Assembly (NCBI GenBank): GCA_017515475.1
Contig: JAFWFS010000013.1
Location: forward strand, 62,001-126,000
Direction: 5' to 3'
From: Erysipelotrichaceae bacterium
Lineage (GTDB): Bacteria > Bacillota_I > Bacilli_A > Erysipelotrichales > Erysipelotrichaceae
DNA: 64,000 nucleotides
Part shown: positions 1 to 64,000 of the stretch, piece by piece
Layout of the letters: every line of letters begins with the position of its first letter
Numbering within the stretch: the first letter of the stretch is position 1
Program-made: the position numbers and the translations under genes
Notes under the pieces: model-generated
What the model was told of the DNA's origin: nothing
The model's database searches: none
Seen by the model: the letters and a program-made list of their open reading frames with translations, nothing else

Positions 1-1006
1 GGATAACACCGTTAGAAACAATAATTCTTATAACATCGGAAATATCCAAATTGATCAAAGAATTAATGACATTCGGTGTAGTAGTAACGATAGCCTGATA
101 CAGAATAGTACCAATAATAACGTTAGATATAGATGCTTTGTTTACACTGGCTCCGCCAAGCAAGATTGCCGCAACAGCAGGCATAGCCATCGAGTATGGC
201 GCAGTATATAACTGTACATAACCGAAACCTTGCTGGTAATTGATAATGCCGATAGCGGCAATCCAGGTAGATAGAATAACAGACAGCATCCTGATTCTAT
301 CGATATTGATACCGGCGGCTTTAGCAAATGTTGGGTTTGATCCGACAGCCGTCATAGCTGTACCGGTCTTTGTGTGCAAAAACGCCCATATGCCAAACGC
401 TATTAAAGCAAAGAACAGAATTGCACCGGTAGGAATCGTTACGCCAAACAGTTTAAATCTTAAGAATCCTGATAAAACCTCATAATAATAGTTTTCAATT
501 GAAATCATGGTTCTTAGACCTTTGCCCGTATAACCCCAAACGATAACCGGATTCTTAAATGGAAGCATAACCCAGCCAATGCACATCAAAGATACAGCAG
601 AGAAACCAACATAAGTTGCGATCATCATTTCTCCACCCTTAATCTTATTAAGTAAGAAGCCATATAAAGTTCCAAACAGGATTGCAAACGGTGTCGCAAT
701 AGTAAGAGCGGCTAAAAACGCTTCATTACCGGTAAAGCCCATTTCTATGGCAATAGTTACTCCAAGCAAACCGGCTTCAATTTCAAGAGGAAGGCCGAAG
801 TTAAGACCGCAGCCCGAATGAATCATCGGCACCATCGAAAGCACTAATAAACCATTCCAGGCAAATCTGTTTGCGACATTTGACAGCAAGGTAGAAATCT
901 TATTGCCTGAAACCGGCGCCAAAGCAAACATGAACAAGATAAAACCAACGATAATCAGTCTAGAGATACCAAATTCAGCAATAATGTTTTTTATTCTTTC
1001 TTTCAT
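1..1006 (-). CDS. ABC transporter permease, simple-sugar/BMP type (partial)
   Basis: Integral membrane permease of an ABC importer; 335 codons are visible and the C-terminus lies beyond the left edge. Reading from the ATG at 1006, the protein is almost wholly hydrophobic, with many membrane helices and the Gly/Ala-rich loops and conserved AVGSNP-type segment of the branched-chain/simple-sugar permease family (BPD_transp_2). A good AAAGGAG site precedes the ATG. It is the third gene of the operon, 13 bases after the double-ATPase gene. Permeases of this family usually come as two subunits or a dimer, so a second permease gene may follow outside the window. Substrate unknown: sugars, nucleosides or other small organics are all possible for the family. 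Confidence 0.85.
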   Translation of the reverse strand, partial: MKERIKNIIAEFGISRLIIVGFILFMFALAPVSGNKISTLLSNVANRFAWNGLLVLSMVPMIHSGCGLNFGLPLEIEAGLLGVTIAIEMGFTGNEAFLAALTIATPFAILFGTLYGFLLNKIKGGEMMIATYVGFSAVSLMCIGWVMLPFKNPVIVWGYTGKGLRTMISIENYYYEVLSGFLRFKLFGVTIPTGAILFFALIAFGIWAFLHTKTGTAMTAVGSNPTFAKAAGINIDRIRMLSVILSTWIAAIGIINYQQGFGYVQLYTAPYSMAMPAVAAILLGGASVNKASISNVIIGTILYQAIVTTTPNVINSLINLDISDVIRIIVSNGVI

Positions 1007-1019
1007 CTGATACTCCTTT

Positions 1020-2609
1020 CTAGATTACCTTCGAGACCATCAACTGGCCAAATTCTTCTGACGACTTACTTGCGGGCAGTATTCCTGCAACTTCACCGCC
1101 GGATACGATAGCGATACGGTCACACACGCCTCTTAATTCTTCCAGTTCTGAAGATATAACAACAACCGTAACGCCTTTTTCCTTATTCAGTTTTCTTAAT
1201 GCTTCTAAGACAAGTGATTTTGCGCCTACGTCAATTCCTCTTGTAGGCTCAGACGCAAACAAGAATTCAGGCTCTAACGCGAATGATTTAGCTAGACAGA
1301 TTTTCTGCTGATTGCCGCCGGATAATTCCTTAGCTTTCTGTTTCGAACTGGTACACTTGATCTGTAATTCATCAATATACTTATCAGTAACCTCTTTAAT
1401 AGCTTTTTCATCACGCCATTTAATTAATCCGCCAAATAGCTTCTTTAAGAATTTATTCTGTATCTGCATGGCAGGGAAAGCGATGTTCCATTCAAGTGTT
1501 TCATCAAGCAACAGCCCAACGCCTCTTCTATCTTCTGAAACAAAAGCTATATTCGAATCGAGACATTTTCTTGGTGAATTCAAAGGGATTTCGTTTCCTT
1601 TAAACACAACCGTTCCTCCGGCTTCATATAGACCCATGATGCCGTTAGGAACACCAAGTTTGCCTTGACCCGCCAGACCGCCAATTCCCAGTATTTCGCC
1701 TTTTTTAACATCCAGCGAAACATTTCTGACTGTCTCGCCTGGCATATCGACCCAAAGGTTTTTAATGGACATGATTGTTTCAGCTGTTTCATCAGTTCCT
1801 ACTGATTTATTATCCACAGACTCGACATCACGGCCAACCATTGCTTTCGTTATCTTTTTAACATCAGTATCTTCGGCACGAGTATCCATTACAACCAGAC
1901 CGTCTCTCATGACAACCACCTTATTACAGACAGTCATGATTTCTTCCAGTCTATGAGTAACAAATATTACAGCTACTCCTCTTTCAGACATTGATTTGAT
2001 GGATTGCAATAAAGCGTCTGCTTCTGATTCTGTCAAAACGGCAGTAGGCTCATCCAGAATCAGAAGACGGAGGTTTTCTTTGGATAATTCTCTAGCAATT
2101 TCAGTAAACTGTTTATGGCCAACAGGCATATCAGCGATAACCATCTTAGGATCAATTTTAAATCCCATCTTCTCGATGGCGTTTTCTGCTCTGCCGGTCA
2201 TTTCGTTATAGTTTAATGTATTTAATCTATCACCAAAAACCTCAGAAATTACATTTCTTTTCAAAGGTTCGCGGTTAAGAAGAATATTCTCAGTTGCAGT
2301 AAATCCCGGAATAAGAGAAAACTCCTGGTGAACCATACCTATTCCGGCATTGAGGGCATCAAAAGGAGACTTGAAATCAACTTTCTCGCCATTAAAACAG
2401 ATCTCACCGCCATAGCCCCCGGTCTCAGCGATCTCTTCCATACCAAAAAGAATTTTCATCAGGGTAGTCTTTCCGGCACCGTTTTCACCGCAAAGACCTA
2501 AAACATCACCTTCATTTAGAGTAATGTTTATATCATTCAATACCTGATTTCCATAGAAACTTTTCTGAATGTTTTTCATCTCCAGTAACGGAGCATTATT
2601 ATTAGCCAT
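1020..2609 (-). CDS. Double ABC-domain ATPase of a sugar-type importer
   Basis: Energises the adjacent permease. 529 aa with two tandem ABC domains, the RbsA/MglA layout. Domain 1 has Walker A at residues 41-49 (GENGAGKTT) and Walker B LILDEPTAVL; its signature is degenerate (MPVGHKQ), as is common in RbsA relatives. Domain 2 has a non-canonical Walker A (GGLAGQGKLG), a perfect LSGGNQQK signature and SEPTRGID in place of the usual DEPTRGID, so the Asp of Walker B is Ser. Domain 2 is therefore probably a weak or regulatory ATPase site, as known in the family. Lies between the lipoprotein and permease genes, downstream of a GC-rich hairpin at 2636-2654. Confidence 0.92.
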   Translation of the reverse strand: MANNNAPLLEMKNIQKSFYGNQVLNDINITLNEGDVLGLCGENGAGKTTLMKILFGMEEIAETGGYGGEICFNGEKVDFKSPFDALNAGIGMVHQEFSLIPGFTATENILLNREPLKRNVISEVFGDRLNTLNYNEMTGRAENAIEKMGFKIDPKMVIADMPVGHKQFTEIARELSKENLRLLILDEPTAVLTESEADALLQSIKSMSERGVAVIFVTHRLEEIMTVCNKVVVMRDGLVVMDTRAEDTDVKKITKAMVGRDVESVDNKSVGTDETAETIMSIKNLWVDMPGETVRNVSLDVKKGEILGIGGLAGQGKLGVPNGIMGLYEAGGTVVFKGNEIPLNSPRKCLDSNIAFVSEDRRGVGLLLDETLEWNIAFPAMQIQNKFLKKLFGGLIKWRDEKAIKEVTDKYIDELQIKCTSSKQKAKELSGGNQQKICLAKSFALEPEFLFASEPTRGIDVGAKSLVLEALRKLNKEKGVTVVVISSELEELRGVCDRIAIVSGGEVAGILPASKSSEEFGQLMVSKVI

Positions 2610-2635
2610 AAGTTCACCTCATAAATCAAGAATAA

Positions 2636-2654
2636 GGGGAGGATTAACCTCCCC
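2636..2654 (-). other. Intercistronic hairpin after the solute-binding gene
   Basis: A 7-bp perfect GC-rich stem (GGGGAGG/CCTCCCC, loop of five) sits in the 73-base gap between the lipoprotein stop and the ATPase start. It is not followed by a long T-run, so it is more likely an mRNA-stabilising or partial-termination element. Such elements let the binding protein exceed the membrane subunits, a common arrangement in importer operons (inference). Confidence 0.55.
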
Positions 2655-2682
2655 CTGCATACTAATTGAAATGAATCAGTAA

Positions 2683-3909
2683 TTATTCTCCGGCAATGTT
2701 GAAGTACTTTTCAGGAACTTCTACATCGGTTACACCCATGTAGCCTTTACCGAAGATATAAGTATCTTGATATAACAATACTATACTATCAGATTTAACG
2801 CCTGTAGTTGCATCTACGTAGTTAGAACCATTCCAATCAACGCCTGAGAACTCTTTAAGAGCTGCAGACAAATCGGCTGCGTCTTGTAATTTTGCGGTAC
2901 CGCTTAATACGTTATAAGCATACTGGCCAAGGCCTGCAGACAATGAGTAACCCCATGAACAGGTCCAAGTACCAAATCTGCCTGCACCGCCGGCAGCAAC
3001 AACAGCATCTTCTACCTTCTTAGTGATCTTAGCGAAGTCACCAGCTTCAGCAGTAGTGTCTAGTCCGCCTAACGCTTCCGGATAACCCATTAATGGAGAT
3101 GGAAGGTCAGCTTCAATGAAGTAACCGCCATTTTCTAATAATGCAGCTAACATTGGAGCGGTTTCACCATCATTTGTACAGAAGAATGCAGCATTCTGTC
3201 CATACTTTTCGATCCATTTAGGAGTGTTTTCTTTCATGAATGCAACAGCGCCATCCATACCGCCTGCTGAAGTATCAGTCGGGTCTGGTGCGGTTTCCAT
3301 TACAAATGTCAAACCTAATTCTTCACAGGCAGCTCTCATGATAGCAACACGTCTTGACATTGTTTCATAAGACAAGTGTCTTGGGAAAGAAACGTGTACG
3401 AATGTGTCACAGCCCAAATCATGAGCAGTCTTAATCATTAAGTAGCCACGTGCTACGAAGTCATTGTTTACAACAACATCAGCGACAGATCCGATTACCG
3501 GTAAATCTTCATGAGCTTCACCAACCAAGCAGATCATATCAGGTCTCATTTCTTTCACTTTCTGGAATGCTTCAGTAGTTCCAGGAACGCCCTGGTTAAC
3601 AACGATGGCTTTTACTTCTGGATCATCAGCGAAGTTAACGATTGTCTGTACAGTTGTTTCATATTCTTCTGTAAAGTTATCAGGATATGTAGCAAGTACA
3701 ACAACATCTTCGCCGTATTTTGCCTGGATAGCTTCAGCGCCACGCCTATCATCTTCTGATTGAGATACGGTACCAGTTACGATAGCAATCTTGAATTTAT
3801 CTGAACCGCTATCTCCGGATCCGCTAGGCTCTGCAGGAGTATTGCCGCCGCAAGCAGCTAAAGATAATACCATAAGCAAAGCAAGCAATAAACTAAAAAC
3901 TTTTTTCAC
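2683..3909 (-). CDS. DUF3798-like solute-binding lipoprotein
   Basis: Extracellular periplasmic-binding-fold lipoprotein, 408 aa, first gene of the importer operon. Signal peptide of lysines plus a leucine-rich stretch ends in a lipobox (LAAC), followed by a Gly/Ser/Pro linker. The rest (KFKIAIVTGTVSQSEDD, repeated Rossmann-like strands, acceptor-like loops) resembles DUF3798 proteins. The family assignment is from memory of its sequence style and should be checked. Start: I choose GTG at 3909, preceded by AAAGGAGG at a 7-base spacing. An ATG 75 bases upstream would lie inside the promoter -35 box and upstream of the predicted transcript start, so it cannot be used. Ligand unknown. Confidence 0.82.
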   Translation of the reverse strand: MKKVFSLLLALLMVLSLAACGGNTPAEPSGSGDSGSDKFKIAIVTGTVSQSEDDRRGAEAIQAKYGEDVVVLATYPDNFTEEYETTVQTIVNFADDPEVKAIVVNQGVPGTTEAFQKVKEMRPDMICLVGEAHEDLPVIGSVADVVVNNDFVARGYLMIKTAHDLGCDTFVHVSFPRHLSYETMSRRVAIMRAACEELGLTFVMETAPDPTDTSAGGMDGAVAFMKENTPKWIEKYGQNAAFFCTNDGETAPMLAALLENGGYFIEADLPSPLMGYPEALGGLDTTAEAGDFAKITKKVEDAVVAAGGAGRFGTWTCSWGYSLSAGLGQYAYNVLSGTAKLQDAADLSAALKEFSGVDWNGSNYVDATTGVKSDSIVLLYQDTYIFGKGYMGVTDVEVPEKYFNIAGE

Positions 3910-3955
3910 ACTTAATCCTCCTTTAAGTAGAATCCCAATAATATGAGATATAGTA

Positions 3956-3984
3956 ATTTTAAATGTATAATGAAAAAGTGTCAA
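3956..3984 (-). promoter_or_regulatory. Promoter of the ABC importer operon
   Basis: TTGACA (3979-3984), 17-base spacer, TAAAAT (3956-3961) on the minus strand. Transcription should begin near 3949, giving a leader of about 40 bases with a strong SD. This is one of the few near-consensus promoters in the window. Confidence 0.82.
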
Positions 3985-4103
3985 TAATTATTTTCTGTAA
4001 ATTTTTTCATATTTTAAACATAGCTTTTCAATTGCTGATTAGTATTTTCTTCGTTTTTTCTGGAAATGGAGGCAAAAAGGTGAAGGCAAATTCATCTAGA
4101 CAT

Positions 4104-4131
4104 TAAAAAAAACGCCTGTTTTAAGGCGTTT
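4104..4131 (-). terminator. Terminator after the tRNA pair
   Basis: On the minus strand, AACGCC pairs with GGCGTT around an 8-base loop and is followed by an eight-base T-run. It ends the tRNA-Val/tRNA-Thr transcript. Confidence 0.85.
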
Positions 4132-4141
4132 TCTTGCTTAG

Positions 4142-4217
4142 TGGTGCCAACTACAGGAATTGAACCCGTAACCTACTGATTACAAATCAGTTGCTCTACC
4201 TATTGCGCTAAGTTGGC
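4142..4217 (-). tRNA. tRNA-Thr (UGU)
   Basis: 76 bases including an encoded CCA. Acceptor arm GCCAACT/AGTTGGC with discriminator A, anticodon stem CTGAT/ATCAG with loop TTTGTAA giving anticodon TGT, and a T-loop GTTCAATTC. Transcribed after tRNA-Val from one promoter, with three bases between the two genes. Confidence 0.95.
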
Positions 4218-4220
4218 AGA

Positions 4221-4296
4221 TGGTGGAGACTACAGGGCTCGAACCTGTGACCCCCTGCTTGTAAGGCAGGTGCTCTCCCAACTGAGCTAAGTCTCC
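4221..4296 (-). tRNA. tRNA-Val (UAC)
   Basis: 76 bases including an encoded CCA. Acceptor GGAGACT/AGTCTCC with discriminator A, anticodon loop CTTACAA with anticodon TAC, D-arm GCTCAGTTGGGAGAGC and T-loop GTTCGAGCC. First of the two tRNAs in the transcript. Confidence 0.95.
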
Positions 4297-4312
4297 ATTT
4301 TGACGCTTAATT

Positions 4313-4341
4313 ATCTTAACATACGTTCTTTTTTTAGTCAA
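4313..4341 (-). promoter_or_regulatory. Promoter of the tRNA-Val/tRNA-Thr unit
   Basis: TTGACT (4336-4341), 17-base spacer, TAAGAT (4313-4318) on the minus strand, placing the start of transcription about 10 bases before mature tRNA-Val. Its -35 lies seven bases from the divergent alr -10 box, so the two promoters probably compete. Confidence 0.8.
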
Positions 4342-4347
4342 TTGGGT

Positions 4348-4362
4348 TAAAATAGAAATATG
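4348..4362 (+). promoter_or_regulatory. Leaderless promoter of alr
   Basis: TAAAAT at 4348-4353, then six bases, then ATG. No SD. Transcription is predicted to start at or within a base of the A of the ATG. Confidence 0.7.
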
Positions 4363-5436
4363 TATAGAAGCACTTATGTGGAAGTTGATCTGGATAAGCT
4401 GAAATACAACGCCAGAAGATTTCAGGAGAGATCGAAGAAAGAGATCATCGGTGTCGTGAAGGCAAACGGCTACTGCACCGTCGACTATATGGAAGCAAAG
4501 GCTCTTGAAGAGTGCGGAATCAGCTTCTTTGCGGTGTCCAGCCTGGACGAGGCTTTAAGATTAAGGAAACACGGAATACAGGGTCATATCCTGATTCTGG
4601 GTCACGTACCGGAAGATGCGATGGATCTGATCAGAAAGAATGATATCAGCATCGTTACCGTAAGCAGAGAGTTTGTTCAAAAGGCCGATCTGGAAGGCGT
4701 CAGGATCCATCTGAAGCTGAATACGGGAATGAACCGGATCGGCGTGAATGTTTCTGAAGCAAAAAAAACTCTGGAACTGCTGAAAGAGAAGAACACCGTC
4801 ATAGAAGGCGTCATGTCTCATTTTTCCAGTTCCGATTCGGATGAAGAATATTCGAAGAAACAGTATGCCATGTTTAAAGATTGCGTTCTATCGCTTGATT
4901 ACGGCTTCAGATACATCCACATGTCCGCAACGGACGGTGCGATTATTGTCGACGACGACATCTGCAACGCCCAGCGTATCGGTATCGGACTGCTGGGTTA
5001 CAGTTCATATGACATCGGCTTAAGGCCATGTGTTTCTCTATACAGTGAAACCGTCATGTGTAAACAGCTCTCAGCCGGTGAAACGGTATCTTATGGCAGG
5101 CACTATACCAGTGATGGAAAGGGCTACATACTGACTATTCCTTTGGGCTATGCGGACGGTTTCTACCGTTCCAATACCGGGAAGGAAGTATTCGTGGAGA
5201 ATGAACGCGGAATCATCGTCGGTAGCGTATGCATGGATCAGCTGATGATCCTTACCGAAAATCCTCACCCCGTCGGAACCAGAGTAGAACTGTTCGGCGA
5301 ACACATCGATATCGCCAAACGTGCGGAAGACCTGCATACGATCACCTATGAACTGCTGACATCTCTGTCCGATCGTATCGCCAGAGTCTATGTCAGTGAC
5401 GGAAAAGTCACTGAAATAATCGATCCTCGTTTCTAG
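4360..5436 (+). CDS. alr: Alanine racemase
   Basis: PLP enzyme interconverting L- and D-alanine in the cytoplasm, supplying D-Ala for peptidoglycan. 358 aa, a normal length for fold-type III Alr. N-terminal TIM barrel with the PLP lysine K34 in VVKANGY. The C-terminal beta-domain carries the GETVSYGRHY segment holding the catalytic tyrosine, and the TIPLGYADGF and CMDQ motifs. No membrane domain, so not a VanT-type serine racemase. Monocistronic: leaderless promoter in front, terminator at 5464-5489 behind. Confidence 0.95.
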   Translation: MYRSTYVEVDLDKLKYNARRFQERSKKEIIGVVKANGYCTVDYMEAKALEECGISFFAVSSLDEALRLRKHGIQGHILILGHVPEDAMDLIRKNDISIVTVSREFVQKADLEGVRIHLKLNTGMNRIGVNVSEAKKTLELLKEKNTVIEGVMSHFSSSDSDEEYSKKQYAMFKDCVLSLDYGFRYIHMSATDGAIIVDDDICNAQRIGIGLLGYSSYDIGLRPCVSLYSETVMCKQLSAGETVSYGRHYTSDGKGYILTIPLGYADGFYRSNTGKEVFVENERGIIVGSVCMDQLMILTENPHPVGTRVELFGEHIDIAKRAEDLHTITYELLTSLSDRIARVYVSDGKVTEIIDPRF

Positions 5437-5463
5437 TCGCAGCATTCACGGACAATACAGCAA

Positions 5464-5489
5464 AAAGTCATAGAAATATGACTTTTTTA
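5464..5489 (+). terminator. Terminator of alr
   Basis: Stem AAGTCATA/TATGACTT with a GAAA loop followed by TTTTATT. The first ATG of the following small ORF lies inside the right arm of the stem. Confidence 0.8.
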
Positions 5490-5747
5490 TTATGTTTCCC
5501 ATTTTATTTAGGAATTCTAGTTTTTTCCGGGAATAACGATATAGAGGAGATACACATTGAAGAAGACGAAAACTGCAGTGTCTGGCACAATAAGACGATC
5601 TATTATGGTGAACCGCACTGTCAGGCTTATCAGACGGACTACATACATCACGATGCTCAATATCAGACGATCTACCACGACCCCGAGTACAGGATCGTTC
5701 ATCACGAAGGAAGAACATACGAAAAACGGGTCTGGGTAGAAGAATAA
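5478..5747 (+). CDS. Small His/Tyr-rich repeat protein, start uncertain
   Basis: Open frame of up to 89 aa. The first 18 residues are hydrophobic and could be a signal or membrane segment. The rest is acidic, then a His/Tyr-rich run of degenerate repeats (DYIHHDAQYQTIYHDPEYR, then IVHHEGRTYEKRVWVEE). This resembles the HHDAxYKTVHH tails with a terminal VWVE/VWVD segment found near the C-termini of some Bacillota surface proteins. The only in-frame ATG lies in the alr terminator stem, and the AGAGGAG at 5542-5548 points to no ATG in this frame, so it may be a decayed or non-canonically started gene. An overlapping 60-codon frame from TTG 5557 has the better SD spacing but an unconvincing, Arg/Thr-rich product. 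Confidence 0.42.
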   Translation: MTFLLCFPFYLGILVFSGNNDIEEIHIEEDENCSVWHNKTIYYGEPHCQAYQTDYIHHDAQYQTIYHDPEYRIVHHEGRTYEKRVWVEE

Positions 5748-5777
5748 AAAAGGATATCGTTACCGATATCCTTTGTT
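5746..5777. terminator. Bidirectional terminator
   Basis: Ten-base perfect stem AAGGATATCG/CGATATCCTT (5750-5759 with 5764-5773), loop TTAC, with A-tract on the left and a T-rich tail on the right. It serves the small ORF on the plus strand and the DUF885 gene on the minus strand. Confidence 0.85.
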
Positions 5778-5783
5778 TTGATT

Positions 5784-7616
5784 CTATTTCGAGGCAATGT
5801 ATTCGTCTACCGCACTCTGCAGGATGTTGAATGGAAGCGGTCCGTTTTTCATCAGCGTTTCATGGTAACCGATATAGTCGAACCTGTCTCCCAAAACTGC
5901 CTGCGTGTTCTGGCACATGGTCATGAAGTTGGATTGTCCGATACCGTAGGAACAGTATACGCCCGGCATTTCGATCATGAAGCTGCGGATGTTTTCGGCA
6001 GTGCTTTCATCGAACTGGAACAGTCTGGACTCTTCTCCGAAATAATCGACGATGTCTTTTGCGGTCCAGCCGAAACAGTTGACTCCTAGATCGACGATCG
6101 AATAAAGCAGGAAATAGTAGGCATCCTCAAAGAACAGTGCCGATGCGGCATAGTCGTTGTTCATGCCGCTGAAACGGTATGCATAGTATTGCGCATTGAC
6201 CGCCCATCCTTCCGTATAGCCGATAAAGCTGATGACGCTGCGGAAGTTATGCGGATGGCTCTTGTAATAGAAAACATGCTGGTAGAGATGTCCAGGAAAG
6301 CCTTCATGAGACAGCGTACCGTATGTTTCAAATCCTTCATCCATGTTGTTTGGATTGGTACGGATGATATTCTGATTGTAGTTGTCAACCGGTGACGGCC
6401 AGTAATAGGCGATGACTGTATCAGGAGCAGTATCCGGGTCCAGTTCTTCTACCGTATACTCGATGTCGCCCAGATCAGGATAATAAGCCGTCAGATTCGT
6501 TCTCAAGTATTCCAGACAGTCCTTACCTACCAGTGAAAGACTGCCGGTATTGTTCGTATACGCATCAGAGAATATCTCATAGGCTTTCTCGTCGTAATAG
6601 CAGCTTACATATTCAGCTTCCAGATAAGACAGGTTGTCCTTCAGTTCCTGCCATACTGTTTCCAGATTCTTATTGTTGCTTCCTTTCAGGATGTATGTCA
6701 GTTCAGCATAGTCTTTATCGATGTTGCTTAATACATAAGCGTCCATCTTCTTCTTCGTCTGATACTTGCCGATCTCGTCCTCGATTTTCTGATAAGCAGG
6801 GAGAACTTCGTTCAGAACGATTTCTTTGTTTTCGTTCTTGTACTCAGTCTTCTGTTCTTCAGAAAGGAAATTCACCAGATCTATTCTCTTGTCGAAAGAA
6901 ACGATAAACTCGTTGTCTTCCGTTTTGTTCAAAACGCCTTCGCAGACGCTTATCGTATAGTTTACCCAAGGTTCAATCAGACCGTAGCCGTCTTTGCTCT
7001 GCTCGCTTGTATAAGTCAAGGCATCAGTCATGAAACGGTCAAAATCCTTCAGGCATGTCAGATAGTCGTCAACCGATTCCTGGTCATAGAAAGTATAGTC
7101 CGTAAAGTTGCTGATGATATTCTCTGCAAGGTTTCCACCCTCGTTGAACAGAAAATCATAGCGATAGTACTTCAAACTGGCAAGTGTCTCGTAGAGCGAA
7201 TACTCAAGAGCCTCATAGTCATACTGCTGACGGTACGACAATTTATCGAAGTCAAAACCCTGCAGTTCTTTCAGCTGATCTTCCATGTACTGGTAGTTCT
7301 CTTCATCGAAAGCGTATTTCAGTTCTCCCAGATCTACCGGCGGTTTTTCGATGCCGAATTTGCTGTAATCGATGACATTGAAATGCATTGTCATGAAGTC
7401 GGCTTCCATGCCTTCCGCAAACACCTTATCCAGGAAAGCGTCGAATTCCGGATCATCCGTTGTCTGAGCGGGATTCTTCTTTCTGCTTTCATAAGTGCGG
7501 ATCAGTTCCAGGTAATCCGTACCGGTATCGGCAGGAGTGGTCTTCTTGCCCCCCTTGCAGGCCGTACAGGTCGCCAGCAACATTGCCGTTAATAATACAA
7601 TCAAGAATCTTTTCAT
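5784..7616 (-). CDS. DUF885 family lipoprotein, putative metallopeptidase
   Basis: Predicted cell-surface lipoprotein of about 610 aa. Signal peptide KRFLIVLLTAMLLATCTAC with the lipidated Cys followed by KGGKK. The long body matches the DUF885 family, with a HEGFPGH motif in the last third. That resembles the zinc-ligand HExxxH pattern the family is thought to use, with a downstream Glu-containing segment (GYTEGWAV). Peptidase activity is inferred from the motif. Start: ATG at 7616 has GAGGTGAG at good spacing; the GTG at 7625 is inside that SD. TATAAT lies at 7636-7641, so the mRNA has a short leader. Monocistronic, ending at the shared terminator. Confidence 0.85.
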   Translation of the reverse strand: MKRFLIVLLTAMLLATCTACKGGKKTTPADTGTDYLELIRTYESRKKNPAQTTDDPEFDAFLDKVFAEGMEADFMTMHFNVIDYSKFGIEKPPVDLGELKYAFDEENYQYMEDQLKELQGFDFDKLSYRQQYDYEALEYSLYETLASLKYYRYDFLFNEGGNLAENIISNFTDYTFYDQESVDDYLTCLKDFDRFMTDALTYTSEQSKDGYGLIEPWVNYTISVCEGVLNKTEDNEFIVSFDKRIDLVNFLSEEQKTEYKNENKEIVLNEVLPAYQKIEDEIGKYQTKKKMDAYVLSNIDKDYAELTYILKGSNNKNLETVWQELKDNLSYLEAEYVSCYYDEKAYEIFSDAYTNNTGSLSLVGKDCLEYLRTNLTAYYPDLGDIEYTVEELDPDTAPDTVIAYYWPSPVDNYNQNIIRTNPNNMDEGFETYGTLSHEGFPGHLYQHVFYYKSHPHNFRSVISFIGYTEGWAVNAQYYAYRFSGMNNDYAASALFFEDAYYFLLYSIVDLGVNCFGWTAKDIVDYFGEESRLFQFDESTAENIRSFMIEMPGVYCSYGIGQSNFMTMCQNTQAVLGDRFDYIGYHETLMKNGPLPFNILQSAVDEYIASK

Positions 7617-7637
7617 AAAACTCACCTCATTGGATAT

Positions 7638-7654
7638 TATAATATAAATATATG
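7638..7654 (+). promoter_or_regulatory. Probable leaderless promoter of the 7652 gene
   Basis: TATAAT at 7638-7643 is eight bases from the ATG; the overlapping TAATAT (7640-7645) is six bases from it. No SD. On the other strand the same AT block gives the TATAAT of the DUF885 gene (7636-7641), so the two divergent -10 boxes overlap. Confidence 0.55.
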
Positions 7655-8092
7655 CTGGTTCCTAATATGAAGCTTAGAAAGATGATCGATTTCAAACCCG
7701 GCGATCTGGATATGGCGATGCTGGATCTTGATGTTGTCGTCTACTGCAAGGCTGTTCTTGTCTCGCTTTCTCAGGAAGACAACTACGGATTTATCCGTCA
7801 TCTTTTCTCTGACGAAGATATTCCGTACTACTTCAGGAATTATGCCGATACGGTATTCTACGATTTCGATGGAAGACATACGGATCAGGAAAAGTTCATT
7901 ACAATCTTTGAACTGTATTCCCTGTACAACTACGACAATACATCCGAGTATCTGAAAGATATTCTGAATTCATATACCCATGAAGCGGATGTACTGATTG
8001 ATCTGTTTACCCATGACAGCAAGGCCTACCGTCTGTCCAATCTGGACGGTATCGTCAAGCTGGAAGAAATAGAATTCAAAAAAGCAGCCTAG
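7652..8092 (+). CDS. Conserved-looking hypothetical protein
   Basis: 146 aa, soluble, acidic, rich in Asp, Tyr and Phe. No signal peptide, membrane segment, Cys cluster or nucleotide-binding motif that I can recognise. The N-terminus alternates Lys/Met (MLVPNMKLRKMIDF) and an in-frame second ATG follows at codon 6. The last codons, Lys-Lys-Ala-Ala-stop, form the left arm of a terminator shared with the convergent helicase gene. Leaderless start predicted. Function unknown. Confidence 0.75.
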   Translation: MLVPNMKLRKMIDFKPGDLDMAMLDLDVVVYCKAVLVSLSQEDNYGFIRHLFSDEDIPYYFRNYADTVFYDFDGRHTDQEKFITIFELYSLYNYDNTSEYLKDILNSYTHEADVLIDLFTHDSKAYRLSNLDGIVKLEEIEFKKAA

Positions 8093-8102
8093 CTGCTTTT
8101 TT
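8078..8102. terminator. Bidirectional terminator built into two coding ends
   Basis: GCAGC/GCTGC stem (8084-8088 with 8092-8096), extended by six A-T pairs on each side. It contains the last codons and stop of the 7652 gene and abuts the stop of the helicase gene. Confidence 0.8.
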
Positions 8103-10242
8103 AACTGTAATCGTTCTTGTCTTTCTTGCGGATCGATGGATGCGATGCCAGAATCTTTTTTACGCCATGCGGATGGGCAAATGCGATCTGCAGCACACCG
8201 GAATCGATGCCTACGACGATTCCTTCCCCATAGATCTTGTGAATCACGATATCTCCGTTGCGGTAGATCGTCTCTTCCGGTCTGTCTTTTCTTCTGTCCT
8301 GAATGATGTCTTCATCGAAGATCAGGGAATGTCCCGGTTTCGGTTTTTCATCGACATGATCGATATACTCTCCATCTATTTCATTAATGAATCTGGAAGG
8401 AAGCTTGGCCGACTGAATGACGTAGGAGAAACTGTTGGTCTCGGTCAGATACAGCAGCTTCTTGGCTCTGGTATAGGCGACATAAGCCAGTCGTCTTTCT
8501 TCTTCGATTCCCTTCTGCCCTTCTAGCATCGTCTTTTCCGACGGGAAGATTCCTTCTGACAGGCCGATCACAAAAACCACATCGAATTCCAGACCTTTTG
8601 CGGAATGCACCGTACACAGGCTCAAGGCATCGCTGACATCTTCCGATGCTCTATCGGTATACAAGGCAATCATCTGCAGATAATCATCCAGACTGGAATC
8701 TGGATAATCGAGGGAATACTGCTTGATGTCGTCCAGTAGAGACTTGATGTTTTCCAGGCGTTCCGTCTCGCTGTCTTTTTCCAGCATGGATCTGTAACCT
8801 GAATCGTCCAGAACTTCCTGCAGAAGCAGTTCCAGATCCATTGTTTTCATGTCTTCACGCCATTTTTCTACCATTCGGACAAACTGGTCAAAAGTATCCC
8901 TGTTCTTAGGATACAGACCCTGTCTGATAACCTCGTACATGCTGATACCCTTCTCGATCGCCATTGCCTGAATGGCATCCAGCGTCTTCTGCCCTATTCC
9001 TCTTCTTGGCGTATTGATGATACGGATAAAGGCCAGATCATCCGCTCTTGTTATCATTCTTAAGTAAGAAAGAATATCCTTGACTTCCATGCGTTCATAG
9101 AAACGCAGACCGCCGTAGATCACATAACTGATCCGGTTCTCGATCAGCACTTTTTCTATTTCTCTGGACAGATAGTTGGCTCTGTAGAGTACGGCCATGT
9201 CCTTGTAGTTGTATCCGTCGTGGTGGAGCTTGATAATCTGGCTTACCACATAGTTGGCCTCCGCAAGTTCAGACATGCAGGTCTTGTGAATGATCCTGCT
9301 CCCTTCTCCGTTCTTGGAGAAGAGTTCCTTCTCCACTCTGGCCTTGTTGTGTCTGATGACACTGTTGGCACCGGAAAGAATATTGTTGGTGGAACGATAG
9401 TTCTGATTCAGGATGATCGTTCTGGTATCAGGATAATCTTTGTCCATGTTGACGATAATGTTGATGTCTGCGCCTCTCCAGGTAAAGATCGTCTGATCCG
9501 GATCGCCTACGACATACAGATGATTGTGCACCTTTGCCAGCATCCTGATCAGTTTGTACTGTTCCTTATCGACATCCTGGAACTCATCTACATGAATGTA
9601 GTGGAATTTCTTCGACCACTTCTCCTGCAGCTGCGGATACAGTTCAAACATTCTGGTCGTAAACAGGATCAGATCGTCAAAGTCCAGTGCATAAAGCTGA
9701 TGCAGCCTCTGATCGTAATAGGCATAGACTTTTGCCTTGTTGATGAGCCTGGTCTCGCCATAGGTGTATTCCATGGCTTTTTCCGGGGTAATGGACTGAT
9801 ACTTGTTGTCGGCAATGTAATCCAGAATACCGCCATACGGATATTCCTTTTTATCGATGCCTATTTCCCTGTAGGCTTCCTTCAGGATCTGCCTCTGATC
9901 ATCCGCATCGATGACAGTAAAGTTCTTCGGATAGTTCAACGCTTCGATGTCTTCCGAAAGAATACGCATGCACAAAGAATGGATCGTCGAGATCCAGCAT
10001 CCTGTTCCCTGATCCTGAAGCATCTCGTTAATTCTGTTTTTCATTTCTCTGGCAGCCTTGTTGGTAAAGGTAATAGCCAGAATATGATAAGGCTTGATTC
10101 CCTTCTGTTCAATCAGATAGGCAATGCGCATGGTTAAAACACGGGTCTTTCCCGATCCTGCTCCGGCAATGATCCGGATATGATCGGATTCGTCCGTTAC
10201 GGCTGTTTTCTGATTTTCATTCAGCTGTGAGTATTTAACCAT
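8101..10242 (-). CDS. pcrA: UvrD/PcrA-family DNA helicase
   Basis: ATP-dependent 3'-5' superfamily 1A helicase acting in nucleotide excision repair and removal of proteins from DNA. 713 aa, typical PcrA length. Motifs in order: Walker A GAGSGKT at 27-33, DEFQD (motif II), GDPDQTIFTWRGA (III), NYRS (IV), TVHSAKGLEFDVVFVIGLSEGIFPS (V, residues around 560), YVAYTRAKKLLYL (VI). The C-terminal ~60 residues (GDIVIHKIYGEGIVVG) form the Tudor-like RNA-polymerase-binding fold seen in PcrA. Third gene of an operon with the Nudix and P-loop/CYTH genes. It starts two bases after the preceding stop with little SD, so translation is probably coupled. Confidence 0.93.
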   Translation of the reverse strand: MVKYSQLNENQKTAVTDESDHIRIIAGAGSGKTRVLTMRIAYLIEQKGIKPYHILAITFTNKAAREMKNRINEMLQDQGTGCWISTIHSLCMRILSEDIEALNYPKNFTVIDADDQRQILKEAYREIGIDKKEYPYGGILDYIADNKYQSITPEKAMEYTYGETRLINKAKVYAYYDQRLHQLYALDFDDLILFTTRMFELYPQLQEKWSKKFHYIHVDEFQDVDKEQYKLIRMLAKVHNHLYVVGDPDQTIFTWRGADINIIVNMDKDYPDTRTIILNQNYRSTNNILSGANSVIRHNKARVEKELFSKNGEGSRIIHKTCMSELAEANYVVSQIIKLHHDGYNYKDMAVLYRANYLSREIEKVLIENRISYVIYGGLRFYERMEVKDILSYLRMITRADDLAFIRIINTPRRGIGQKTLDAIQAMAIEKGISMYEVIRQGLYPKNRDTFDQFVRMVEKWREDMKTMDLELLLQEVLDDSGYRSMLEKDSETERLENIKSLLDDIKQYSLDYPDSSLDDYLQMIALYTDRASEDVSDALSLCTVHSAKGLEFDVVFVIGLSEGIFPSEKTMLEGQKGIEEERRLAYVAYTRAKKLLYLTETNSFSYVIQSAKLPSRFINEIDGEYIDHVDEKPKPGHSLIFDEDIIQDRRKDRPEETIYRNGDIVIHKIYGEGIVVGIDSGVLQIAFAHPHGVKKILASHPSIRKKDKNDYS

Positions 10243-10244
10243 TC

Positions 10245-11345
10245 TTAATATTTCTGCGATTTTGCCAGATAGTAGTTTTTGTAGTTGACGTCGCCGGTCA
10301 CGTCTTTAATCACATGGATGTATTCCGGCATCTTTACTTCGTTCTCGTCAGCGGGACTGTCGATGGAAAGAATCCCCTTGCTGCGGTCAAAATCGAAGAT
10401 ATCCAGTTTATAGAAGACGTCGTTGTAGATGAAAGAATGACGTTCCTTGTCCAGAATGTTCAGCTTTGGATCGATCTCAGGGAAGTAATCCCTGTACTGT
10501 CTCTCTGTCAGAACCTGATCAGTCTTGATCCGTTCATTCGTAGAAAGATAGTGCGCCTGAGAATAGCTGTACAGGACATCTCCGTCTTTCTCTCTTCTTC
10601 TGATCCTTCTTTCATAGTCGTCGTTGCTGAGAAGATAATGCTGCACGATGTGCGAGGTGGAGTAGTTGTCTTCCGCCATCATCTTCCGAATCACATCGTC
10701 ATTCACATCGATCAGATACTTGTTGAAACGTTCTACCGGTTTCCCTTCGCCAAGATACTGCAGGACAGACTGTACCGCATTGATCATCTTGACTTCGAAA
10801 TCCGTTTCATTGCCGATGATGACCCTGTTGGGATGATCCTTCCATGCATCCAGAGCCAGATCATCCATGACTCTCGCCTGTTCCACCGTCTCGTATCTGG
10901 CTGAATTGGTGGAGTAGTTGTATGCTTCTTCCTTGCCTTTGGCGCTGGTAACCAGATGAACAACCATGTCGTAACGGTCATTGATCTCTTCCGGAACCAT
11001 GTCGAATTCTTCCAGAATATTTCTGAAGTCATCCATGCCGACATAGGCCATGTCATCCAATATGCCTCTGTCAATGAATATCAGAACCCTGTCTCCGGAC
11101 ATCTCTTGTGCCGCCCGATAACAGATTTCTTCTTTCTTCAGCTGAAGAGAGATGCAGTACTTCTGAAATTCGTACATGCCCAGTGTCGCAGGAGAGATTC
11201 CTCCGGAAATCAGATCGGTCGCCGATTCATGGTCGATGATGACCCGATAGCCTCTTTCCGCAAAGACCTGCTGGGCCCGGGATGTAAATGTCGTTTTTCC
11301 TGAACATGGTCCTCCGGTAAATACGATGCGTTTAATCGATTTCAT
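10245..11345 (-). CDS. AAA_28/NadR-like P-loop NTPase fused to a CYTH-like domain
   Basis: 366 aa. The N-terminal ~190 residues are a kinase-like P-loop domain with Walker A GGPCSGKTT at 11-19, FIDRGILDDMAYV and a C-terminal Asn/Asp region, resembling AAA_28 (NadR/Ttd14-type) proteins. From about residue 205 the chain looks like a CYTH/triphosphate-tunnel fold (RIRRRE, LTERQY, LDKERHSFIYND, YKLDIFD). The expected N-terminal ExExK is replaced by FNKYLI and the late acidic pair by LSIDSP, so the catalytic metal ligands look eroded. Probably binds a nucleotide or polyphosphate-like ligand rather than hydrolysing triphosphate (inference). Overlaps the Nudix gene by 14 bases and precedes pcrA by two, so the three should be co-expressed. 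Confidence 0.72.
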   Translation of the reverse strand: MKSIKRIVFTGGPCSGKTTFTSRAQQVFAERGYRVIIDHESATDLISGGISPATLGMYEFQKYCISLQLKKEEICYRAAQEMSGDRVLIFIDRGILDDMAYVGMDDFRNILEEFDMVPEEINDRYDMVVHLVTSAKGKEEAYNYSTNSARYETVEQARVMDDLALDAWKDHPNRVIIGNETDFEVKMINAVQSVLQYLGEGKPVERFNKYLIDVNDDVIRKMMAEDNYSTSHIVQHYLLSNDDYERRIRRREKDGDVLYSYSQAHYLSTNERIKTDQVLTERQYRDYFPEIDPKLNILDKERHSFIYNDVFYKLDIFDFDRSKGILSIDSPADENEVKMPEYIHVIKDVTGDVNYKNYYLAKSQKY

Positions 11346-11904
11346 ATATCCTCCTCAGTTTATTATTCAGTTTGGCATAGATGTTTTCTCTGAACCATTT
11401 CTCGTTGGACATCTGCAGCGCTTCATCCAGTTTGAACCAGGCAACACCGCTGTTCTCATCTTCCTTTATTGAAAGGACGTCGTTTTCATCCGCTTCCAGC
11501 AGATAAGTCACGTTAAGATGCAGATGGGTCGGAACATACTCTCCCCTGCGGATATGGGAATCCACAGTAAGAATCTCCAAAGAAAAGATTTCATCCGAAA
11601 CCGGTCTGACATTCTTTACTCCTGTCTCTTCCCTTACTTCTCTTAATGCGACATTCAGACAGTCCCTGTCTCCATCGCAGTGTCCGCCCAGCCAGGCCCA
11701 GGAATCGTAGATTCTGTGATAAGCCATCAGAACCTTATCTTTTGTGCCGTTTACGACCCATGCGGAAGCCGTCATGTGAGCCAGTTCGTTGCTGCGGTCG
11801 AAGGCATTCTCATACCTGTTTAAATAGTCCAGGATGTTCTTTCTGTCCTTTTCTTCCTGCAGATTATAGGGCTGGTAATTCTCTATCGCCTCAATGATAT
11901 TCAC
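11332..11904 (-). CDS. Nudix hydrolase
   Basis: Cytoplasmic pyrophosphohydrolase, 190 aa. The Nudix box spans residues 74-96 and ends in the canonical REVREETGV, holding the metal-binding glutamates. The conserved Glu at box position 7 is Arg80 here, flanked by Asp79 and Asp81, a mild departure from the consensus. Substrate cannot be read from sequence; the N-terminal helix region and WLGGH entry resemble broad NUDIX proteins annotated as NTP pyrophosphohydrolases. Starts with GTG; the transcript is predicted leaderless. First gene of the Nudix-NTPase-pcrA operon. Confidence 0.88.
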   Translation of the reverse strand: MNIIEAIENYQPYNLQEEKDRKNILDYLNRYENAFDRSNELAHMTASAWVVNGTKDKVLMAYHRIYDSWAWLGGHCDGDRDCLNVALREVREETGVKNVRPVSDEIFSLEILTVDSHIRRGEYVPTHLHLNVTYLLEADENDVLSIKEDENSGVAWFKLDEALQMSNEKWFRENIYAKLNNKLRRIYEID

Positions 11905-11916
11905 ATAATTATTTTA
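11902..11916 (-). promoter_or_regulatory. Leaderless promoter of the Nudix operon
   Basis: Minus-strand TAAAAT (11911-11916), six bases, then the GTG start. No SD and no clear -35. It faces the rRNA methyltransferase promoter; only 13 bases separate the two -10 boxes. Confidence 0.68.
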
Positions 11917-11929
11917 CTACAAAGCATGC

Positions 11930-11944
11930 TAAAATTTAGGTATG
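11930..11944 (+). promoter_or_regulatory. Leaderless promoter of the rRNA methyltransferase gene
   Basis: Extended -10 TGCTAAAAT with TAAAAT at 11930-11935, six bases, then ATG at 11942. No SD. Confidence 0.72.
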
Positions 11945-12805
11945 ATTACAAGCGATCAATTCAAAGATTACATCCTGCTGGATGCGGGCGATAAAGAGAA
12001 ACTGGAAAGCTGGAAAGGCATTATTTTGAGAAGACCTGACCCGATGGCGATCTGGCCTAAGACAAGACCCGAACTATGGGAAAAGGCTGACGCGGAGTAT
12101 CATCGTTCCAGCAGCGGCGGAGGACGCTGGGAGTATCATCATACCCTGCCGGAATCATGGAACGTCAGCTACAGAGATCTGCTGTTTAAGGTTTCTCCTA
12201 CCGGCTTTAAACATACCGGTCTGTTCCCGGAACAGTGCGCCAACTGGGATCTGATCCATCAGATGGTATTAAAAAGAAAAGATGTCAAGGTGCTGAACCT
12301 TTTCGCCTATACAGGAGCAGCTACAATGGTCGCTTCAAAAGCCGGAGCGGTAGAAGTCGTTCATGTCGATGCTTCAAAAGGCATCAACGAATGGGCAAAG
12401 GAAAACATGCGGCTGTCTCACCTTGAAGATCATACGATCCGCTATATCGTCGATGATTCCTTGAAGTTTACGGCCAGAGAGATAAGAAGAGGCCATAAAT
12501 ACGACGGCATTATCATGGACCCGCCATCCTATGGCAGAGGTCCGGACAATGAGCTTTTCCGTTTCGAAGACAAGATCAATCCTTTGATCGAGAACTGTCT
12601 GGAGCTGCTAAGCGATGACCCGCTGTTCTTCATCATCAACACCTATACGACCGGTTATTCGCCAACGGTCATGTACAATACCTTAAAATCCCATGTTGCA
12701 TTAAAAGGTCTTAAAGGAACCGTAGAGTCTGATGAGATCGGCATTCCTGTTTCTGACAGCGAATACATTCTTCCTTGCGGGCAGACGACCAGGTGGTATC
12801 GGTGA
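11942..12805 (+). CDS. RlmI/RsmI-type class I SAM-dependent rRNA methyltransferase
   Basis: 287 aa. Rossmann-fold methyltransferase with motif I (VLNLFAYTGAATMVASKAGA, about residues 118-137), acidic motif II (VVHVDASKG) and motif IV MDPPSYGRG, typical of enzymes modifying rRNA bases (RlmI/RlmK-C style). It lacks the N-terminal PUA domain of full-length RlmI, so the substrate base is uncertain. Its stop overlaps the start of the following pseudouridine synthase gene (GTGA), so two RNA-modifying enzymes are translated as a coupled pair. Confidence 0.85.
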   Translation: MITSDQFKDYILLDAGDKEKLESWKGIILRRPDPMAIWPKTRPELWEKADAEYHRSSSGGGRWEYHHTLPESWNVSYRDLLFKVSPTGFKHTGLFPEQCANWDLIHQMVLKRKDVKVLNLFAYTGAATMVASKAGAVEVVHVDASKGINEWAKENMRLSHLEDHTIRYIVDDSLKFTAREIRRGHKYDGIIMDPPSYGRGPDNELFRFEDKINPLIENCLELLSDDPLFFIINTYTTGYSPTVMYNTLKSHVALKGLKGTVESDEIGIPVSDSEYILPCGQTTRWYR

Positions 12806-13443
12806 AAGTCCTGTATGAAGACAACCACCTTCTGGTAGTTGAAAAACCGGTGAATATACCGATGCAGAAAGACGCTTCCGAGGATGAAGATTTTTTAAGT
12901 ATGACAAAGGCATATATTAAAGAGAAGTATCATAAACCCGGAGATGTCTACCTCGGTCTTGTGCATCGTCTTGACAGACCGGTTGGAGGCGTCTGCGTCT
13001 TTGCCAGAACATCCAAGGCAGCTTCCCGCTTAAGCGATCAGATCCGTACACATGTCTTTAAAAAGGAATATCTGGCGGTTGTAGAAAACGACGGTCTTCC
13101 TGACAGCGGGCATCTGGAAGATCTGCTTTACAAGGACAGCAAGACCAACATGGTCCGTGTCGATCCGAAAGGAAAACCGGCCGTTCTTGACTATGCGGTA
13201 ATAAAAAGAAAAGGCGGACTCGCCTTATTGAAAATACAGCTGCAGACGGGAAGATCTCATCAGATCAGGGTACAGTTTTCATCCAGAAAGCATCCTTTAT
13301 GGGGAGACCAGCGTTACAATCCCAACGCTTCCCCGGGGCAGCAGATCGCCCTGTGGTCTCATGCGATTGAATTCAACCATCCAACAACCGGTGAAACGTT
13401 AAGATTCACCTTAGAGACTGACAGATATCCGTTCGATATTTAG
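12802..13443 (+). CDS. RluA-family pseudouridine synthase
   Basis: Isomerises uridine to pseudouridine in rRNA or tRNA. About 213 aa, single catalytic domain with no S4 domain. The HRLDRPVGG motif carries the catalytic Asp; downstream RSHQIR and the LWGDQRYN segment are the usual RluA motifs. Start: I choose GTG 12802, four bases inside the upstream gene (GTGA overlap), because homologous proteins begin at the VLYEDNHLLVVEKP strand; an ATG at 12775 would add nine unconserved residues. Its end overlaps the convergent lipoprotein gene by four bases and no terminator is visible. Confidence 0.88.
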   Translation: MKVLYEDNHLLVVEKPVNIPMQKDASEDEDFLSMTKAYIKEKYHKPGDVYLGLVHRLDRPVGGVCVFARTSKAASRLSDQIRTHVFKKEYLAVVENDGLPDSGHLEDLLYKDSKTNMVRVDPKGKPAVLDYAVIKRKGGLALLKIQLQTGRSHQIRVQFSSRKHPLWGDQRYNPNASPGQQIALWSHAIEFNHPTTGETLRFTLETDRYPFDI

Positions 13444-14672
13444 TTGTTTTTCTTATATACCAGAGAATCGTCGCCAAGAAACATTTCAATCGCCTGATTG
13501 AATTTTTCTTTACTCTCGATGTCGGAGTATGCACCGGCAAAAACGCCTTTCTCGACAAATACGGCGGAAGGATAGGCGATCAGACCGAAACGGAAGAAGT
13601 CGTCCGGCATGAATCCGAGTATGGAAACGACAGGACAGTGAAAACCGGTTTTCATGTTCTTTAAGGCTGCCGAAGAAGATTCCGCACCTTCAATCAGAAC
13701 CACGATATACTTCACGGAATTATTGGAGTCGATCAGTTCATTGATAAAGCCGACTTTCTCCGTCTCGCTGTTGTCTCTTAAAAATGTGTATATCAGAACC
13801 AGTTCTTCCTGTCTGTACGGTGTAAAGTCGCCGATATCGCTGATGTAGATCTCGCCGGCAGATCCGCCTGTCTTACTGAAATCCAGAGGATTGCCTATCA
13901 GCTGATAAGTCAGTTCTTCCGTATATCCGTCATGATCCAGTTCCGTGATCTTCTCCCGGTTTTCAACGCTTAAAGAATTCTTGACTTCCTCCAGAGAACG
14001 GTTAAGACTAAGCAGCTCTCTTCCTTGCGCATCTACAAGTTCTTCTTTTTTGATCGGATCAATAAAACCGATCCGATTGATCCTGGCAAATGTATCGGGA
14101 TCCGTTTCCCCTTCGGCGCAGAAGCTGACCTTCCCGTTCTTGAAACAGACCAAAGTCGGATACTTCTCGACTTTCAGATAATCCTTGATGTAATCCTTGA
14201 TCCCCTCATCTCTATCAACGATGCAGATGTCTTCCGGTATCTTCTGATACAGTTCGTGATAAAGGCTCTTGATTTCCGAAGCTGTACCGACATTGAAATA
14301 TTGGACAAACAAGGCATCCGTCTCATCCAGCAAATCATCGATCATCTCAATCTGACGGTGACAGTGCTCGCACTCCACGGAAACGATCTGCAGAATGACG
14401 TTTTCGTGCTGATTCAAGTCGTACGCGTTTCCTTCAATATCCGTGATCTGCCTGTCGTAAATATCTTTAAACAGCATTTCAAACTGATAGTTCCTGTAGT
14501 CGAAACCGTTGTTTGCTTCCTTAAGCCTTCCCTGAAGAGAAACGTCTGCCTGCGCAAAAATAAAAACATCTCTCACAGGATCGATGTATTCATCTTTTAC
14601 CGGTTCTGTATTTTCCTTCGCACAGGCAGCCAGCAGGACAATCAGTAAAACGGTCAGGAGTTTCTTCATCAT
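13440..14672 (-). CDS. Thioredoxin-fold lipoprotein with CxxC (CEHC)
   Basis: 410 aa. Lipoprotein signal KKLLTVLLIVLLAAC with the modified Cys at 17. Near residues 70-200 is a TlpA/thioredoxin-like domain: DLNQHENVILQIVSVECEHCHRQ with redox Cys101 and Cys104, then the KYPTLVCFKNGK cis-Pro-type segment. The C-terminal half (about 230-400) repeats a thioredoxin-like layout (IYTFLRDNSETE, IAYPSAVFVEKG) without a CxxC, so this may be a tandem, one-active-site protein. Probably an extracytoplasmic thiol oxidoreductase. Start overlaps the patatin stop (ATGA), so it is the second gene of that transcript. Confidence 0.78.
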   Translation of the reverse strand: MMKKLLTVLLIVLLAACAKENTEPVKDEYIDPVRDVFIFAQADVSLQGRLKEANNGFDYRNYQFEMLFKDIYDRQITDIEGNAYDLNQHENVILQIVSVECEHCHRQIEMIDDLLDETDALFVQYFNVGTASEIKSLYHELYQKIPEDICIVDRDEGIKDYIKDYLKVEKYPTLVCFKNGKVSFCAEGETDPDTFARINRIGFIDPIKKEELVDAQGRELLSLNRSLEEVKNSLSVENREKITELDHDGYTEELTYQLIGNPLDFSKTGGSAGEIYISDIGDFTPYRQEELVLIYTFLRDNSETEKVGFINELIDSNNSVKYIVVLIEGAESSSAALKNMKTGFHCPVVSILGFMPDDFFRFGLIAYPSAVFVEKGVFAGAYSDIESKEKFNQAIEMFLGDDSLVYKKNN

Positions 14673-15526
14673 TTCTTTTTCAGTAAAGCAAAAATCTCTT
14701 CTTTTCTGGCTTCCATGTCGGATTTTCCCAGTTCAAAAAGCTCATCCAGTTCTTCCTTACTGCCGCCAAGTCTGGTCACCTTGGAGCTTCTGCTAGGGAA
14801 AACGTAGACAGCTTCTTTTTTATCTACCAGATCCTTGATCAAAGAGATCTGTTTCTGATAGTTCAGATGTCTGATTCGATAGTCTTCCGAAATATTCAGA
14901 CACTGCGGATAGGTCATCTTCATCAGCTGGACAATAGCCGCCTTCGCCGGTTTTCGCTTGAAATCTCCCGGTTTCGTGGTAATGATCAGGTTTCTGTTGC
15001 ATCCGTCTTCTACCGACTGAACGATCGGGATCATGTCCGTGATGCCTCCGTCCAGCAGTTCTTTTCCGTTTTCCTTGATGATCTTGCCAATGATCGGCAG
15101 CGAAGTGGAAGCCTCCAGCTGCTTTAAACTCATTTCCTGTATCGGATGATACTCCGTCTTCCCGATACCGAGATCATACAGACCGACATAAGCTTTGGTT
15201 CTGCATTTCTTTAAAGGGGCAATATCAAAGCCTCTTTCTTCTACCATGATGCGATCAAAAAGGAAGTCGTAGTCTACGATCCTGCCGCAGCGAAGAAGAG
15301 GTTTCAGACCTATGATACGCTTATCGGTGATTCCTTCTACCGAATAATCATATAAATTTTGTTTTGACTTCATCAGATAATTGGCAAGCCATACCGCACC
15401 CGTAGAAATGCCATACGCATGATCGAATTCGATTCCCTGATCGATCAGCCAGGTCAGTGCGCCGGCCGTATAGGCACCGCGTAATCCGCCGCCTTCCAGT
15501 ACCAGTGAAGTCTTAATCTTATTCAT
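14669..15526 (-). CDS. Patatin-like phospholipase
   Basis: Cytoplasmic or membrane-associated lipid acyl hydrolase, 285 aa. Patatin signatures in order: oxyanion-hole loop LEGGGLRGAYTAG (10-22), nucleophile elbow GISTG with Ser41, and the catalytic Asp in DGGITD. The family's Ser-Asp dyad is complete. Resembles YjjU/RssA-type bacterial patatins, whose substrates are mostly uncertain. Leaderless start on a promoter with a good -35. Translationally coupled to the thioredoxin-fold lipoprotein. Confidence 0.88.
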   Translation of the reverse strand: MNKIKTSLVLEGGGLRGAYTAGALTWLIDQGIEFDHAYGISTGAVWLANYLMKSKQNLYDYSVEGITDKRIIGLKPLLRCGRIVDYDFLFDRIMVEERGFDIAPLKKCRTKAYVGLYDLGIGKTEYHPIQEMSLKQLEASTSLPIIGKIIKENGKELLDGGITDMIPIVQSVEDGCNRNLIITTKPGDFKRKPAKAAIVQLMKMTYPQCLNISEDYRIRHLNYQKQISLIKDLVDKKEAVYVFPSRSSKVTRLGGSKEELDELFELGKSDMEARKEEIFALLKKK

Positions 15527-15561
15527 AACCTCATTTTATTCTTTATGTTTTTTTTGTGCAA
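15524..15561 (-). promoter_or_regulatory. Promoter of patatin, leaderless, with -35
   Basis: Minus-strand TTGCAC (15556-15561), 17-base spacer, TAAAAT (15533-15538), six bases, ATG. The -35 overlaps the divergent rhomboid -10 by two bases, so simultaneous occupancy is unlikely. Confidence 0.75.
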
Positions 15562-15574
15562 TAATAGAGACATG
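15557..15574 (+). promoter_or_regulatory. Leaderless extended -10 promoter of the rhomboid gene
   Basis: TGCAATAAT (TG at 15557-15558, AATAAT 15560-15565), six bases, ATG 15572. No SD. It argues against the upstream in-frame ATG at 15545, which would precede the -10. Confidence 0.58.
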
Positions 15575-16132
15575 AGAAAAAACAGCTTCCGTATTTACAT
15601 GAATGCACCGATTACCATCGGTTTTGCGGCAATATGTATCCTGGCTTTATGCCTGTCCTATCTGACTGACGATAAGTCGACAGCTCTGATCTTTTCGACT
15701 TATCATTCATCCCTTCTGGATCCTTTGACCTACATCAGACTGATCTGCCACGTCTTCGGACACGTCAGTATCAATCATCTTGTTTCCAACATGCTTTACA
15801 TCCTGCTTCTCGGGCCGATGCTGGAAGAAAAATATCACGATAGACTGATTACCGTCATCCTGTTTACGGCTCTGGTTACAGGTATCATCCACAACATCGT
15901 ACAGCCTAACGTCATGCTTCTGGGAGCCAGCGGAGTCGTCTTTGCCTTTATCCTTCTGGCATCCATTACAGGAAGAGAAAACGGCATCCCGGTCACGCTG
16001 ATCCTGGTTGCCATCCTTTGGCTTGGTCAGGAATTCTACGGCATGACTGCCAGAGACAACGTTTCCCAGATTACCCATATCATCGGCGGACTCTCCGGAG
16101 CCATTCTGGGCATGATATTCAAAAAGAGATAA
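15572..16132 (+). CDS. Rhomboid-family intramembrane serine protease
   Basis: Six-helix membrane protease of about 186 aa. Catalytic Ser120 lies in GASGVVFA, catalytic His169 in THIIGG, and the helix-2 HxxxN-like segment is HVSINHLVSN. All core rhomboid elements are present with no extra domains. Substrates unknown. Start at 15572 chosen from the -10 position; a 27-base longer frame exists upstream but would lie before the predicted transcript start. Monocistronic, diverging from patatin. Confidence 0.9.
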   Translation: MRKNSFRIYMNAPITIGFAAICILALCLSYLTDDKSTALIFSTYHSSLLDPLTYIRLICHVFGHVSINHLVSNMLYILLLGPMLEEKYHDRLITVILFTALVTGIIHNIVQPNVMLLGASGVVFAFILLASITGRENGIPVTLILVAILWLGQEFYGMTARDNVSQITHIIGGLSGAILGMIFKKR

Positions 16133-16166
16133 AAAACCTATTACTTGCGGTAATACCGGTAATAGG
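16131..16166 (-). terminator. Terminator overlapping the 3' end of the 83-aa gene
   Basis: On the minus strand CCTATTAC (16159-16166) pairs with GTAATAGG (16137-16144), followed by six T. The loop contains the last codons and stop of the 16141-16392 gene. Confidence 0.65.
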
Positions 16167-16392
16167 CTTCGTCTTTATCTTCATCGATCTGAACAGTTTC
16201 TTCGTATAGATAGAAACTGTTTTTCTGATAGAGCTCCCTGAATTCATCTGGATCCAAAGAAAACCTCGTTCCGTTCTCATAACAGCTGATCCTTTCTTCG
16301 CGCAGTACAAAACGGTTCGTTCCGTTTTCCGTAAGGATCTCCCCTTCTTTCAGATAAGCCATAGCTTCATTGATGTCTCTTAGCTTCTGCAT
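16141..16392 (-). CDS. Small hypothetical protein
   Basis: 83 aa, highly charged and Tyr-rich toward the C-terminus, no signal or membrane segment. Two predicted beta-strand blocks (GTNRFVLREERISCYENGTRFSLD) suggest a small beta fold. TATAAT lies eight bases before the ATG and there is no SD, so a leaderless or one-to-two-base leader start is likely. Function unknown. Confidence 0.62.
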   Translation of the reverse strand: MQKLRDINEAMAYLKEGEILTENGTNRFVLREERISCYENGTRFSLDPDEFRELYQKNSFYLYEETVQIDEDKDEAYYRYYRK

Positions 16393-16436
16393 ACAGTGCT
16401 ATTATAAACATCTTTTATGAAAAAAACGATAAGTAT

Positions 16437-16451
16437 TATAATGGTGGCATG
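16437..16451 (+). promoter_or_regulatory. Leaderless promoter of the 16449 membrane protein gene
   Basis: Perfect TATAAT (16437-16442), six bases, ATG. The GGTGG just before the ATG is only one base away and cannot act as an SD. Confidence 0.72.
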
Positions 16452-17117
16452 AAAAACAGGAAGAACGGAAAAAAGATCGCGCTGGGCATTGCGGCAGGGC
16501 TGACCTCCCTGAGCGTTCTGGTAGGAAGCGTTTTTGATTCCTCCGCGGATCTTCTGGAAGAAACGCCTCGGAATCCTAAGACTGTAACGAAGATTACAAA
16601 GGATCTTTCGAGTATTTCTCTGCAGAAAAAGGGACTGAAGCAGAAAGCCATAGCATATTTGAGAAGCGTGATCTACAGGATTCCCGTTAAGGCAAGAGCC
16701 GTTCTTTTCGCTCCTTTGTGGCTGCTTGGCAACATCGTCCTTATGGCGGCTGAAACGTTATACAAAACTCTGCTGGCGCCGATCGGCAGCCTGATCCTGG
16801 GATTTGTCCTGCAGACACTGCTGCTGCTTGGAATCATCGGGATCTGCATCAAGATCCTGTTCCCGAATCTGCCTTGGTCAAAGATCTTCAGCAGGAAACT
16901 GATCGTGCTGGTCATTGCCGGAAGCCTGTTCATGTGCGCCTGCGACTTGCTGATGCCTATGATCTGGGAAAAATATGTCCTTTACCGCAGACTTTCCAGA
17001 CTGATCATCGGCCTGATCGTCATCCTGATCATTCTCAGCCCTTTCATCAGGAAGAAGCTGAAGAACCGCATCAGCTATGAAGCACGCTGCGATGACGAGA
17101 CATTCCAACTGAACTAA
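16449..17117 (+). CDS. Membrane protein of unknown function
   Basis: 222 aa. Basic N-terminus followed by a hydrophobic stretch (residues 10-27) that could be a signal anchor, then a polar region of about 60 residues rich in Lys/Thr. Four hydrophobic segments follow at roughly 80-105, 110-135, 145-165 and 180-200, with a basic cytoplasmic-like loop KILFPNLPWSKIFSRK. I recognise no family. Monocistronic between divergent and convergent neighbours; terminator at 17118-17140. Confidence 0.75.
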   Translation: MKNRKNGKKIALGIAAGLTSLSVLVGSVFDSSADLLEETPRNPKTVTKITKDLSSISLQKKGLKQKAIAYLRSVIYRIPVKARAVLFAPLWLLGNIVLMAAETLYKTLLAPIGSLILGFVLQTLLLLGIIGICIKILFPNLPWSKIFSRKLIVLVIAGSLFMCACDLLMPMIWEKYVLYRRLSRLIIGLIVILIILSPFIRKKLKNRISYEARCDDETFQLN

Positions 17118-17140
17118 AAAATGCCGCTAATCGGCATTTT
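17118..17140. terminator. Bidirectional terminator
   Basis: Stem ATGCCG/CGGCAT (17121-17126 with 17132-17137) flanked by A and T runs, between the convergent membrane protein and GNAT genes. Confidence 0.8.
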
Positions 17141-17141
17141 C

Positions 17142-17609
17142 TTATAGATTGATCCTGTAACGGAAGATGTATTTCGTTTTTTCTCCCTGCAGGTACAGAT
17201 AATGGTTTTTCGGGACCTCTACCAGTTCGATCAGTTCTCCGTTCAGTTTCTTCAGTGTCTTGTAGGAAGCTTTGTTCTCCGGAGAACAGGTGATGATCAG
17301 CTCGTTCATGTCGAATTCCTTCTTGGCGATCAGAAACAGAAGCCGGCAGGCATAATAGGCATAATGATTTCCCCTGTAGGACGGAAGAATGTTATAGCCG
17401 ATATTGCCGTAGTAGTACATGTCTCCTTCGATAGACAGACGCAGATCCGTTGTTCCTACTTTCTCCTTGTCGGAATGTCTTAAAATGTCGTAGTAAACCG
17501 CAGGTACGCCGTCATAAGCCGTCCTCTCGCTTACCCGATATCTTTCCTTCAGATCGACCACAGGTCCTTCATAGACCTTTCTGTTCCGAAATAGACCAAA
17601 CAGATTCAT
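17142..17609 (-). CDS. GNAT-family acetyltransferase-like protein
   Basis: About 155 aa. The centre matches the GNAT core: beta4 YYYGNIGYNILPSYRGNHYAYYACRLL with the GN-helix entry resembling the acetyl-CoA pyrophosphate loop, then ELIITCSPENKASYKTLKKLNG, the beta5-alpha4 hallmark of N-acetyltransferases (NxxSxxxxxK). Substrate unknown. Start: the ATG at 17609 is seven bases after TATAAT; the adjacent ATG at 17612 is only four bases away. No SD, so a leaderless transcript is likely. Confidence 0.75.
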   Translation of the reverse strand: MNLFGLFRNRKVYEGPVVDLKERYRVSERTAYDGVPAVYYDILRHSDKEKVGTTDLRLSIEGDMYYYGNIGYNILPSYRGNHYAYYACRLLFLIAKKEFDMNELIITCSPENKASYKTLKKLNGELIELVEVPKNHYLYLQGEKTKYIFRYRINL

Positions 17610-17629
17610 CATTCAAATTATAGCACCAG

Positions 17630-17655
17630 AAAAGCCTTCTGTTAGGAAGGCTTCT
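17630..17655 (-). terminator. Terminator of the four-gene envelope operon
   Basis: Minus-strand stem AAGCCTTC/GAAGGCTT (17646-17653 with 17632-17639), six-base loop, followed by TTTCT. It lies between the operon end and the GNAT -10 box. Confidence 0.7.
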
Positions 17656-17659
17656 TTCA

Positions 17660-19225
17660 TTATTCGGCGCGGAGGAATTCAACGATTTCCTTGTCCGCTT
17701 TCGCCTTAACGTCAATCGTATCGCCGATCTCAATGAAGGATGCGTACAGATCGCCGTTGGAGAGATCGTACCAGTAGATCTCGTTTTTGTCATTCATATA
17801 CAGGATCACGGTATTTCCGTCTTTTACATAAGACTGCAGGCCCACGACTTCAAAACTGACGGTTTCTGTTTCTGTATCTTTTCGGGTTTCGCCGATCAGT
17901 TTCAGATAATTGTCGTAGGCTTCCTGAACCGTAGCGCCGGTTGCGGCTGTCTGATAGTTTTCATAGCTGACAAACGCGTAATTCTTGATCAGATTCGCGC
18001 CGTCGACCAGACCCATGAAATAGGTAGGTCTTCCTTTGACGGAAACCATGCTAGGGAAGATGGCCGTATAGTGATATTGCTGTACAGCGCCCTCCGCACT
18101 GCTGCGTGCCGAATACTCTTCCGCACCCGCTCTTCTGATATAGGATATTTCGCCGTTGCGCAGATCGATATAGGCAAATCCGACATTGGATTCATCCTTG
18201 CCTACACTGGTAACGCCCGTATAGATCCAGACGTTGTTGTTGAACTGGACATAGGCATAATCATCCGTAAACTCTACAACACCCTTCTTGGACCAGTTGA
18301 ACAGACCGTTCTCGTATCTCTTGCTTTGCGAGAACTGCCTGTAGACGACGGAAACAGGATAGACATTATCGACCCATGCAGGAACGGATTCGACATCATA
18401 GTATTGCGCATTTCCGTTGAATGGATCTACAACGTACACACCCCTGATATCTTCCGTCTTGTCCAGCCAGGTCATGCTGTATACAGGAACGATCCAGTAC
18501 GGTTGATAGCTGTCATCCAGTTCAAACTTAGCCGTTCCCAGCAGAGCCGTCGGATCTTTGAAGAACAGATGACGATAGAGATTATGCCCGAAATAGGCAG
18601 AAGTCATGTATTTCATGCCTTCTGTTCTTACCAGTCTGGCATCTCCGCTTTCACAGTCTACCATAATGTAACCAGGCGTGGTTCCCGTAGCCATGTATTT
18701 CAGGAAACTGCCGAAATCGATCGGAGTGACTCTATATAGCGTACCGTTCACGCTGATCTGTACCCAGTCGTTCCCTACCGCGTATTGCGATACTTCATCA
18801 GAGCCCAGGGTTCCGAATACTCTGTCTCCCAGCTGTTCAGCCGTATTCTTGTCGACAAGCTGAACCTGCGTCTGGTCGAATTCCGGAATCGTCTCAAAAT
18901 CGATTTCCTTAATGACAGACTGATTCTTGTAGTTCTTTAAGCCGCCCGTATACGGTCCGCCGATGATTGCTCCAATGAGCAGCACGACAGCCATGGCAAC
19001 GGCTGCATAGACAAGCGGTTCTATACGGACTTCCTTGTTCCTTCCTTTTCTCAGCCTAATAAACAGCAGGATCAGCAGGATCAGCAGGATGCCAAGCTCA
19101 AAGATAAAGCCGAAAGAGTGAAAATTGAATGGAACAAACAGCAGATACTGAAAGAAAAACAGTACTGCGGCAATCGATAGAATTATGATCAGGTTGATTA
19201 ATCTATTTAGAAATTTCATGCTCAT
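17660..19225 (-). CDS. Membrane-anchored protein with a large predicted external domain
   Basis: 521 aa. Three hydrophobic segments near residues 8-30, 33-56 and 70-92, with a basic loop RLRKGRNKE between the second and third, then a roughly 430-residue hydrophilic beta-rich domain ending at the C-terminus. That domain has repeated short Tyr/Asp-rich strands (FNWSKKGVVEFTDDYAYVQF, YWIVPVYSMTWLD) but no catalytic motif I recognise. Last gene of a four-gene operon. The preceding stop TAG abuts the first ATG, with AAAGGAG three bases before it; the third codon is also ATG and has better SD spacing, so the start may be 19219. Function unknown. Confidence 0.75.
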   Translation of the reverse strand: MSMKFLNRLINLIIILSIAAVLFFFQYLLFVPFNFHSFGFIFELGILLILLILLFIRLRKGRNKEVRIEPLVYAAVAMAVVLLIGAIIGGPYTGGLKNYKNQSVIKEIDFETIPEFDQTQVQLVDKNTAEQLGDRVFGTLGSDEVSQYAVGNDWVQISVNGTLYRVTPIDFGSFLKYMATGTTPGYIMVDCESGDARLVRTEGMKYMTSAYFGHNLYRHLFFKDPTALLGTAKFELDDSYQPYWIVPVYSMTWLDKTEDIRGVYVVDPFNGNAQYYDVESVPAWVDNVYPVSVVYRQFSQSKRYENGLFNWSKKGVVEFTDDYAYVQFNNNVWIYTGVTSVGKDESNVGFAYIDLRNGEISYIRRAGAEEYSARSSAEGAVQQYHYTAIFPSMVSVKGRPTYFMGLVDGANLIKNYAFVSYENYQTAATGATVQEAYDNYLKLIGETRKDTETETVSFEVVGLQSYVKDGNTVILYMNDKNEIYWYDLSNGDLYASFIEIGDTIDVKAKADKEIVEFLRAE

Positions 19226-19777
19226 CTACTCCTTTCTTAATATGCTTAGATTCAGGTTGATTTCCTTCAGACATGCTCCACTGATAAAAGCGTATACCAT
19301 GACTTTCAAGGCCGGAAGCAGTCTGTCTTTACAGCTGCTGTTCTCGTTTTCCAGAATCGTCTCTATCGTCCCGGTGATGTATTCATCGCTGAGATGCTTT
19401 GTCTCCAGATTCCTGATAGACTTGCAGAAATAATCGTAAAGTCTTGACTCCGATACGATATCGTCAGATTCGTCATCCGCATCGCCGTTGATCAGCTTCA
19501 TCAGCTCACCGATCTCTTCGATGTTCATGCATTCACGTAAAGCCGAGATCAGCAGTATCCTGGAAAGATGTCTTTCATAGTATTTCTTGTTGTCCGGATG
19601 AGGAACAAAGCCTCTTTTGACCCAGTTCTGAATGGTGGAAGTCTGTAAACCGGTGATGGAACAGACCTGTCCAAGCGAAAGACCTCCGGTAATCTCGATC
19701 ATCGGTCTGAAGACCGAAAATGCATCATCGCTTTCCGTATAGGCAATATTGGTTCCGGGAATCATTTTGGTAAGCAT
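19226..19777 (-). CDS. DUF1836-like HTH protein
   Basis: 183 aa. Residues about 33-75 form a MerR-like helix-turn-helix (LSLGQVCSITGLQTSTIQNWVKRGFV) with a wing (PHPDNKKYYERHLSRILLISALR). This is the pattern of DUF1836 proteins, which are putative DNA-binding regulators. The C-terminal part is helical with Asp/Glu-rich loops. Third gene of the operon behind SD AAAGGAGAG; a candidate autoregulator of the consensus promoter and dyads upstream (inference). Confidence 0.75.
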   Translation of the reverse strand: MLTKMIPGTNIAYTESDDAFSVFRPMIEITGGLSLGQVCSITGLQTSTIQNWVKRGFVPHPDNKKYYERHLSRILLISALRECMNIEEIGELMKLINGDADDESDDIVSESRLYDYFCKSIRNLETKHLSDEYITGTIETILENENSSCKDRLLPALKVMVYAFISGACLKEINLNLSILRKE

Positions 19778-19790
19778 ATGTTACTCTCCT

Positions 19791-20303
19791 TTAATTATGG
19801 GATGCCGATGAATGGGAAGAAGAAGCTGCAGAACTTGCGGCAACATCCTTGTCGAACTGGTTGATCGCCAGCACAAGCAGGATGATCAGAACTTCATTCT
19901 CTTCGTCGTAGATATCGATGTAGAATCTCTGCGTAAAGCGGAAGATTTCCTGATCAACCTGAGCTATCATTTCATCGTTCTCATCGTAGATCTGATAATG
20001 CCAGCTGAAGAAATCGCCTTTGATCTTCCAGCCAAGTCTTTCAAGCTCCAGTTCGCTGCGGAAGAAGGTAAACTTCTGGTCCAGAGAATCAACAAGCTCG
20101 TCATTGAAATAAATATCGTAGTTCCTTAAAAACCAGGTAAAATTCTTTTTTACATATCCGAGCAGGAAGTCTTCCCTGTACAGATTGATCTGAGGAAAAA
20201 ACAGAGTCGAATTCTCGTAAGTGTATGCGACATCGCCATCTTCGTCATAAAGCTGACCGTCCGCATACAGGAAACGGAAATTCTCTTTCAGATAGTATTT
20301 CAT
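19791..20303 (-). CDS. LURP-one/YxjI-like protein
   Basis: 170 aa. Alternating beta strands with repeated acidic-aromatic patterns (FRFLYADGQLYDEDGDVAYTY, FFSWHYQIYDENDEMIAQV, RFYIDIYDEENEVLIILLVLAI) resemble the LURP-one/YxjI tubby-like beta-barrel family. A hydrophobic helix near 143-152 would be the central helix of that fold. The last ~20 residues are low-complexity Ala/Ser/His. Clear SD (AAGGAGGG). Second gene of the operon; biochemical role in bacteria unknown. Confidence 0.7.
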   Translation of the reverse strand: MKYYLKENFRFLYADGQLYDEDGDVAYTYENSTLFFPQINLYREDFLLGYVKKNFTWFLRNYDIYFNDELVDSLDQKFTFFRSELELERLGWKIKGDFFSWHYQIYDENDEMIAQVDQEIFRFTQRFYIDIYDEENEVLIILLVLAINQFDKDVAASSAASSSHSSASHN

Positions 20304-20317
20304 CTTCTTTCCCTCCT

Positions 20318-20497
20318 TTAAAAATAGAATCTTCTATATATCCTGTATCTTCTTCCTGTAAAAGCTCTGAAAAGCAGATACATCAGGCCAAGCGGGCTCA
20401 GATAGAAGCACATTTTAATCATGAAACCGATGAAACCGAAAATCATCTCCAAGAACAAAATACCGATAAAGATAACAAATAACATCATCATATCCAT
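20318..20497 (-). CDS. Small membrane protein (59 aa or 57 aa)
   Basis: Short gene starting the four-gene operon. The product is one long hydrophobic stretch (residues 4-45, possibly two helices around a KMCFYLSPLG turn) with a strongly basic C-terminal tail (TGRRYRIYRRFYF). SD GAGGAGG is two bases from the first ATG but eight from the third-codon ATG at 20491, which is therefore the likelier start. Its stop TAA overlaps the SD of the LURP-one gene, indicating coupled translation. The positive tail predicts a cytoplasmic C-terminus. Function unknown. Confidence 0.72.
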   Translation of the reverse strand: MDMMMLFVIFIGILFLEMIFGFIGFMIKMCFYLSPLGLMYLLFRAFTGRRYRIYRRFYF

Positions 20498-20513
20498 ATC
20501 CTCCTCTCATTTC

Positions 20514-20543
20514 GGGATCATGCAATCACATATTTATGATCCC
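20514..20543 (-). promoter_or_regulatory. Leader stem-loop or operator dyad 1
   Basis: Perfect 8-base inverted repeat GGGATCAT/ATGATCCC with a 14-base loop, ending 17 bases before the first ATG of the operon. It could be an RNA hairpin near the SD or a DNA operator. Confidence 0.5.
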
Positions 20544-20546
20544 AAT

Positions 20547-20577
20547 GAACTGCATAATAGTTCGTATTATTCAATTC
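20547..20577 (-). promoter_or_regulatory. Leader stem-loop or operator dyad 2
   Basis: 13-base arms with two mismatches around GTTCG (core ATAATA/TATTAT), located between the transcript start and dyad 1. Its length suits either a hairpin or a regulator site. Confidence 0.45.
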
Positions 20578-20599
20578 ATACCTTTCTTATGGTAATTTG

Positions 20600-20628
20600 A
20601 TTATATCAGAGGTTCATATGACTGTCAA
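20600..20628 (-). promoter_or_regulatory. Consensus promoter of the small-membrane/LURP-one/DUF1836 operon
   Basis: TTGACA (20623-20628), 17 bases, TATAAT (20600-20605): a perfect sigma-70/sigma-A consensus, the strongest in the window. The leader to the first ATG is about 95 bases and contains both dyads. Confidence 0.88.
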
Positions 20629-20645
20629 TAGATAAAATAAAAAAA

Positions 20646-21062
20646 TCATAAGATTTCTTCTATTCCTTTTCTGATCTGTTCAAACACTTCGTCAAAACGA
20701 TCTGTATACCACGGATCTTCTATTTCCTGTCCTGTTAGCATTCTGACTTTACGATCGTAATCATCAACGATCCAGCGCATCGTACGCAGGTTTTCGTGGT
20801 CCATGACGTAAATCTCATCAAATGAATCATAATCCTCCTGCGTAATGACTTTTGCCTGATGTCTGTCATATGCGATCCCGTGACGATCCAGACATTGTTT
20901 TGCGGAATAATAGATATCCCTTCCTTCATCTTCATGCGAAACGGCCCGCGATTCACAACGGATCTCAGGCGCCATGCTTTTCATGATGTATTCTGCCATC
21001 ACGCTCCTGCAGACATTGCCATGGCAGACAAACAGAACGCTTCTTTCTTTCATATCTCCCAT
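20646..21062 (-). CDS. Low-molecular-weight protein-tyrosine-phosphatase-like protein
   Basis: 138 aa. The P-loop CHGNVCRS starts with catalytic Cys13 (C-x5-R), close to the N-terminus as in LMW-PTPs, and the general-acid loop is DPWY near residue 116. Dephosphorylates phosphotyrosine in the family; arsenate-reductase-like activity is an alternative for this fold. TATAAT is nine bases from the first ATG; the fourth codon ATG is preceded by GGGAGAT, so either may be used. Monocistronic and divergent from the GH2 gene. Confidence 0.88.
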   Translation of the reverse strand: MGDMKERSVLFVCHGNVCRSVMAEYIMKSMAPEIRCESRAVSHEDEGRDIYYSAKQCLDRHGIAYDRHQAKVITQEDYDSFDEIYVMDHENLRTMRWIVDDYDRKVRMLTGQEIEDPWYTDRFDEVFEQIRKGIEEIL

Positions 21063-21088
21063 TCTTTTTTAATTATACCAGTCAGGAA

Positions 21089-21103
21089 TATAATAATAAT
21101 ATG
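21089..21103 (+). promoter_or_regulatory. Leaderless promoter of the GH2 gene
   Basis: TATAAT at 21089-21094, six bases (AATAAT), ATG 21101. No SD. Confidence 0.7.
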
Positions 21104-22726
21104 AACAGCTATGATACATATTATCCGCGTCCTTTACTGAAAAGAGATTCATTCTTTTCATTAAACGGCAGCTGGAAACTGAACGGTCGCGATATTTTAG
21201 TTCCGTTTTCTCCGGAGTCGGAACTTTCCGGTTATCAGGGCAGTCTTGAAGGAATGGAGTATCTAAAAGAATTCGTTCTGCCGAAAGGGTTTTTCCAACC
21301 CGACGACAAGGTGATTCTTCATTTTGGAGCCGTAGATCAGATCTGCGACGTCTATCTGAACGACTCTTTCCTCATTCATCACGAAGGAGGCTATTTGCCT
21401 TTTCAGGCCGACATCACTTCTTTTCTGAAAGACAAGAATACCCTGAAAGTCCTGGCCAAGGACGATCTGGATTACTTCTATCCATATGGCAAGCAATGCA
21501 GAAACCCGAAAGGAATGTGGTATACCCCTGTATCGGGCATCTGGCAGTCCGTCTGGATCGAAGCCTGTCCTAAAAAAGGCATCGACGCTCTGCAGATCGT
21601 GACCGATGCGCATACGGTGAACTTTCATATCGAATCGGAAGCGGAAAGCTTTCATATCGGCTTTGAGGGATTCTCAAAGTCTTTCCATCAGAAAGACATA
21701 TCAATACAGATCGAAGATCCCCATCCTTGGTCACCTGAAGATCCATATCTCTACAATGTAACGATCAGTACGGATAACGATCAGATCGAAAGCTATTTCG
21801 CCCTTAAAGAGTTAAGAACGGAAACAATCAACGGATATCCCTGCCTTCTGCTGAATGATAAACCGCTTTTCATCAACGGCCTGCTGGATCAGGGATACTT
21901 CGAAAAAGGCATCTATACCCCGGAGAAACCGGAAGACTACGAGACTGATATCTTAAATATCAAGAAACTGGGCTTCAACTGCCTCAGAAAACACATCAAA
22001 GTCGAGCCGGAAGCGTTCTATTACTATTGCGATAAACACGGCATTCTGGTCATTCAGGACATGGTGAACTCCGGAAAATACAGCTTCTTTCAAGACACCG
22101 TCTTGCCGACGCTTGGCCTTCAGAAACTGAAGTTTCCTTTCAGGGATCCAAAGAGATATGAGTTTTTTCTACAGCATTCCAAGGAAACGATCGCTCATCT
22201 GAAATCCCATCCTTGTATCATTGCCTACACCATCTACAACGAAGGCTGGGGCCAGCAGAACGACATCGATGCCTACAGACAGCTGAAGAAGTGCGACCCG
22301 AAACGCTTTTTCGATACGGCTTCCGGATGGTTCTATCCCAAGGAATCGGACTTCGATTCCTACCATATCTATTTCCGCAATGAAGTTCTAAAAGGCGGAA
22401 AGAAGCTTCTGCTTCTTTCAGAATGCGGCGGTTTCATCAGAGACATAGCCGGACACAAGTCGGATAAAGGCAGCCGCTGGGGTTACGGTTCAACCGGTTC
22501 GGAAGAGGAACTGACAGCCAGGATCCTGGAAATGTACGAAAAGATGTATCTTCCTTCCATTCAAAACGGTTTATGCGGAGCCATCATGACCCAGATCAGC
22601 GATGTCGAAGGAGAAATCAACGGACTGTTCACCTTTGACAGAAAGGTATGTAAAGTAAATCAAGAAAAAATCCTGAAAGCCAATCAGAACCTTCAGGATA
22701 CTTATCAGAAGAAATACATGAATTAG
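21101..22726 (+). CDS. Glycoside hydrolase family 2 protein
   Basis: 541 aa, intracellular (no signal peptide). N-terminal jelly-roll sugar-binding domain (residues about 1-155, with LNGSWKLNG and GIWQSVWIE), an immunoglobulin-like middle segment, then a TIM barrel beginning near KPLFINGLLDQGYF. Catalytic acid/base Glu381 sits in IYNEGW and the candidate nucleophile Glu441 in SECGG. Shorter than LacZ because it ends soon after the barrel. Beta-galactosidase, beta-glucuronidase and beta-mannosidase remain possible; the GxCRNPKGMWYTP loop is the place to look. Monocistronic, convergent with the next gene by a one-base gap and no terminator. Confidence 0.85.
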   Translation: MNSYDTYYPRPLLKRDSFFSLNGSWKLNGRDILVPFSPESELSGYQGSLEGMEYLKEFVLPKGFFQPDDKVILHFGAVDQICDVYLNDSFLIHHEGGYLPFQADITSFLKDKNTLKVLAKDDLDYFYPYGKQCRNPKGMWYTPVSGIWQSVWIEACPKKGIDALQIVTDAHTVNFHIESEAESFHIGFEGFSKSFHQKDISIQIEDPHPWSPEDPYLYNVTISTDNDQIESYFALKELRTETINGYPCLLLNDKPLFINGLLDQGYFEKGIYTPEKPEDYETDILNIKKLGFNCLRKHIKVEPEAFYYYCDKHGILVIQDMVNSGKYSFFQDTVLPTLGLQKLKFPFRDPKRYEFFLQHSKETIAHLKSHPCIIAYTIYNEGWGQQNDIDAYRQLKKCDPKRFFDTASGWFYPKESDFDSYHIYFRNEVLKGGKKLLLLSECGGFIRDIAGHKSDKGSRWGYGSTGSEEELTARILEMYEKMYLPSIQNGLCGAIMTQISDVEGEINGLFTFDRKVCKVNQEKILKANQNLQDTYQKKYMN

Positions 22727-22727
22727 A

Positions 22728-23831
22728 CTATTCGCTTAAGGAACAGGCGTTCTCGCAGTCGCTGATCTCGCTTACGGAATCGGAACGGAATACTTCTATA
22801 TCGGCATATTCCGAGAACCAGGTCGTCAGAGCTTCCAGAGAACGGTAGATCGGAAGATCTTCATCGCTCTGAGGATCCAGATAAGCCAGAACTTCTCCAT
22901 CCTGATAGATAAACATGGATGGCGTATAGGTGATTCTCTGCGATACGGAATTTTCATCATGGAACAAAACCGTAAGATCTACGGCATAAATGTCGATCTG
23001 CTGTGTTTCGGAGAATTCTTTGACGATCGGATAGAAAGACGCACAGGAAGCGCAGCCCGGCAGATAGACATACAGGGCAAAGGTTTTCTTCTCTTCTTCC
23101 AGCTGTTTCAGTTCATCGGCACTCTGCAGTACGGTGAAATCGTCTTCTACAGATGTTTTTTTCTGATCGGAAGAAGAACCAGAAACAGGCGTCAGCAAAG
23201 TGAAATCGATGTCATGATAATCCACACCGGAAAAATCATAGTATACCTCGCCGTCTTCTTCATAAGAAGTTGTAACGCCGTTCTTGCCCTGATAATACCA
23301 GTAACCTCCGGTATTGTAGATCTTGTCGCCGTCCCATCCTAAAGCCACCAGCAGCTGCTTGGTCATGCCGGCATAACCGCCGCCTCCGCACATCAGGAAG
23401 ATATATTTGTCTTTCGGGAACAGACTCTCCAGGATATGCATGGATTCCCGGTAATTGGCTGTATAGCCTTCTTCACTGTGAGTAAAGAGCGTTTCTCCTT
23501 TATAAGGCTCTCCTACCGCTTCCGGCAGACCTTCCACATTGCATAAATAAGGATAAGGAACAACTTCAAAACCCTTCACATAACCGCTCAGATACGAATC
23601 CCCGCCGATTGCCGCATAATCCGCTTCATCCTTCAGCATTCTCATGTCGCGATAGACGGAATCCTCTCTGTTCAGATACTTGTCGATCGTACTCTCGTTG
23701 ATGTTTTTATCGATGCCCAGCTCCCCTCTCATTCCGGAATCTAGTTCCGGTAAAGGAAGACTGTCAGGCTGACATGCGCTCAGACTTAAAGACAGCACTA
23801 ACGTCAGAAATACACATATATGTTTTTTCAT
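22728..23831 (-). CDS. Rhodanese-thioredoxin fusion lipoprotein
   Basis: 367 aa surface lipoprotein: signal ending in LSAC with Cys20. Residues about 60-205 look like a rhodanese domain, with a candidate active-site loop FLMCGGGGYAGM (Cys148) and a downstream GWDGDKIYNTGGYWYY segment of the family. After a Ser/Lys linker, residues about 228-350 are a thioredoxin-like domain with YLPGCASCASFYP (Cys260, Cys263) and a TYTPSMFIYQDG cis-Pro strand. Suggests sulfur or thiol transfer outside the membrane. The -10 is six (TAATAT) or eight (TATAAT) bases from the ATG; no SD. Confidence 0.78.
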   Translation of the reverse strand: MKKHICVFLTLVLSLSLSACQPDSLPLPELDSGMRGELGIDKNINESTIDKYLNREDSVYRDMRMLKDEADYAAIGGDSYLSGYVKGFEVVPYPYLCNVEGLPEAVGEPYKGETLFTHSEEGYTANYRESMHILESLFPKDKYIFLMCGGGGYAGMTKQLLVALGWDGDKIYNTGGYWYYQGKNGVTTSYEEDGEVYYDFSGVDYHDIDFTLLTPVSGSSSDQKKTSVEDDFTVLQSADELKQLEEEKKTFALYVYLPGCASCASFYPIVKEFSETQQIDIYAVDLTVLFHDENSVSQRITYTPSMFIYQDGEVLAYLDPQSDEDLPIYRSLEALTTWFSEYADIEVFRSDSVSEISDCENACSLSE

Positions 23832-23880
23832 AATTCCATATTATAACCCAAAAGTGAATTTTATCTGAATTAATTGCATC

Positions 23881-23904
23881 AAAAAAGCCTGCATCCGCAG
23901 GCTT
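23881..23904 (-). terminator. Terminator of the PTS EIIA gene
   Basis: Perfect 8-bp stem AAGCCTGC/GCAGGCTT with loop of four, followed on the minus strand by TTTTTT. Confidence 0.88.
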
Positions 23905-23909
23905 ATAGT

Positions 23910-24413
23910 TTATTCGATCTTTCCGACAACACTCTCTCTTGTGACGTCTCCTTCACGGACCAGCGTCACGTTCTTCCCGTTGGCGTTGGTGATGATCAGC
24001 ATCGTACTCATGTCGTATTTCTCTTGCAAGGCATTGAAATTGACGGTAACGATCGGATCTCCGGCATCGACATGATCGCCCTGTTTCTTGTTCAAGATCT
24101 TGAAACCTTCACCTTTGCTGTTGACTGTATCGATGCCGATATGAACAAGCACTTCAACACCGTCTTCCGTTGTAACGCCGAAAGCGTGTCCGGTCGGGAA
24201 GATAACGGTCAATGTACCGTTAACCGGTGAAAAAACCGTTACATCTCTTCCGCTGAACTGGAAAGCGATACTGTCACCAAGCATCTTTTCCGCAAACATC
24301 GGATCGGATACGGATTCGATCGGAATCAGCTTTCCGTCACCTAAAGAAGTGATTTCGCTGTTGTCTTTGTTCAGAGGTTCAAAAACTTCCTTTTTCTTAA
24401 ATAAATTAAACAT
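23910..24413 (-). CDS. crr: PTS glucose-type EIIA domain protein
   Basis: Soluble phosphocarrier of the sugar phosphotransferase system, passing phosphate from HPr to a sugar EIIB/C. 167 aa, the length of free-standing EIIA-Glc. The two conserved histidines are in TGHAFG and LVHIGIDTV; the latter His is the phosphorylated one in the family. It has no EIIBC partner nearby, so it probably serves several transporters and may have signalling roles as in other bacteria. Good SD (AAAGGGTG). A dyad overlaps the presumed start of transcription. Confidence 0.92.
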   Translation of the reverse strand: MFNLFKKKEVFEPLNKDNSEITSLGDGKLIPIESVSDPMFAEKMLGDSIAFQFSGRDVTVFSPVNGTLTVIFPTGHAFGVTTEDGVEVLVHIGIDTVNSKGEGFKILNKKQGDHVDAGDPIVTVNFNALQEKYDMSTMLIITNANGKNVTLVREGDVTRESVVGKIE

Positions 24414-24434
24414 AAAACACCCTTTCTATTGAAA

Positions 24435-24458
24435 TGATCTGATGATTCTATCTGATCA
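24435..24458 (-). promoter_or_regulatory. Inverted repeat at the EIIA promoter
   Basis: Arms TGATCTGAT and ATCTGATCA (8 of 9 positions symmetric) around six bases, immediately downstream of a candidate -10 GATAAT (24460-24465; weak -35 TTTCTA 17 bases further). The position suits a repressor operator. Confidence 0.45.
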
Positions 24459-24510
24459 TATTATCTCATAATCGATATAATTTAGAAAAGATATCGTCAG
24501 CCTGTTCCAA

Positions 24511-24540
24511 TAAAGAAAGGAAGCAGAGAAAAATGCTTCC
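24511..24540 (-). terminator. Terminator of the ezrA-nifS-thiI-pepP operon
   Basis: Minus-strand GGAAGCA/TGCTTCC stem, 8-base loop, followed by TTTCTTTATT. Confidence 0.75.
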
Positions 24541-24568
24541 TTGATTCGCATTAAGATGGCTGATCAGG

Positions 24569-25813
24569 TTAATGCTGTCCTTTCATATATGCTTCAATTT
24601 CATCCGGATCTTTCATGATCTCCTGTGAAAGCACTTCTGCACCTTCTTGCGTTATCAGCAGATCGTCTTCGATCCTGATGCCGATGCCTTCTTCGGTAAT
24701 ATAGAGTCCCGGCTCATTGGTAATGACGTTGCCTGCTTCCAGAACCGCACCAAGACCGCCGTCGCAGTCGTGCGTATCCAGACCAAGATGATGGCCACAG
24801 GAATGGAAATAGTATTCCGATACGTCTTCATTCAGACCGTGTTTCGGGAGTTCTTCCTTGTAATAATCGATAACCATCTGATTCAGATCTCTCATTCTGA
24901 CGCCCGGTCTGGCGTTTTCTTCTACGATCTTCTGCGCATTCAGAACGATCTCGTAGAGTTCTCTTTGCCTTGGAGTAAAGCTTCTGTTGACCGGGAAGGT
25001 TCTGGAAATGTCCGCGTTGTAATACTCGCATGTAGCGCCCAGATCGCAAAGGAAGAGTTCTCCATCCCCCATCAGCTGATCGTTGTCGCTGTAGTGAAGC
25101 ACAGTAGCCCGCTTGCCGCTGGCCGCGATCGTCTTGAATGCCGTTTTCCTGCATAAAGACTGTTTCAGAACGAAATCAAACACCGCTTCCATCTGCATCT
25201 CGTAGATGCCGGGACGGGATGCCCGCATCATCTGCTGAATGCCTAGATTCGTCACATGGATCGCATTGCGGATGCAGTTGATCTCGTATTCGTCCTTTAC
25301 CAGACGCAGATGTGTCAGGACAGGATAGATGTCCTTCATGATCAGATACGGATACTTTTCTTTCAGTTTTTCGGCGTAGACATGAGCAGGCGTTTTTGCC
25401 TGATCCATGCTGTAGTGCCAGAAATCGAAACAGAAACGGAATGTACTGTCTTTTCTGCTTCTGTTCATGATGGAAGCGACGATGTCATCCAGACTGGAAA
25501 CATCCTCCACATCCTCGATCCCGGAGATCTGCGAAGCCTCTTCTTTCGACATTCTGCCGCCGACCCATCTTGCCAGTCTCTCGTCGTAAGGAAGAACAAA
25601 CAGCATCTCCCTGACTGTTCCGTCCATCGTATACATCAGCAGCACCATGTCTTCCCGATCCAGACCGGTCAGATAATAGAAGTTCCGGTTGACGGAAAAA
25701 TCATAGGCTTCGTCCTCGGAACGCATAGGTGCCTTTCCGGAGAACAGCATCACTGCGGCATTGGTCTGCAGCGACTTCATCACTCTCTCTCTTCTGCTAG
25801 AATATTGATTCAT
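24569..25813 (-). CDS. Xaa-Pro aminopeptidase, M24B (PepP-like)
   Basis: Metallopeptidase removing an N-terminal residue before proline, 414 aa. N-terminal AMP_N domain (residues ~1-135, with SRRERVMKSLQTNAAVMLFSG) and C-terminal pita-bread domain with the metal ligands in YNADISRTFPV, the HSCGHHLGLDTHD histidine loop, NEPGLYI and GIRIEDDLL. Fourth gene of the ezrA operon; its start lies 17 bases inside thiI. A second, longer aminopeptidase P is at 60720-62477. Confidence 0.9.
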   Translation of the reverse strand: MNQYSSRRERVMKSLQTNAAVMLFSGKAPMRSEDEAYDFSVNRNFYYLTGLDREDMVLLMYTMDGTVREMLFVLPYDERLARWVGGRMSKEEASQISGIEDVEDVSSLDDIVASIMNRSRKDSTFRFCFDFWHYSMDQAKTPAHVYAEKLKEKYPYLIMKDIYPVLTHLRLVKDEYEINCIRNAIHVTNLGIQQMMRASRPGIYEMQMEAVFDFVLKQSLCRKTAFKTIAASGKRATVLHYSDNDQLMGDGELFLCDLGATCEYYNADISRTFPVNRSFTPRQRELYEIVLNAQKIVEENARPGVRMRDLNQMVIDYYKEELPKHGLNEDVSEYYFHSCGHHLGLDTHDCDGGLGAVLEAGNVITNEPGLYITEEGIGIRIEDDLLITQEGAEVLSQEIMKDPDEIEAYMKGQH

Positions 25814-27002
25814 CTACTTTTCCCTTCTCTCTATATGTGACTTTAACGATCTCGTGTGTATCGATACACTCTTTTATCAGACTTTCATAATCAAAGCGTT
25901 CCTCGTAATGCAGACACCTGTCTTCCTTCGGCTTTGTGACCGGATTCTTCGGATCGAAGATGGTGCAGCAGTCTTCGAATGGAAGAATGCTGGTCTCATA
26001 GGTGTCGATCCTTTTGGCGATATCGATGATCTCCAGTTTATCCATCATTGCCAAAGGTCTAAGGATCAAAGTATCGGCAACCTTGCCGATCACGGAAATG
26101 GATTCAGGGGTCTGCGATGCGACCTGTCCGATCGACTCTCCGTTGGTGATGACACCGATCTTTCTTTCCCTGCAGATGCAATCGGCGATCCGATACATCA
26201 TTCTGCGCATGATCGTAATGCAGTAAGGTTCATCGACATTCTTGTATATGGCAAGCTGCAGCCTGGTGAACGGAATGACATGAACATTGATCTCTTCCTG
26301 AGATACGGAGAGCTTTCTGACCAGAGTCAGTACCTTCTCCAGAGCCTGTCTGGAAGTGTACGGTTCTGATGCAAAGTGAATGCATTCGATCTTCAGGCCT
26401 CTTTTCATCGTCAGATAAGCCGCAACCGGAGAATCGATGCCGCCCGACATCATTACCATGGCAGTGCCGTTGATTCCGGTCGGATAGCCTCCCGGACCTT
26501 TTACCTTCTCATCCATGACATAGATAAAATCTCTGTCTACGGAAACATACAGCATCAGCTGAGGTTCGTGAACATCGACAGTCAATTCCGTATTGTGCAG
26601 GATATTTCCGGCAACCGCTCTATTAATGTCGTCGGAACGGTACGGAAAAGACTTGTCGTGTCTTTTGGTGGCAACTTTAAAGGTCTTAATGCCGCTGTTT
26701 TTCTGCGCCAGCAGCAGCGTTGTTTTCTTGACTTCATCCAGATCCTTGTTTACTCTTACCGCTCCGGCAAAATAGCTGTAACCGAAAACATCCTTCAGAT
26801 CTTTCCGGATGGATTCATAGTCTTCTCCGTTGAGTTTAATGAAAAGACCGTCATGCAGCATGTTATAAGTCAGCTGCGGATAATCCTGCAGTCTTCTGCG
26901 GATGTTCTGCGTCAGCTGTCTGGTGAATTCCTTACGGTTCTTTCCTTTGGTAGAAAGTTCACCATAGCGGACAACGATATGATCATATAGCAATTCCGGC
27001 AT
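25797..27002 (-). CDS. thiI: tRNA 4-thiouridine synthase ThiI
   Basis: Adenylates U8 of tRNA and installs sulfur; also serves thiazole synthesis in some species. 401 aa, the short Gram-positive form: N-terminal ferredoxin-like plus THUMP domains (to about residue 165), then a PP-loop ATP pyrophosphatase with SGGIDSPVAAYL. No rhodanese domain follows, so sulfur must come from the adjacent cysteine desulfurase. A late Cys pair (EDCCTIF) and Cys in EDRCL may matter for sulfur handling. Overlaps the desulfurase by 20 bases and the aminopeptidase by 17. Confidence 0.95.
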   Translation of the reverse strand: MPELLYDHIVVRYGELSTKGKNRKEFTRQLTQNIRRRLQDYPQLTYNMLHDGLFIKLNGEDYESIRKDLKDVFGYSYFAGAVRVNKDLDEVKKTTLLLAQKNSGIKTFKVATKRHDKSFPYRSDDINRAVAGNILHNTELTVDVHEPQLMLYVSVDRDFIYVMDEKVKGPGGYPTGINGTAMVMMSGGIDSPVAAYLTMKRGLKIECIHFASEPYTSRQALEKVLTLVRKLSVSQEEINVHVIPFTRLQLAIYKNVDEPYCITIMRRMMYRIADCICRERKIGVITNGESIGQVASQTPESISVIGKVADTLILRPLAMMDKLEIIDIAKRIDTYETSILPFEDCCTIFDPKNPVTKPKEDRCLHYEERFDYESLIKECIDTHEIVKVTYREKGKVDESIF

Positions 27003-28098
27003 ACTGTTCGATGATCTCCTTCAGGCAGTCGATAAAATACTGTATTTCTTCTTCGTTATTGGTATAGTCAAATGATACTCTGATTGCATGGTCTTCGTCG
27101 ATATGCATGCTTCTTAGAGTTCTGTTGGGTTCGTTCTCTCTTGACCCGCAGGTCGACTTGGATGATACCATGATTCCTTTTGCGTTCAAAGCATTCAGCA
27201 GAACTTCGGAAGGAATAGGCGTAGAGATGTTGACTAAAGATATCAGACCGCCTTCATAGTTGATTTCCGCAATGTCTTTCAGACCTTCCGTCAGAATATC
27301 ATGCAGACGGAGAAGATGGTCATGATATTTTTCTTTGTTTTCCAAGGCGATCCTTAGGGTTTTGGCCAGGACGATATTCGTTAAGGCATTGGATGTTCCT
27401 CCTCTTAAGGAGAATTCCTGCTGACCGCCGGAAATGATCGGAAGCAGTTCGATGTATTCCTTCTTGATCAGGGCTCCGCTTCCTTTCAGCCCATGGATCT
27501 TATGAGCCGAGAATGACGCCATGTCTACCTGATGCAGGTCCAGATCGATCTTTCCTAAAGCCTGAGTGATGTCGCAATGGAAACAGGACCCGCGGTGTTT
27601 CTTGACGGCTTGGGCGATTGCGGCTATGTCGTTGACAGCGCCGATCTCGTTGTTTACGGCCATGATCGAAACCAGTGCCGTATCCTCGCGTAATGCGGAA
27701 GAAACCTGTTCAGGTGTGATGTGTCCCCATTCGTCCGGATAAAGATAAGTAACCTTATATCCAAAATCTTCTTCCAGCTGTTTGAAAGAGTTGTATACGG
27801 AAGAGTGTTCATAGATGGAAGTGATCAGATGCTTCTTCTCAGGATGCCTGAAACAGTATCCTTTGATCGCCAGAGAGTTGGCTTCCGAAGCGCCGGATGT
27901 AAAGATCAGTTCGTTTTTTCTTAATCCTAAAAGCGAACACAGGACTTCCCTGGATTTCTCTTGCATATCATAAATAACGACGCCATCGTCGTATAATGCG
28001 TCGCTATTGCAGTAATAGTCATCCAGCAGTTTCTTGTAGGTTTCCTTCACTTCGGGGTGAAGAGAAGTCGTAGAAACCGCATCCAAATATACTTTCAT
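26983..28098 (-). CDS. Cysteine desulfurase dedicated to ThiI (NifZ/IscS-like)
   Basis: PLP enzyme that frees sulfur from cysteine as persulfide. 371 aa. The PLP Lys is in SAHKIHGLKGSG, the substrate-binding His in YEHSS, and the persulfide Cys lies in SSKSTCGS near residue 325 on a short loop. Its placement between ezrA and thiI is the same as in Bacillus (nifZ-thiI), supporting a role as ThiI sulfur donor. Start codon overlaps the ezrA stop (TGATG). Confidence 0.93.
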   Translation of the reverse strand: MKVYLDAVSTTSLHPEVKETYKKLLDDYYCNSDALYDDGVVIYDMQEKSREVLCSLLGLRKNELIFTSGASEANSLAIKGYCFRHPEKKHLITSIYEHSSVYNSFKQLEEDFGYKVTYLYPDEWGHITPEQVSSALREDTALVSIMAVNNEIGAVNDIAAIAQAVKKHRGSCFHCDITQALGKIDLDLHQVDMASFSAHKIHGLKGSGALIKKEYIELLPIISGGQQEFSLRGGTSNALTNIVLAKTLRIALENKEKYHDHLLRLHDILTEGLKDIAEINYEGGLISLVNISTPIPSEVLLNALNAKGIMVSSKSTCGSRENEPNRTLRSMHIDEDHAIRVSFDYTNNEEEIQYFIDCLKEIIEQYAGIAI

Positions 28099-29804
28099 CA
28101 GGTATTCTCCATGATCCTCTCGTCGGCATTCTCCGGGAACAGCGTTTCCATGCAGGTGATGGCCGTCTTGAGAGCCTTGGTATACTCGCCGTTAAGATAC
28201 TGGAACTCCGCCTTGGAGAGCTCTCTGTCGATCTCCGGATAGGTGGAACGGTACTTGTTTCCGAATACGATGGCATTTTCTACCATGATGCTCATGCCGA
28301 TGATGTTGTTGATGTTGTTATAGAAACGGTAAATGAAATCGATCGCCTCATTGAGCAGACCGTTCAGCTCTTCGATATTGATCGGAATCTGGGACGTCAT
28401 CTCTCTTAACCGCTGAATGTATTCGCGGGATTTCTTGAGATCCTCCTTGTAGGAATCGTCGATCGTCGGAAGAGAATACTCCGCGAGTTTTGTCTCAACT
28501 TCAGAAACGACCAGCTGAAGCTTGGTCAGCTGACTCAGAGCTCTGGTCTCGCCATCGGTCGTTCTGTCGATCATCGTCTTGTAGGAATACAGGGACTTCA
28601 TGTCTGTTTCCACATCGCCGCTGAGTTTCTCCGCCTCTTCCAGAAGCTGAGAAGCCGGCTTGATGCAGCTGCCCAGATCGGCACTGATTTCTTCATATTC
28701 TTTCTTGTACTTCTCGATGCTGTCTCTTTTCTGTTTGAGGAATTCTTTCAGATCTTCCAGACCGAAACGGGCAGAATCCTTGTCATAGGCGATACGGACA
28801 TAGTTCTCGACTTTTTCCATGTCCATGATATGTTCATAAGCCTTGTCGTTGGTTTCTCTGGCCAACTTAAAGGAGCGGTTCTCCGCGGCAAGGCTCTCGT
28901 TGAGTTCATTCAGTATGTTTTTAGAATTCTCGGTATCATCCTTGACGCCTTCAATCTGTGCCAGCATGATGTTCTTCAGATCGGCATTCAGATTGTCTTC
29001 GATCTGTTTCAGTCTGTTGTCGATGTCCAGATGATCGATATAGACGCCTCTTTGTCTGGTTAGAGCAGTTTCTCTTCTGGTCTCATCCAGCATCAGAGGC
29101 AAGACACCTTTCACATCCTTGATCAGTTTCGGTACGGCATTGGCACTGATCTTGATCTCTTCCAGCATCGCTTCGATCTTTTCCAGATCGATCTGGGCGG
29201 AACCGTAGTCCGAAGCGTACATCGCTTCTTCAGAAGACGAGAAAAGCTTCTCGCATTCTTCCAGTTTCCCTACAAAACCGTCATAGGAAATGGAAAGCAG
29301 CTGGGAATTCTTGTTGATTGTGGTCTTTACGACACGGTATTTTTCTTTCAGTTTTGAGGAGTATTCCCTTTGTTCGTTCTCTTTCTTGGAGAATTCTTCG
29401 AGGAACTCGTCGATCTTCTTGACTTCCTTTTCGCAGTCGTCCATGTTTTCGGATGCGATCAGCAGCGATTCCAGAGCCTCCTTACGGCTCCTGACATCCA
29501 ACCCATCCTCGACATCGTTCAGAAGATCCTGAACCTGAGAGATGTGTTTCTCCACATCCTCGTAGCGGGTATAGTATTCCTGAACGGAAGCAGCCGTTTC
29601 CTCGTTGCGCTTAGCCATGGTCTGGGCCTTGTTCAGCTTGAACGCCAGAGGTACGGTCTTGATCGCATTAAAACGTACGTAAAGATCATCCAGCTGTTTT
29701 TTCAGTTTCTTCTTCTGGGATCTTTTTACGGCAATGATTATGGCAACCAGCAGGATCAGCGCAGCGGCTGCACCGGCTATTATGTATATCGTTTTCTTGT
29801 CCAT
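28098..29804 (-). CDS. ezrA: Septation ring formation regulator EzrA
   Basis: Membrane-anchored inhibitor/organiser of FtsZ rings in Gram-positive bacteria. 568 aa, the usual length: one N-terminal membrane helix (residues ~6-27) and then long spectrin-like coiled-coil repeats rich in Glu, Lys and Leu to the end. The KKQLDDLYVRFNAIKTVPLAFKLNKA segment after the helix is typical of EzrA. First gene of the ezrA-desulfurase-thiI-pepP operon. TAAAAT with TTGAAA 17 bases upstream; the ATG is eight bases after the -10 with no SD. Confidence 0.93.
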   Translation of the reverse strand: MDKKTIYIIAGAAAALILLVAIIIAVKRSQKKKLKKQLDDLYVRFNAIKTVPLAFKLNKAQTMAKRNEETAASVQEYYTRYEDVEKHISQVQDLLNDVEDGLDVRSRKEALESLLIASENMDDCEKEVKKIDEFLEEFSKKENEQREYSSKLKEKYRVVKTTINKNSQLLSISYDGFVGKLEECEKLFSSSEEAMYASDYGSAQIDLEKIEAMLEEIKISANAVPKLIKDVKGVLPLMLDETRRETALTRQRGVYIDHLDIDNRLKQIEDNLNADLKNIMLAQIEGVKDDTENSKNILNELNESLAAENRSFKLARETNDKAYEHIMDMEKVENYVRIAYDKDSARFGLEDLKEFLKQKRDSIEKYKKEYEEISADLGSCIKPASQLLEEAEKLSGDVETDMKSLYSYKTMIDRTTDGETRALSQLTKLQLVVSEVETKLAEYSLPTIDDSYKEDLKKSREYIQRLREMTSQIPINIEELNGLLNEAIDFIYRFYNNINNIIGMSIMVENAIVFGNKYRSTYPEIDRELSKAEFQYLNGEYTKALKTAITCMETLFPENADERIMENT

Positions 29805-29812
29805 ACAGGTTC

Positions 29813-29841
29813 ATTTTACTATTAAAACAGGCATTTTTCAA
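29813..29841 (-). promoter_or_regulatory. Promoter of the ezrA operon
   Basis: Minus-strand TTGAAA (29836-29841), 17 bases, TAAAAT (29813-29818), ATG eight bases on. Its -35 abuts, with no gap, the -35 of the divergent rpsD promoter. Confidence 0.8.
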
Positions 29842-29870
29842 TTGACTTATAGGGTTTGATTTGGGATAAT
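29842..29870 (+). promoter_or_regulatory. Promoter of rpsD
   Basis: TTGACT (29842-29847), 17 bases, GATAAT (29865-29870). Transcription begins near 29877, giving a leader of nearly 150 bases. Confidence 0.82.
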
Positions 29871-29897
29871 AATGGAGCACATAAATTTATAGCAGCA

Positions 29898-29994
29898 TGT
29901 AAAGTTATCGGCCATGCGTCCGTACCGGATGGAGATCAGTAGTTCAGCGCTATGAACGAAAATCGAATACGGACACACCCGGTAATGATTTACA
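29898..29994 (+). promoter_or_regulatory. Structured rpsD leader, candidate S4 autoregulatory element
   Basis: Hand folding gives a long closing helix, TGTAAAGTTATCGG (29898-29911) with CCGGTAATGATTTACA (29979-29994; two-base bulge, two G-U pairs). Inside is GTCCGTA (29918-29924) with TACGGAC (29968-29974), and a hairpin GTTCA/TGAAC (29942-29957). S4 represses its own gene through leader RNA in Bacillus and other Bacillota; that this leader binds S4 is inference from position and structure. Confidence 0.7.
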
Positions 29995-30023
29995 CCTGTA
30001 CTTACTTAAGGAGGAGAAAACTT

Positions 30024-30629
30024 ATGGCAAGAAACACAGGTCCTACTTGGAGAATCTCCAGACGTCTGAACTTCTCGGTTCTTGAAACCGGTGAAGAACT
30101 GACTAAGAGACCTTACATTCCGGGAATGCACGGTTCCCCTACCAGACGCGTCAAGCAGTCTAACTACGGTCTGCAGAAAGCAGAAAAACAGAAGCTGAGA
30201 CACATGTACGGTTTAAGCGAAAAGCAGTTCTACAACACTTTCGTTAAAGCCGTCAAGAAAAAAGGTGTCACCGGTACAAACCTTTTCATCATGCTGGAAT
30301 CAAGACTGGACAACCTGGTATACCGCATGGGTTTTGCCAGCACCAGAAAGCAGGCCAGACAGATCGTCTCTCACGGTCATGTGCTGGTAAACGGCAAGAA
30401 GGTAGACATTCCTTCATGCCAGATCAAGCCGGGATCAACGATCGAAATCAAAGAGAACTACAGAAACAATCCGTTTGTCGCTGAATCTCTGGAAGCTGCA
30501 GTATCCTTCAAGGATTTCGTAGAAGTAGACAAAGAAGCAAGAAAAGGCAAATATGTCAGACTTCCGGAAAGAAAGGAACTGAACCAGGAAATCAACGAAC
30601 TGCTTGTTATCGAGTACTACAACAGATAA
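30024..30629 (+). CDS. rpsD: Ribosomal protein S4
   Basis: Primary-binding 30S protein, 201 aa. Starts MARNTGPTWRISRRL; the S4 RNA-binding domain lies near residues 92-155 (LESRLDNLVYRMGF, SHGHVLVNGKKV). The start at 30024 has SD AAGGAGGA at ideal spacing; an upstream in-frame ATG at 29952 falls inside the leader structure and is not used. The zinc Cys cluster of some S4 proteins is absent, so this is the Cys-minus form. Monocistronic with leader and terminator. Confidence 0.97.
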   Translation: MARNTGPTWRISRRLNFSVLETGEELTKRPYIPGMHGSPTRRVKQSNYGLQKAEKQKLRHMYGLSEKQFYNTFVKAVKKKGVTGTNLFIMLESRLDNLVYRMGFASTRKQARQIVSHGHVLVNGKKVDIPSCQIKPGSTIEIKENYRNNPFVAESLEAAVSFKDFVEVDKEARKGKYVRLPERKELNQEINELLVIEYYNR

Positions 30630-30637
30630 TCGTGAAT

Positions 30638-30665
30638 AAAAAGATGTCCATACGGGCATCTTTTT
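30638..30665. terminator. Bidirectional terminator between rpsD and gmk
   Basis: Twelve-base stem AAAAAGATGTCC/GGGCATCTTTTT (one G-U pair), loop ATAC. Confidence 0.88.
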
Positions 30666-30692
30666 ATTGATTAAGAAACAAAAAGAGATGAA

Positions 30693-31259
30693 CTACCTGT
30701 TCATCTCATTTAATATGATTTCCCTGACTTCCTGTACCGCGACTTCCAGTACATCGTTGCAGACGACGTGTTCATAGAAGGCGGTATCCTTCATTTCCTT
30801 CTTGGCCTTGGAGATCCTCTTCATGATCGTTTCTTCGTCTTCCGTTCCTCTTTCTCTCAGTCTTCTTTCCAGTTCTTCGATGGAAGGCGGTACGATATAG
30901 ATGCTTAAGGCATCCGGACATTTCTTCATGATCTGTTTGGCGCCCTTTATCTCGATCTCCAGGATGACGTTCTTGCCCTGTTCCCGCATCTCTTCGACAT
31001 ATTTCTTAGGCGTCCCGTAGTCGTTGTCGACGAATCTCGCGTGTTCCAGAAGCTCGCCGTTCCTGATTGCTTCCAGAAAACGCTTTTTGGTCACAAAGAA
31101 ATAGTTTACACCTTCCACTTCTCCTTCACGCGGAGCTCTGGTCGTCATGGAAACGGAATAAGCCAGATTGAGGTCTTCCATCGGCATAAGCTCCTTCAGG
31201 ATGGTGCCTTTACCGACACCGCTCAATCCACTGAATACGATTAATAAGCCTTTTTTCAT
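30693..31259 (-). CDS. gmk: Guanylate kinase
   Basis: Phosphorylates GMP to GDP with ATP. 188 aa. Walker A GLSGVGKGT at 10-18; GMP-binding SVSMTTRAPREGEVEGVNYFFV; lid region RLRERGTEDEETIMKR. Standalone here, whereas many Bacillota have remA/rpoZ next to it. Leaderless start. Confidence 0.96.
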   Translation of the reverse strand: MKKGLLIVFSGLSGVGKGTILKELMPMEDLNLAYSVSMTTRAPREGEVEGVNYFFVTKKRFLEAIRNGELLEHARFVDNDYGTPKKYVEEMREQGKNVILEIEIKGAKQIMKKCPDALSIYIVPPSIEELERRLRERGTEDEETIMKRISKAKKEMKDTAFYEHVVCNDVLEVAVQEVREIILNEMNR

Positions 31260-31271
31260 ATCTTTATTCTA
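31257..31271 (-). promoter_or_regulatory. Leaderless promoter of gmk
   Basis: Minus-strand TAGAAT (31266-31271), six bases, ATG. No SD. Confidence 0.66.
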
Positions 31272-31281
31272 CAACATAATT

Positions 31282-31296
31282 TAAAATGGAAATATG
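31282..31296 (+). promoter_or_regulatory. Leaderless promoter of rlmA
   Basis: TAAAAT (31282-31287), six bases (GGAAAT), ATG 31294. Divergent from gmk; the two start codons are 34 bases apart. Confidence 0.68.
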
Positions 31297-32064
31297 AATA
31301 TCTTATGTCCGGTATGCAAAAAGAAGCTGATTAGAACAGGAAACAGCTGTCAGTGCGAGAACAGACACTGTTTCGATCTGGCTAAAGAGGGTTATCTGAA
31401 TCTGAATCTGCATAATTCTCAGAACACCGGAGATAATCAGGATATGATCAAAGCCAGAAGAAACTTCCTGAATCGGGGCTATTATTCTTTCTTAAGAGAT
31501 GAAATTGATGGCCTGCTTGATGAAAACGACTCGCTGATAGATCTGGCCTGCGGCGAAGGATATTACACTTCCTTTTTCAGGTGCAAGGACAAAATCGGAA
31601 TCGACCTGAGCAAAACCGGACTGAAATACGCCTCAAAACACGATAAATCTACACTGTACCTGCTGAACTCCATCTTTCACAATCCGCTGGAAGAGGAATG
31701 TGCCGACAAGGTACTGACGATCTTTGCTCCTGTTGCCAAGGAAGAAATCGTTCGTCTGCTAAAGAAAAACGGGGTCTTCATTCTGGCAAGACCGGATAAG
31801 GACCACCTGATCGAACTGAAACAGCTGATCTATGAACATCCATATCTGAATGAAACGGAGGAAATACCGATTGACGGTCTTCAGCTGATCAACGAGATAC
31901 CGATCAAGAGAAAAGAAAAAGTCGCAGGTCAGGATATCACCGATCTGTTTATGATGACGCCCTATTACAATACGACTTCTCAAAAAGATAAAGACAAACT
32001 TCAGACCGTGGATGAACTGGAAATCAGTTTTTCTTTCCTGATCGATGTCTATCGGAAATACTGA
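31294..32064 (+). CDS. rlmA: 23S rRNA guanine-N1 methyltransferase (RlmA family)
   Basis: Methylates a hairpin-35 guanine of 23S rRNA (G745 or G748, the TlrB/RlmA family). 256 aa. N-terminal zinc finger with Cys5, Cys8, Cys21 and His25, followed by the FDLAKEGYLNLNL signature, then a Rossmann SAM fold with DLACGEGYYTSFF. Which of the two G positions is modified cannot be decided by eye. Leaderless. Ends directly against the stop of the convergent SDR gene. Confidence 0.88.
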   Translation: MNILCPVCKKKLIRTGNSCQCENRHCFDLAKEGYLNLNLHNSQNTGDNQDMIKARRNFLNRGYYSFLRDEIDGLLDENDSLIDLACGEGYYTSFFRCKDKIGIDLSKTGLKYASKHDKSTLYLLNSIFHNPLEEECADKVLTIFAPVAKEEIVRLLKKNGVFILARPDKDHLIELKQLIYEHPYLNETEEIPIDGLQLINEIPIKRKEKVAGQDITDLFMMTPYYNTTSQKDKDKLQTVDELEISFSFLIDVYRKY

Positions 32065-32847
32065 TCAGCTTTTATGCTTGGTCTTTGACTGAATGAATCC
32101 TACAGCCCTGGCCGCCAGTTCGATCGGCATCAGTCTGGCTGCACCGATCATGAACCTGTAGACCTTGCCGTCAATGGCATAGGCTTTATTCTTTTCAAAA
32201 ATCTCATATCCGGTTTTTGCCGCGTCTTCGCAGGTTCTGGCAAAGATATTGTCATAGACAGCCGTCGTTTCGCCATTCGCAACTTCCCAGAAAGCGGATT
32301 TTGTCGGAGCCGGACACAGTACGGAAACGCGGATATTTTCTTTTCTCAGTTCTTCTCTCAACGCCATAGAGAAACTCATGACAAAGGCTTTTGTGGCATA
32401 ATAGACAGCCATGTAAGGCCCCGGGATAAAGGAAGCGACCGATCCGGTATTGAGGATATGGCCATATCCCTGTTTCTTCATATCATTCAGACAGTAGTAG
32501 GTCAGAGCCACAAGTGCTTTGTTGTTGAGTTCGATCATGCCGAGATCCTTATCCAGATCGGATTCATCGAACCTGCCGTAATCGCCATATCCGGCATTGT
32601 TTACCAGTATACTTACCGTATACCCTTTCTCCCTGCAGAAATCGTAGACGGCTTTCGGGTCTTTTGCCAGATCGCAGGCGAAATAATCCACCTCAATCCG
32701 GTATTCGTTTCTAAGCTCTTCGCAGAGTTCCTGCAGCAGCGTTTCTCTTCTCGCTGTCAGCACCAGATCATAATCATGTGCGGCAAACTGCTTCGCGAGT
32801 TCTTTTCCGATCCCGCTGGATGCTCCGGTAATAAGTACGACTTTCAT
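32065..32847 (-). CDS. Short-chain dehydrogenase/reductase
   Basis: NAD(P)-dependent oxidoreductase of the classical SDR family, 260 aa. Cofactor loop TGASSGIG (7-14), NNAG near 88, catalytic Ser in NTGSVASF and YxxxK in YYATK. The basic RR after the second strand (LTARRE) suggests NADPH preference. The C-terminal extension (KTGYEIFEKNKAYAIDGKVYRF) resembles YqjQ/DltE-type SDRs. Substrate unknown. Last gene of the rapZ-glmR-whiA run, three bases after whiA. Confidence 0.88.
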   Translation of the reverse strand: MKVVLITGASSGIGKELAKQFAAHDYDLVLTARRETLLQELCEELRNEYRIEVDYFACDLAKDPKAVYDFCREKGYTVSILVNNAGYGDYGRFDESDLDKDLGMIELNNKALVALTYYCLNDMKKQGYGHILNTGSVASFIPGPYMAVYYATKAFVMSFSMALREELRKENIRVSVLCPAPTKSAFWEVANGETTAVYDNIFARTCEDAAKTGYEIFEKNKAYAIDGKVYRFMIGAARLMPIELAARAVGFIQSKTKHKS

Positions 32848-32850
32848 TCA

Positions 32851-33786
32851 TCAATCCTCCAGACTTTCTGCAACGTTTTCCAGTTTATTCAAACGATGCT
32901 TCATACCCGATTTCGATATGGCTTCACCATAGGCTTTCTGATAGGCGTCACACAGTTCCAGCAGGGAGCTTTCCTGATACTTCAGCCGGATATCGACGAC
33001 ATTTCTGAGCTTCTCAGGAAGCGTATCGTATTTTTCATAATCCTTGATTTTCTGGATGTAGGAGATCTGTTTCTGGGCCGCTCTGATCGTCTTGTATTCG
33101 TTGGCGATCTCGCAGTTGTCAATACGGCTGATGGAATTCTTCAAGTCTCTTCCTATCCTTTCGTCCTCGAAACGCATCATCGCATCATGGGCTCCGATCA
33201 AGGCCAGGAAATTGGAAACATAATCCGCCTTTTTCAGATAGACGACATAACGGCTGCGCCTTTTGACGATCTTCGCCTGAATCTCATAACGGGAAATCAG
33301 TTTAACCATAAAGTTCGCGTTCTCGATGTCCGAAAGAGATATCTCCAGATGATAGTTGGCGTTCTGCGGATCGTTGCAGGAACCGTAAGCCAGGAACGCT
33401 CCTGCCAGATAGGCTCCGGCACAGCAGTTTCGCATGACGATCTCATAGCTTGGATGGCTCTGCAGTCCTCTCTGGTTGTATAGACCAAGGTCTTCCAGTA
33501 TCGGCCTGCAATCGTCGTTTATTTCTATCGTATAGATGTTGTTTTTCTTAAGATTTGTCTTTCTGACGGCGGTTAGTTCCGTCTTTACGTCATAGAGTTC
33601 CTTCAGTAAAAAAACGATTCTTCTGGCAGTCGTCGGATTCTCGCTTCTGATAACCAGCCCAAGTTTTCCCTTTGAGATCGTCAATGAGCTGGCCAGCTGG
33701 ACCAGGGCACTTAGCTGCGCTTTCTGGCAGTGCTTTTCCAGATCTCTGGATGCGATCTCCTGTCTGATTTCTGTTGTGAACGACAT
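32851..33786 (-). CDS. whiA: DNA-binding protein WhiA
   Basis: 311 aa. N-terminal degenerate LAGLIDADG homing-endonuclease-like domain (CCAGAYLAGAFLAYGSCNDP) and a C-terminal helix-turn-helix (LELCDAYQKAYGEAISKSGMKHRLNKLENVAE). In Bacillus it influences cell division and chromosome segregation; in actinomycetes it controls sporulation. Third gene of the conserved rapZ-glmR-whiA cluster, start overlapping the previous stop by one base. Confidence 0.95.
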   Translation of the reverse strand: MSFTTEIRQEIASRDLEKHCQKAQLSALVQLASSLTISKGKLGLVIRSENPTTARRIVFLLKELYDVKTELTAVRKTNLKKNNIYTIEINDDCRPILEDLGLYNQRGLQSHPSYEIVMRNCCAGAYLAGAFLAYGSCNDPQNANYHLEISLSDIENANFMVKLISRYEIQAKIVKRRSRYVVYLKKADYVSNFLALIGAHDAMMRFEDERIGRDLKNSISRIDNCEIANEYKTIRAAQKQISYIQKIKDYEKYDTLPEKLRNVVDIRLKYQESSLLELCDAYQKAYGEAISKSGMKHRLNKLENVAESLED

Positions 33787-34712
33787 TACAGAATACTCTC
33801 CAGAACTGTTCTGATCTTGTCGGAATCGTGTCTGACCAGGTCGTTGTCGAACTTCAGCAGACTGTATTTTCTGACTTCCAGACCTGTATCGCCGTTGTCT
33901 TTCACTTCAATGGAATTCTGCTGGGCATAGCGGTATAGGATGTTGTCCGGGATCCTGTCGTTGTGCATGATGACCATGTCGACATCGGTTCCGTGCGTTG
34001 CGAAAGCATCCAGATGTTTCTTCAGATCGTAGTTGTATGTTTCGCTGGACTGGGTCATGCAGTTGGCAAAGTACGCCTTTCTGGCCTTGCTTTCACGCAG
34101 AGCTTTGTTGATACCCGGAATGATCGTGTTCGGGAGAATGGAAGTGTACAGGGAACCGATTCCGTAAAGGATCAGATCGGCATTGCGAATGGCGTCGATC
34201 GCTTCCTGGTTCGCATCTACCGGTACATCGTAGAATACCCTCTCGATATTGTGAATCAGACTTGGGATATTCGCCTCCCCTTTGACGATCGTATCGTCAT
34301 CCATCATCGCAAACAGGGTGACAGACTGCAGGGTCGAAGGAATGATCTTTCCTTTCACCTTTAACAGATCCGAAGCGATCCGTATCGATTCATTGAAAGA
34401 ACCGGTCATGTTGGTTAAGGCCGTCAGGATCAGGTTGCCTAAGGAATGTCCGGCAATATCCATGTTGTCTTCCCCTTCGAAGCGGTAGTTCATCAGTTCA
34501 TGAAGCAGAGGTTCGCTGTCTGAAAGAGCCACAAGCACGTTGCGGATGTCTCCCATTGCCGGGATCGTATATCTTTTTCTTAACCGTCCGGTAGACCCGC
34601 CGTCGTCCGCTACGGTAACGATCGCTGAAATACTGATATCCTCAATATCTCTGATCCCCTGCAGGATCGTCGACAGTCCGTGTCCGCCTCCGATTGCTAC
34701 GACGTTTTTCAT
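33786..34712 (-). CDS. glmR: Gluconeogenesis factor GlmR (YvcK, CofD-like)
   Basis: UDP-sugar-binding regulator of peptidoglycan precursor supply in Bacillus; CofD-like Rossmann fold. About 308 aa. N-terminal VVAIGGGHGLSTIL, then VTVADDGGSTGRLR and the PAMGDIRN motif of the family. Start: ATG at 34712 overlapping the rapZ stop (ATGA); an upstream in-frame ATG would add nine residues inside rapZ. Cytoplasmic. Confidence 0.94.
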   Translation of the reverse strand: MKNVVAIGGGHGLSTILQGIRDIEDISISAIVTVADDGGSTGRLRKRYTIPAMGDIRNVLVALSDSEPLLHELMNYRFEGEDNMDIAGHSLGNLILTALTNMTGSFNESIRIASDLLKVKGKIIPSTLQSVTLFAMMDDDTIVKGEANIPSLIHNIERVFYDVPVDANQEAIDAIRNADLILYGIGSLYTSILPNTIIPGINKALRESKARKAYFANCMTQSSETYNYDLKKHLDAFATHGTDVDMVIMHNDRIPDNILYRYAQQNSIEVKDNGDTGLEVRKYSLLKFDNDLVRHDSDKIRTVLESIL

Positions 34713-35551
34713 TTCAGTTCCCGATGTGCCAGATAACACATGTATTTGTCTTTGTAGTGGTCAAACAGATAGTTGGCCAGAGTAACGCTGCGGTGCTGAC
34801 CGCCCGTACAGCCGATACAGATCGTCAGATGTCTCTTTTCTTCGTTATCGTATGCCTTGAACATGAAATCCAGATAATCCAGGGTCTTCTTGATGTATCT
34901 CTGGGTCAGTTTGGAATTCAGTACATAGTCCTGAACGGGTTTGTCGTTGCCTGTCTTGTGTTTCAGTTTCTCCACGTAGAAGGGATTGTCCAGCATACGA
35001 ACATCCAGAACGACATCCGCGTCATCCGGAACGCCGTTCTTGTATCCGAACGATTCGAACGTAATTGCCAGATTGTTGTAGTCGGAATAGTTCAGGATCT
35101 TATCCAGAACGGCCTTGTGCTGTTTCAGGGTAAGGTTTGTGGTGTCGATCACATGGATGTTTCTTTTCTTGAACTTGCTGATGATGCCTTTTTCGATCTC
35201 GACGGCTTCTTCTACGGTAGATGCGGTATTGGATATGACCAAAGGATGTACTCTTCTTGAGAATTTGTAACGGTTGATGATGGCATCCTTGCTGGCATCC
35301 AGAAGAATCAGCTTGGCATCGAAGTCCGTATTGCCTAAAAGATTGGAAAACTTCTCCAGATCGGTCAGACCGATCGTCAGAGCTACCTTGTCGTATTTCA
35401 AGGAATTGTCGTTCTTGATCAGTTCGATCAGATCCGGAAGAAGTTCTACCGGATACTGGTCGATGCAGGTAAAGCCCATGTCTTCCAGAATGTTGGATGC
35501 TGTTGTCTTGCCGGCACCGGAAATGCCGCTGATAAGTATCAGTGTCTTCAT
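34709..35551 (-). CDS. rapZ: RNase adapter / nucleotide-binding protein RapZ (YvcJ)
   Basis: 280 aa P-loop protein. Walker A SGISGAGKTTA near residue 9-19, Walker B-like region, and the C-terminal GCTGGQHRSV loop typical of RapZ. In Gram-negatives it controls the GlmZ small RNA; in Bacillus it hydrolyses nucleotides and affects competence. Start chosen at 35551: TATAAT is exactly six bases upstream, so the in-frame ATG at 35569 lies before the transcript. First gene of rapZ-glmR-whiA-SDR. Confidence 0.94.
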   Translation of the reverse strand: MKTLILISGISGAGKTTASNILEDMGFTCIDQYPVELLPDLIELIKNDNSLKYDKVALTIGLTDLEKFSNLLGNTDFDAKLILLDASKDAIINRYKFSRRVHPLVISNTASTVEEAVEIEKGIISKFKKRNIHVIDTTNLTLKQHKAVLDKILNYSDYNNLAITFESFGYKNGVPDDADVVLDVRMLDNPFYVEKLKHKTGNDKPVQDYVLNSKLTQRYIKKTLDYLDFMFKAYDNEEKRHLTICIGCTGGQHRSVTLANYLFDHYKDKYMCYLAHRELK

Positions 35552-35563
35552 GATTCTATTATA
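35549..35563 (-). promoter_or_regulatory. Leaderless promoter of rapZ
   Basis: Minus-strand TATAAT (35558-35563), six bases, ATG 35551. It sits in the 33-base gap after the uvrB-yczE unit. Confidence 0.72.
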
Positions 35564-35584
35564 TACCACTTTTTATGGTGTATC

Positions 35585-36193
35585 CTAATCAAATCGGATC
35601 CTGTGAATCAGCATAGCAGCCGCTTCCATGCACTTCGGAACCAGCAGATAGGTCAGTATCGTACCTAAACCTACATGACCATGAAACAGTATCGTCATCA
35701 GCAGGAACAAGCTGTCGCAGACATACTTCACATTGGTGAATTTCCATCCGTAGCGGTAGACAAACGAATACATGAAAGCTTCATAGGACCCCATTCCCAG
35801 TTTTGCATGGACGATCAGTTCAGCACCGAACGAGATAAGAACGATGCCGATCAGAACATAGATGATCTTAATAGCGTAATTATCCGTTCTTGGGACAGAC
35901 TCATAAGCAAGATCGATAGGAAACTCTATCAGCAGCATTGCCAGAAATGAACCGATACCTACCGTTTTTCTGGCCGTAAAGAAAGCGTAGACCAGCATGC
36001 TCAATTCAATAACGCTTGTCAGCTGTCCGATCGTGATAAAACCCAGTTTTTCGGAAAGAACTTCACAGAAACTCGCCATGCAGTCACTGCCGATTTCCGC
36101 AGCCGTAGCCAGACCTATTCCTCCGCCAAGCAGCACTATGCCAAACAGAGTCGTAAACAGCCTCTTACAGTTCGTCTTCGTCTCTAAGCTCAT
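35585..36193 (-). CDS. YczE/YitT-like integral membrane protein
   Basis: 202 aa, five to six membrane helices (around 12-32, 46-70, 75-95, 105-130, 150-175). Short loops with a [22 protein letters not shown] start and [13 protein letters not shown] resemble the YczE family. Function not established. The first usable ATG lies 29 bases inside uvrB; no internal ATG offers a shorter start without removing the first helix, so the long overlap appears genuine. Confidence 0.72.
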
Positions 36194-38144
36194 ACAGGAT
36201 ATCTCTCAGTTCAGCGGCTCTTTCAAAGTTCAGCAGTTTTGCCGCCTGTCTCATTTCAGCTTCTATGGATGCCATCATTCTTTCCTTCTCGGCTCTTGTA
36301 TGCTTGTGTTTCTTACGATACTTGTCGGCCATTTCCTTTGTTTCCTTGGAATGAATGATCTCGTTAAGTTCCTTGACAATGCTTCTAGGAACGATGTTAT
36401 GTTCCTCGTTGTATCTGCTCTGGATACTGCGTCTGCGGTTCGTCTCGTCGATTGCTGTCTTCATGGAATCCGTAATCGTATCCGCATACATGATGACCCT
36501 TCCGTTGACGTTTCTGGCAGCTCTGCCAATCGTCTGAATCAGAGAACGGGAACTCCTCAGGAATCCTTCCTTGTCCGCATCCAGAATGGCGATCAGCGAT
36601 ACTTCCGGTATATCCAGACCCTCTCTCAGCAGGTTGATGCCTACCAGAACATCGTATTTGCCGCTTCTTAGATCGTGAATGATCTCGCTTCTTTCCAGAG
36701 TCTTGGTCTCATGGTGCAGATAGGCGACCTTGAAGTTCTGTTTCTTAAAGTAATCTGTCAGGTCCTCGGCCATCTTTACCGTCAGAGTCGTAACCAGAGT
36801 CCTCTCGTTCTTTTCGATGTTGCTACGGATCTCCTCCATCAGATCGTCGATCTGTCCGCTGGTCTTTCTCACATCAACAAGCGGATCGATCAGTCCGGTT
36901 GGACGGATCAGCTGTTCAATCGGTTTTCCGGCTCTTCCCAGTTCGTAGTCTCCAGGGGTGGCGGACATGTAGATCCTTGGAGCGGGCAGCTCTTCCCACT
37001 CTTCAAAGGTCATCGGACGGTTTTCCAGTGCGCTAGGAAGCCGGAAGCCGTATTCTACCAGAGTCAGTTTTCTTTGATGGTCGCCGTTATACATGCCCCG
37101 GATCTGCGGCAAGGAGACGTGGGATTCATCCACCACGATCAGGAAATCGTCTCCAAAGTAATCAAACAGATTGTATGGCCTTTGTCCCGGAACGCGGTGA
37201 TCGATATGCATCGCATAGTTCTCGATTCCTGAACACATACCCATTTCTCTTAAGGCTTCGATATCGTAACGGCAGCGCTGTTCCAGTCTTTCGTATTCCA
37301 AAGGCTTGTTCTGTTCCTTGAAATAGGCCAGTCTTTCTTCCAGTTCCTTCTCGATGTTGTCGCAGGCGATGTTGATATCGGCCTGATTGCGGGCATAACC
37401 GGATGCCGGGAAGAAAGAATAGACGGTGTAGCCGCTAAGTACGGATTTGGTGATAGGATCGATCTCGGTGATCCTTTCGATCTCGTCGTCGAACATCTCG
37501 ATGCGGATGATAAACTTGTCGGTATGTCCCGGGCAGACTTCGATGACATCCCCTTTCACGGAGAAAGTACCTCTGAGTTTGTCCATGTCATTGCGCTGAT
37601 ACTGCATCACGATCAGTCTTTTGATCAGATCCTGACGGTCGATGATTTCTCCTGTTTTTAAAGAGAAAAACATCTCTTTATAGTCTTCGGGATTGCTTCC
37701 GGCATAGATGCAGGCAACCGAAGCGACCACAATGACGTCTCTTCTTTCCAGCAGGGAATTGTACGCGGACATTCTCAGCATATCTATTTCATCGTTGGTT
37801 ACCGCATTCTTCTCTATATATGTATCGGTCTTAGGCATGTATGCTTCAGGCTGATAGAAGTCGAAGTTGGAAATGAAATACTCTACGGCATTCTCCGGGA
37901 AAAGAGCTTTGAATTCGGAATAAAGCTGTCCTGCCAGAGTCTTGTTGTGGGCAAAAACCAGGGTAGGCTTATTCACTTTCTGAATCACGTTGGCGATCGT
38001 AAAGGTCTTGCCTGTACCGGTGGCTCCCAGCAGTACCTGTTCATGCTTGCCTTCCCTCAGACCTTTCGCCAGAGCTTCGATCGCTTCCGGCTGATCTCCG
38101 GTAGGCTGATATTCGGATACCAGTTTAAAGAGTTTTTCTTCCAT
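36165..38144 (-). CDS. uvrB: Excinuclease ABC subunit UvrB
   Basis: Damage-verifying helicase-like subunit of nucleotide excision repair. 659 aa, full length. Walker A GATGTGKT near residue 40, the beta-hairpin region [23 protein letters not shown]-like DESH, motif [11 protein letters not shown], and a C-terminal UVR motif ([18 protein letters not shown]) for UvrC binding. Usually next to uvrA; here it leads a two-gene unit with the YczE-like protein. Leaderless. Confidence 0.97.
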
Positions 38145-38156
38145 ACTAAAATTATA
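38142..38156 (-). promoter_or_regulatory. Leaderless promoter of uvrB
   Basis: Minus-strand TATAAT (38151-38156), six bases (TTTAGT), ATG 38144. No SD. No LexA/SOS box recognised in the short upstream gap. Confidence 0.72.
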
Positions 38157-38204
38157 CCTGTATCTGTCTTAATAATCGTAGTGTTTTTATTCGTAAAAGG
38201 ATGG

Positions 38205-38213
38205 TGTTATATT
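38205..38213 (+). promoter_or_regulatory. Extended -10 promoter of pepC
   Basis: TGTTATATT with TG at 38205-38206 and TATATT at 38208-38213; no good -35. Leader of roughly 18 bases with SD AGAGGAA. Confidence 0.5.
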
Positions 38214-38237
38214 ATTGAATAGAAAAGAGGAACGCTT

Positions 38238-39569
38238 ATGAGTAAGTTCAATGGAATATCAGAAAAGATGCTGAAGGAATTCTCCGATCAGTATCTGAAG
38301 AATGACAAAGCCAGAGTGATCAGGAACGCTCTGACAGAAAACGATCTGTCGCTTATTTCCAAGAGGCTGGAAGCGGCAGAGGAAAATCCGAATCTCTTCT
38401 CGATTGACATCAAGACGATGCCGGTCAACGACCAGATGCATTCCGGAAGATGCTGGCTGTTCTCTTCCCTGACTATCTTGAGAGAGATGATGGCCAGGAA
38501 ATACAAGATCAAGGATCAGTTCGAGTTCTCTCAGAACTATCTGGCTTTCTACGACAAGCTGGAAAAGATCAACTACTTCCTTGAATGCATGATCGCGGAA
38601 GCAGATACACCGATGGGCAGCGAGACGATGCGCTATCTGCTGCAGACGGCGATCGGCGACGGCGGTCAGTGGGACATGATGGTTGCGCTGGTAAAGAAAT
38701 ACGGTCTATGCCCGAAAACGGCAATGCCGGAAACCTTCCAGTCGTCTCATACCTATCCGATGAACAGGATCATCAATACCAGACTGAGAAAATTTGCGGC
38801 GGATATCCGTAAGTTCGATAAAAAGGAGATCGCTGAAGCGAAGAAACAGTGTCTGAGTGAGTGCTATGGACTGCTGTGCGACTGCTTCGGTATTCCTCCA
38901 AAATCCTTTACTTTCGAATACTACGATGAAAAGGACAAATACCACGCCCATTACAATGTAACCCCATTGCAGCTGTATCAGGACTATCTCAAGGTAAACC
39001 TTGACGATTATATCGGCATAATCAATGGCCCTACGGAAGACAAGCCGTTCTATCAGACCTACACGGTCAAGTACCTGGGTAATGTCGCCGAGACGGAAAA
39101 CAAGGTGTTCTTCCTGAATCTGCCAATGAAGGACTTCAAGGATCTGATCCTCAAACAGCTGAAAGACAATGAGATCGTCTGGTTCGGCTGCGACTGTGGC
39201 AAGGACGGAGATAGGAAGACGGGTCTGTGGGACGATCAGGCATACGACTACGAACATACCTTCGACATGCATCTGGATATGAGCAAGGCCGACATGCTGG
39301 ATTCAAGACAGTCGGCGATGAATCATGCGATGGTTCTGACCGGTGTTAACCTCGTCAAGAACAGGCCGACCCGTTGGAAGATCGAAAACTCCTGGGGCGA
39401 CAAGGTTGCCAACAAGGGTTACTTCATCTGTTCCGACACCTGGTTCGACAAATATGTATACGAGGCGGTCGTCAACAGAAAGTATCTGAACAAGAAGCAG
39501 CTGACTGCAGCCGGAAAGAAACCGGTCGTTCTGGATCCATGGGATCCGTTCGGCTCACTGGCAGACTAA
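38238..39569 (+). CDS. pepC: Aminopeptidase C (bleomycin hydrolase family, C1B)
   Basis: Cytoplasmic cysteine aminopeptidase that degrades small peptides, normally a hexamer. 443 aa. Catalytic Cys72 in NDQMHSGRCW, His in MNHAMVLTG and Asn in IENSWGD complete the papain-type triad. The C-terminal residues that autoinhibit the channel are present (DPWDPFGSLAD). Good SD. Monocistronic, ends at a bidirectional terminator. Confidence 0.95.
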   Translation: MSKFNGISEKMLKEFSDQYLKNDKARVIRNALTENDLSLISKRLEAAEENPNLFSIDIKTMPVNDQMHSGRCWLFSSLTILREMMARKYKIKDQFEFSQNYLAFYDKLEKINYFLECMIAEADTPMGSETMRYLLQTAIGDGGQWDMMVALVKKYGLCPKTAMPETFQSSHTYPMNRIINTRLRKFAADIRKFDKKEIAEAKKQCLSECYGLLCDCFGIPPKSFTFEYYDEKDKYHAHYNVTPLQLYQDYLKVNLDDYIGIINGPTEDKPFYQTYTVKYLGNVAETENKVFFLNLPMKDFKDLILKQLKDNEIVWFGCDCGKDGDRKTGLWDDQAYDYEHTFDMHLDMSKADMLDSRQSAMNHAMVLTGVNLVKNRPTRWKIENSWGDKVANKGYFICSDTWFDKYVYEAVVNRKYLNKKQLTAAGKKPVVLDPWDPFGSLAD

Positions 39570-39572
39570 AAC

Positions 39573-39600
39573 AAAGGAGGAAATCGTTCCTCCTTTTTCT
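39573..39600. terminator. Terminator between pepC and the DUF2804 gene
   Basis: Ten-base perfect stem AAAGGAGGAA/TTCCTCCTTT, loop ATCG, T-run on the plus strand and TTTGTTTT on the minus strand. Confidence 0.85.
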
Positions 39601-40635
39601 TTACCATTTATTGCTTACCTTTTCCGCAAATCCCATGAAGTCCTTGATCTTGATTCTGGTACCGTCATCCAGGATACAGGTCCCGCTGAATCTGCCGAAG
39701 ACCTGGTGCTGATTGGAACCTAGAACGACAAAGTCCGTATTGGATGCCCTGTCTAGTACAGGTTTGAAATCCATCTCGAAACGTCCGTCATCGGATGTGA
39801 AAGTCCAGTCCGAGAGATAATCCTCCTTGCCGTCTTTCATCGGGATGTTGAAAGTGACCTGTGAAAGCTTGTGTGCCTTATTGTCGTAGAACAGCATGTT
39901 TTCGCTGGCTGCTGAAGTATCACCGAAACCGTAGCCGATATTGAAACCGAAAAGATGACCGTCTACCTTGCCCGATGCCGAACCCCAGTACCAGGTATTC
40001 TTGTAGGTCCATACGCCTCTGCCCCAGTCCAGTGTACCGAAACTGTTTTCCTTTTCGAAGATATAGTCCTTGCCTTCAAACACGACCTTTCCTTCCGCAG
40101 GCATGCAGTTGATCTTCTGATTGTAGTAGAAGTGAACCTTGCTTTCCTTGTAAGGCGTAACGATCACCATGGATTCAGCCGGTTCGCAATGCAGAGTAAC
40201 CGATCCCTCTATTCTCTTTCCGTCAAGGAAGTTTTCCATGTGAAAGTTCAGGATCCTTTTGTCCCCCTGATTCAGGAATTCGATCCTGTATCCCTTTCCT
40301 TCTCCTTTCACATCTCCGCTGAGAGAAGAAGACGGAAAGTTTCTGTTTCCTAGAGTCATTAGCTTCATCGGCGAATTGGTGTGCTCCCAAGGGGTTCTGA
40401 AATCGATCAGGGAAATGGAATCCAGCGCCATGTACGAGTTATCGTCAACAGTCAGCGCCACCGCAAAATCCTTGTTGTAGATCAGGTAATAATCCCATTC
40501 CTTGGTGCGTAATGCCGGAGCTTTGATCTTCTTGCGGTCGTAGTCCAGAATCAGACTTTTGGCATAGCCTGTCTCGATCAGATGTCCTTTTTCATCCAGC
40601 AAAGGATGTCTTCTGCTTATTTCGTGCTGTTTCAT
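39601..40635 (-). CDS. DUF2804 family protein
   Basis: 344 aa, soluble, beta-rich. The N-terminal EKGHLIETGYAKSLILDYDR and APALRTKEWDYYLIYN segments, and the SFGTLDWGRGVWTYKNTWYWGSASG block in the middle, are typical of DUF2804 proteins. The latter contains a Trp/Gly-rich motif like those of lipocalin-type hydroxyneurosporene-synthase relatives. Activity unknown. TATAAT at 40662-40667 and SD AAAGGAA give a leadered start. Monocistronic. Confidence 0.82.
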   Translation of the reverse strand: MKQHEISRRHPLLDEKGHLIETGYAKSLILDYDRKKIKAPALRTKEWDYYLIYNKDFAVALTVDDNSYMALDSISLIDFRTPWEHTNSPMKLMTLGNRNFPSSSLSGDVKGEGKGYRIEFLNQGDKRILNFHMENFLDGKRIEGSVTLHCEPAESMVIVTPYKESKVHFYYNQKINCMPAEGKVVFEGKDYIFEKENSFGTLDWGRGVWTYKNTWYWGSASGKVDGHLFGFNIGYGFGDTSAASENMLFYDNKAHKLSQVTFNIPMKDGKEDYLSDWTFTSDDGRFEMDFKPVLDRASNTDFVVLGSNQHQVFGRFSGTCILDDGTRIKIKDFMGFAEKVSNKW

Positions 40636-40667
40636 ATGATTGTTCCTTTTCTTCTGATTTCATTATA

Positions 40668-40769
40668 GAACACAAAGGATGACAAGAGACAGCACAATCA
40701 TGTAGAATAACGATATGGCACGACTGAATCCGTGAAACTGAAAAAAGTGCTGAAAATGTGCATTTTCTG
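40668..40769. other. Intergenic stretch between the DUF2804 and rpsL promoters
   Basis: About 100 bases in the 259-base gap between the two start codons. I see no ORF of note, no repeat and no strong hairpin; it separates two divergent promoters. Confidence 0.5.
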
Positions 40770-40798
40770 CTTGATTTTGGGATTCTGTTTTGATAAGA
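40770..40798 (+). promoter_or_regulatory. Promoter of the str operon
   Basis: TTGATT (40770-40775), 17 bases, TAAGAT (40793-40798). Confidence 0.78.
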
Positions 40799-40812
40799 TA
40801 AAAAAGCTGATC

Positions 40813-40867
40813 GGATCCGTAAGGATCTATATATAAGTCAGTGGTTTGGCACACCTGTAAAAGTGTG
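40813..40867 (+). promoter_or_regulatory. rpsL leader with two hairpins
   Basis: GATCC/GGATC with GTAA loop (40813-40826) and GCACAC/GTGTGC with 8-base loop (40848-40867), in a leader of about 90 bases before rpsL. May be a control element, but no known ligand motif is recognised. Confidence 0.45.
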
Positions 40868-40894
40868 CATGATAAAGAAGAAAGGAGAATTTGA

Positions 40895-41305
40895 ATGCCA
40901 ACAATTAATCAGTTAGTTAGAAAAGGCAGAACTGCGAGAACTTTCAAGTCAAAGGCTCCGGCTCTTAACAGAGGCTACAACTCATTAAAGAACCGTCCGA
41001 TCAATTTGTCTTCTCCACAGAAAAGAGGCGTTTGTACCCGTGTCGGTACGATGACTCCGAAGAAGCCAAACTCAGCTTTAAGAAAGTACGCCCGTGTCCG
41101 TCTGTCAAACGGTATGGAAGTTACGGCTTACATCCCTGGTATTGGACATAACCTGCAGGAACACTCAGTTGTCATGATCCGTGGCGGACGTGTTAAGGAC
41201 CTCCCAGGTGTACGTTATCACATCATCAGAGGTACGCTGGACTGCGCCGGTGTTGAGAACAGAATGCAGGGCCGTTCGCTGTACGGTGCAAAGAAACCTA
41301 AGTAA
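40895..41305 (+). CDS. rpsL: Ribosomal protein S12
   Basis: 30S decoding-site protein, 136 aa. Contains [20 protein letters not shown] with the wild-type Lys residues at which streptomycin-resistance substitutions arise, and the [16 protein letters not shown] loop. SD AAAGGAGA. First gene of rpsL-rpsG-fusA-tuf. Confidence 0.98.
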
Positions 41306-41325
41306 AACATGAAAGGAGATTAAAA

Positions 41326-41796
41326 ATGCCAAGAAAAGGACATATTGCGAAACGAGATGTATTAGTAGATCCGATCTACAATTCAAAGCTTGTGACACGT
41401 TTAATCAACAAGATCATGTTAGATGGTAAAAAAGGTGTTGCACAGAACATTCTATATAATGCATTCGATATCGTAGAAAAGAAAACAGGTCAGCAGCCGA
41501 TGGAAGTGTTTGAGAAAGCACTGGACAACGTCATGCCTGAACTGGAACTGAAATTAAGAAGAGTCGGCGGTGCGAACTATCAGGTTCCTGTCGAAGTATC
41601 TGATGAGAGAAGACTCACGTTAGGCTTAAGATGGATCGTTAACTATTCCAGATTAAGATCAGAGAAGACGATGGAACAGAGACTGGCTGCCGAGATCATT
41701 GATGCTTCTAACGGCGTAGGTCAGTCTGTCAAGAAGAAAGACGATACGCACAAGATGGCAGAAGCCAACAAAGCATTTGCACATTACCGCTGGTAA
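41326..41796 (+). CDS. rpsG: Ribosomal protein S7
   Basis: 30S head assembly protein, 156 aa. Typical [31 protein letters not shown] start and [14 protein letters not shown] block. SD AAAGGAGA eight bases before ATG. Also the translational repressor of this operon in some bacteria. Confidence 0.98.
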
Positions 41797-41817
41797 TAAG
41801 AAAGGAGGAAATACGTT

Positions 41818-43908
41818 ATGGCACGTCAATATAGTTTAGAAAACACTAGAAATATTGGCATCATGGCGCATATCGATGCAGGCAAGACGACCTGTACTGA
41901 GAGATTCCTTTTCTTTACCGGCAAAACACACAAGATCGGTGAAACACACGACGGTGCTGCCCAGATGGACTGGATGGAGCAGGAACAGGAGAGAGGTATT
42001 ACCATCACTTCGGCTGCTACCACGACCTTCTGGCACGGATCTAAGTCTCAGCTTCCGGCTACCAGGATCAACATCATCGATACTCCGGGTCATGTCGACT
42101 TCACGGTAGAAGTTGAAAGATCCTTGAGAGTTCTGGATGGAGCCGTTACGGTGCTGGATGCCAAGGCAGGTGTTGAACCGCAGACGGAAACAGTATGGAG
42201 ACAGGCGTCGACCTATGGAGTTCCTAGGATCGTATTTGCGAATAAAATGGATGCGACCGGTGCAGACTTCATGATGTCTGTCAAATCGATCGGAGACAAG
42301 CTCGCCGCCAATGCCGCTGCGATACAGATGCCGATCGGTGCCGAGAATACTTTCCGCGGAATCATCGATCTGGTTGAAAAAAGACAGTATATCTATCCGA
42401 ATGATCAGGGAACTGATATCAGAGAGATGGATATCGAAGAACAGTATGCGGATGAAGCGGAAGTATTGAGAAGCGAACTGATCGAGAAACTCTGCGACTA
42501 TGACGATGAACTGATGGAAGTCTTCCTGAACGGAGACGAACCGGAAGTCGGCATGATCAAGCAGGCCATCAGAAAAGCGGTCATCTCGGCAGAATTCTTC
42601 CCGGTACTGTGTGGATCTGCGTACAAGAACAAGGGAATACAGCTGCTGCTGGATGCGGTAGTTGAATACCTCCCTTCCCCGCTGGATGTTCCTTCAATCA
42701 AGGGAGTGAACCGCTTCGGAGAAGAAGCGATCAGACACGCCAGCGACGAGGAACCGTTTGCCGCTCTGGCCTTCAAGGTCATGACCGATCCGTTTGTCGG
42801 CAGGCTTACCTACTTCCGCGTCTATTCCGGTGTAGCCAAGGCAGGAAGCTATGTGCTGAACGTCTCCAAGGATGCCAAAGAAAGATTCGGCAGAATCCTG
42901 CAGATGCATGCGAATCACCGTGCGGATATCGATGAGGTTGATGCCGGCGATATTGCCGCTGCCGTAGGTCTGAAGAACACGACTACAGGTGATACTCTGT
43001 GCGATGACAAACATCCGATCATTCTGGAATCCATGGTATTCCCTGAACCGGTCATTCAGATGTCGGTCGAACCGAAAACGAAAGCCGATTCCGAGAAGAT
43101 GGATGCCGCGCTTGCCAAGCTGGCGGAAGAAGACCCAACTTTCAAGACCTATACGGATGAAGAAACGGGTCAGACCATCATTGCCGGCATGGGCGAACTG
43201 CATCTGGATATCATCGTTGACCGTATGAAGCGGGAATTCAAGGTAGAATGCAACGTGGGTAAACCTCAGGTTGCCTATCGTGAAACGATCAGAAAGGCTG
43301 CTGAATGCGAAGGCAGATTTGTCAGACAGTCAGGCGGCCACGGTCAGTACGGTCACGTGTGGATCAGATTCGAACCGAACGAAAAAGGCAAAGGATTTGA
43401 ATTCGTCGACGCGATCGTTGGCGGAACCGTTCCGAAAGAATACATCAAACCGACTCAGGAAGGTCTGAAAGCCGCTCTGGAAAACGGTCTGATCGCCGGT
43501 TATCCGGTTGTAGACATCAAGGCAACGCTGTTTGATGGATCCGCTCATGAAGTTGACTCTTCGGAGATGGCCTTCAAGACGGCAGCCAGTCTGGCGCTTA
43601 GAGAAGCAGCCAAGAAATGTGATCCGGTCATTCTAGAACCGGTCATGGATGTCGAAGTTACTGTACCTATCGAATATCTGGGAACCGTCATGGGTGATAT
43701 CACCAAGAGACGCGGGCAAATCAGAGATCAGGAAGAAAGAGGGAATGCCGTAGTGATTAGAGCATTCGTTCCTCTCTCACAGATGTTCGGCTATGCAACG
43801 GACCTGAGATCCAATACGCAGGGCCGTGGAAACTACATGATGCAGATGGATCACTACACGGAAGTGCCATCCAGCATCGCGGAAGAGATTGCCAAGAAAA
43901 ACTTCTGA
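41818..43908 (+). CDS. fusA: Elongation factor G
   Basis: Translocase GTPase, 696 aa, five domains. G1 [10 protein letters not shown]2 around [12 protein letters not shown]3 DTPGHVDF, G4 NKMD. Domain IV and the C-terminal segment ([16 protein letters not shown]) are complete. SD AAAGGAGG. Third gene of the str operon. Confidence 0.98.
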
Positions 43909-43914
43909 TAGCAA

Positions 43915-43943
43915 TTGCTAAATAGAGAGTTTTATCTTAAAAT
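43915..43943 (+). promoter_or_regulatory. Internal promoter before tuf
   Basis: TTGCTA (43915-43920), 17 bases, TAAAAT (43938-43943) in the 67-base fusA-tuf gap, with a leader of about 25 bases and SD AGGAGGAA. This would let tuf exceed the rest of the operon. Confidence 0.6.
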
Positions 43944-43975
43944 AATAATGTTAAATTAGGAGGAAGAAACTTAAG

Positions 43976-45160
43976 ATGGCAAAAGAAAAATTTGACCGTT
44001 CCCTGGAACATGTCAATATTGGTACTATCGGTCATATCGACCATGGTAAAACAACTTTAACTGCTGCAATTACCAAGAGACTTGCTGAAAAGGGTCTGGC
44101 AGACTTCAAAGACTACAACCAGATCGACAGTGCTCCGGAAGAGAAGGCTCGTGGTATCACGATCAACACAGCTCACGTTGAGTACAAGACTGCCAAGAGA
44201 CACTATGCCCATGTTGACTGCCCGGGACACGCTGACTATATCAAGAACATGATTACCGGTGCTGCACAGATGGATGGTGCTATCCTGGTTGTTGCCGCAA
44301 ATGATGGACCGATGCCTCAGACTCGTGAACATATCCTGCTGGCTAGGCAGGTCGGTGTTCCTTACATCGTTGTATTCCTGAACAAGTGTGACATGGTCGA
44401 CGACCCTGAACTGATCGACTTAGTCGAAATGGAAGTCAGAGAACTTCTTGATGAATACGATTTCCCAGGCGATGATACTCCAATCATCCGTGGTTCTGCA
44501 TTAAAAGCTCTGGAAGGCGATCCAGAATGGACTCCTGCAATCGATGAACTGATGGACGCTTGCGACAGCTACATCGCTTCTCCTGCAAGAGAAATGGATA
44601 AGCCATTCCTGATGTCAGTAGAAGACGTCTTCACAATTTCCGGCCGTGGCACTGTTGCTACAGGTAGAGTTGAGCGTGGCGTTGCCCACCTGAACGATCC
44701 GGCTGAAATCGTCGGTTTAAGAGAAACCAGAAACACTGTTATTACCGGTCTGGAAATGTTCCACAAGCAGCTGGATCAGGCTGAAGCCGGCGACAACATC
44801 GGTGCTCTGCTTCGTGGTATTAACCGTAACGAAGTTGAAAGAGGCCAGGTCTTAGCAAAACCGGGTTCTGTTACTCCTCATACTCAGTTCAATGCGCAGG
44901 TTTACGTATTGACCAAGGATGAAGGCGGAAGACATACTCCGTTCGTAGCTAACTACCGTCCACAGTTCTATTTCCGTACAACAGACGTAACAGGTATCGT
45001 CAAGGGTTTAGGCGGTGCTGAAATGGTTATGCCTGGTGACCACGTTGAAATGGAAGTTGAACTGATCGCTCCGATCGCTATCGAAGAAGGAACCAAGTTC
45101 TCTATTCGTGAAGGCGGCAGAACAGTTGGTTCAGGCTCTGTAACAAAGATCATCAAATAA
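43976..45160 (+). CDS. tuf: Elongation factor Tu
   Basis: GTPase delivering aminoacyl-tRNA to the ribosome, 394 aa, full length. GHIDHGKTT (G1; most EF-Tu have GHVDHGKTT), DCPGHADY (G3), NKCD (G4) and SALKALEG (G5). Domains II and III complete, including [12 protein letters not shown]. Last gene of the str operon with its own probable promoter. Confidence 0.98.
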
Positions 45161-45190
45161 TTTCTAACTGATAAATTGTTTCATGATAAT

Positions 45191-45222
45191 AAAACTCTCC
45201 GGAAACGGGGAGTTTTTATTTA
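45191..45222 (+). terminator. Terminator of the str operon
   Basis: Stem AAAACTCTCC/GGGGAGTTTT (one G-U pair) with a six-base loop and T-rich tail. Confidence 0.88.
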
Positions 45223-45233
45223 CTAAAAAAAGC

Positions 45234-45248
45234 TATAATAAAGATATG
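45234..45248 (+). promoter_or_regulatory. Leaderless promoter of the GDPD gene
   Basis: TATAAT (45234-45239), six bases (AAAGAT), ATG 45246, just after the tuf terminator. The upstream in-frame ATG at 45183 would lie in that terminator region. Confidence 0.74.
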
Positions 45249-46079
45249 TTGATGATAGTGATTATTCTTGTTTCATTCATTCTTCTTTATCTTTATCTGA
45301 TTTTTCCGAATATCGGCAGAAAAGAGTCTTTAAAGCAATATACGGAAAGATACGTTGCCCACCGGGGTCTATTTAACAACAAAGATGTTCCGGAGAATTC
45401 ACTGAAAGCTTTCAGAAAGGCCGTAGAGAACGGTTACGGTATCGAGCTGGATGTACAGCTGACTGCAGATGATCAGCTTGTCGTATTCCACGATGTATCT
45501 CTGTATCGGATGACGGGAATCGACAAAAATCTTACGGACTGTTCTTACGAAGAGCTGCTATCCTATCGCCTGCTGGATACGGAAGAGAGGATTCCTCTTT
45601 TTTCCGAAGTCCTGAAAGTGCTACAGCCGGATACGCGTCTGATCATTGAAGTAAAGCCGGAGGGAAGGTATATCGACACCACAAAGAAAACCGTAGAAAT
45701 GATGAGAGACTACAAAGGACTCTATAACATGGAATCCTTCAACCCGAAGGTCGTCAGATACTTAAGAGTCCATGAACCGCAAATCATCAGAGGTCAGCTC
45801 TCTTACAACTACCTGAAAGATGAAAACTGCGATCTCTCCCCTTTTGTTAAATTCGAATTAACCTATCTGATTCTGAATTTCTATACCCGTCCGGATTATG
45901 TAGCCTATGATTGCGTGAATTACCGCAATCTTTCGTTCCGTATCATTTCCGGATTATTCAAAGGCTTCTGCGTAGCCTGGACCGTCAAGTCTCAGGAAGA
46001 ACTGGAAAAAATAAAAAAGCACTATCAGTGCTTCATATTTGATTCGTTTATTCCTGACGAGAAGCCCTACTCCTCATAA
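45246..46079 (+). CDS. Membrane-anchored glycerophosphodiester phosphodiesterase
   Basis: Hydrolyses glycerophosphodiesters to glycerol-3-phosphate and an alcohol. About 277 aa. One N-terminal membrane helix (residues ~2-20), then the GDPD TIM barrel: HRG with PENSLKAF, ELDVQLTADDQLVVFHD holding the metal and catalytic residues, and EVKP. Start at 45246 is set by the leaderless promoter. Its 3' end overlaps the convergent ccdA-tlpA gene by 13 bases. Confidence 0.9.
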   Translation: MLMIVIILVSFILLYLYLIFPNIGRKESLKQYTERYVAHRGLFNNKDVPENSLKAFRKAVENGYGIELDVQLTADDQLVVFHDVSLYRMTGIDKNLTDCSYEELLSYRLLDTEERIPLFSEVLKVLQPDTRLIIEVKPEGRYIDTTKKTVEMMRDYKGLYNMESFNPKVVRYLRVHEPQIIRGQLSYNYLKDENCDLSPFVKFELTYLILNFYTRPDYVAYDCVNYRNLSFRIISGLFKGFCVAWTVKSQEELEKIKKHYQCFIFDSFIPDEKPYSS

Positions 46080-47227
46080 TGCTGTTTCGCATATTCCAGC
46101 ATGTTGCTGAAACCGTCTGCGGATAAAGCTCCGGGAACATAGACGGAGAAATGGCTGTCGGGATCCAGAACATATACGGTAGGATATCCTGTGATATTCA
46201 GATAATAGAACAGTATTCCTTTATCATCGATGATCGTCTGCAAGGCGATCTCGTTTTCTTTCAGATAATTGTCGATCGCATCTTCGCTGTCTTCGTTCAA
46301 TGGAGACATGACGTACAGACAGACGACATCTTCGTTTTTCGAGAATTCCTTGTATACCGGTATCTCTTCTCTGCAGTAAGTACACCAGGTCGCGGAGAAA
46401 TTCAGGAAAAGATACTTTCCCTTATAATCGCTTAATCTAACGGCATTGCCGTTCTGATCCCTGAATTCGTAATCTATCAGATATGCCTCGGTAACACCGC
46501 TGTTTTCTTCCTGACTGCTTGCCGGTTCGATTTCTTTCAGTGCCGTTATGGTCTTTGATGCGTTATAGATCATGTAGCATCCGAAGCAGATTACGACAAT
46601 ACCGGCGAGCTTCAATACCCAGCGGAAAAGATCTTTCTTTTTTTTCAGCCAGTTCAGAAAAGCGGAAGTAAACATTCCGGCAACAGCGAATGGAATGATA
46701 AGTCCCAGAGCATAAGAAACGATGTAGAGATATCCCTTCGATGACGTGGCCGCAAGAAGTACTGCGTTTGCCAGCATCGGTCCGATACATGGAGACCAGC
46801 CCAGAGAGAAAACAAATCCCAAAAGGAAAGCCTTCAGATAATTCATTTTCTCAAGATGCAGATCGGCTTTTAACTTGAGTTCCTTTTCCAGAATGTCGAT
46901 ATGGATCAGACCTGTCTGGTGCAGACCGAAAACGATCAGAACAGTTCCACCGATCAGCGAAATGACTTCCGAATAGCCGCTGATGTATTTGCTGATGAAA
47001 CTGACAGAAAAACCCAACAGGACAAACGTCAAAACGATCCCGCCAATAAAGAACAGTGCCGATACGAATGTCTTTACGGAGTCATAATATACATTGCCTT
47101 CTTCGTCCGTTTTCTTTCCATCCCCTGCCAGATATGAAAGATACAGCGGCAGAAGCGGCAAGACGCATGGCGATAGAAAAGACAGCAGTCCCTCCAGAAA
47201 AACACCGGTCAGTAAGGAATAGTTCAT
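46067..47227 (-). CDS. CcdA-TlpA fusion, thiol-disulfide relay protein
   Basis: 386 aa. N-terminal CcdA/DsbD-beta-like domain of about six helices with the membrane redox pair Cys21 (SPCVLP) and Cys147 (SPCIGP). It is fused through a short Ser/Glu linker to a TlpA-like thioredoxin domain with WCTYC (Cys282, Cys285). It should take electrons from cytoplasmic thioredoxin and reduce its own external domain and, by inference, other exported thiol proteins such as the lipoproteins at 13440 and 22728. Last gene of the DUF296-GTPase-uppP transcript, one base after uppP. Confidence 0.88.
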   Translation of the reverse strand: MNYSLLTGVFLEGLLSFLSPCVLPLLPLYLSYLAGDGKKTDEEGNVYYDSVKTFVSALFFIGGIVLTFVLLGFSVSFISKYISGYSEVISLIGGTVLIVFGLHQTGLIHIDILEKELKLKADLHLEKMNYLKAFLLGFVFSLGWSPCIGPMLANAVLLAATSSKGYLYIVSYALGLIIPFAVAGMFTSAFLNWLKKKKDLFRWVLKLAGIVVICFGCYMIYNASKTITALKEIEPASSQEENSGVTEAYLIDYEFRDQNGNAVRLSDYKGKYLFLNFSATWCTYCREEIPVYKEFSKNEDVVCLYVMSPLNEDSEDAIDNYLKENEIALQTIIDDKGILFYYLNITGYPTVYVLDPDSHFSVYVPGALSADGFSNMLEYAKQHYEE

Positions 47228-47228
47228 A

Positions 47229-48065
47229 TTATTTCAGTAAAATCAGAACGATCAAGCCCATAAGGACCCTGTATATGCCGAATACCGTAAAGGTATTTCT
47301 TTTCACATAATTCAGTACAAAACGGATCATGAACAGTGAAACCATGAAGGCGCTCACGCAGCCAAACAGCAGAAGCATAATATCAGCGGCAGAAAAAGCC
47401 ATACCGTATTTCAGGATCTTCATCAGGCTTGCGCCAAACATGACAGGAATCGCCAGTTCAAAAGTGAATTCCGTAGCTGTGCTTCTGGAGATGCCAATCA
47501 GCAGAGCGGCGATAATGGTCGCTCCGGACCTTGATACGCCCGGAAAAATTGCGGCGATCAGCTGAGCAAGCCCGATGACGATCGCCTGCAGGAACGTAAT
47601 TCTTTTTGTATTGCTTACCGTGAACTTCTTGTTTCTGACGATCATCTCAACAAGCAGGAAAACAAAACCGACAACAAGCAGAGATACGCCGATCACTTTC
47701 ATCTCGTTGCTTTCATTTACAAAATTGAATTTATCATCCAGAAACAGCTCAAATACGATGGCAGGCATGCAGGCTATTATGATCTTCAGCCACAGGAAAA
47801 ACTTGTCCTTCTTGATATCGGATAAGGCGCCCTTCCCTAAAGGATTATCGCTTCTGCCAAACGGCCATACCTTGTTCCAGAACACCAGCAGCAGAGCCAG
47901 AATAGCCCCCAGCTGGATCACGACTTCAAACACTTCATAGAACTCACCGCTGACTTCCAAAGGAAGGAAGACATTCAGGATCTTCATGTGAGCAGTCGAA
48001 GAAATCGGCATCCATTCTGTTATGCCTTCAATAATTCCGAATATAATCGCCTTAATAAAATTCAT
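47229..48065 (-). CDS. uppP: Undecaprenyl-diphosphatase UppP (BacA)
   Basis: Recycles undecaprenyl diphosphate to the monophosphate lipid carrier for wall synthesis; confers bacitracin tolerance. 278 aa, eight helices. Conserved motifs EWMPISSTAH (usually SSTGH; Ala here) and FPGVSRSG hold the active-site Glu, Ser and Arg. SD GGAGAGGG; ten bases after the second GTPase gene. Confidence 0.94.
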   Translation of the reverse strand: MNFIKAIIFGIIEGITEWMPISSTAHMKILNVFLPLEVSGEFYEVFEVVIQLGAILALLLVFWNKVWPFGRSDNPLGKGALSDIKKDKFFLWLKIIIACMPAIVFELFLDDKFNFVNESNEMKVIGVSLLVVGFVFLLVEMIVRNKKFTVSNTKRITFLQAIVIGLAQLIAAIFPGVSRSGATIIAALLIGISRSTATEFTFELAIPVMFGASLMKILKYGMAFSAADIMLLLFGCVSAFMVSLFMIRFVLNYVKRNTFTVFGIYRVLMGLIVLILLK

Positions 48066-48075
48066 CTTCCCTCTC

Positions 48076-49005
48076 CTAATTGAAATTCACGTATTCTTCT
48101 TCCGGCGCAGGTGCTTCCTTGCAGGATTTCACGTCCAGGGCGCACATCCTGATTCCTTCTTCGTTTTCAATACAGCGGACAGTTCCGCTTAGATAATAGT
48201 ATTTCTTCGAATCGATGTCTTTCTTTTTCAGATTGAAACAAGGCAAAGCGATATCCGTGGTATCCGCCGCACAGCAGACCATGGCCTTCCTGCCCATCAT
48301 CAGGACATCAGGATATCCTTCTATGTCTCCGACGTATCTGACTTTAATGCTCAGCTTCTTGTGATCGTATTTCTGCGGATTGTCGATCGCGTCCATGAAC
48401 CACAGCCCGTAGTCGATATCGCTGATATCCAGATCCTTCGAAGTATCGAAGAGTTCATCCTCGATCTTGTTTGTAACATTACCGTCCTTGTCTTCGTATA
48501 TCAGTTCAATATACTGATTGATCGATTTCAGATTGTTGCGTAGATAACGCTTATCGACATCGTCGGAACGGTTCAGAATCACGACTTCCGCATTTACCAC
48601 ATGATTGTACATGAACTGACGCATGTTTGTCATATACAGATTGAAACGGGAAGCGTCGATCGTCGTCAGTGTCTGTGCCAGCTCCCAGTTTCGGATAAAG
48701 CCCGTCTCATACAGTATGTTGTCATCCTCCATGCCGTTGAGTTCAAGGAATATCCTTTCAACACGGTAGTTTCTATCTATCTCTTTCTGTTTCTCAATGG
48801 TCAGATCCTTGATGGAATCCATGTAGATGACCTGCGAATTGGTCGCTTTCAAAAACTTCTCGTCGTAGATCACATCGCCCTGTTCAAAACAGATGATCAG
48901 AGAAGGTTCTCCTTCGTTGAAACGGGGATTGTACAGCGTCTCCTTGATCGCCTGTGTCTTGCCGGAATCCAGAAAACCGGAAAAGACATATACCGGTTTA
49001 ATCAT
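48076..49005 (-). CDS. G3E/CobW-type GTPase fused to a DUF1980-like C-terminal domain
   Basis: 309 aa. Residues 1-210 are a CobW-like P-loop domain: Walker A SGFLDSGKT (9-17), LELNGMED in place of the usual E-P-S-G, and NRSD as base-recognition motif (145-148). The CxCC metal motif of active G3E chaperones is missing. From about 215 the chain resembles the C-terminal part of DUF1980/TIGR03943 proteins: VRYVGDIEGYPDVLMMGRKAM, then VCCAADTTDIALPCF (Cys244, Cys245, Cys256), then a YYYLSGTV strand and VNF end. That match is from memory and needs a profile search. Start ATG 49005 overlaps the previous gene by eight bases. Probably metal handling. Confidence 0.72.
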   Translation of the reverse strand: MIKPVYVFSGFLDSGKTQAIKETLYNPRFNEGEPSLIICFEQGDVIYDEKFLKATNSQVIYMDSIKDLTIEKQKEIDRNYRVERIFLELNGMEDDNILYETGFIRNWELAQTLTTIDASRFNLYMTNMRQFMYNHVVNAEVVILNRSDDVDKRYLRNNLKSINQYIELIYEDKDGNVTNKIEDELFDTSKDLDISDIDYGLWFMDAIDNPQKYDHKKLSIKVRYVGDIEGYPDVLMMGRKAMVCCAADTTDIALPCFNLKKKDIDSKKYYYLSGTVRCIENEEGIRMCALDVKSCKEAPAPEEEYVNFN

Positions 49006-49957
49006 GGAAAAGTTCCTCAAACAGTCCGTGATCGATATCCGTGCCAATGACTGAAACTAAGGCGTCTTCTTTCTTAGATCCGGTGAATATATGGTATTCA
49101 TTCAGCACATAGTTGAAATACAGCATTCCTTCTGTACCGAATACATAACCCTTGATACGGATGATGTCTTCCGGAATATCGCTTAAAGCCTTGGCCAGTT
49201 CTTCTTCACTGTAATGATGTTTTGGATGCAGGATCATGTTCCTGAACGGTTCATCATCGTCGTCATCATCGTGGTGATGATGGTGTTCGTGGTCATGATG
49301 ATGTTCGTGATGGTGCTCATGGTCATGGTGATGATGTTCATGATCATGCTCATCTTCCTCGATTTCCGGAAGCAGGTCCCCTCCGGATACGATGATATCC
49401 AGCAGTTCTTCAATGGAATAATTACCGACAGGTTCTGATACGATCTGCGCTTCCGGATTCAGTTCCTTCGCAATACAAACCGCATTCTGTATGGTCTCTC
49501 CGTCTGCAACATCGGTATGAGATAGAATGATCGCATTCGCAGACTTGACCTGATCATCGAAGTACTCCTTGAAATTCTGATGATACTTTCTGCAGGTTTT
49601 GACATCCACGATGCAGATATGGGAAACGATGCGGAAATCGTCATCCCTGCGGATCACATTGATGATTTCAGAAAGCTTTCCCACGCCTGAAGGTTCAATC
49701 AGCAGATCTGTTACACCCATGTTTTCGATCTCTTCCAGGGCATCCTCAAAATCGCCCTGAAGCGAGCAGCAGATACAGCCGTTGTTTATTTCTCTGATCT
49801 TCAGTGAACTGTCAAAAAAAGCACTGTCAACACCGACTTCACCGAATTCATTCTCCAGAAGCATCACTTTATTGAATTTCTTTTCCTTTAGCAGTTTCTG
49901 AATGAAAGTTGTCTTTCCTGCACCTAAGAAACCTGAAACGATATAAACATTAATCAT
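48998..49957 (-). CDS. COG0523 (G3E) GTPase, His-rich zinc metallochaperone-like
   Basis: 319 aa. Walker A GFLGAGKTT near the N-terminus, metal motif GCICC, EPSGVGKLSE, SHTD as the base-recognition motif. A 30-residue His/Asp run (about residues 206-238) suits zinc or nickel storage. The C-terminal CobW_C-like domain follows (DIIRIKGYVFGTEGMLYFNYV). Zinc is the commonest ligand for such proteins (inference). Start: ATG 49957 with SD GGAAGG; a GTG at 49966 overlaps the DUF296 stop and is an alternative. Confidence 0.88.
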   Translation of the reverse strand: MINVYIVSGFLGAGKTTFIQKLLKEKKFNKVMLLENEFGEVGVDSAFFDSSLKIREINNGCICCSLQGDFEDALEEIENMGVTDLLIEPSGVGKLSEIINVIRRDDDFRIVSHICIVDVKTCRKYHQNFKEYFDDQVKSANAIILSHTDVADGETIQNAVCIAKELNPEAQIVSEPVGNYSIEELLDIIVSGGDLLPEIEEDEHDHEHHHHDHEHHHEHHHDHEHHHHHDDDDDDEPFRNMILHPKHHYSEEELAKALSDIPEDIIRIKGYVFGTEGMLYFNYVLNEYHIFTGSKKEDALVSVIGTDIDHGLFEELFHD

Positions 49958-49962
49958 AATCT

Positions 49963-50367
49963 TCACCTTCCTTTTATTCTTGAAAAAACGATTTCATCGT
50001 ATCCCGATTCGGGATCGAATTCCCGTCTTGTTTCGTATTCTTCCAGAATACCCAGAACCAGCTCACAGGTCGTATTGATCAGACAGCCTTTCTCCAGATG
50101 ACCGCCGATGCAGTTGCCATTGTCATCCGCCAGAGAAACATGGATATGTGCCTTGCCTCTGGATACCGTACCTGTCAAAGAAACGATCTCGAAGTCTTCT
50201 TCTCTTTCCAGATATTCAACAGCGTTCGCCAGACGGATCTTCATCCGGTAGACGCATCCTACACCGCTCAAAACGATGGCGGTATTGATGTGCAACTCTT
50301 TGCACTTTTCTTCAATACTCTGACGGAGATCATCTCCTCTTCTCAATCTGAAAGCCAGTTCTCTCAT
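49963..50367 (-). CDS. DUF296/PPC domain protein
   Basis: 134 aa single-domain protein of the PPC/DUF296 family, with LSGVGCVYRMKIRLA and the signature GTVSRGKAHIHVSLADDNGNCIGGHLEKGCLINTTCELVL, whose histidines form a metal site in solved members. Family members are trimeric; a DNA-binding role has been proposed, mostly in plants. First gene of the operon with the two GTPases, uppP and ccdA-tlpA, so it could be the metal-responsive element of that unit (inference). Leaderless. Confidence 0.82.
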   Translation of the reverse strand: MRELAFRLRRGDDLRQSIEEKCKELHINTAIVLSGVGCVYRMKIRLANAVEYLEREEDFEIVSLTGTVSRGKAHIHVSLADDNGNCIGGHLEKGCLINTTCELVLGILEEYETRREFDPESGYDEIVFSRIKGR

Positions 50368-50379
50368 GGTTATATTCTA
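50365..50379 (-). promoter_or_regulatory. Leaderless promoter of the DUF296-GTPase operon
   Basis: Minus-strand extended -10 TGATAGAAT with TAGAAT at 50374-50379, six bases, ATG 50367. No SD and no recognisable Zur-type palindrome. Confidence 0.68.
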
Positions 50380-50412
50380 TCATCTCTGGATAATGATGAT
50401 AAGCAAATTACA

Positions 50413-50443
50413 CAGCAAAAAGAAAGGAGATCCAACGATCTCC
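50413..50443 (-). terminator. Terminator of the glycogen operon
   Basis: Minus-strand GGAGATC/GATCTCC stem, loop GTTG, followed by TTTCTTTTT. Confidence 0.85.
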
Positions 50444-50448
50444 TCTTA

Positions 50449-52311
50449 TTATTTCTGTACGCCGACCCGTTTCAGTGAAGTGTTGTTTTCGGCTCTGGCG
50501 ATCTTCTTCTTGATCTTGGTCGAGAAGATGATTCCCGCATAAGGCGCCAGATCGATCGCAATGGAATTCGGCAGACCATGTGCCTTGACTTTCTTCGATC
50601 TGACCGGCTTGAAGTTGCACATGTTGCATCCGGAATAGATATCCTTTTCCGTATTGATCAGTTCTGTATATGTTCCTGCAAAAGGAACGCCGATCCGATA
50701 ATCGGTATAGGAGATCGGTTTCATGTTCAGAACAACCAGGAAACAGTTGTCTTCATCGTATCTGGTATAAATGTAGACGGACTGCTTGTAGTTATCGGCA
50801 TCGATCCATTTGAACGACAGTGGATCATAGTCGTAGGAATAGAATGCCTTATAAGACAGGTAAACATGGCACAGATCCCTGAACAGCCTGTTGAACGAAT
50901 CGTGAGCCGGATACTGCAGCAGGTGCCAGTCCAGACCTCGGGATTCATCGAATTCCCGGTACATCGCAATATCGTTACCTAAGAAATTCAGTTTCTTTCC
51001 CGGATGAGTAAACATGTACAGGAAGAGGTTGCGGCACTGTTTGAACTGATCCTCGTAGTTGCCCCACATCTTGTCGATGATGGTCTTCTTGGAATGGACG
51101 ACTTCATCGTGCGACAGAGGCAGAATGAACTTTTCGGAATAGAAGTAGGCCATCGAGAAGGTCAGCTGGTTGTGATGATACTGCCGGTATTCCGGATCCA
51201 TCTTATAGTATTTCAGGGTATCGTTCATCCATCCCAGATCCCACTTGTAGTCGAAGCCAAGTCCTTCATATTCCGTCGGGACGGTAACTTTCGGGAAATC
51301 CGTAGAGTCTTCCGCTATCAGCATGATATCAGGATGTTCCTTCTTGATCGAATAGTTGAAACGTTTTACGAACGAAAGACCCGATTCATTTCTGCCCAGA
51401 TTCTTGTTTCCGTCAAAGAAAATGATATTGGAAACGGCATCCATTCTTAATCCGTCAAAATGATATTCATTCAGAAAGATATTGGCCGAAGACAAAAGAA
51501 AAGAAACAACCGGTCCGGAACCCAGATCGAACTGGTAGGAACCCCACTGCGACCTGGAAATCTTCGGATCCTTGTATTCATAGCACGGTTCGCCGTCGAA
51601 ATTGCCTAAACCGAAAGCATCCGTTGCGAAATGTACATAGGCAACGTCCAGAATGACGCCAATGCCGTTAAGATGACATTCATTGACAAAATCCATCAGA
51701 TCCCATGGCGTGCCGTAACGGCTGGTAGCGGAAAGGAAACCTGTTGCCTGATATCCCCAGGAACCGTCGAACGGGTGTTCAACAACCGGCATCATTTCAA
51801 TATGGGTATAACCCATTTCCTTGACATAAGGAATCAGCTGTTCCTTAAGCTCCCTGTAGGTCGTAAGATCTCCTTCGTGCTTGAATCCATTGACATGTAC
51901 CTCGTAGATGTTTAAAGGATTCTCATAAGAGAATTTCCTTTTGCTCATGTATTCCTGATCGGTAAACTGATACTGGGACAGGTCATACATGACGGAGGCG
52001 TTGGATGGACGTCTCTCGCTGTAGAAAGCGTAAGGATCCGACTTGTCAGAAAAGCTTCCGTCTTTGTGATAGATCCTGAAACGGTAGGAATAGATACATT
52101 CGCAGTTTGGGATCACCAGATGCCAGATACCTCTGTCATCCACCTTCTCAAACGGATAGAATACCTGAAATCCTTCTCTGGACATGAACACATCGATTCC
52201 GGCGGCATGAGGAGCCCAAAGATAAAACTCGACGCCATCGCCAAGTCTGTGACAACCCATGTACTTGTATGCCTGTGTATCAATGCCTAAGAAGAAATAG
52301 TCCAGATTCAT
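50449..52311 (-). CDS. glgB: 1,4-alpha-glucan branching enzyme
   Basis: Forms alpha-1,6 branches in glycogen. 620 aa. N-terminal CBM48 (VEFYLWAPHAAGIDVFM), GH13 barrel with nucleophile Asp291 in DGLRMDAVSN and acid/base Glu334 in LIAEDSTDFP, LPLSHDEVVH as the third conserved segment, then a beta C-domain with a Lys-rich tail. In conserved region I the usual WVPxHF is replaced by AYVHFATD, a notable divergence. Last gene of the operon; starts four bases inside glgA. Confidence 0.92.
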   Translation of the reverse strand: MNLDYFFLGIDTQAYKYMGCHRLGDGVEFYLWAPHAAGIDVFMSREGFQVFYPFEKVDDRGIWHLVIPNCECIYSYRFRIYHKDGSFSDKSDPYAFYSERRPSNASVMYDLSQYQFTDQEYMSKRKFSYENPLNIYEVHVNGFKHEGDLTTYRELKEQLIPYVKEMGYTHIEMMPVVEHPFDGSWGYQATGFLSATSRYGTPWDLMDFVNECHLNGIGVILDVAYVHFATDAFGLGNFDGEPCYEYKDPKISRSQWGSYQFDLGSGPVVSFLLSSANIFLNEYHFDGLRMDAVSNIIFFDGNKNLGRNESGLSFVKRFNYSIKKEHPDIMLIAEDSTDFPKVTVPTEYEGLGFDYKWDLGWMNDTLKYYKMDPEYRQYHHNQLTFSMAYFYSEKFILPLSHDEVVHSKKTIIDKMWGNYEDQFKQCRNLFLYMFTHPGKKLNFLGNDIAMYREFDESRGLDWHLLQYPAHDSFNRLFRDLCHVYLSYKAFYSYDYDPLSFKWIDADNYKQSVYIYTRYDEDNCFLVVLNMKPISYTDYRIGVPFAGTYTELINTEKDIYSGCNMCNFKPVRSKKVKAHGLPNSIAIDLAPYAGIIFSTKIKKKIARAENNTSLKRVGVQK

Positions 52312-53750
52312 TTGATCAATACCCTTCTATACAGTTCTTCGTATTCTCTAGCCGATTTTGCAAATGAAACGTCGTATTTCATTGCATTCTTGATCAGCAT
52401 CTTCCATCTTTCAGGATATTCGTAATACTGCGTATAGGCATAGTTAAACGCATTCAGGAAATCATGAACGGAATAAGGACCGAATGTAAATCCTGTTCCT
52501 GTCATTTCATATTCATTCAGCGGTTCAACCGTATCCTTCAGTCCGCCTGTCTCTCTGACAAACGGCAGCGTACCGTAACGCATGGAGATCAGCTGTGAAA
52601 TGCCGCACGGTTCAAACAGCGAAGGCATCAGCAGCATGTCCAGACCCGCATACATGTTGTGGGCCAGTGCCTCATTATATCCGCAGTAGTACACGAAACG
52701 CCCCTTGTTTTCGTTTTCCAGCATCTTGAAGGAGTATTCATGCTTGGATTCGCCTGTGCCAAGGATGGCCACCTGTACATCTTTTCTCAGGATATCCTGA
52801 ATAGCACCCAGTACGAGATCGGCACCTTTCTGGAAAGTGAGTCTCGAAACCATACCGATCAGCAAAGTATCCGGTTTCTCTTCCAGACCCAGCTGATACT
52901 GCAGAGATCTCTTGTTTTCTTTCTTGCCCTTCAGATAGTTCCTGATACCGTAGTTGTAGTAGATGCTCTTATCGGTCATCGGATTGAAGGAATCGGTATC
53001 GATACCGTTGACAATGCCGAACAGATCCGCTCCGCGATAACGCAAGATCACATCCAGCTTATTGCCGTATTCCGGTGTCTGGATTTCCTGAGCATAAGTC
53101 CTGGATACCGTCGTAACGTAATCCGCGAATACAATACCGATTTTCATGAAGTTGCAGTAGTCGTTGTAACGCAGATCGCCGTTCTCATAGTAATGATAAT
53201 CAAATGCCAGATAATCGAACAGAACCTTCTTGTCGTATTCTCCCTGATAAGCCAGGTTATGGATCGTCAGAATGTGCTTGATATTCCGGATCGATTCGAT
53301 TGCATTGTATCTGACCTTGCACAGAGCAGGCAGAACAGCCGCATGGTAGTCGTGTTCATGACAGATGTCCGGATAGTAATCCAGCTTGATCATCATTTCC
53401 AGTACGGCGCAGTTGTAGAAAGAGAACCTTGCCGCATCATCCGCATAGCCGTAGATGCCGTCACGGTAGAAATATGTATCATTCTCAATGAACAGATACT
53501 CTACTCCCTCGTTGAAATACGAGTAGATGTTTGCTTCTTCATTGATATAACCGCTATGTACATAGATATGATCCAGATACTTCATGCCTTCGTAATACTT
53601 CTCTTTGATCGTTTTAAACATCGGCATGACGACCCGTACTTCAAAGTTCTCTTTATCAAGAGCCTTAGGCAAAGCATATACGACGTCGGCTAAACCGCCG
53701 GTCTTAACAAATGGCAGGGATTCGAAAGAAACAAACAGTACTTTAATCAT
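52308..53750 (-). CDS. glgA: Glycogen synthase (GT5)
   Basis: Transfers glucose from ADP-glucose to glycogen ends. 480 aa, normal length. KTGGLADVVYALPKAL at residues 16-31 binds the ADP-glucose phosphate; second Rossmann domain with MPSLFEPCGISQL and the conserved catalytic Glu. ATGA overlap with glgB and one-base overlap with glgD. Confidence 0.96.
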   Translation of the reverse strand: MIKVLFVSFESLPFVKTGGLADVVYALPKALDKENFEVRVVMPMFKTIKEKYYEGMKYLDHIYVHSGYINEEANIYSYFNEGVEYLFIENDTYFYRDGIYGYADDAARFSFYNCAVLEMMIKLDYYPDICHEHDYHAAVLPALCKVRYNAIESIRNIKHILTIHNLAYQGEYDKKVLFDYLAFDYHYYENGDLRYNDYCNFMKIGIVFADYVTTVSRTYAQEIQTPEYGNKLDVILRYRGADLFGIVNGIDTDSFNPMTDKSIYYNYGIRNYLKGKKENKRSLQYQLGLEEKPDTLLIGMVSRLTFQKGADLVLGAIQDILRKDVQVAILGTGESKHEYSFKMLENENKGRFVYYCGYNEALAHNMYAGLDMLLMPSLFEPCGISQLISMRYGTLPFVRETGGLKDTVEPLNEYEMTGTGFTFGPYSVHDFLNAFNYAYTQYYEYPERWKMLIKNAMKYDVSFAKSAREYEELYRRVLIK

Positions 53751-54865
53751 TAGATCCGGTCTCCTCGTTTAATGTAAATCGGTTCTTCGTCCGTACCACG
53801 CAGATCCTTCACATGGGTGATGATCGTGAGTCTGTCGACGACAGCATGGTCCATCTTGACGTTCTTATCGATAAATGTATCGGGTAGGACGATGGAGTCC
53901 TTAACAACGGCACCTTCCTTGATGATGACATTTCTGCCGATAACGGAATTGATGACAGTTCCTTCGATCTGACAGCCGTTGGCTACGATAGAACCCTTAA
54001 CGGTTGCACCAGGCTTGTATAGTGTCGGACAGGAGTCGTTGGTCATCGTATAGATCGGCCAGTCTTCATTGATCAGCCTGGTCAGTTCCTTCTCTTTCTT
54101 GATCTGCATGTTGGCATCGTAGTAGGCCTTTAATGTAGAGATGCAAGCGCAGAATCCGCGGTGCTGATAGGCACCGATCTTCATCGCTCTGACGCAGTCG
54201 GCAACGATATCCGACAGAGAATAGAGGCTTGAAGTCATGCTTGCTTCTTCAACCAGCTGTTTGAATGTCAGGGTAGACATGACATAGGTTTCAAGAGAAA
54301 CGTTGCCGTTCTTGTATTTGCCACGGTTCTTATGGAACTCGGTAACTCTCTTCTTGTCATCGATGGTCAGAATATCGCCCATCAGATAGGAAGTGTCCGT
54401 ATTGTTCGCATTGTGATACAGGATCGTAATGTCGTTCTTGGACTTGATGTGATAATCCAGCAGCTCCGAGAAATCCTGCTTAAAGATGAAATGGGACGGT
54501 GCAATGACGACATAGGAAGGGTTTTCTACATCGACAAATTCCATATAGGTCTTGAAAGCCAGAATATCGACATTAAACAGATCATTGTTGGCGAAATTGT
54601 TGTCTCCATGCAGAAGATGGATCTTGCCCTTCTTGGAGTTGATGTTGTAGCTTGTTCTGGTAATGTGTTCTACGGCAGAACGCTCTCTGTTCTTGATGTA
54701 CACCTTGATGGAATCAATACCGGAGTTGGTAAAGTTCGAAAGCATAAAGTCCAGAACACGGTATCTGCCTAAGATAGAAGTAGCAGAAATCGGACGGAAG
54801 TCTTCCAGCCCCTTGACATGGACATAGGAAGGTTCAAAATTCAGAATACCTAATACCTTACTCAT
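53750..54865 (-). CDS. glgD: Glucose-1-phosphate adenylyltransferase regulatory subunit
   Basis: 371 aa, nucleotidyltransferase-like domain plus a C-terminal left-handed beta-helix ([20 protein letters not shown]). Typical of GlgD: it has the fold of GlgC but lacks the GGxGxRL pyrophosphorylase loop (N-terminus [22 protein letters not shown]), so it should be non-catalytic and modulate GlgC in a heterotetramer. Start ATG 54865 overlaps the glgC end by eight bases, with SD AGGCAGGTG. Confidence 0.93.
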
Positions 54866-56012
54866 GCTGTTCACCTGCCTTTGCAATCAGGGCTTTTGAT
54901 ACAAGCAGAACGTCTGCCGAATCCTTCTTTCCCAATACCATACCGTCAGGGATCCTGACGTCATCGGCAACCAGACATCTCGTTAACTTGGCGCCCTTAC
55001 CAACAACGACATCGTTCATGATGACCGACTGATCAACTGTGGCATTTTCTCTAACTTCTACACCCGAGAATATGACGGAATGAGAAACCTTCCCATTTAC
55101 GATCGCACCCTGGGTAATGAAGGCGTTGTCGATCACGGCATTCTCACCGATGCACTGCGGCGTTGCGCTGGCATCGTTCGTATAGATCTTCCAGTCGGGA
55201 TCGAATAGATCCAGACCGCTGTTTTCTTTCAGCAGATCCATATTGGCTTCCCAGAGAGAATCGATAGTTCCGACATCCTTCCAGTATCCTTTGAAACGGT
55301 AAGCCTGCAGTTTCAGTTTATCGTTCAAATAGGCAGGGATGATGTTCTTGCCGAAGTCATGCGAAGACTCGGCAATCTTTGCATCATCTTTCAGATACTT
55401 TCTCAAAGTCTTGTAGGTAAAGATGTAGACGCCCATGGAAGCCAGATTGGATTTCGGCTGTTTCGGTTTTTCTTCGAATTCAACGATCTTGTCGTTCTTG
55501 TCGGTATTCATGATGCCGAAACGGCTTGCTTCCTTCATCGGTACTTCGATAACGGCAATCGTTGCATCCGCCTTGGAGTCGATATGCTTCTGCAGCATGC
55601 TTTCATAGTTCATCTTGTAGATGTGGTCACCGGAAAGCACCAGAACATATTCGGCTTCTTCCTGATCCAGGAAATCCAGGTTCTGATAGATTGCATCGGC
55701 CGTACCGTTGTACAGACCCAGACCTGTTTCATCTTTTTCTCTTGGCGACAGGACATAAACGCCGCCGCCGTTGGAATCAAGACCCCACGTGGAACTCCTG
55801 GCACTGTAGGAACTCAGAAGAATGGATTCATACTGAACCAGAACACCGACAGTCGAGATGTGCGAGTTTGCACAGTTAGACAGTGCAAAGTCGATGATCC
55901 GATACTTGCCGCCGAAGTGTACAGCCGGTTTCGCAACCTTTTTGGTCAAATCAAAAAGACGTGAACCTCTGCCTCCTGCAAGTATCATTGCTACCATATT
56001 ATTCTTTTTCAT
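54858..56012 (-). CDS. glgC: Glucose-1-phosphate adenylyltransferase
   Basis: Makes ADP-glucose from glucose-1-phosphate and ATP. 384 aa. Substrate loop [30 protein letters not shown], then [15 protein letters not shown] and a C-terminal beta-helix. Clear SD AAGGAG. A 26-base gap to pulA contains a TATAAT, which could be a weak internal promoter. Confidence 0.96.
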
Positions 56013-56038
56013 TGGAATACTCCTTAATACTAATTTTA

Positions 56039-57739
56039 TTATACATCATCAGATCTGCATATCACTATCGAATAAGCCGATATTTCTATGCTTTGTGATC
56101 TCCTGACGCATCTTCCATGTTCATCAAAGAGGATCTCGTAATTCTTTCCGTCCGCAAATACGTAGTTGTTTTCGAACGGATTAATAAAGATCATCAGATC
56201 ATTGAGATGGTAGATCAGACAGTCTCCGAATTCCTCGAAACGGAAATCGGCATCGTCATCGGTGAAACTGCTGTGCTGCTTTCTGAAAGAGATCAGATCG
56301 GCTATGTATCTGCAGTTTTCACTGTTTCTGACTTTCAGCTGCCAGTCCAGCTGATTGATGGTATCCAGAGAATTATAGGAATTCCTGACACCGTTCTTGG
56401 TCCGGTAAAACTCTTCCCCGGCATGAATGAACGGAATGCCTCTGGACACCAGAACAAGGCTTAATGCCAGTGTACATCTCTTCTCGTTGATCCATCTTGG
56501 ATCGGAGGATTTGTATAGCATCATTCTGTCGAAGAATGTATGATCGTCATGGCACTCCACGTAATTCACCGATTGACTGTGAGCCAGATAGTGCATGTCG
56601 CAGCACAGGGACTTGATTACATTGCTTCTGATATCCCTGTTTCCGGATACATAGTGGATCATCGTATCTCTGAAGTAATCGTTGAACATCGCGACTTCCG
56701 GAAGCTTTCTGGCATTCGGGATGGATGCTCTCAGTTCTTCAGGCAGAACATCGCCCATGTCCCAGCCTTCGCCATATACGACAAAATCCCGCTTATAGGC
56801 ACACAAAAGACTTCTGATCTGATTGACTGTTTCGATATCCAGGATCCCCATCAGATCCATCCTGATTCCATCGATGTCGAACAGTTCCAGATAACGCAGC
56901 GTCATCTCCTTCAGATATTCTCTGACAAAGACATCTTCCGACCTGATCTCACTTCCGCACATCGTACCCTGGGCAAGCTTTCCGTCTTCCATGTAACGGA
57001 AAACATGACCCGGAAGCATCTTCTCAAGGTCAAAGCGGTGAATGCTGTAAACGTGATTGAAAACCACATCCAGCGCGACACGGATATTATGGGAATGCAG
57101 GACATTGACCGCATGTCTTAATTCATTGACATAGGCATACGGATCGCCCTGATCGTAGACATAATCCTTCTTGACATAGTTGTATGCCAGAGGATTGTAG
57201 CCCCAGTTGTATTCGGTCTTGTCGTTGTCGAAATCCATGACCGGCATCAGCTGCAGATGGGTGATCCCTATATCGATGAGATGATCCAGTCCGATCGCTT
57301 CTCCTTCGTATCTTAAGCCTTCTTCTGTGAAGGCCAGGAACTTCCTTGGATATCTTCCGGTAAAGGAAGGACTGCTGGAGAAATCCCGGACATTGCATTC
57401 ATAGATGATCATGTCCCGGTATTCTTCCGGCATGATAGTTTCTTTCAGAAACTTGTCCGGATTCAGGACGATCGAATCGTTCTCATCTGATAAATACGCA
57501 AAAGGGTCCCTAAAACAGAGACCCTTTTCGTTTCTGTAATGATATCTTTCCAGTTCCAGATCACCGCCTAAGGCAATCTCAAAAACAAAACCGTTTCTAT
57601 GCATCTGATAGGCATGGTTCCTGATAACAAGTTCCATATTCTCATATTCCGGAGCAAAAACCCGAAAAACCGTCCTATCCGGCTGATATATGCTTCCTAA
57701 AGCTCTGATATTAAAATCACTGATCGTATATTCTCTCAT
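56039..57739 (-). CDS. pulA: Type I pullulanase-like debranching enzyme
   Basis: Hydrolyses alpha-1,6 links. 566 aa with no signal peptide, so cytoplasmic. N-terminal CBM48-like strand region, GH13 barrel: YNWGYNP at 177-183 (type I pullulanases usually have YNWGYDP), LDVVFNHV (region I), nucleophile Asp295 in GIRMDLMGI, acid/base Glu324 in VYGEGWDMG and ECHDDHTFF (region IV). It is shorter than many pullulanases. Its position in a glycogen synthesis operon suggests trimming of branches or combined synthesis/turnover. Confidence 0.9.
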
Positions 57740-58551
57740 TATCGGTAATCTTCTAATTTATTCTTGGCTTCCAGGGAATCGATGATGCCCATGACGATCT
57801 TCTCGATCTTACTGCCCTTGGAATAATCGGCTTTCACCGCAAAAGTGGCGCGTTTATCCGTATACAGTTTCTCTGCCCGATTGCGTTTGGAATCATCGCC
57901 AAACACGGCAATGGTGGTACCGCCGTTCTGCTGAACGACCTTCATGCTAGGAACATCCGTGCTTCCGTCTCCGAAATAGACCATGTTCTCCAGCGGAATG
58001 TATTTCTGCGATTCCGGAGTGGAACTGTTCAGATCTTCATCGTTGGTTTCTTTCAGAACACCTTTGTTGATCCTGAACAGATACTGGGTCTTCATCGTAT
58101 AGTTGACGGCTCTGGATGGCCACAGGACTTTTCCTTTCTCGTCATAGGCATAGGTGCAGGCATAAATCTTCTTGAATTCCGAAGCGATCTGGGTGCCCTT
58201 GATGATATCCGTCAGACCGGAAGAAATGATGTAGTGTTCCACATTCACATGATGCTTCTTTCCGTAGTCGTTGATCCGCTTGAACCAGGTCTTGACTCCC
58301 TTGTACAGCTCAACGTATTTTCCTTCTTCAATCAGCTGTTTCTGAGTCAGATCCGGATTCTTTCTGATCATCATGTACATGTAGGAAAGAATGGAATCAC
58401 AGTTATGTTTCTGCGAAAAGACGCCGCATTCGTTCCAGAAATCGGCAGGATTCTCATAACCCAGGGATTTGATGTAGTGGAATTCTTGCATGTCTTTCGG
58501 AGAAAGAGTTTTATCAAAGTCGTAGATCAATGCCAGTTTTCCGTTTTTCAT
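57739..58551 (-). CDS. HAD-superfamily phosphatase, SerB-like
   Basis: 270 aa. Motif I DFDKTLS (nucleophile Asp11, acid/base Asp13), a Ser/Thr in IISSGL (motif II), a Lys near GKVL and motif IV FGDGSTDVPSM. Helical cap at about 20-100 between motifs I and II. Substrate unknown; the glycogen context allows a sugar phosphate, but serine- or other phosphatases of the same subfamily are possible. First gene of the operon: start codon of pulA overlaps its stop (TAATG). TATAAT eight bases before ATG, no SD. Confidence 0.8.
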   Translation of the reverse strand: MKNGKLALIYDFDKTLSPKDMQEFHYIKSLGYENPADFWNECGVFSQKHNCDSILSYMYMMIRKNPDLTQKQLIEEGKYVELYKGVKTWFKRINDYGKKHHVNVEHYIISSGLTDIIKGTQIASEFKKIYACTYAYDEKGKVLWPSRAVNYTMKTQYLFRINKGVLKETNDEDLNSSTPESQKYIPLENMVYFGDGSTDVPSMKVVQQNGGTTIAVFGDDSKRNRAEKLYTDKRATFAVKADYSKGSKIEKIVMGIIDSLEAKNKLEDYR

Positions 58552-58601
58552 ACGATTTCATTATAACAAAAAAAGGTACCTGTTTGTTTGTATCAGTACA
58601 T

Positions 58602-58628
58602 AAAAAATAGAGGACTAGTCCTCTATTT
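58602..58628 (-). terminator. Terminator of the pepP-xth-pepV operon
   Basis: Perfect 10-base stem AAATAGAGGA/TCCTCTATTT, loop CTAG, containing the pepV stop; T-run on the minus strand. Confidence 0.82.
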
Positions 58629-59964
58629 CGTTCAAATTCTTGATCGCTTCAACGTAGATCTCGATCTGTTTCTTGAAATTCTCCAGATTCAGGGATTCGT
58701 TGGCATCGTGAATGTGATTGTCTTCACCCGCGAATTCGCAGCCGAAAGCGATGCAGTTGTGGATGGCCTTGGCATACGTACCTCCGCCGATGGCTTCCAT
58801 TTCGCTCTGTCTGTCTCCGGTAACGTCTTCGTAGGCTTTCTTTAAAGCCTTGATCATCGGGGTATCGATATCAAAGTATAACGGTTCAACCAATCCTCTG
58901 ATACGCAGCTCGTTGTTTTCATCGGCGAAATTCATCAGTTCACAGACTTTTCCGCTAGTCGTCATGACCGGAAAACGCATGTCAAGACTCATATGGATCT
59001 CATCGTTTTCTTTTGCAATAACGCCGAAGTTGATGGATGTATTCGATACGCTGTCTTTGATTTTCTCGAAACCCGCCAGTTCGCCATGGACCGTCAGAGC
59101 AAAATGTTCATGGAACCATCTGACGAAACTGTCGTCGAAGCCGGATGCATACAGCGCTTCCAGAAGATGGGAAATGGCGTTGACGCCCAGATCAGGCGTG
59201 GATGCATGCGCAGCTACGCCGTAGACCGTGATCTTTACATCACCGTCGTGTATGATGTCGTATTTCACATTATGTTCATCCAGAAAACCCTTGAACTTTT
59301 CTTCATCGAAAGAAGCTTCCGGCACAACGGCATTCACCTTCTTGCAAACGACATTGGAAGCCTCTCCGCCTTTGATATCGATGATCCTGCTGCCGTGTGC
59401 TGCAACCAGAGCCGTGTACATGCCCTTTTCCGCATAGATGCCGGGGAAGTTTCCGTCCGGTGTATAACCATAATCGATGTGACCTTTCTTTTCCACATAA
59501 TGGGCAATGCATGCTGAACCGGTCTCTTCGTTACATCCCAAAATCAGTCTGATTCTTTTCCTGAAAGGATATTTCTCATCAATCAGATATTTCAAGGCAT
59601 ACATCGAAGCAACGGCTCCGCCCTTGTCGTCCGATACGCCTCTTCCATAAACAAAGCCGTCTTTTTCAACCATTTCAAACGGATCCGTATTCCAGCCCTC
59701 TCCTGCCGGAACAACATCCAAATGGGCCAGAATACCGATCAGCTTATCTCCCGATCCTGTCTCGCCATAGCCGCAGTAATAGTCGAGATTCTCGGTCTTC
59801 AGACCTTTCTCTTCCATCATCTGCAAAGCCTTGTCCAGCACTTTTCTATTCGTTGAACCGAAAGGTTTCTCATCATCTGAATAAACCGAATTATAGGATA
59901 CCAGCTCTTTCAGATCCGCTTTCATGTTTTCAAAATTCGCTTCAATAAACTCTTTTACCAGCAT
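58615..59964 (-). CDS. pepV: Dipeptidase PepV (M20A)
   Basis: Zinc dipeptidase, 449 aa. Metal and catalytic motifs: LAHLDVVPAGEGW, GRGVSDDKGG, CNEETGS and GGGTYAKAI near the C-terminus. The large lid domain lies between residues ~180 and 380. SD GGAGG; three bases after xth. It forms a peptide-use transcript with the aminopeptidase P. Confidence 0.93.
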   Translation of the reverse strand: MLVKEFIEANFENMKADLKELVSYNSVYSDDEKPFGSTNRKVLDKALQMMEEKGLKTENLDYYCGYGETGSGDKLIGILAHLDVVPAGEGWNTDPFEMVEKDGFVYGRGVSDDKGGAVASMYALKYLIDEKYPFRKRIRLILGCNEETGSACIAHYVEKKGHIDYGYTPDGNFPGIYAEKGMYTALVAAHGSRIIDIKGGEASNVVCKKVNAVVPEASFDEEKFKGFLDEHNVKYDIIHDGDVKITVYGVAAHASTPDLGVNAISHLLEALYASGFDDSFVRWFHEHFALTVHGELAGFEKIKDSVSNTSINFGVIAKENDEIHMSLDMRFPVMTTSGKVCELMNFADENNELRIRGLVEPLYFDIDTPMIKALKKAYEDVTGDRQSEMEAIGGGTYAKAIHNCIAFGCEFAGEDNHIHDANESLNLENFKKQIEIYVEAIKNLNEIED

Positions 59965-59967
59965 CTT

Positions 59968-60723
59968 CTATTCCTCCATAATCAATCCGATCGGACAATG
60001 ATCGCTGCCCTGAATCTCATCGTAGATCACGCTGTCTTTCACTCTATCCATCAGTCTGTCGGATACCACGAAATAATCGATCCTCCAGCCTACGCCTCTT
60101 TCTCTGGCTCTGGTCCGGTACGACCACCAGGTGTACTTCACTTTATCGGGATAGATCTTTCTGAATGAATCGGTAAATCCGCTGTCCAGCAGCTTGCCGA
60201 ACTTTTCTCTCTCCTGATCGGAGAAACCGGCAGAAAAATGATTTTCATCCGGATTTTTCAGATCGATCTCGTTATGCGCAACATTCAGGTCACCGGTATA
60301 GATGACCGGCTTCTTCTGATCCAGCTTCATCAGATGGGCACGCAGATCATCCTCCCAATGCATCCTGTAGTCGATGCGCTTGAGACCGTCCTTGGAATTT
60401 GGCACATATGCGCATACGAAATAGAAATCTTCATACTCCAGAGTGATGACCCTTCCTTCTCTGGGGTGATCCTCTCCTTCAATGTCGAAGGAAACAGACA
60501 AAGGTTCCTTTTTGGTCAGGACCATCGTTCCGGAATAGCCTTTCTTCTCTGCAGAATTCATGTAACGGATATAGCCGTCAAAGATATAGAACAGCTGATC
60601 CTCCTGCATTTTCGTTTCCTGAAAGGCCATGATGTCAGGATCTTCTTTTTCCAGAAAAGGAAGCAGTTCTCCCTTGGACATCACCGCTCTTAAACCATTT
60701 ACGTTCCAGCTTATCAGTTTCAT
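59968..60723 (-). CDS. xth: Exodeoxyribonuclease III / AP endonuclease
   Basis: Base-excision repair nuclease, 251 aa. ISWNVNGLRA, catalytic FQETKM, GDLNVAHNEIDL and GSDHCPIGL motifs of the ExoA/Xth family. The start overlaps the aminopeptidase stop (ATGA), a functionally unrelated operon partner. Confidence 0.96.
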   Translation of the reverse strand: MKLISWNVNGLRAVMSKGELLPFLEKEDPDIMAFQETKMQEDQLFYIFDGYIRYMNSAEKKGYSGTMVLTKKEPLSVSFDIEGEDHPREGRVITLEYEDFYFVCAYVPNSKDGLKRIDYRMHWEDDLRAHLMKLDQKKPVIYTGDLNVAHNEIDLKNPDENHFSAGFSDQEREKFGKLLDSGFTDSFRKIYPDKVKYTWWSYRTRARERGVGWRIDYFVVSDRLMDRVKDSVIYDEIQGSDHCPIGLIMEE

Positions 60724-62477
60724 ATTTCTCTCGTCAGCTTTCTTAAGTAATTCGCTTCTTCACTGTTCAGATAAGGCAGCAGTGTTTCATAGACCCGGTC
60801 GTGGTATGCATTCAGAATACGTCTTGTCCGCTCGTCCAGATAACGCGGATCGACCAGTTTCAGATCAAACGGGATCATGGTCAGGGTTTCAAATCTCAGA
60901 AACTGCCCGTATTCATTCTTTTCATCGCTCACGCACAGCAGCATGTTTTCGCAGCGTATTCCGAATCTTCCTTCAAAATAGACGCCCGGTTCATCTGAGA
61001 ACACCATACCCGGCTTGATTTCCGCCAGTTCCCCTCCGTTTTCCGTCTTTCCATAGCGGATGTTCGGAGGAGTTTCATGAACGGCCAGATTGTATCCGAC
61101 ACCGTGTCCCGTACCGCAGCGGTAGTCGACACCCAACTCCCACAGATCTTTCCTCGCCAGAACATCGATCTGATTCCCGCTCAGTCCCTGCAGGAACTTC
61201 AACTCACTCAGATTAAACATCGATTTCAGAACCAGTGTAAAGTACTTCTTGATCTCATCGGATGTTTCACCCAGAGCGATCGTCCTGGTAACATCGGTCG
61301 TGCCTTCGCTGTACTGACCTCCTGTATCAAACAGCAGGATCCCTTTATTGTCCAGCCTGGCCGAATTCTCGCGGTCCGGCATATAGTGCATCAGTGCGGC
61401 GTTTTCGTTATACGCGACAATGGATGAGAACCCTAGATCATTCGCTTTATACGCCTTGCGGAATCCGTCGATCTTCTCCCTGACATCATATTCCGTCAGC
61501 GTCGACTTATCGACAGAATCCAGCCACATCAGAAAACGCAGGACAGCTACCCCGTCATAGATGTGTGCCAGACGGAAATTGCGCTGCTCAATCGGGTTCT
61601 TGATGGCTTTCATGTCTTCAACGATCGAACGCATGTGCTGAATGGTGTTGTGACCGTGGGAAATGCTGACGTAAGTCTCATAGTTTACCTTCGTTTCATC
61701 GATCAGGATCTTCTTTCCTTTGATCGTTTCCAGGAAGCTGTAATAGGAAGCGTAAGGTCTGATGATGACGCCGTCTTCATACAGATGATCAAGAATCTCT
61801 TCGCTGAATCTCTCCAGATCAGCAAACAGATAGATATCGTTGCTGAAAAAGACCAGATAGGCCATGAAAACCGGCGTATGCAGGATATCGTTGCCTCTCA
61901 GATTCAGAAGATAGGCAATTGATTCCAGATTGTTGATGATATGAACCCGGTCCTTCAGGACGTAGCGGATCATCTCGATCTTTCTCTTGCGTGTCAGTCC
62001 CGTGTATTCCACAGACAATTCATAAACCGGATCCTTGCTTAAAGGAGCGCGGTTTTCGATCAGGTCGGAATACACGTCAACGCTCTTGATGAGTATTCCG
62101 TTTTTGATCAGTTCATTGGCAAAACGGATACTCGTTCTTTTGCCATCCAGTCCAACTGTCTTATCGGAATAGTATTTCTTAATGAACTCCAGCGGTTCCA
62201 GAGCATCCTGGGTTCCCAGCTTTACGATCTTGATGTCGTACTTCAGGCACTGCTGGTCGGCCTGGGTATGATATCTTCCATCCACAAACAGCCAGGCATC
62301 TTCCATCGACACCAGAAGCGTCGCCAGAGAACCGGAAAAACCGGAAAAATATTCGATCGTTCTGAAATATTCCGGAACATATTCCGACATGTGATAGTCG
62401 GAAGTGTTGAAATAATAAAGATCGATCCCTTCTTTCTGCATGGCAGATCTTAATACTGTTAATCTTCTTTTTATCAT
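60720..62477 (-). CDS. Aminopeptidase P, three-domain M24B type
   Basis: 585 aa. Two creatinase-like N-terminal domains (DLYYFNTSDYHMSEYVPEYF at 19-38) and a C-terminal metallopeptidase domain with DTGGQYSEGTTDVTRT, TGHGVGYNLAVHETP, DEPGVYFEG and the R(C)ENM segment. This is the XPNPEP1-like long form, distinct from the shorter paralogue at 24569. -10 box GATAAT eight (or TAATAT six) bases from the ATG; no SD. Confidence 0.93.
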   Translation of the reverse strand: MIKRRLTVLRSAMQKEGIDLYYFNTSDYHMSEYVPEYFRTIEYFSGFSGSLATLLVSMEDAWLFVDGRYHTQADQQCLKYDIKIVKLGTQDALEPLEFIKKYYSDKTVGLDGKRTSIRFANELIKNGILIKSVDVYSDLIENRAPLSKDPVYELSVEYTGLTRKRKIEMIRYVLKDRVHIINNLESIAYLLNLRGNDILHTPVFMAYLVFFSNDIYLFADLERFSEEILDHLYEDGVIIRPYASYYSFLETIKGKKILIDETKVNYETYVSISHGHNTIQHMRSIVEDMKAIKNPIEQRNFRLAHIYDGVAVLRFLMWLDSVDKSTLTEYDVREKIDGFRKAYKANDLGFSSIVAYNENAALMHYMPDRENSARLDNKGILLFDTGGQYSEGTTDVTRTIALGETSDEIKKYFTLVLKSMFNLSELKFLQGLSGNQIDVLARKDLWELGVDYRCGTGHGVGYNLAVHETPPNIRYGKTENGGELAEIKPGMVFSDEPGVYFEGRFGIRCENMLLCVSDEKNEYGQFLRFETLTMIPFDLKLVDPRYLDERTRRILNAYHDRVYETLLPYLNSEEANYLRKLTREI

Positions 62478-62508
62478 AACTCTATATTATCATTATTATT
62501 TTATATAG

Positions 62509-62527
62509 TATAATAATAAGTTGTATG
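62509..62527 (+). promoter_or_regulatory. Probable short-leader promoter of the class A PBP
   Basis: TATAAT at 62509-62514 lies ten bases from the ATG; overlapping AATAAT (62512-62517) is seven bases away. No SD. Confidence 0.5.
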
Positions 62528-64000
62528 AGACAGGAAATCGAACTAAACAAATCACAGGAAAGAAATCTGAACAAAGTGCGCAAAAAGGCGCAGAAGCACC
62601 AGGAACAGCGCGAACCGGTTCTGCATGAAGAAGGCAGGAAACCGGTGGAGATGCCGATAGAAGCATCTTTGCAAAAAACAGAAGAAGTTCCAAAGGAAAA
62701 GAAGAGTCTGAAAGAACTTCTTCACATCAATCAGGATACTGAGGCAAAAGAAAAGAAAGAGAAACGTTTTGATCTCAAAAAGCTGATTCCTACCCTTCCC
62801 AAGAAAAAAGAAACACTTCCTGTTCAGCCTGTGAATGAAGAAAGCAAGAAAAACGCCAGCACCAGCATGCAGGAGTTTTTTGAACCGATCAGACCTTTGA
62901 ATATGAAAGAGGATAAGACTATGGCCAAGGAAATCACCGATAAAGTGAAAACGGAAGAGCCGCTTCATACTGAACCTGTTTCAGAAAAAAAGAAATTGGA
63001 CATAGGCAATAAACTGAAAGATTTCTTCGGCAGAATCAAGCTTCCTGAAAAGAAAGAAAAACAGGCCGAGATCATAGAGTCTATAGTAGAACAACCTATA
63101 GCAAATGAAACAAAAACCGTACAAAACGCATCAGCAGAACCGGCAGGAGAGAAAAAGAAAGAAGTTTCTTTCAAATTCCTGAAATCTGCCGAAAATAAAG
63201 AAAAGAAAGAATCTTCAAAGTTCTTCAATTTCAAGAACAAGGATAAGGAAGAGAAGAAAGAAAAAACAGAAAAGAACCCTAGGCCAAAGGCAAAGGGTAT
63301 CACTTTTGCTATGGCGATTCTTACCTGTATCGTTCTGTTCCTGGGCATCTGCGGAGCAGTTGGAGCGTTCGTGTTTGCCTATAAGCTGTGTGAAGACAAG
63401 CCGACACTGGATGTCAAGGATCTGGTTTCTCCGGATTCCACGACCGTGTTCGACAATGAAGGCAACAAGATCATGGAGCTTGGCATGTATCTGCGTGAGA
63501 ATATCGAATATCAGGATATGCCTAACTGCCTGATCGACGCTTTCCTTGCGATAGAAGACTCCCGTTTCTTTGAACACTTCGGATTTGATATTCCGCGTTT
63601 CACCAAAGCGGCAATCGAAAACTTCAGAACCCGTGACTTCTCGCAAGGCGGTTCTACCGTTACGATGCAGCTGATCAAGAACAGCTACTATTCCATCGAT
63701 GCAGACGATCAGTCGACCATCGCCGAAAGAGAAGGCATGGGCGGTATCAAACGTAAGATGCAGGAAATCGTGCTGGCTCTGGAACTTGAGCTGAGAACGG
63801 ATGTTACCAAGCAGGAAATCATCGCAATGTACATCAACAAGGTCAACTACGGTAACAACATCCGTGGTGTCCAGAAGGCAGCCCAGTACTATTTTGGCAA
63901 GGATGCCAAGAATCTCTCGCTGACCGAATCAGCCTTCCTGGCAGGTCTGATCAACTCTCCAAATACATACAATCCTTATAACGATCTATATAAAAACGAC
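62525..64000 (+). CDS. Class A penicillin-binding protein, N-terminal part (partial)
   Basis: 492 codons to the right edge. Residues 1 to about 256 are a Lys/Glu/Pro-rich low-complexity cytoplasmic region with repeated KKEKxE and FKFLK-like patches. A membrane helix follows (about 257-281, ITFAMAILTCIVLFLGICGAVGAFVFA), then the GT51 glycosyltransferase: EDSRFFEHFGFD (catalytic Glu near 342), GGSTVTMQLIKN, RKMQEIVLALELE and NKVNYGNNIRGVQKAAQYYFGK. The transpeptidase domain should follow outside the window. GT51 polymerises lipid II glycan; the cytoplasmic head is far longer than the usual few dozen residues. Confidence 0.92.
   Translation, partial: MRQEIELNKSQERNLNKVRKKAQKHQEQREPVLHEEGRKPVEMPIEASLQKTEEVPKEKKSLKELLHINQDTEAKEKKEKRFDLKKLIPTLPKKKETLPVQPVNEESKKNASTSMQEFFEPIRPLNMKEDKTMAKEITDKVKTEEPLHTEPVSEKKKLDIGNKLKDFFGRIKLPEKKEKQAEIIESIVEQPIANETKTVQNASAEPAGEKKKEVSFKFLKSAENKEKKESSKFFNFKNKDKEEKKEKTEKNPRPKAKGITFAMAILTCIVLFLGICGAVGAFVFAYKLCEDKPTLDVKDLVSPDSTTVFDNEGNKIMELGMYLRENIEYQDMPNCLIDAFLAIEDSRFFEHFGFDIPRFTKAAIENFRTRDFSQGGSTVTMQLIKNSYYSIDADDQSTIAEREGMGGIKRKMQEIVLALELELRTDVTKQEIIAMYINKVNYGNNIRGVQKAAQYYFGKDAKNLSLTESAFLAGLINSPNTYNPYNDLYKND

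Follow-up and report, generated by a model that had tools for sequence, protein, structure and literature searches.

Computational comparison of related genomes revealed that the 17-bp spacer of a perfect promoter in a rumen bacterium of the Erysipelotrichaceae is a conserved DNA element. It is linked to the gene for a MerR-like/DUF1836 protein (g3), which is encoded in the operon behind the promoter, and it is also found before unlinked genes in relatives. The g3 protein is probably an autorepressor that uses this spacer as its operator and controls an envelope regulon of the phage-shock or sigmaW kind, free of PspA.

The stretch of DNA analysed (the window, 64,000 nucleotides) lies within a host genome of 1.30 Mb that is 90.5% complete. 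Comparisons were made with a family set of 272 genomes and a genus set of 36 genomes. Almost all named relatives are MAGs of the Erysipelotrichaceae, for the most part recovered from ruminant guts.

The operon and its promoter spacer

As an earlier note on this DNA had described, four tightly packed genes on the minus strand lie behind a perfect sigma-A promoter (Table 1). This promoter is the only one with a full consensus match in the 6 kb scanned, in which promoter-like sites overall number 7 against a shuffled expectation of 10.2. The protein encoded by g1 has two hydrophobic windows, of which one is clear and the other borderline; its last 15 residues include five K/R and no D/E. The g2 protein is barely above the cut-off for the Pfam family LOR (PF04525; 25.2 bits, cut-off 24.5). 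The g3 protein matches both DUF1836 (PF08876; 56.7 bits, gathering cut-off 27) and MerR_1 (PF13411; 31.5 bits, gathering cut-off 21.6); it is below cut-off for PF00376 and the NCBIfam MerR models, and its predicted structure has a pLDDT of 58.1. The LURP-one/YxjI-like and DUF1836-like identities given before are thus confirmed, the former only just. The g4 protein has three hydrophobic windows at its N-terminus and a large C-terminal part that is beta-rich in a low-confidence AlphaFold model (pLDDT 63.8). No Pfam family was above cut-off for g4, and no NCBIfam family for any of the four proteins. Foldseek matches of g4 in the PDB had a TM of at most 0.20 among those listed and were treated as meaningless. 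A search of the window against Rfam identified two tRNAs and no other family.

Table 1. Positions of the operon and its control elements in the window.
Feature	Position	Strand	Remark
terminator-like hairpin after g4	17632..17653	.	overlaps promoter-like site of next gene
g4	17660..19225	-	521-aa membrane protein, large soluble part
g3	19226..19777	-	MerR-like/DUF1836 protein, 183 aa, candidate autorepressor
g2	19791..20303	-	LOR/YxjI-like protein, 170 aa
g1	20318..20497	-	59-aa membrane protein, basic tail
leader hairpin B	20512..20545	-	closest relatives only
leader hairpin A	20546..20578	-	closest relatives only
conserved block, 42 bp (promoter, operator, bases just past -10)	20587..20628	-	conserved among relatives
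sigma-A type promoter TTGACA-17-TATAAT	20600..20628	-	12/12 consensus match
candidate operator GTCATATGAACCTCTGA, exactly the 17-bp promoter spacer	20606..20622	-	near-invariant at 46 sites

The conserved element, which the earlier note had overlooked, is the spacer. Upstream of g1, distant relatives have little in common beyond TTGACAGTCATATGAACCTCTGATATAATC and the bases directly after it. In the profile of 46 sites, from which three sites of genus g58 (L119-L121) were left out, the spacer positions are near-invariant and the flanks are not. Conservation extends beyond the 17-mer to approximately 13 bases past the -10, further than a single operator would fully account for. A strict 17-mer pattern matched 38 sites in the 36 genus genomes and none when the pattern was reversed; the pattern was built from known sites, so this count is descriptive. 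Altogether, 33 of these sites fill a promoter spacer and three are reversed; two, in a terminator-like hairpin (L177) and in a coding stretch (L178), are apparently fortuitous and were treated as chance. The 17-mer is an imperfect dyad: on average 0.595 of 8 pairs match around centre 15.5, compared with 0.273 across all 109 centres (29 distinct sites, those of g58 left out), and centres 11.5 and 6.0 outscore this centre. A class-wide search found the pattern in 2 of 395 genomes, both from the same genus, and the system therefore looks narrow.

Association of the site with g3 and with other genes

With up to two mismatches allowed, the site is present at 49 places in 36 of the 272 family genomes (one site for the reversed pattern). 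The carriers are 32 of the 36 genus genomes and four from the genera g26 (one) and g58 (three). Orthologs of g3, called by profile A2 with E at most 1e-15, were identified in 31 of the 272 genomes, each of which has the site, or a near match to it, upstream. In the four genus genomes that lack the element, g3 is absent too. In G191 and G196, sites with up to two mismatches precede other genes and a weaker copy precedes g3 (L155, L156); the profile scores of these copies, 46.5 and 45.7, compare with at most -2.1 in shuffles. The association of site and g3 has a Fisher p of 6e-36 over the 272 genomes and of 2.5e-4 within the genus, both of which ignore shared descent; the three g58 sites are included in the first test and in the 36 carriers. 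Pairwise identity of g3 goes down to 33% (median 57%), whereas the spacer hardly varies.

Five genomes have the site and no detected g3. Two of them, G197 and G216, carry it before flotillin genes and are 70-72% complete; the others are the three g58 genomes, where the site (two mismatches) precedes a gene of another kind and was treated as unrelated.

The earlier proposal of a four-gene neighbourhood was borne out, since all four genes occur together in 9 of 28 loci with g3 downstream of the promoter element, counting the window copy. One locus, L094, is on the same contig as L033, and its g1 was detected by tblastn. At the other regulator loci g3 is accompanied by varying membrane partners. 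According to an ORF tally of the 28 g3 operons, g1 is present in 20, g4 in 16, SPFH in 12, LOR and MntP in 11 each, PspC in five and cardiolipin-synthase-like PLD proteins in two. The g2 scan returned 13 loci. At L038 and L040 a flotillin gene, a LOR gene and a relative of g4 (30%) lie side by side, with neither g3 nor the element. This suggests that the element goes with g3 and not with the effector genes, and that these loci are an effector set under another control.

The site also precedes genes that are not linked to g3. It was found before 8 of 10 unlinked flotillin genes (Band_7 genes of approximately 470 aa, classed by open-frame length); the remaining two have a weaker form (L154) and a form with an 18-bp spacer (L153). 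Further copies precede SPFH genes of approximately 296-308 aa (L084, L093, L108, L085), DUF4342 genes (L091, L098, L103) and the gene at L079, whose YtxH match is below cut-off. Most of the unlinked SPFH genes of approximately 296 aa that were examined are without the site. In four genomes (L157-L160) the 17-mer before an unlinked SPFH gene is reversed and located just downstream of the -10; the copy at L160 deviates from the strict pattern by one mismatch. Since the 17-mer lies outside the -35/-10 here, the operator is separable from the promoter. A profile scan of 20 loci gave three clear sites (L154-L156), the 18-bp form, the four reversed sites and nothing at the remaining 12.

The leaders of these four SPFH genes (L157-L160, also L173-L176) are strongly conserved after the reversed operator, with AATCGTCGTTAACCCTGACGTGAGC, in 4 of the 272 family genomes. 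They had no match in Rfam at E up to 0.1, and the AATCGTCGTTAACCCTGACGTGAGC leader is possibly an undescribed RNA element.

Band_7 genes are present in 33 of the 36 genus genomes. PspC is encoded in five, always within the g3 operon, and PspA was above cut-off in none of the 36, where weak matches fall mostly in long open frames. A scan of the host genome, of which about one tenth may be missing, showed one site only and neither Band_7 nor PspC genes, and PspA did not reach its cut-off. The regulon of the window species may thus be this single operon, a reduced case.

Proposed repression and known envelope systems

We propose that g3 represses its own operon: probably as a dimer, it would bind the 17-bp operator occupying the spacer of the strong sigma-A promoter from which g3 is itself transcribed, and would so block RNA polymerase. 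A disturbance of the cell membrane would release g3, and derepression would then supply membrane-tending proteins. In the window species these would be g1, LOR and g4; relatives would add SPFH, flotillin, PspC, DUF4342, cardiolipin-synthase-like proteins and MntP, made in part from unlinked promoters bearing the same operator. Such a response would resemble phage shock or the sigmaW response, but PspA would be missing and the regulator would be another one. That LOR, g1 or g4 might act as sensors is a guess.

Repression is favoured because a perfect promoter with an optimal spacer should be on unless it is blocked. For mer promoters, a passage in PMC11049809 gives 17 bp as the optimal spacer and reports that shortening to 17 bp leads to constitutive expression. 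Blocking also agrees with the location of the site, which fills the spacer or, at L157-L160, sits just past the -10. Autoregulation would fit the position of g3 inside the operon, where it comes first after the promoter in six loci.

The strongest contender, although an unlikely one, is that g3 binds the spacer and activates in the manner of MerR, or that another regulator reads the site and g3 is a mere neighbour. MerR proteins act within the -35/-10 spacer, as described in parts of PMC11049809, and g3 exceeds the MerR_1 cut-off; the five genomes with the site and no detected g3 could likewise point to a different regulator. However, the spacer has 17 bp and not 19 bp (19-20 bp for activation by untwisting), and perfect hexamers at this distance require no untwisting, which makes blocking the likelier mode. 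The reversed sites just past the -10 suit repression as well, and the presence of the site in every one of the 31 g3 genomes also counts against this contender.

Autorepression by g3 would place familiar genes under a different switch. In Bacillus subtilis the sigmaW regulon includes yxjI, yuaG/floT, pspA-ydjGHI and yvlABCD and is connected to envelope stress, according to sections of PMC3498285; YvlC is a PspC homolog, as stated in a passage of PMC9239133. The candidate regulon resembles this set, as far as those sections of PMC3498285 describe it, in its LOR protein, its flotillin and, where present, PspC. It differs in that an ECF sigma factor picks the promoters there, whereas the promoters here are of the sigma-A type and have an operator in common, and PspA is not found above cut-off. 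Parts of a survey of Psp systems (PMC11237479) tie PspA to band-7 proteins and flotillin, and for some operons also to phospholipase-D family proteins. PspC, in the five genus genomes that encode it, and these band-7/flotillin and phospholipase-D family partners are likenesses to the Psp systems as outlined in passages of PMC11237479 and PMC9239133; the lack of PspA above cut-off in 36 genomes is the difference. The main text of the survey does not contain the terms MerR, LURP or DUF4342. A protective role is suggested since the neighbours of g3 are those of envelope-stress systems, and by this analogy the regulon may do similar work.

For the DUF1836 family, a passage in PMC3146951 suggests from gene neighbourhood that the DUF1836 protein regulates hemolysin III, whose gene is located beside its own. 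There, as here, the DUF1836 gene adjoins a gene for a membrane protein; that passage gives no DNA site or regulon, both of which are proposed here. In an excerpt of PMC12688256, DUF1836 appears as an entry in a gene list. The literature searched, largely outside the subscription journals, yielded neither a DNA site nor a regulon for DUF1836 and no paper on DUF4342 or on flotillin of rumen Erysipelotrichaceae. A DNA site and a regulon are proposed here from sequence for a member of a family that is seldom named in this literature. As a candidate operator the 17-mer is short and exact, and the suggested envelope-protection regulon combines phage-shock-like and sigmaW-like members.

A wider generalization, which we regard as quite doubtful, is that the DUF1836 class consists of membrane-state repressors, one of which would here control an entire envelope-stress regulon free of PspA, while LOR, g1 or g4 would hold the regulator at the membrane or release it. 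If true, this would be a third way to run such a response in Firmicutes, beside ECF sigma factors and two-component systems.

Leader hairpins, the conserved block and flanking genes

The earlier note had seen the control site in two dyads of the leader (20514-20577). Both dyads exist: the window leader (approximately 20578-20512) has an MFE of -21.5 kcal/mol, which 1 of 200 shuffles matched (z -2.68), and folding is better than in shuffles for 4 of 4 sequences, the window and its three closest relatives found, L031-L033 (z -2.07 to -3.02). These folds and a few paired changes could indicate that the hairpins are the main switch, as a protein site or an RNA device. This is improbable, since they are seen only in those three relatives, the other leaders being very short, with no room for hairpins (L036, L037, L039), or different in sequence. 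In addition, support for paired changes is slim, with a covariation term of +0.75 for the four sequences, and no Rfam family was matched. The dyads are therefore probably wrong as the control site, for which the spacer is the conserved candidate; the broader idea of tight control of a membrane process by a DUF1836-type gene holds in outline, given the recurrent cluster. The hairpins might help to stabilize the mRNA or to translate g1.

In L041 and L042 the region from the promoter element to g1 contains, by eye, a different leader from that of the window; it shows apparent inverted repeats and possibly a short reading frame that starts with ATGGATAC/ATGGATCC.

Very little speaks for the conserved block being the signature of an alternative sigma factor: several unlinked promoters retain the whole block, which is reminiscent of sigmaW regulons, but its -35 and -10 are those of the sigma-A consensus and not of an ECF-sigma promoter, most of the extra conservation falls in the spacer, and the 17-mer also occurs reversed outside the hexamers. 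An unregulated strong housekeeping promoter, conserved for its strength alone, would explain the perfect consensus and is just as improbable, because strength fixes neither 17 spacer bases at unlinked promoters nor reversed copies.

The operon is followed by a GNAT acetyltransferase gene (17142-17645) with its own promoter-like site. Relatives of this gene are located behind g3 in 18 of the 28 regulator operons, which suggests that the GNAT gene may belong to the same system. On the other side, a low-molecular-weight phosphatase-like gene (PF01451; 20646-21062) ends just upstream of the promoter, and such a gene is the nearest upstream neighbour in many relatives.

Follow-up and report, generated by a model that had tools for sequence, protein, structure and literature searches.

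Overlapping CobW-type GTPase genes in Erysipelotrichaceae, one fused to DUF1980_C, as a probable pair for intracellular zinc

On the reverse strand of the window, the 64,000-nucleotide stretch of an Erysipelotrichaceae genome analysed here, two genes for CobW-type GTPases overlap. The downstream gene (48076..49005; ATG at 49005, stop at 48076), an open reading frame of 309 codons plus stop with boundaries identical to those of the preliminary description, encodes a 309-aa fusion of a GTPase domain with DUF1980_C. Its ATG falls within the last 8 nt (an 8-nt overlap) of the upstream gene (48998..49957; ATG at 49957), which encodes a canonical CobW/COG0523 GTPase (PF02492, E 2.7e-36), hereafter the partner. 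A PCC (DUF296) gene (49963..50367; PF03479, E 5.8e-29), whose product shows an AHIHVS...GGHL pattern, lies just upstream of the partner, and a BacA/UppP gene and a DsbD_TM/thioredoxin gene (both assigned by Pfam) follow downstream of the fusion; all window features with coordinates here and below are on the reverse strand. Genes of the PCC, uppP and DsbD types are shared by 24 to 27 loci, almost all of them in close relatives, with the PCC cluster found in 24 loci and at position -2 in 21 of these. Structures have been solved for relatives of the PCC protein (2p6y and others). This protein is a candidate third member of the system, perhaps one that binds metal, in close relatives only.

Judged by Pfam gathering thresholds, both domains of the fusion lie above the cut-off: PF02492 (cobW) matches residues 4-160 (E 3.6e-12; 46.7 bits vs 20.7) and PF21537 (DUF1980_C) matches residues 183-306 (E 3.9e-9; 36.7 bits vs 25.9). 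TIGR03943 matches residues 183-305 only (E 3.2e-11), and its 43 bits, against an NCBIfam equivalog cut-off of 88.8, mean that the whole fusion protein is not a TIGR03943 member. These comparisons with CobW and DUF1980/TIGR03943 profiles, proposed in the preliminary description, bear out its reading of the N-terminal part as a CobW P-loop GTPase without CxCC and of the C-terminal part as DUF1980-like, although the latter domain comprises about 125 residues and not the roughly 95 given there. The top NCBIfam match of the N-terminal part is NF041053, a CobW-related selenoprotein (E 4.4e-12), of which the fusion, with 46 bits vs a cut-off of 180, is not a member. Neither PF07683 (CobW_C) nor a membrane domain was matched in the fusion by Pfam, and a PDB search with the full-length fusion as a single sequence gave no match.

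The GTPase domain (residues 4-160; 48526..48996) is of the G3E/CobW type by PF02492 and by structural and profile comparison: the top Foldseek match of its model is zinc-bound YjiA (4ixm, E 1.4e-7), and a profile search links positions 3-171, that is, the GTPase part only, to YjiA (E 2.5e-9). Across 32 diverse fusions, G10, G15 and K16 of the P-loop GFLDSGKT (residues 10-17; 48955..48978) are invariant, as are E88 and N90 of the Walker B/G3-like ELNG (ExxG/ExNG; residues 88-91; 48733..48744). The switch-I ExG is retained and CxCC is missing from the fusion and its relatives. By alignment and coordinates, the G4-like motif is NRSD (residues 145-148; 48562..48573), a departure from NKxD which makes GTP binding by the fusion uncertain.

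The DUF1980_C domain (residues 183-306; 48088..48459) is predicted to adopt an OB-like barrel. Modelled alone with AF2, residues 182-309 gave a confident five-stranded barrel (pLDDT 92, pTM 0.85), the top PDB matches of which are OB folds (CST subunit, PriB, SSB and RPA; best E 1.9e-3, TM about 0.5 at best). Most of these OB matches are DNA- or RNA-binding proteins, but they reflect the fold (E about 2e-3), and nucleic-acid binding is therefore not claimed for DUF1980_C. The domain contains the segment GRKAMVCCAAD (48262..48294), a candidate thiolate metal site: G238, R239, C244, C245 and D248 are five of the 16 columns invariant in the 32 diverse fusions, and C244, C245 and D248 are invariant even in fusions down to 23% identity with that of the window. 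In the full-length model, loop residues 244-247 are poorly defined (pLDDT below 50).

The adjacent gene had been expected to supply a CxCC motif and a His-rich chaperone, and both a CICC (CxCC) metal motif (49766..49777) and a His/Asp-rich linker (49250..49354) are present in the partner. PF07683 (CobW_C) scores 20.1 bits in the window's partner, just below the cut-off of 22, and 32.6 bits in the partner at locus L079. All 54 usable partners include a run of 30 residues of which at least 13 are His/Cys, and the linker, by this richness, looks like a metal reservoir. In many relatives it carries Cys/His tandem repeats, e.g., HHHHHDEECGCE in L070; the repeats seen in L070, L076, L082, L089, L091, L092 and L104 have periods of about 12-16 residues, vary in copy number and resemble a built-in metallothionein. 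Such large His/Cys arrays would fit a regulatory or buffering role, in which the linker stores zinc, the pair reports zinc status, and the fusion, with its CxCC lost and its G4 altered, acts on the partner as a cap that binds nucleotide or as an inhibitor, and not as an acceptor of metal. We regard this explanation as rather unlikely, because the invariance of C244, C245 and D248 at 23% identity speaks for a chemical function of the OB domain.

The fusion architecture recurs far beyond chance. At 60 of 60 fusion loci, from at least six families, the directly upstream gene on the same strand is a member of the CobW cluster (several of these partners are truncated by contig ends), and the gap between fusion and partner is -8 to +19 nt where both gene ends are well placed, larger listed overlaps arising from in-frame upstream start codons in the mechanical ORF call. 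The remaining neighbours of the pair vary between families. A scan of one genome per species yielded 23 loci, labelled Erysipelotrichaceae, a relative of these, or Firmicutes, with full-length fusions of 59-96% identity; DUF1980_C is present in 41 of 295 genomes of the phylum, with most matches in open frames of 306-328 aa. The survey across relatives suggested in the preliminary description placed the fusion, by our count, in about 57 of the 116 host-family genomes (55 full-length and 2 with contig-end fragments) and, in the sole survey outside the host's class, in Clostridia, where two Oscillospiraceae plasmid records (Subdoligranulum and Vescimonas) contain the pair. The clostridial fusions share 34% identity with a related fusion over the full length, and the pair is annotated in the Vescimonas record as 'CobW family GTP-binding protein' and 'GTP-binding protein'.

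Nine host-family genomes that lack the fusion were tested for a canonical CobW, and the best match was E 2e-6 or weaker (none at all in one genome), with the single exception of a moderate match of E 2.7e-20; fusion-bearing genomes of the family have an adjacent canonical CobW at about 1e-37 to 1e-39. In G356 and G367 the partner only seems to stand alone, because its locus runs off the contig end, and the solitary CobW genes of G378 and G319 belong to other types that have no CxCC. An ML tree built from the GTPase domains of 55 fusions and 47 partners resolves one fully supported group for each of the two proteins, and the two subtrees are broadly congruent, with similar branching by family; the fusion is therefore old and has been inherited as a pair with its partner. 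The simplest reading of this tree is that one old duplication and one fusion might have occurred and that the products were then inherited together.

An ArsP_1 permease was found neither in the own genome, in agreement with the preliminary description, which had called the permease partner absent, nor in 29 of 38 fusion genomes; the ArsP_1-like matches in the other nine are never beside the fusion and lie on other contigs or more than 240 kb off on the same contig. Four genomes (G096, G141, G172 and G245) contain the fusion together with a standalone DUF1980_C lipoprotein, and the standalone lipoproteins adjoin a zinc ABC importer, not an ArsP permease. The absence of ArsP_1 and the coexistence of fusion and lipoprotein argue that the fusion is no substitute for a permease/DUF1980 pair, a replacement that had been proposed for it; the fusion represents a separate, old and widespread lineage. 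A partnership of the fusion with a membrane permease, in the manner of a DUF1980 subunit and coupling GTP turnover to transport, would have precedents, because TIGR03943/DUF1980 proteins adjoin permeases in Priestia and the YcgR/YcgQ homologues ScfA/ScfB are encoded by linked genes in Streptococcus, Enterococcus and Bacillus (PMC5584981). However, in view of the missing ArsP_1 permeases, of a fusion protein with no matched membrane domain, and of the lack of any transporter gene conserved beside the pair outside close relatives, we consider such a partnership very improbable.

Which metal the pair might handle is suggested by relatives of its DUF1980_C domain and by its neighbours. In five related genomes, standalone DUF1980_C lipoproteins of about 180 aa lie beside ZnuA, an ABC ATPase and an ABC-3 permease as the final gene of znuA-znuC-znuB operons (L061:4993-5538, L062:4866-5423, L063:5089-5631, L064:4721-5248 and L068:5069-5641), and four of these five znu loci contain a Fur-family gene; Pfam confirmed the tested members of the L061 operon, and the other loci were assigned by clustering with L061. 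The lipoprotein domain aligns with DUF1980_C of the fusion (hhalign, E 6e-9), and its CC and D align with C244, C245 and D248. The lipoprotein is a candidate for an undescribed accessory zinc-uptake lipoprotein. At L081 and L085, a heavy-metal P-type ATPase and a regulator of the ArsR/SmtB type are encoded near the pair; for the ATPase of L081, the score exceeds the cut-off of the cadmium-family subfamily but not that of the copper subfamily. From this context we infer, as our best guess, that zinc is the metal handled by the pair.

Regulatory elements, by contrast, offer evidence against this reading. A simple scan found no Zur box or shared palindrome upstream of the pair (the box of Erysipelotrichia may differ), and a Fur-like inverted repeat, TGAAAATGATTTTCA, that is present in the znu operons of three genomes is lacking there. 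Neither the window nor any of 12 distant loci yielded a metal riboswitch; a THF riboswitch in L094 immediately precedes a separate membrane-protein gene, not the pair. A search of the own genome (G000, roughly 90% complete) at E 0.001 detected no Fur-family regulator, although the genome encodes a protein resembling ZnuA (L105) and a GTPase resembling HypB (L003).

On the Priestia megaterium plasmid pBM400 (L116), two tandem permease/TIGR03943 pairs lie near YcnI and CopC, and DUF1980 proteins adjoin these copper genes; DUF1980 is therefore not linked to zinc everywhere, a hint that it serves different metals in different systems. At L077, L078, L086 and L088, all from one related family, the neighbourhood of the pair includes tgt-queA together with a third gene of queuosine type; the tgt product is a zinc enzyme. 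These neighbourhoods would suit a metallochaperone pair that carries copper, nickel or cobalt in place of zinc or is devoted to a single client enzyme, e.g., Tgt, and CobW itself handles cobalt (PMC7895991). We nevertheless find this explanation quite improbable, since standalone DUF1980_C of the same family occurs in a ZnuACB/Fur-family operon context, a Zn/Cd-type ATPase and ArsR/SmtB are found near the pair, and the tgt neighbourhood is confined to one family.

We propose, with a probability of roughly 0.55, that the overlapping genes encode an obligate CobW-type GTPase pair for intracellular zinc, which would work as a GTP-dependent heterodimer in zinc transfer or docking. The constant pairing points to an as yet unstudied machine of two proteins that would move zinc within the cells of many gut Firmicutes. 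In this pair the partner would hold the metal, with CxCC beside the nucleotide site and the His/Cys-rich linker as a local reservoir, and the fusion has kept the P-loop, lost CxCC and acquired the OB-like DUF1980_C with its invariant Cys-Cys-x-x-Asp. The two GTPase domains may join as a GTP-dependent heterodimer, the closing of which, or hydrolysis, would shift zinc from the CxCC/linker to a putative CC-D site of the fusion; alternatively, the OB domain might dock a client protein at this step. More specifically, an undescribed machine that is widespread in Firmicutes, a GTP-switched heterodimer of a zinc-binding GTPase and a CxCC-less sister that receives or delivers the metal at the thiolate site of an OB fold, is a tentative proposal to which we give somewhat less than even odds.

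With the COG0523/CobW zinc GTPases (YjiA, ZagA/YciC, ZigA, MigC and ZNG1) the fusion shares the fold, P-loop, switch-I ExG and Walker-B glutamate, and the partner shares CxCC, the CobW_C match and the His-rich linker. In COG0523 proteins, zinc at CxCC is coupled to GTP turnover (MigC; PMC12208494), and Haas et al. described every COG0523 member as having CxCC (PMC2770081); unlike these proteins, the fusion has neither CxCC nor CobW_C, carries DUF1980_C instead, and is paired with a CxCC protein. The C-terminal DUF1980_C with CC-x-x-D is common to the fusion and the TIGR03943/DUF1980 permease subunits (YcgQ and ScfB), whereas in the fusion a GTPase replaces the membrane domain found at their N terminus, and no permease gene adjoins it. 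ScfB, a homologue of YcgQ and by this homology a probable carrier of DUF1980_C, is a fitness factor of streptococci (PMC5584981). A lipoprotein of Staphylococcus aureus is also listed with DUF1980 (PMC5020093). The lipoproteins of the znuACB operons in Erysipelotrichaceae have the domain and the CC and D residues in common with the fusion, but they are predicted to be exported, lack a GTPase and are probably extracellular, whereas the fusion begins directly with its GTPase domain.

Both domains are already named in Pfam, and their combination is apparently undescribed: we found no paper on the architecture or on the function of DUF1980_C in the DUF1980/TIGR03943/YcgQ-YcgR literature, in which subscription journals were partly covered. 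Few mechanisms of metal hand-over are known for the COG0523 zinc chaperones, and a constantly paired system, with the metal motif kept in one protein and exchanged for a thiolate domain in the other, would separate metal loading from delivery, so that each could be studied on its own chain. It would also offer a first clue to the role of DUF1980_C, which occurs as a domain of unknown function in other Firmicute proteins too.
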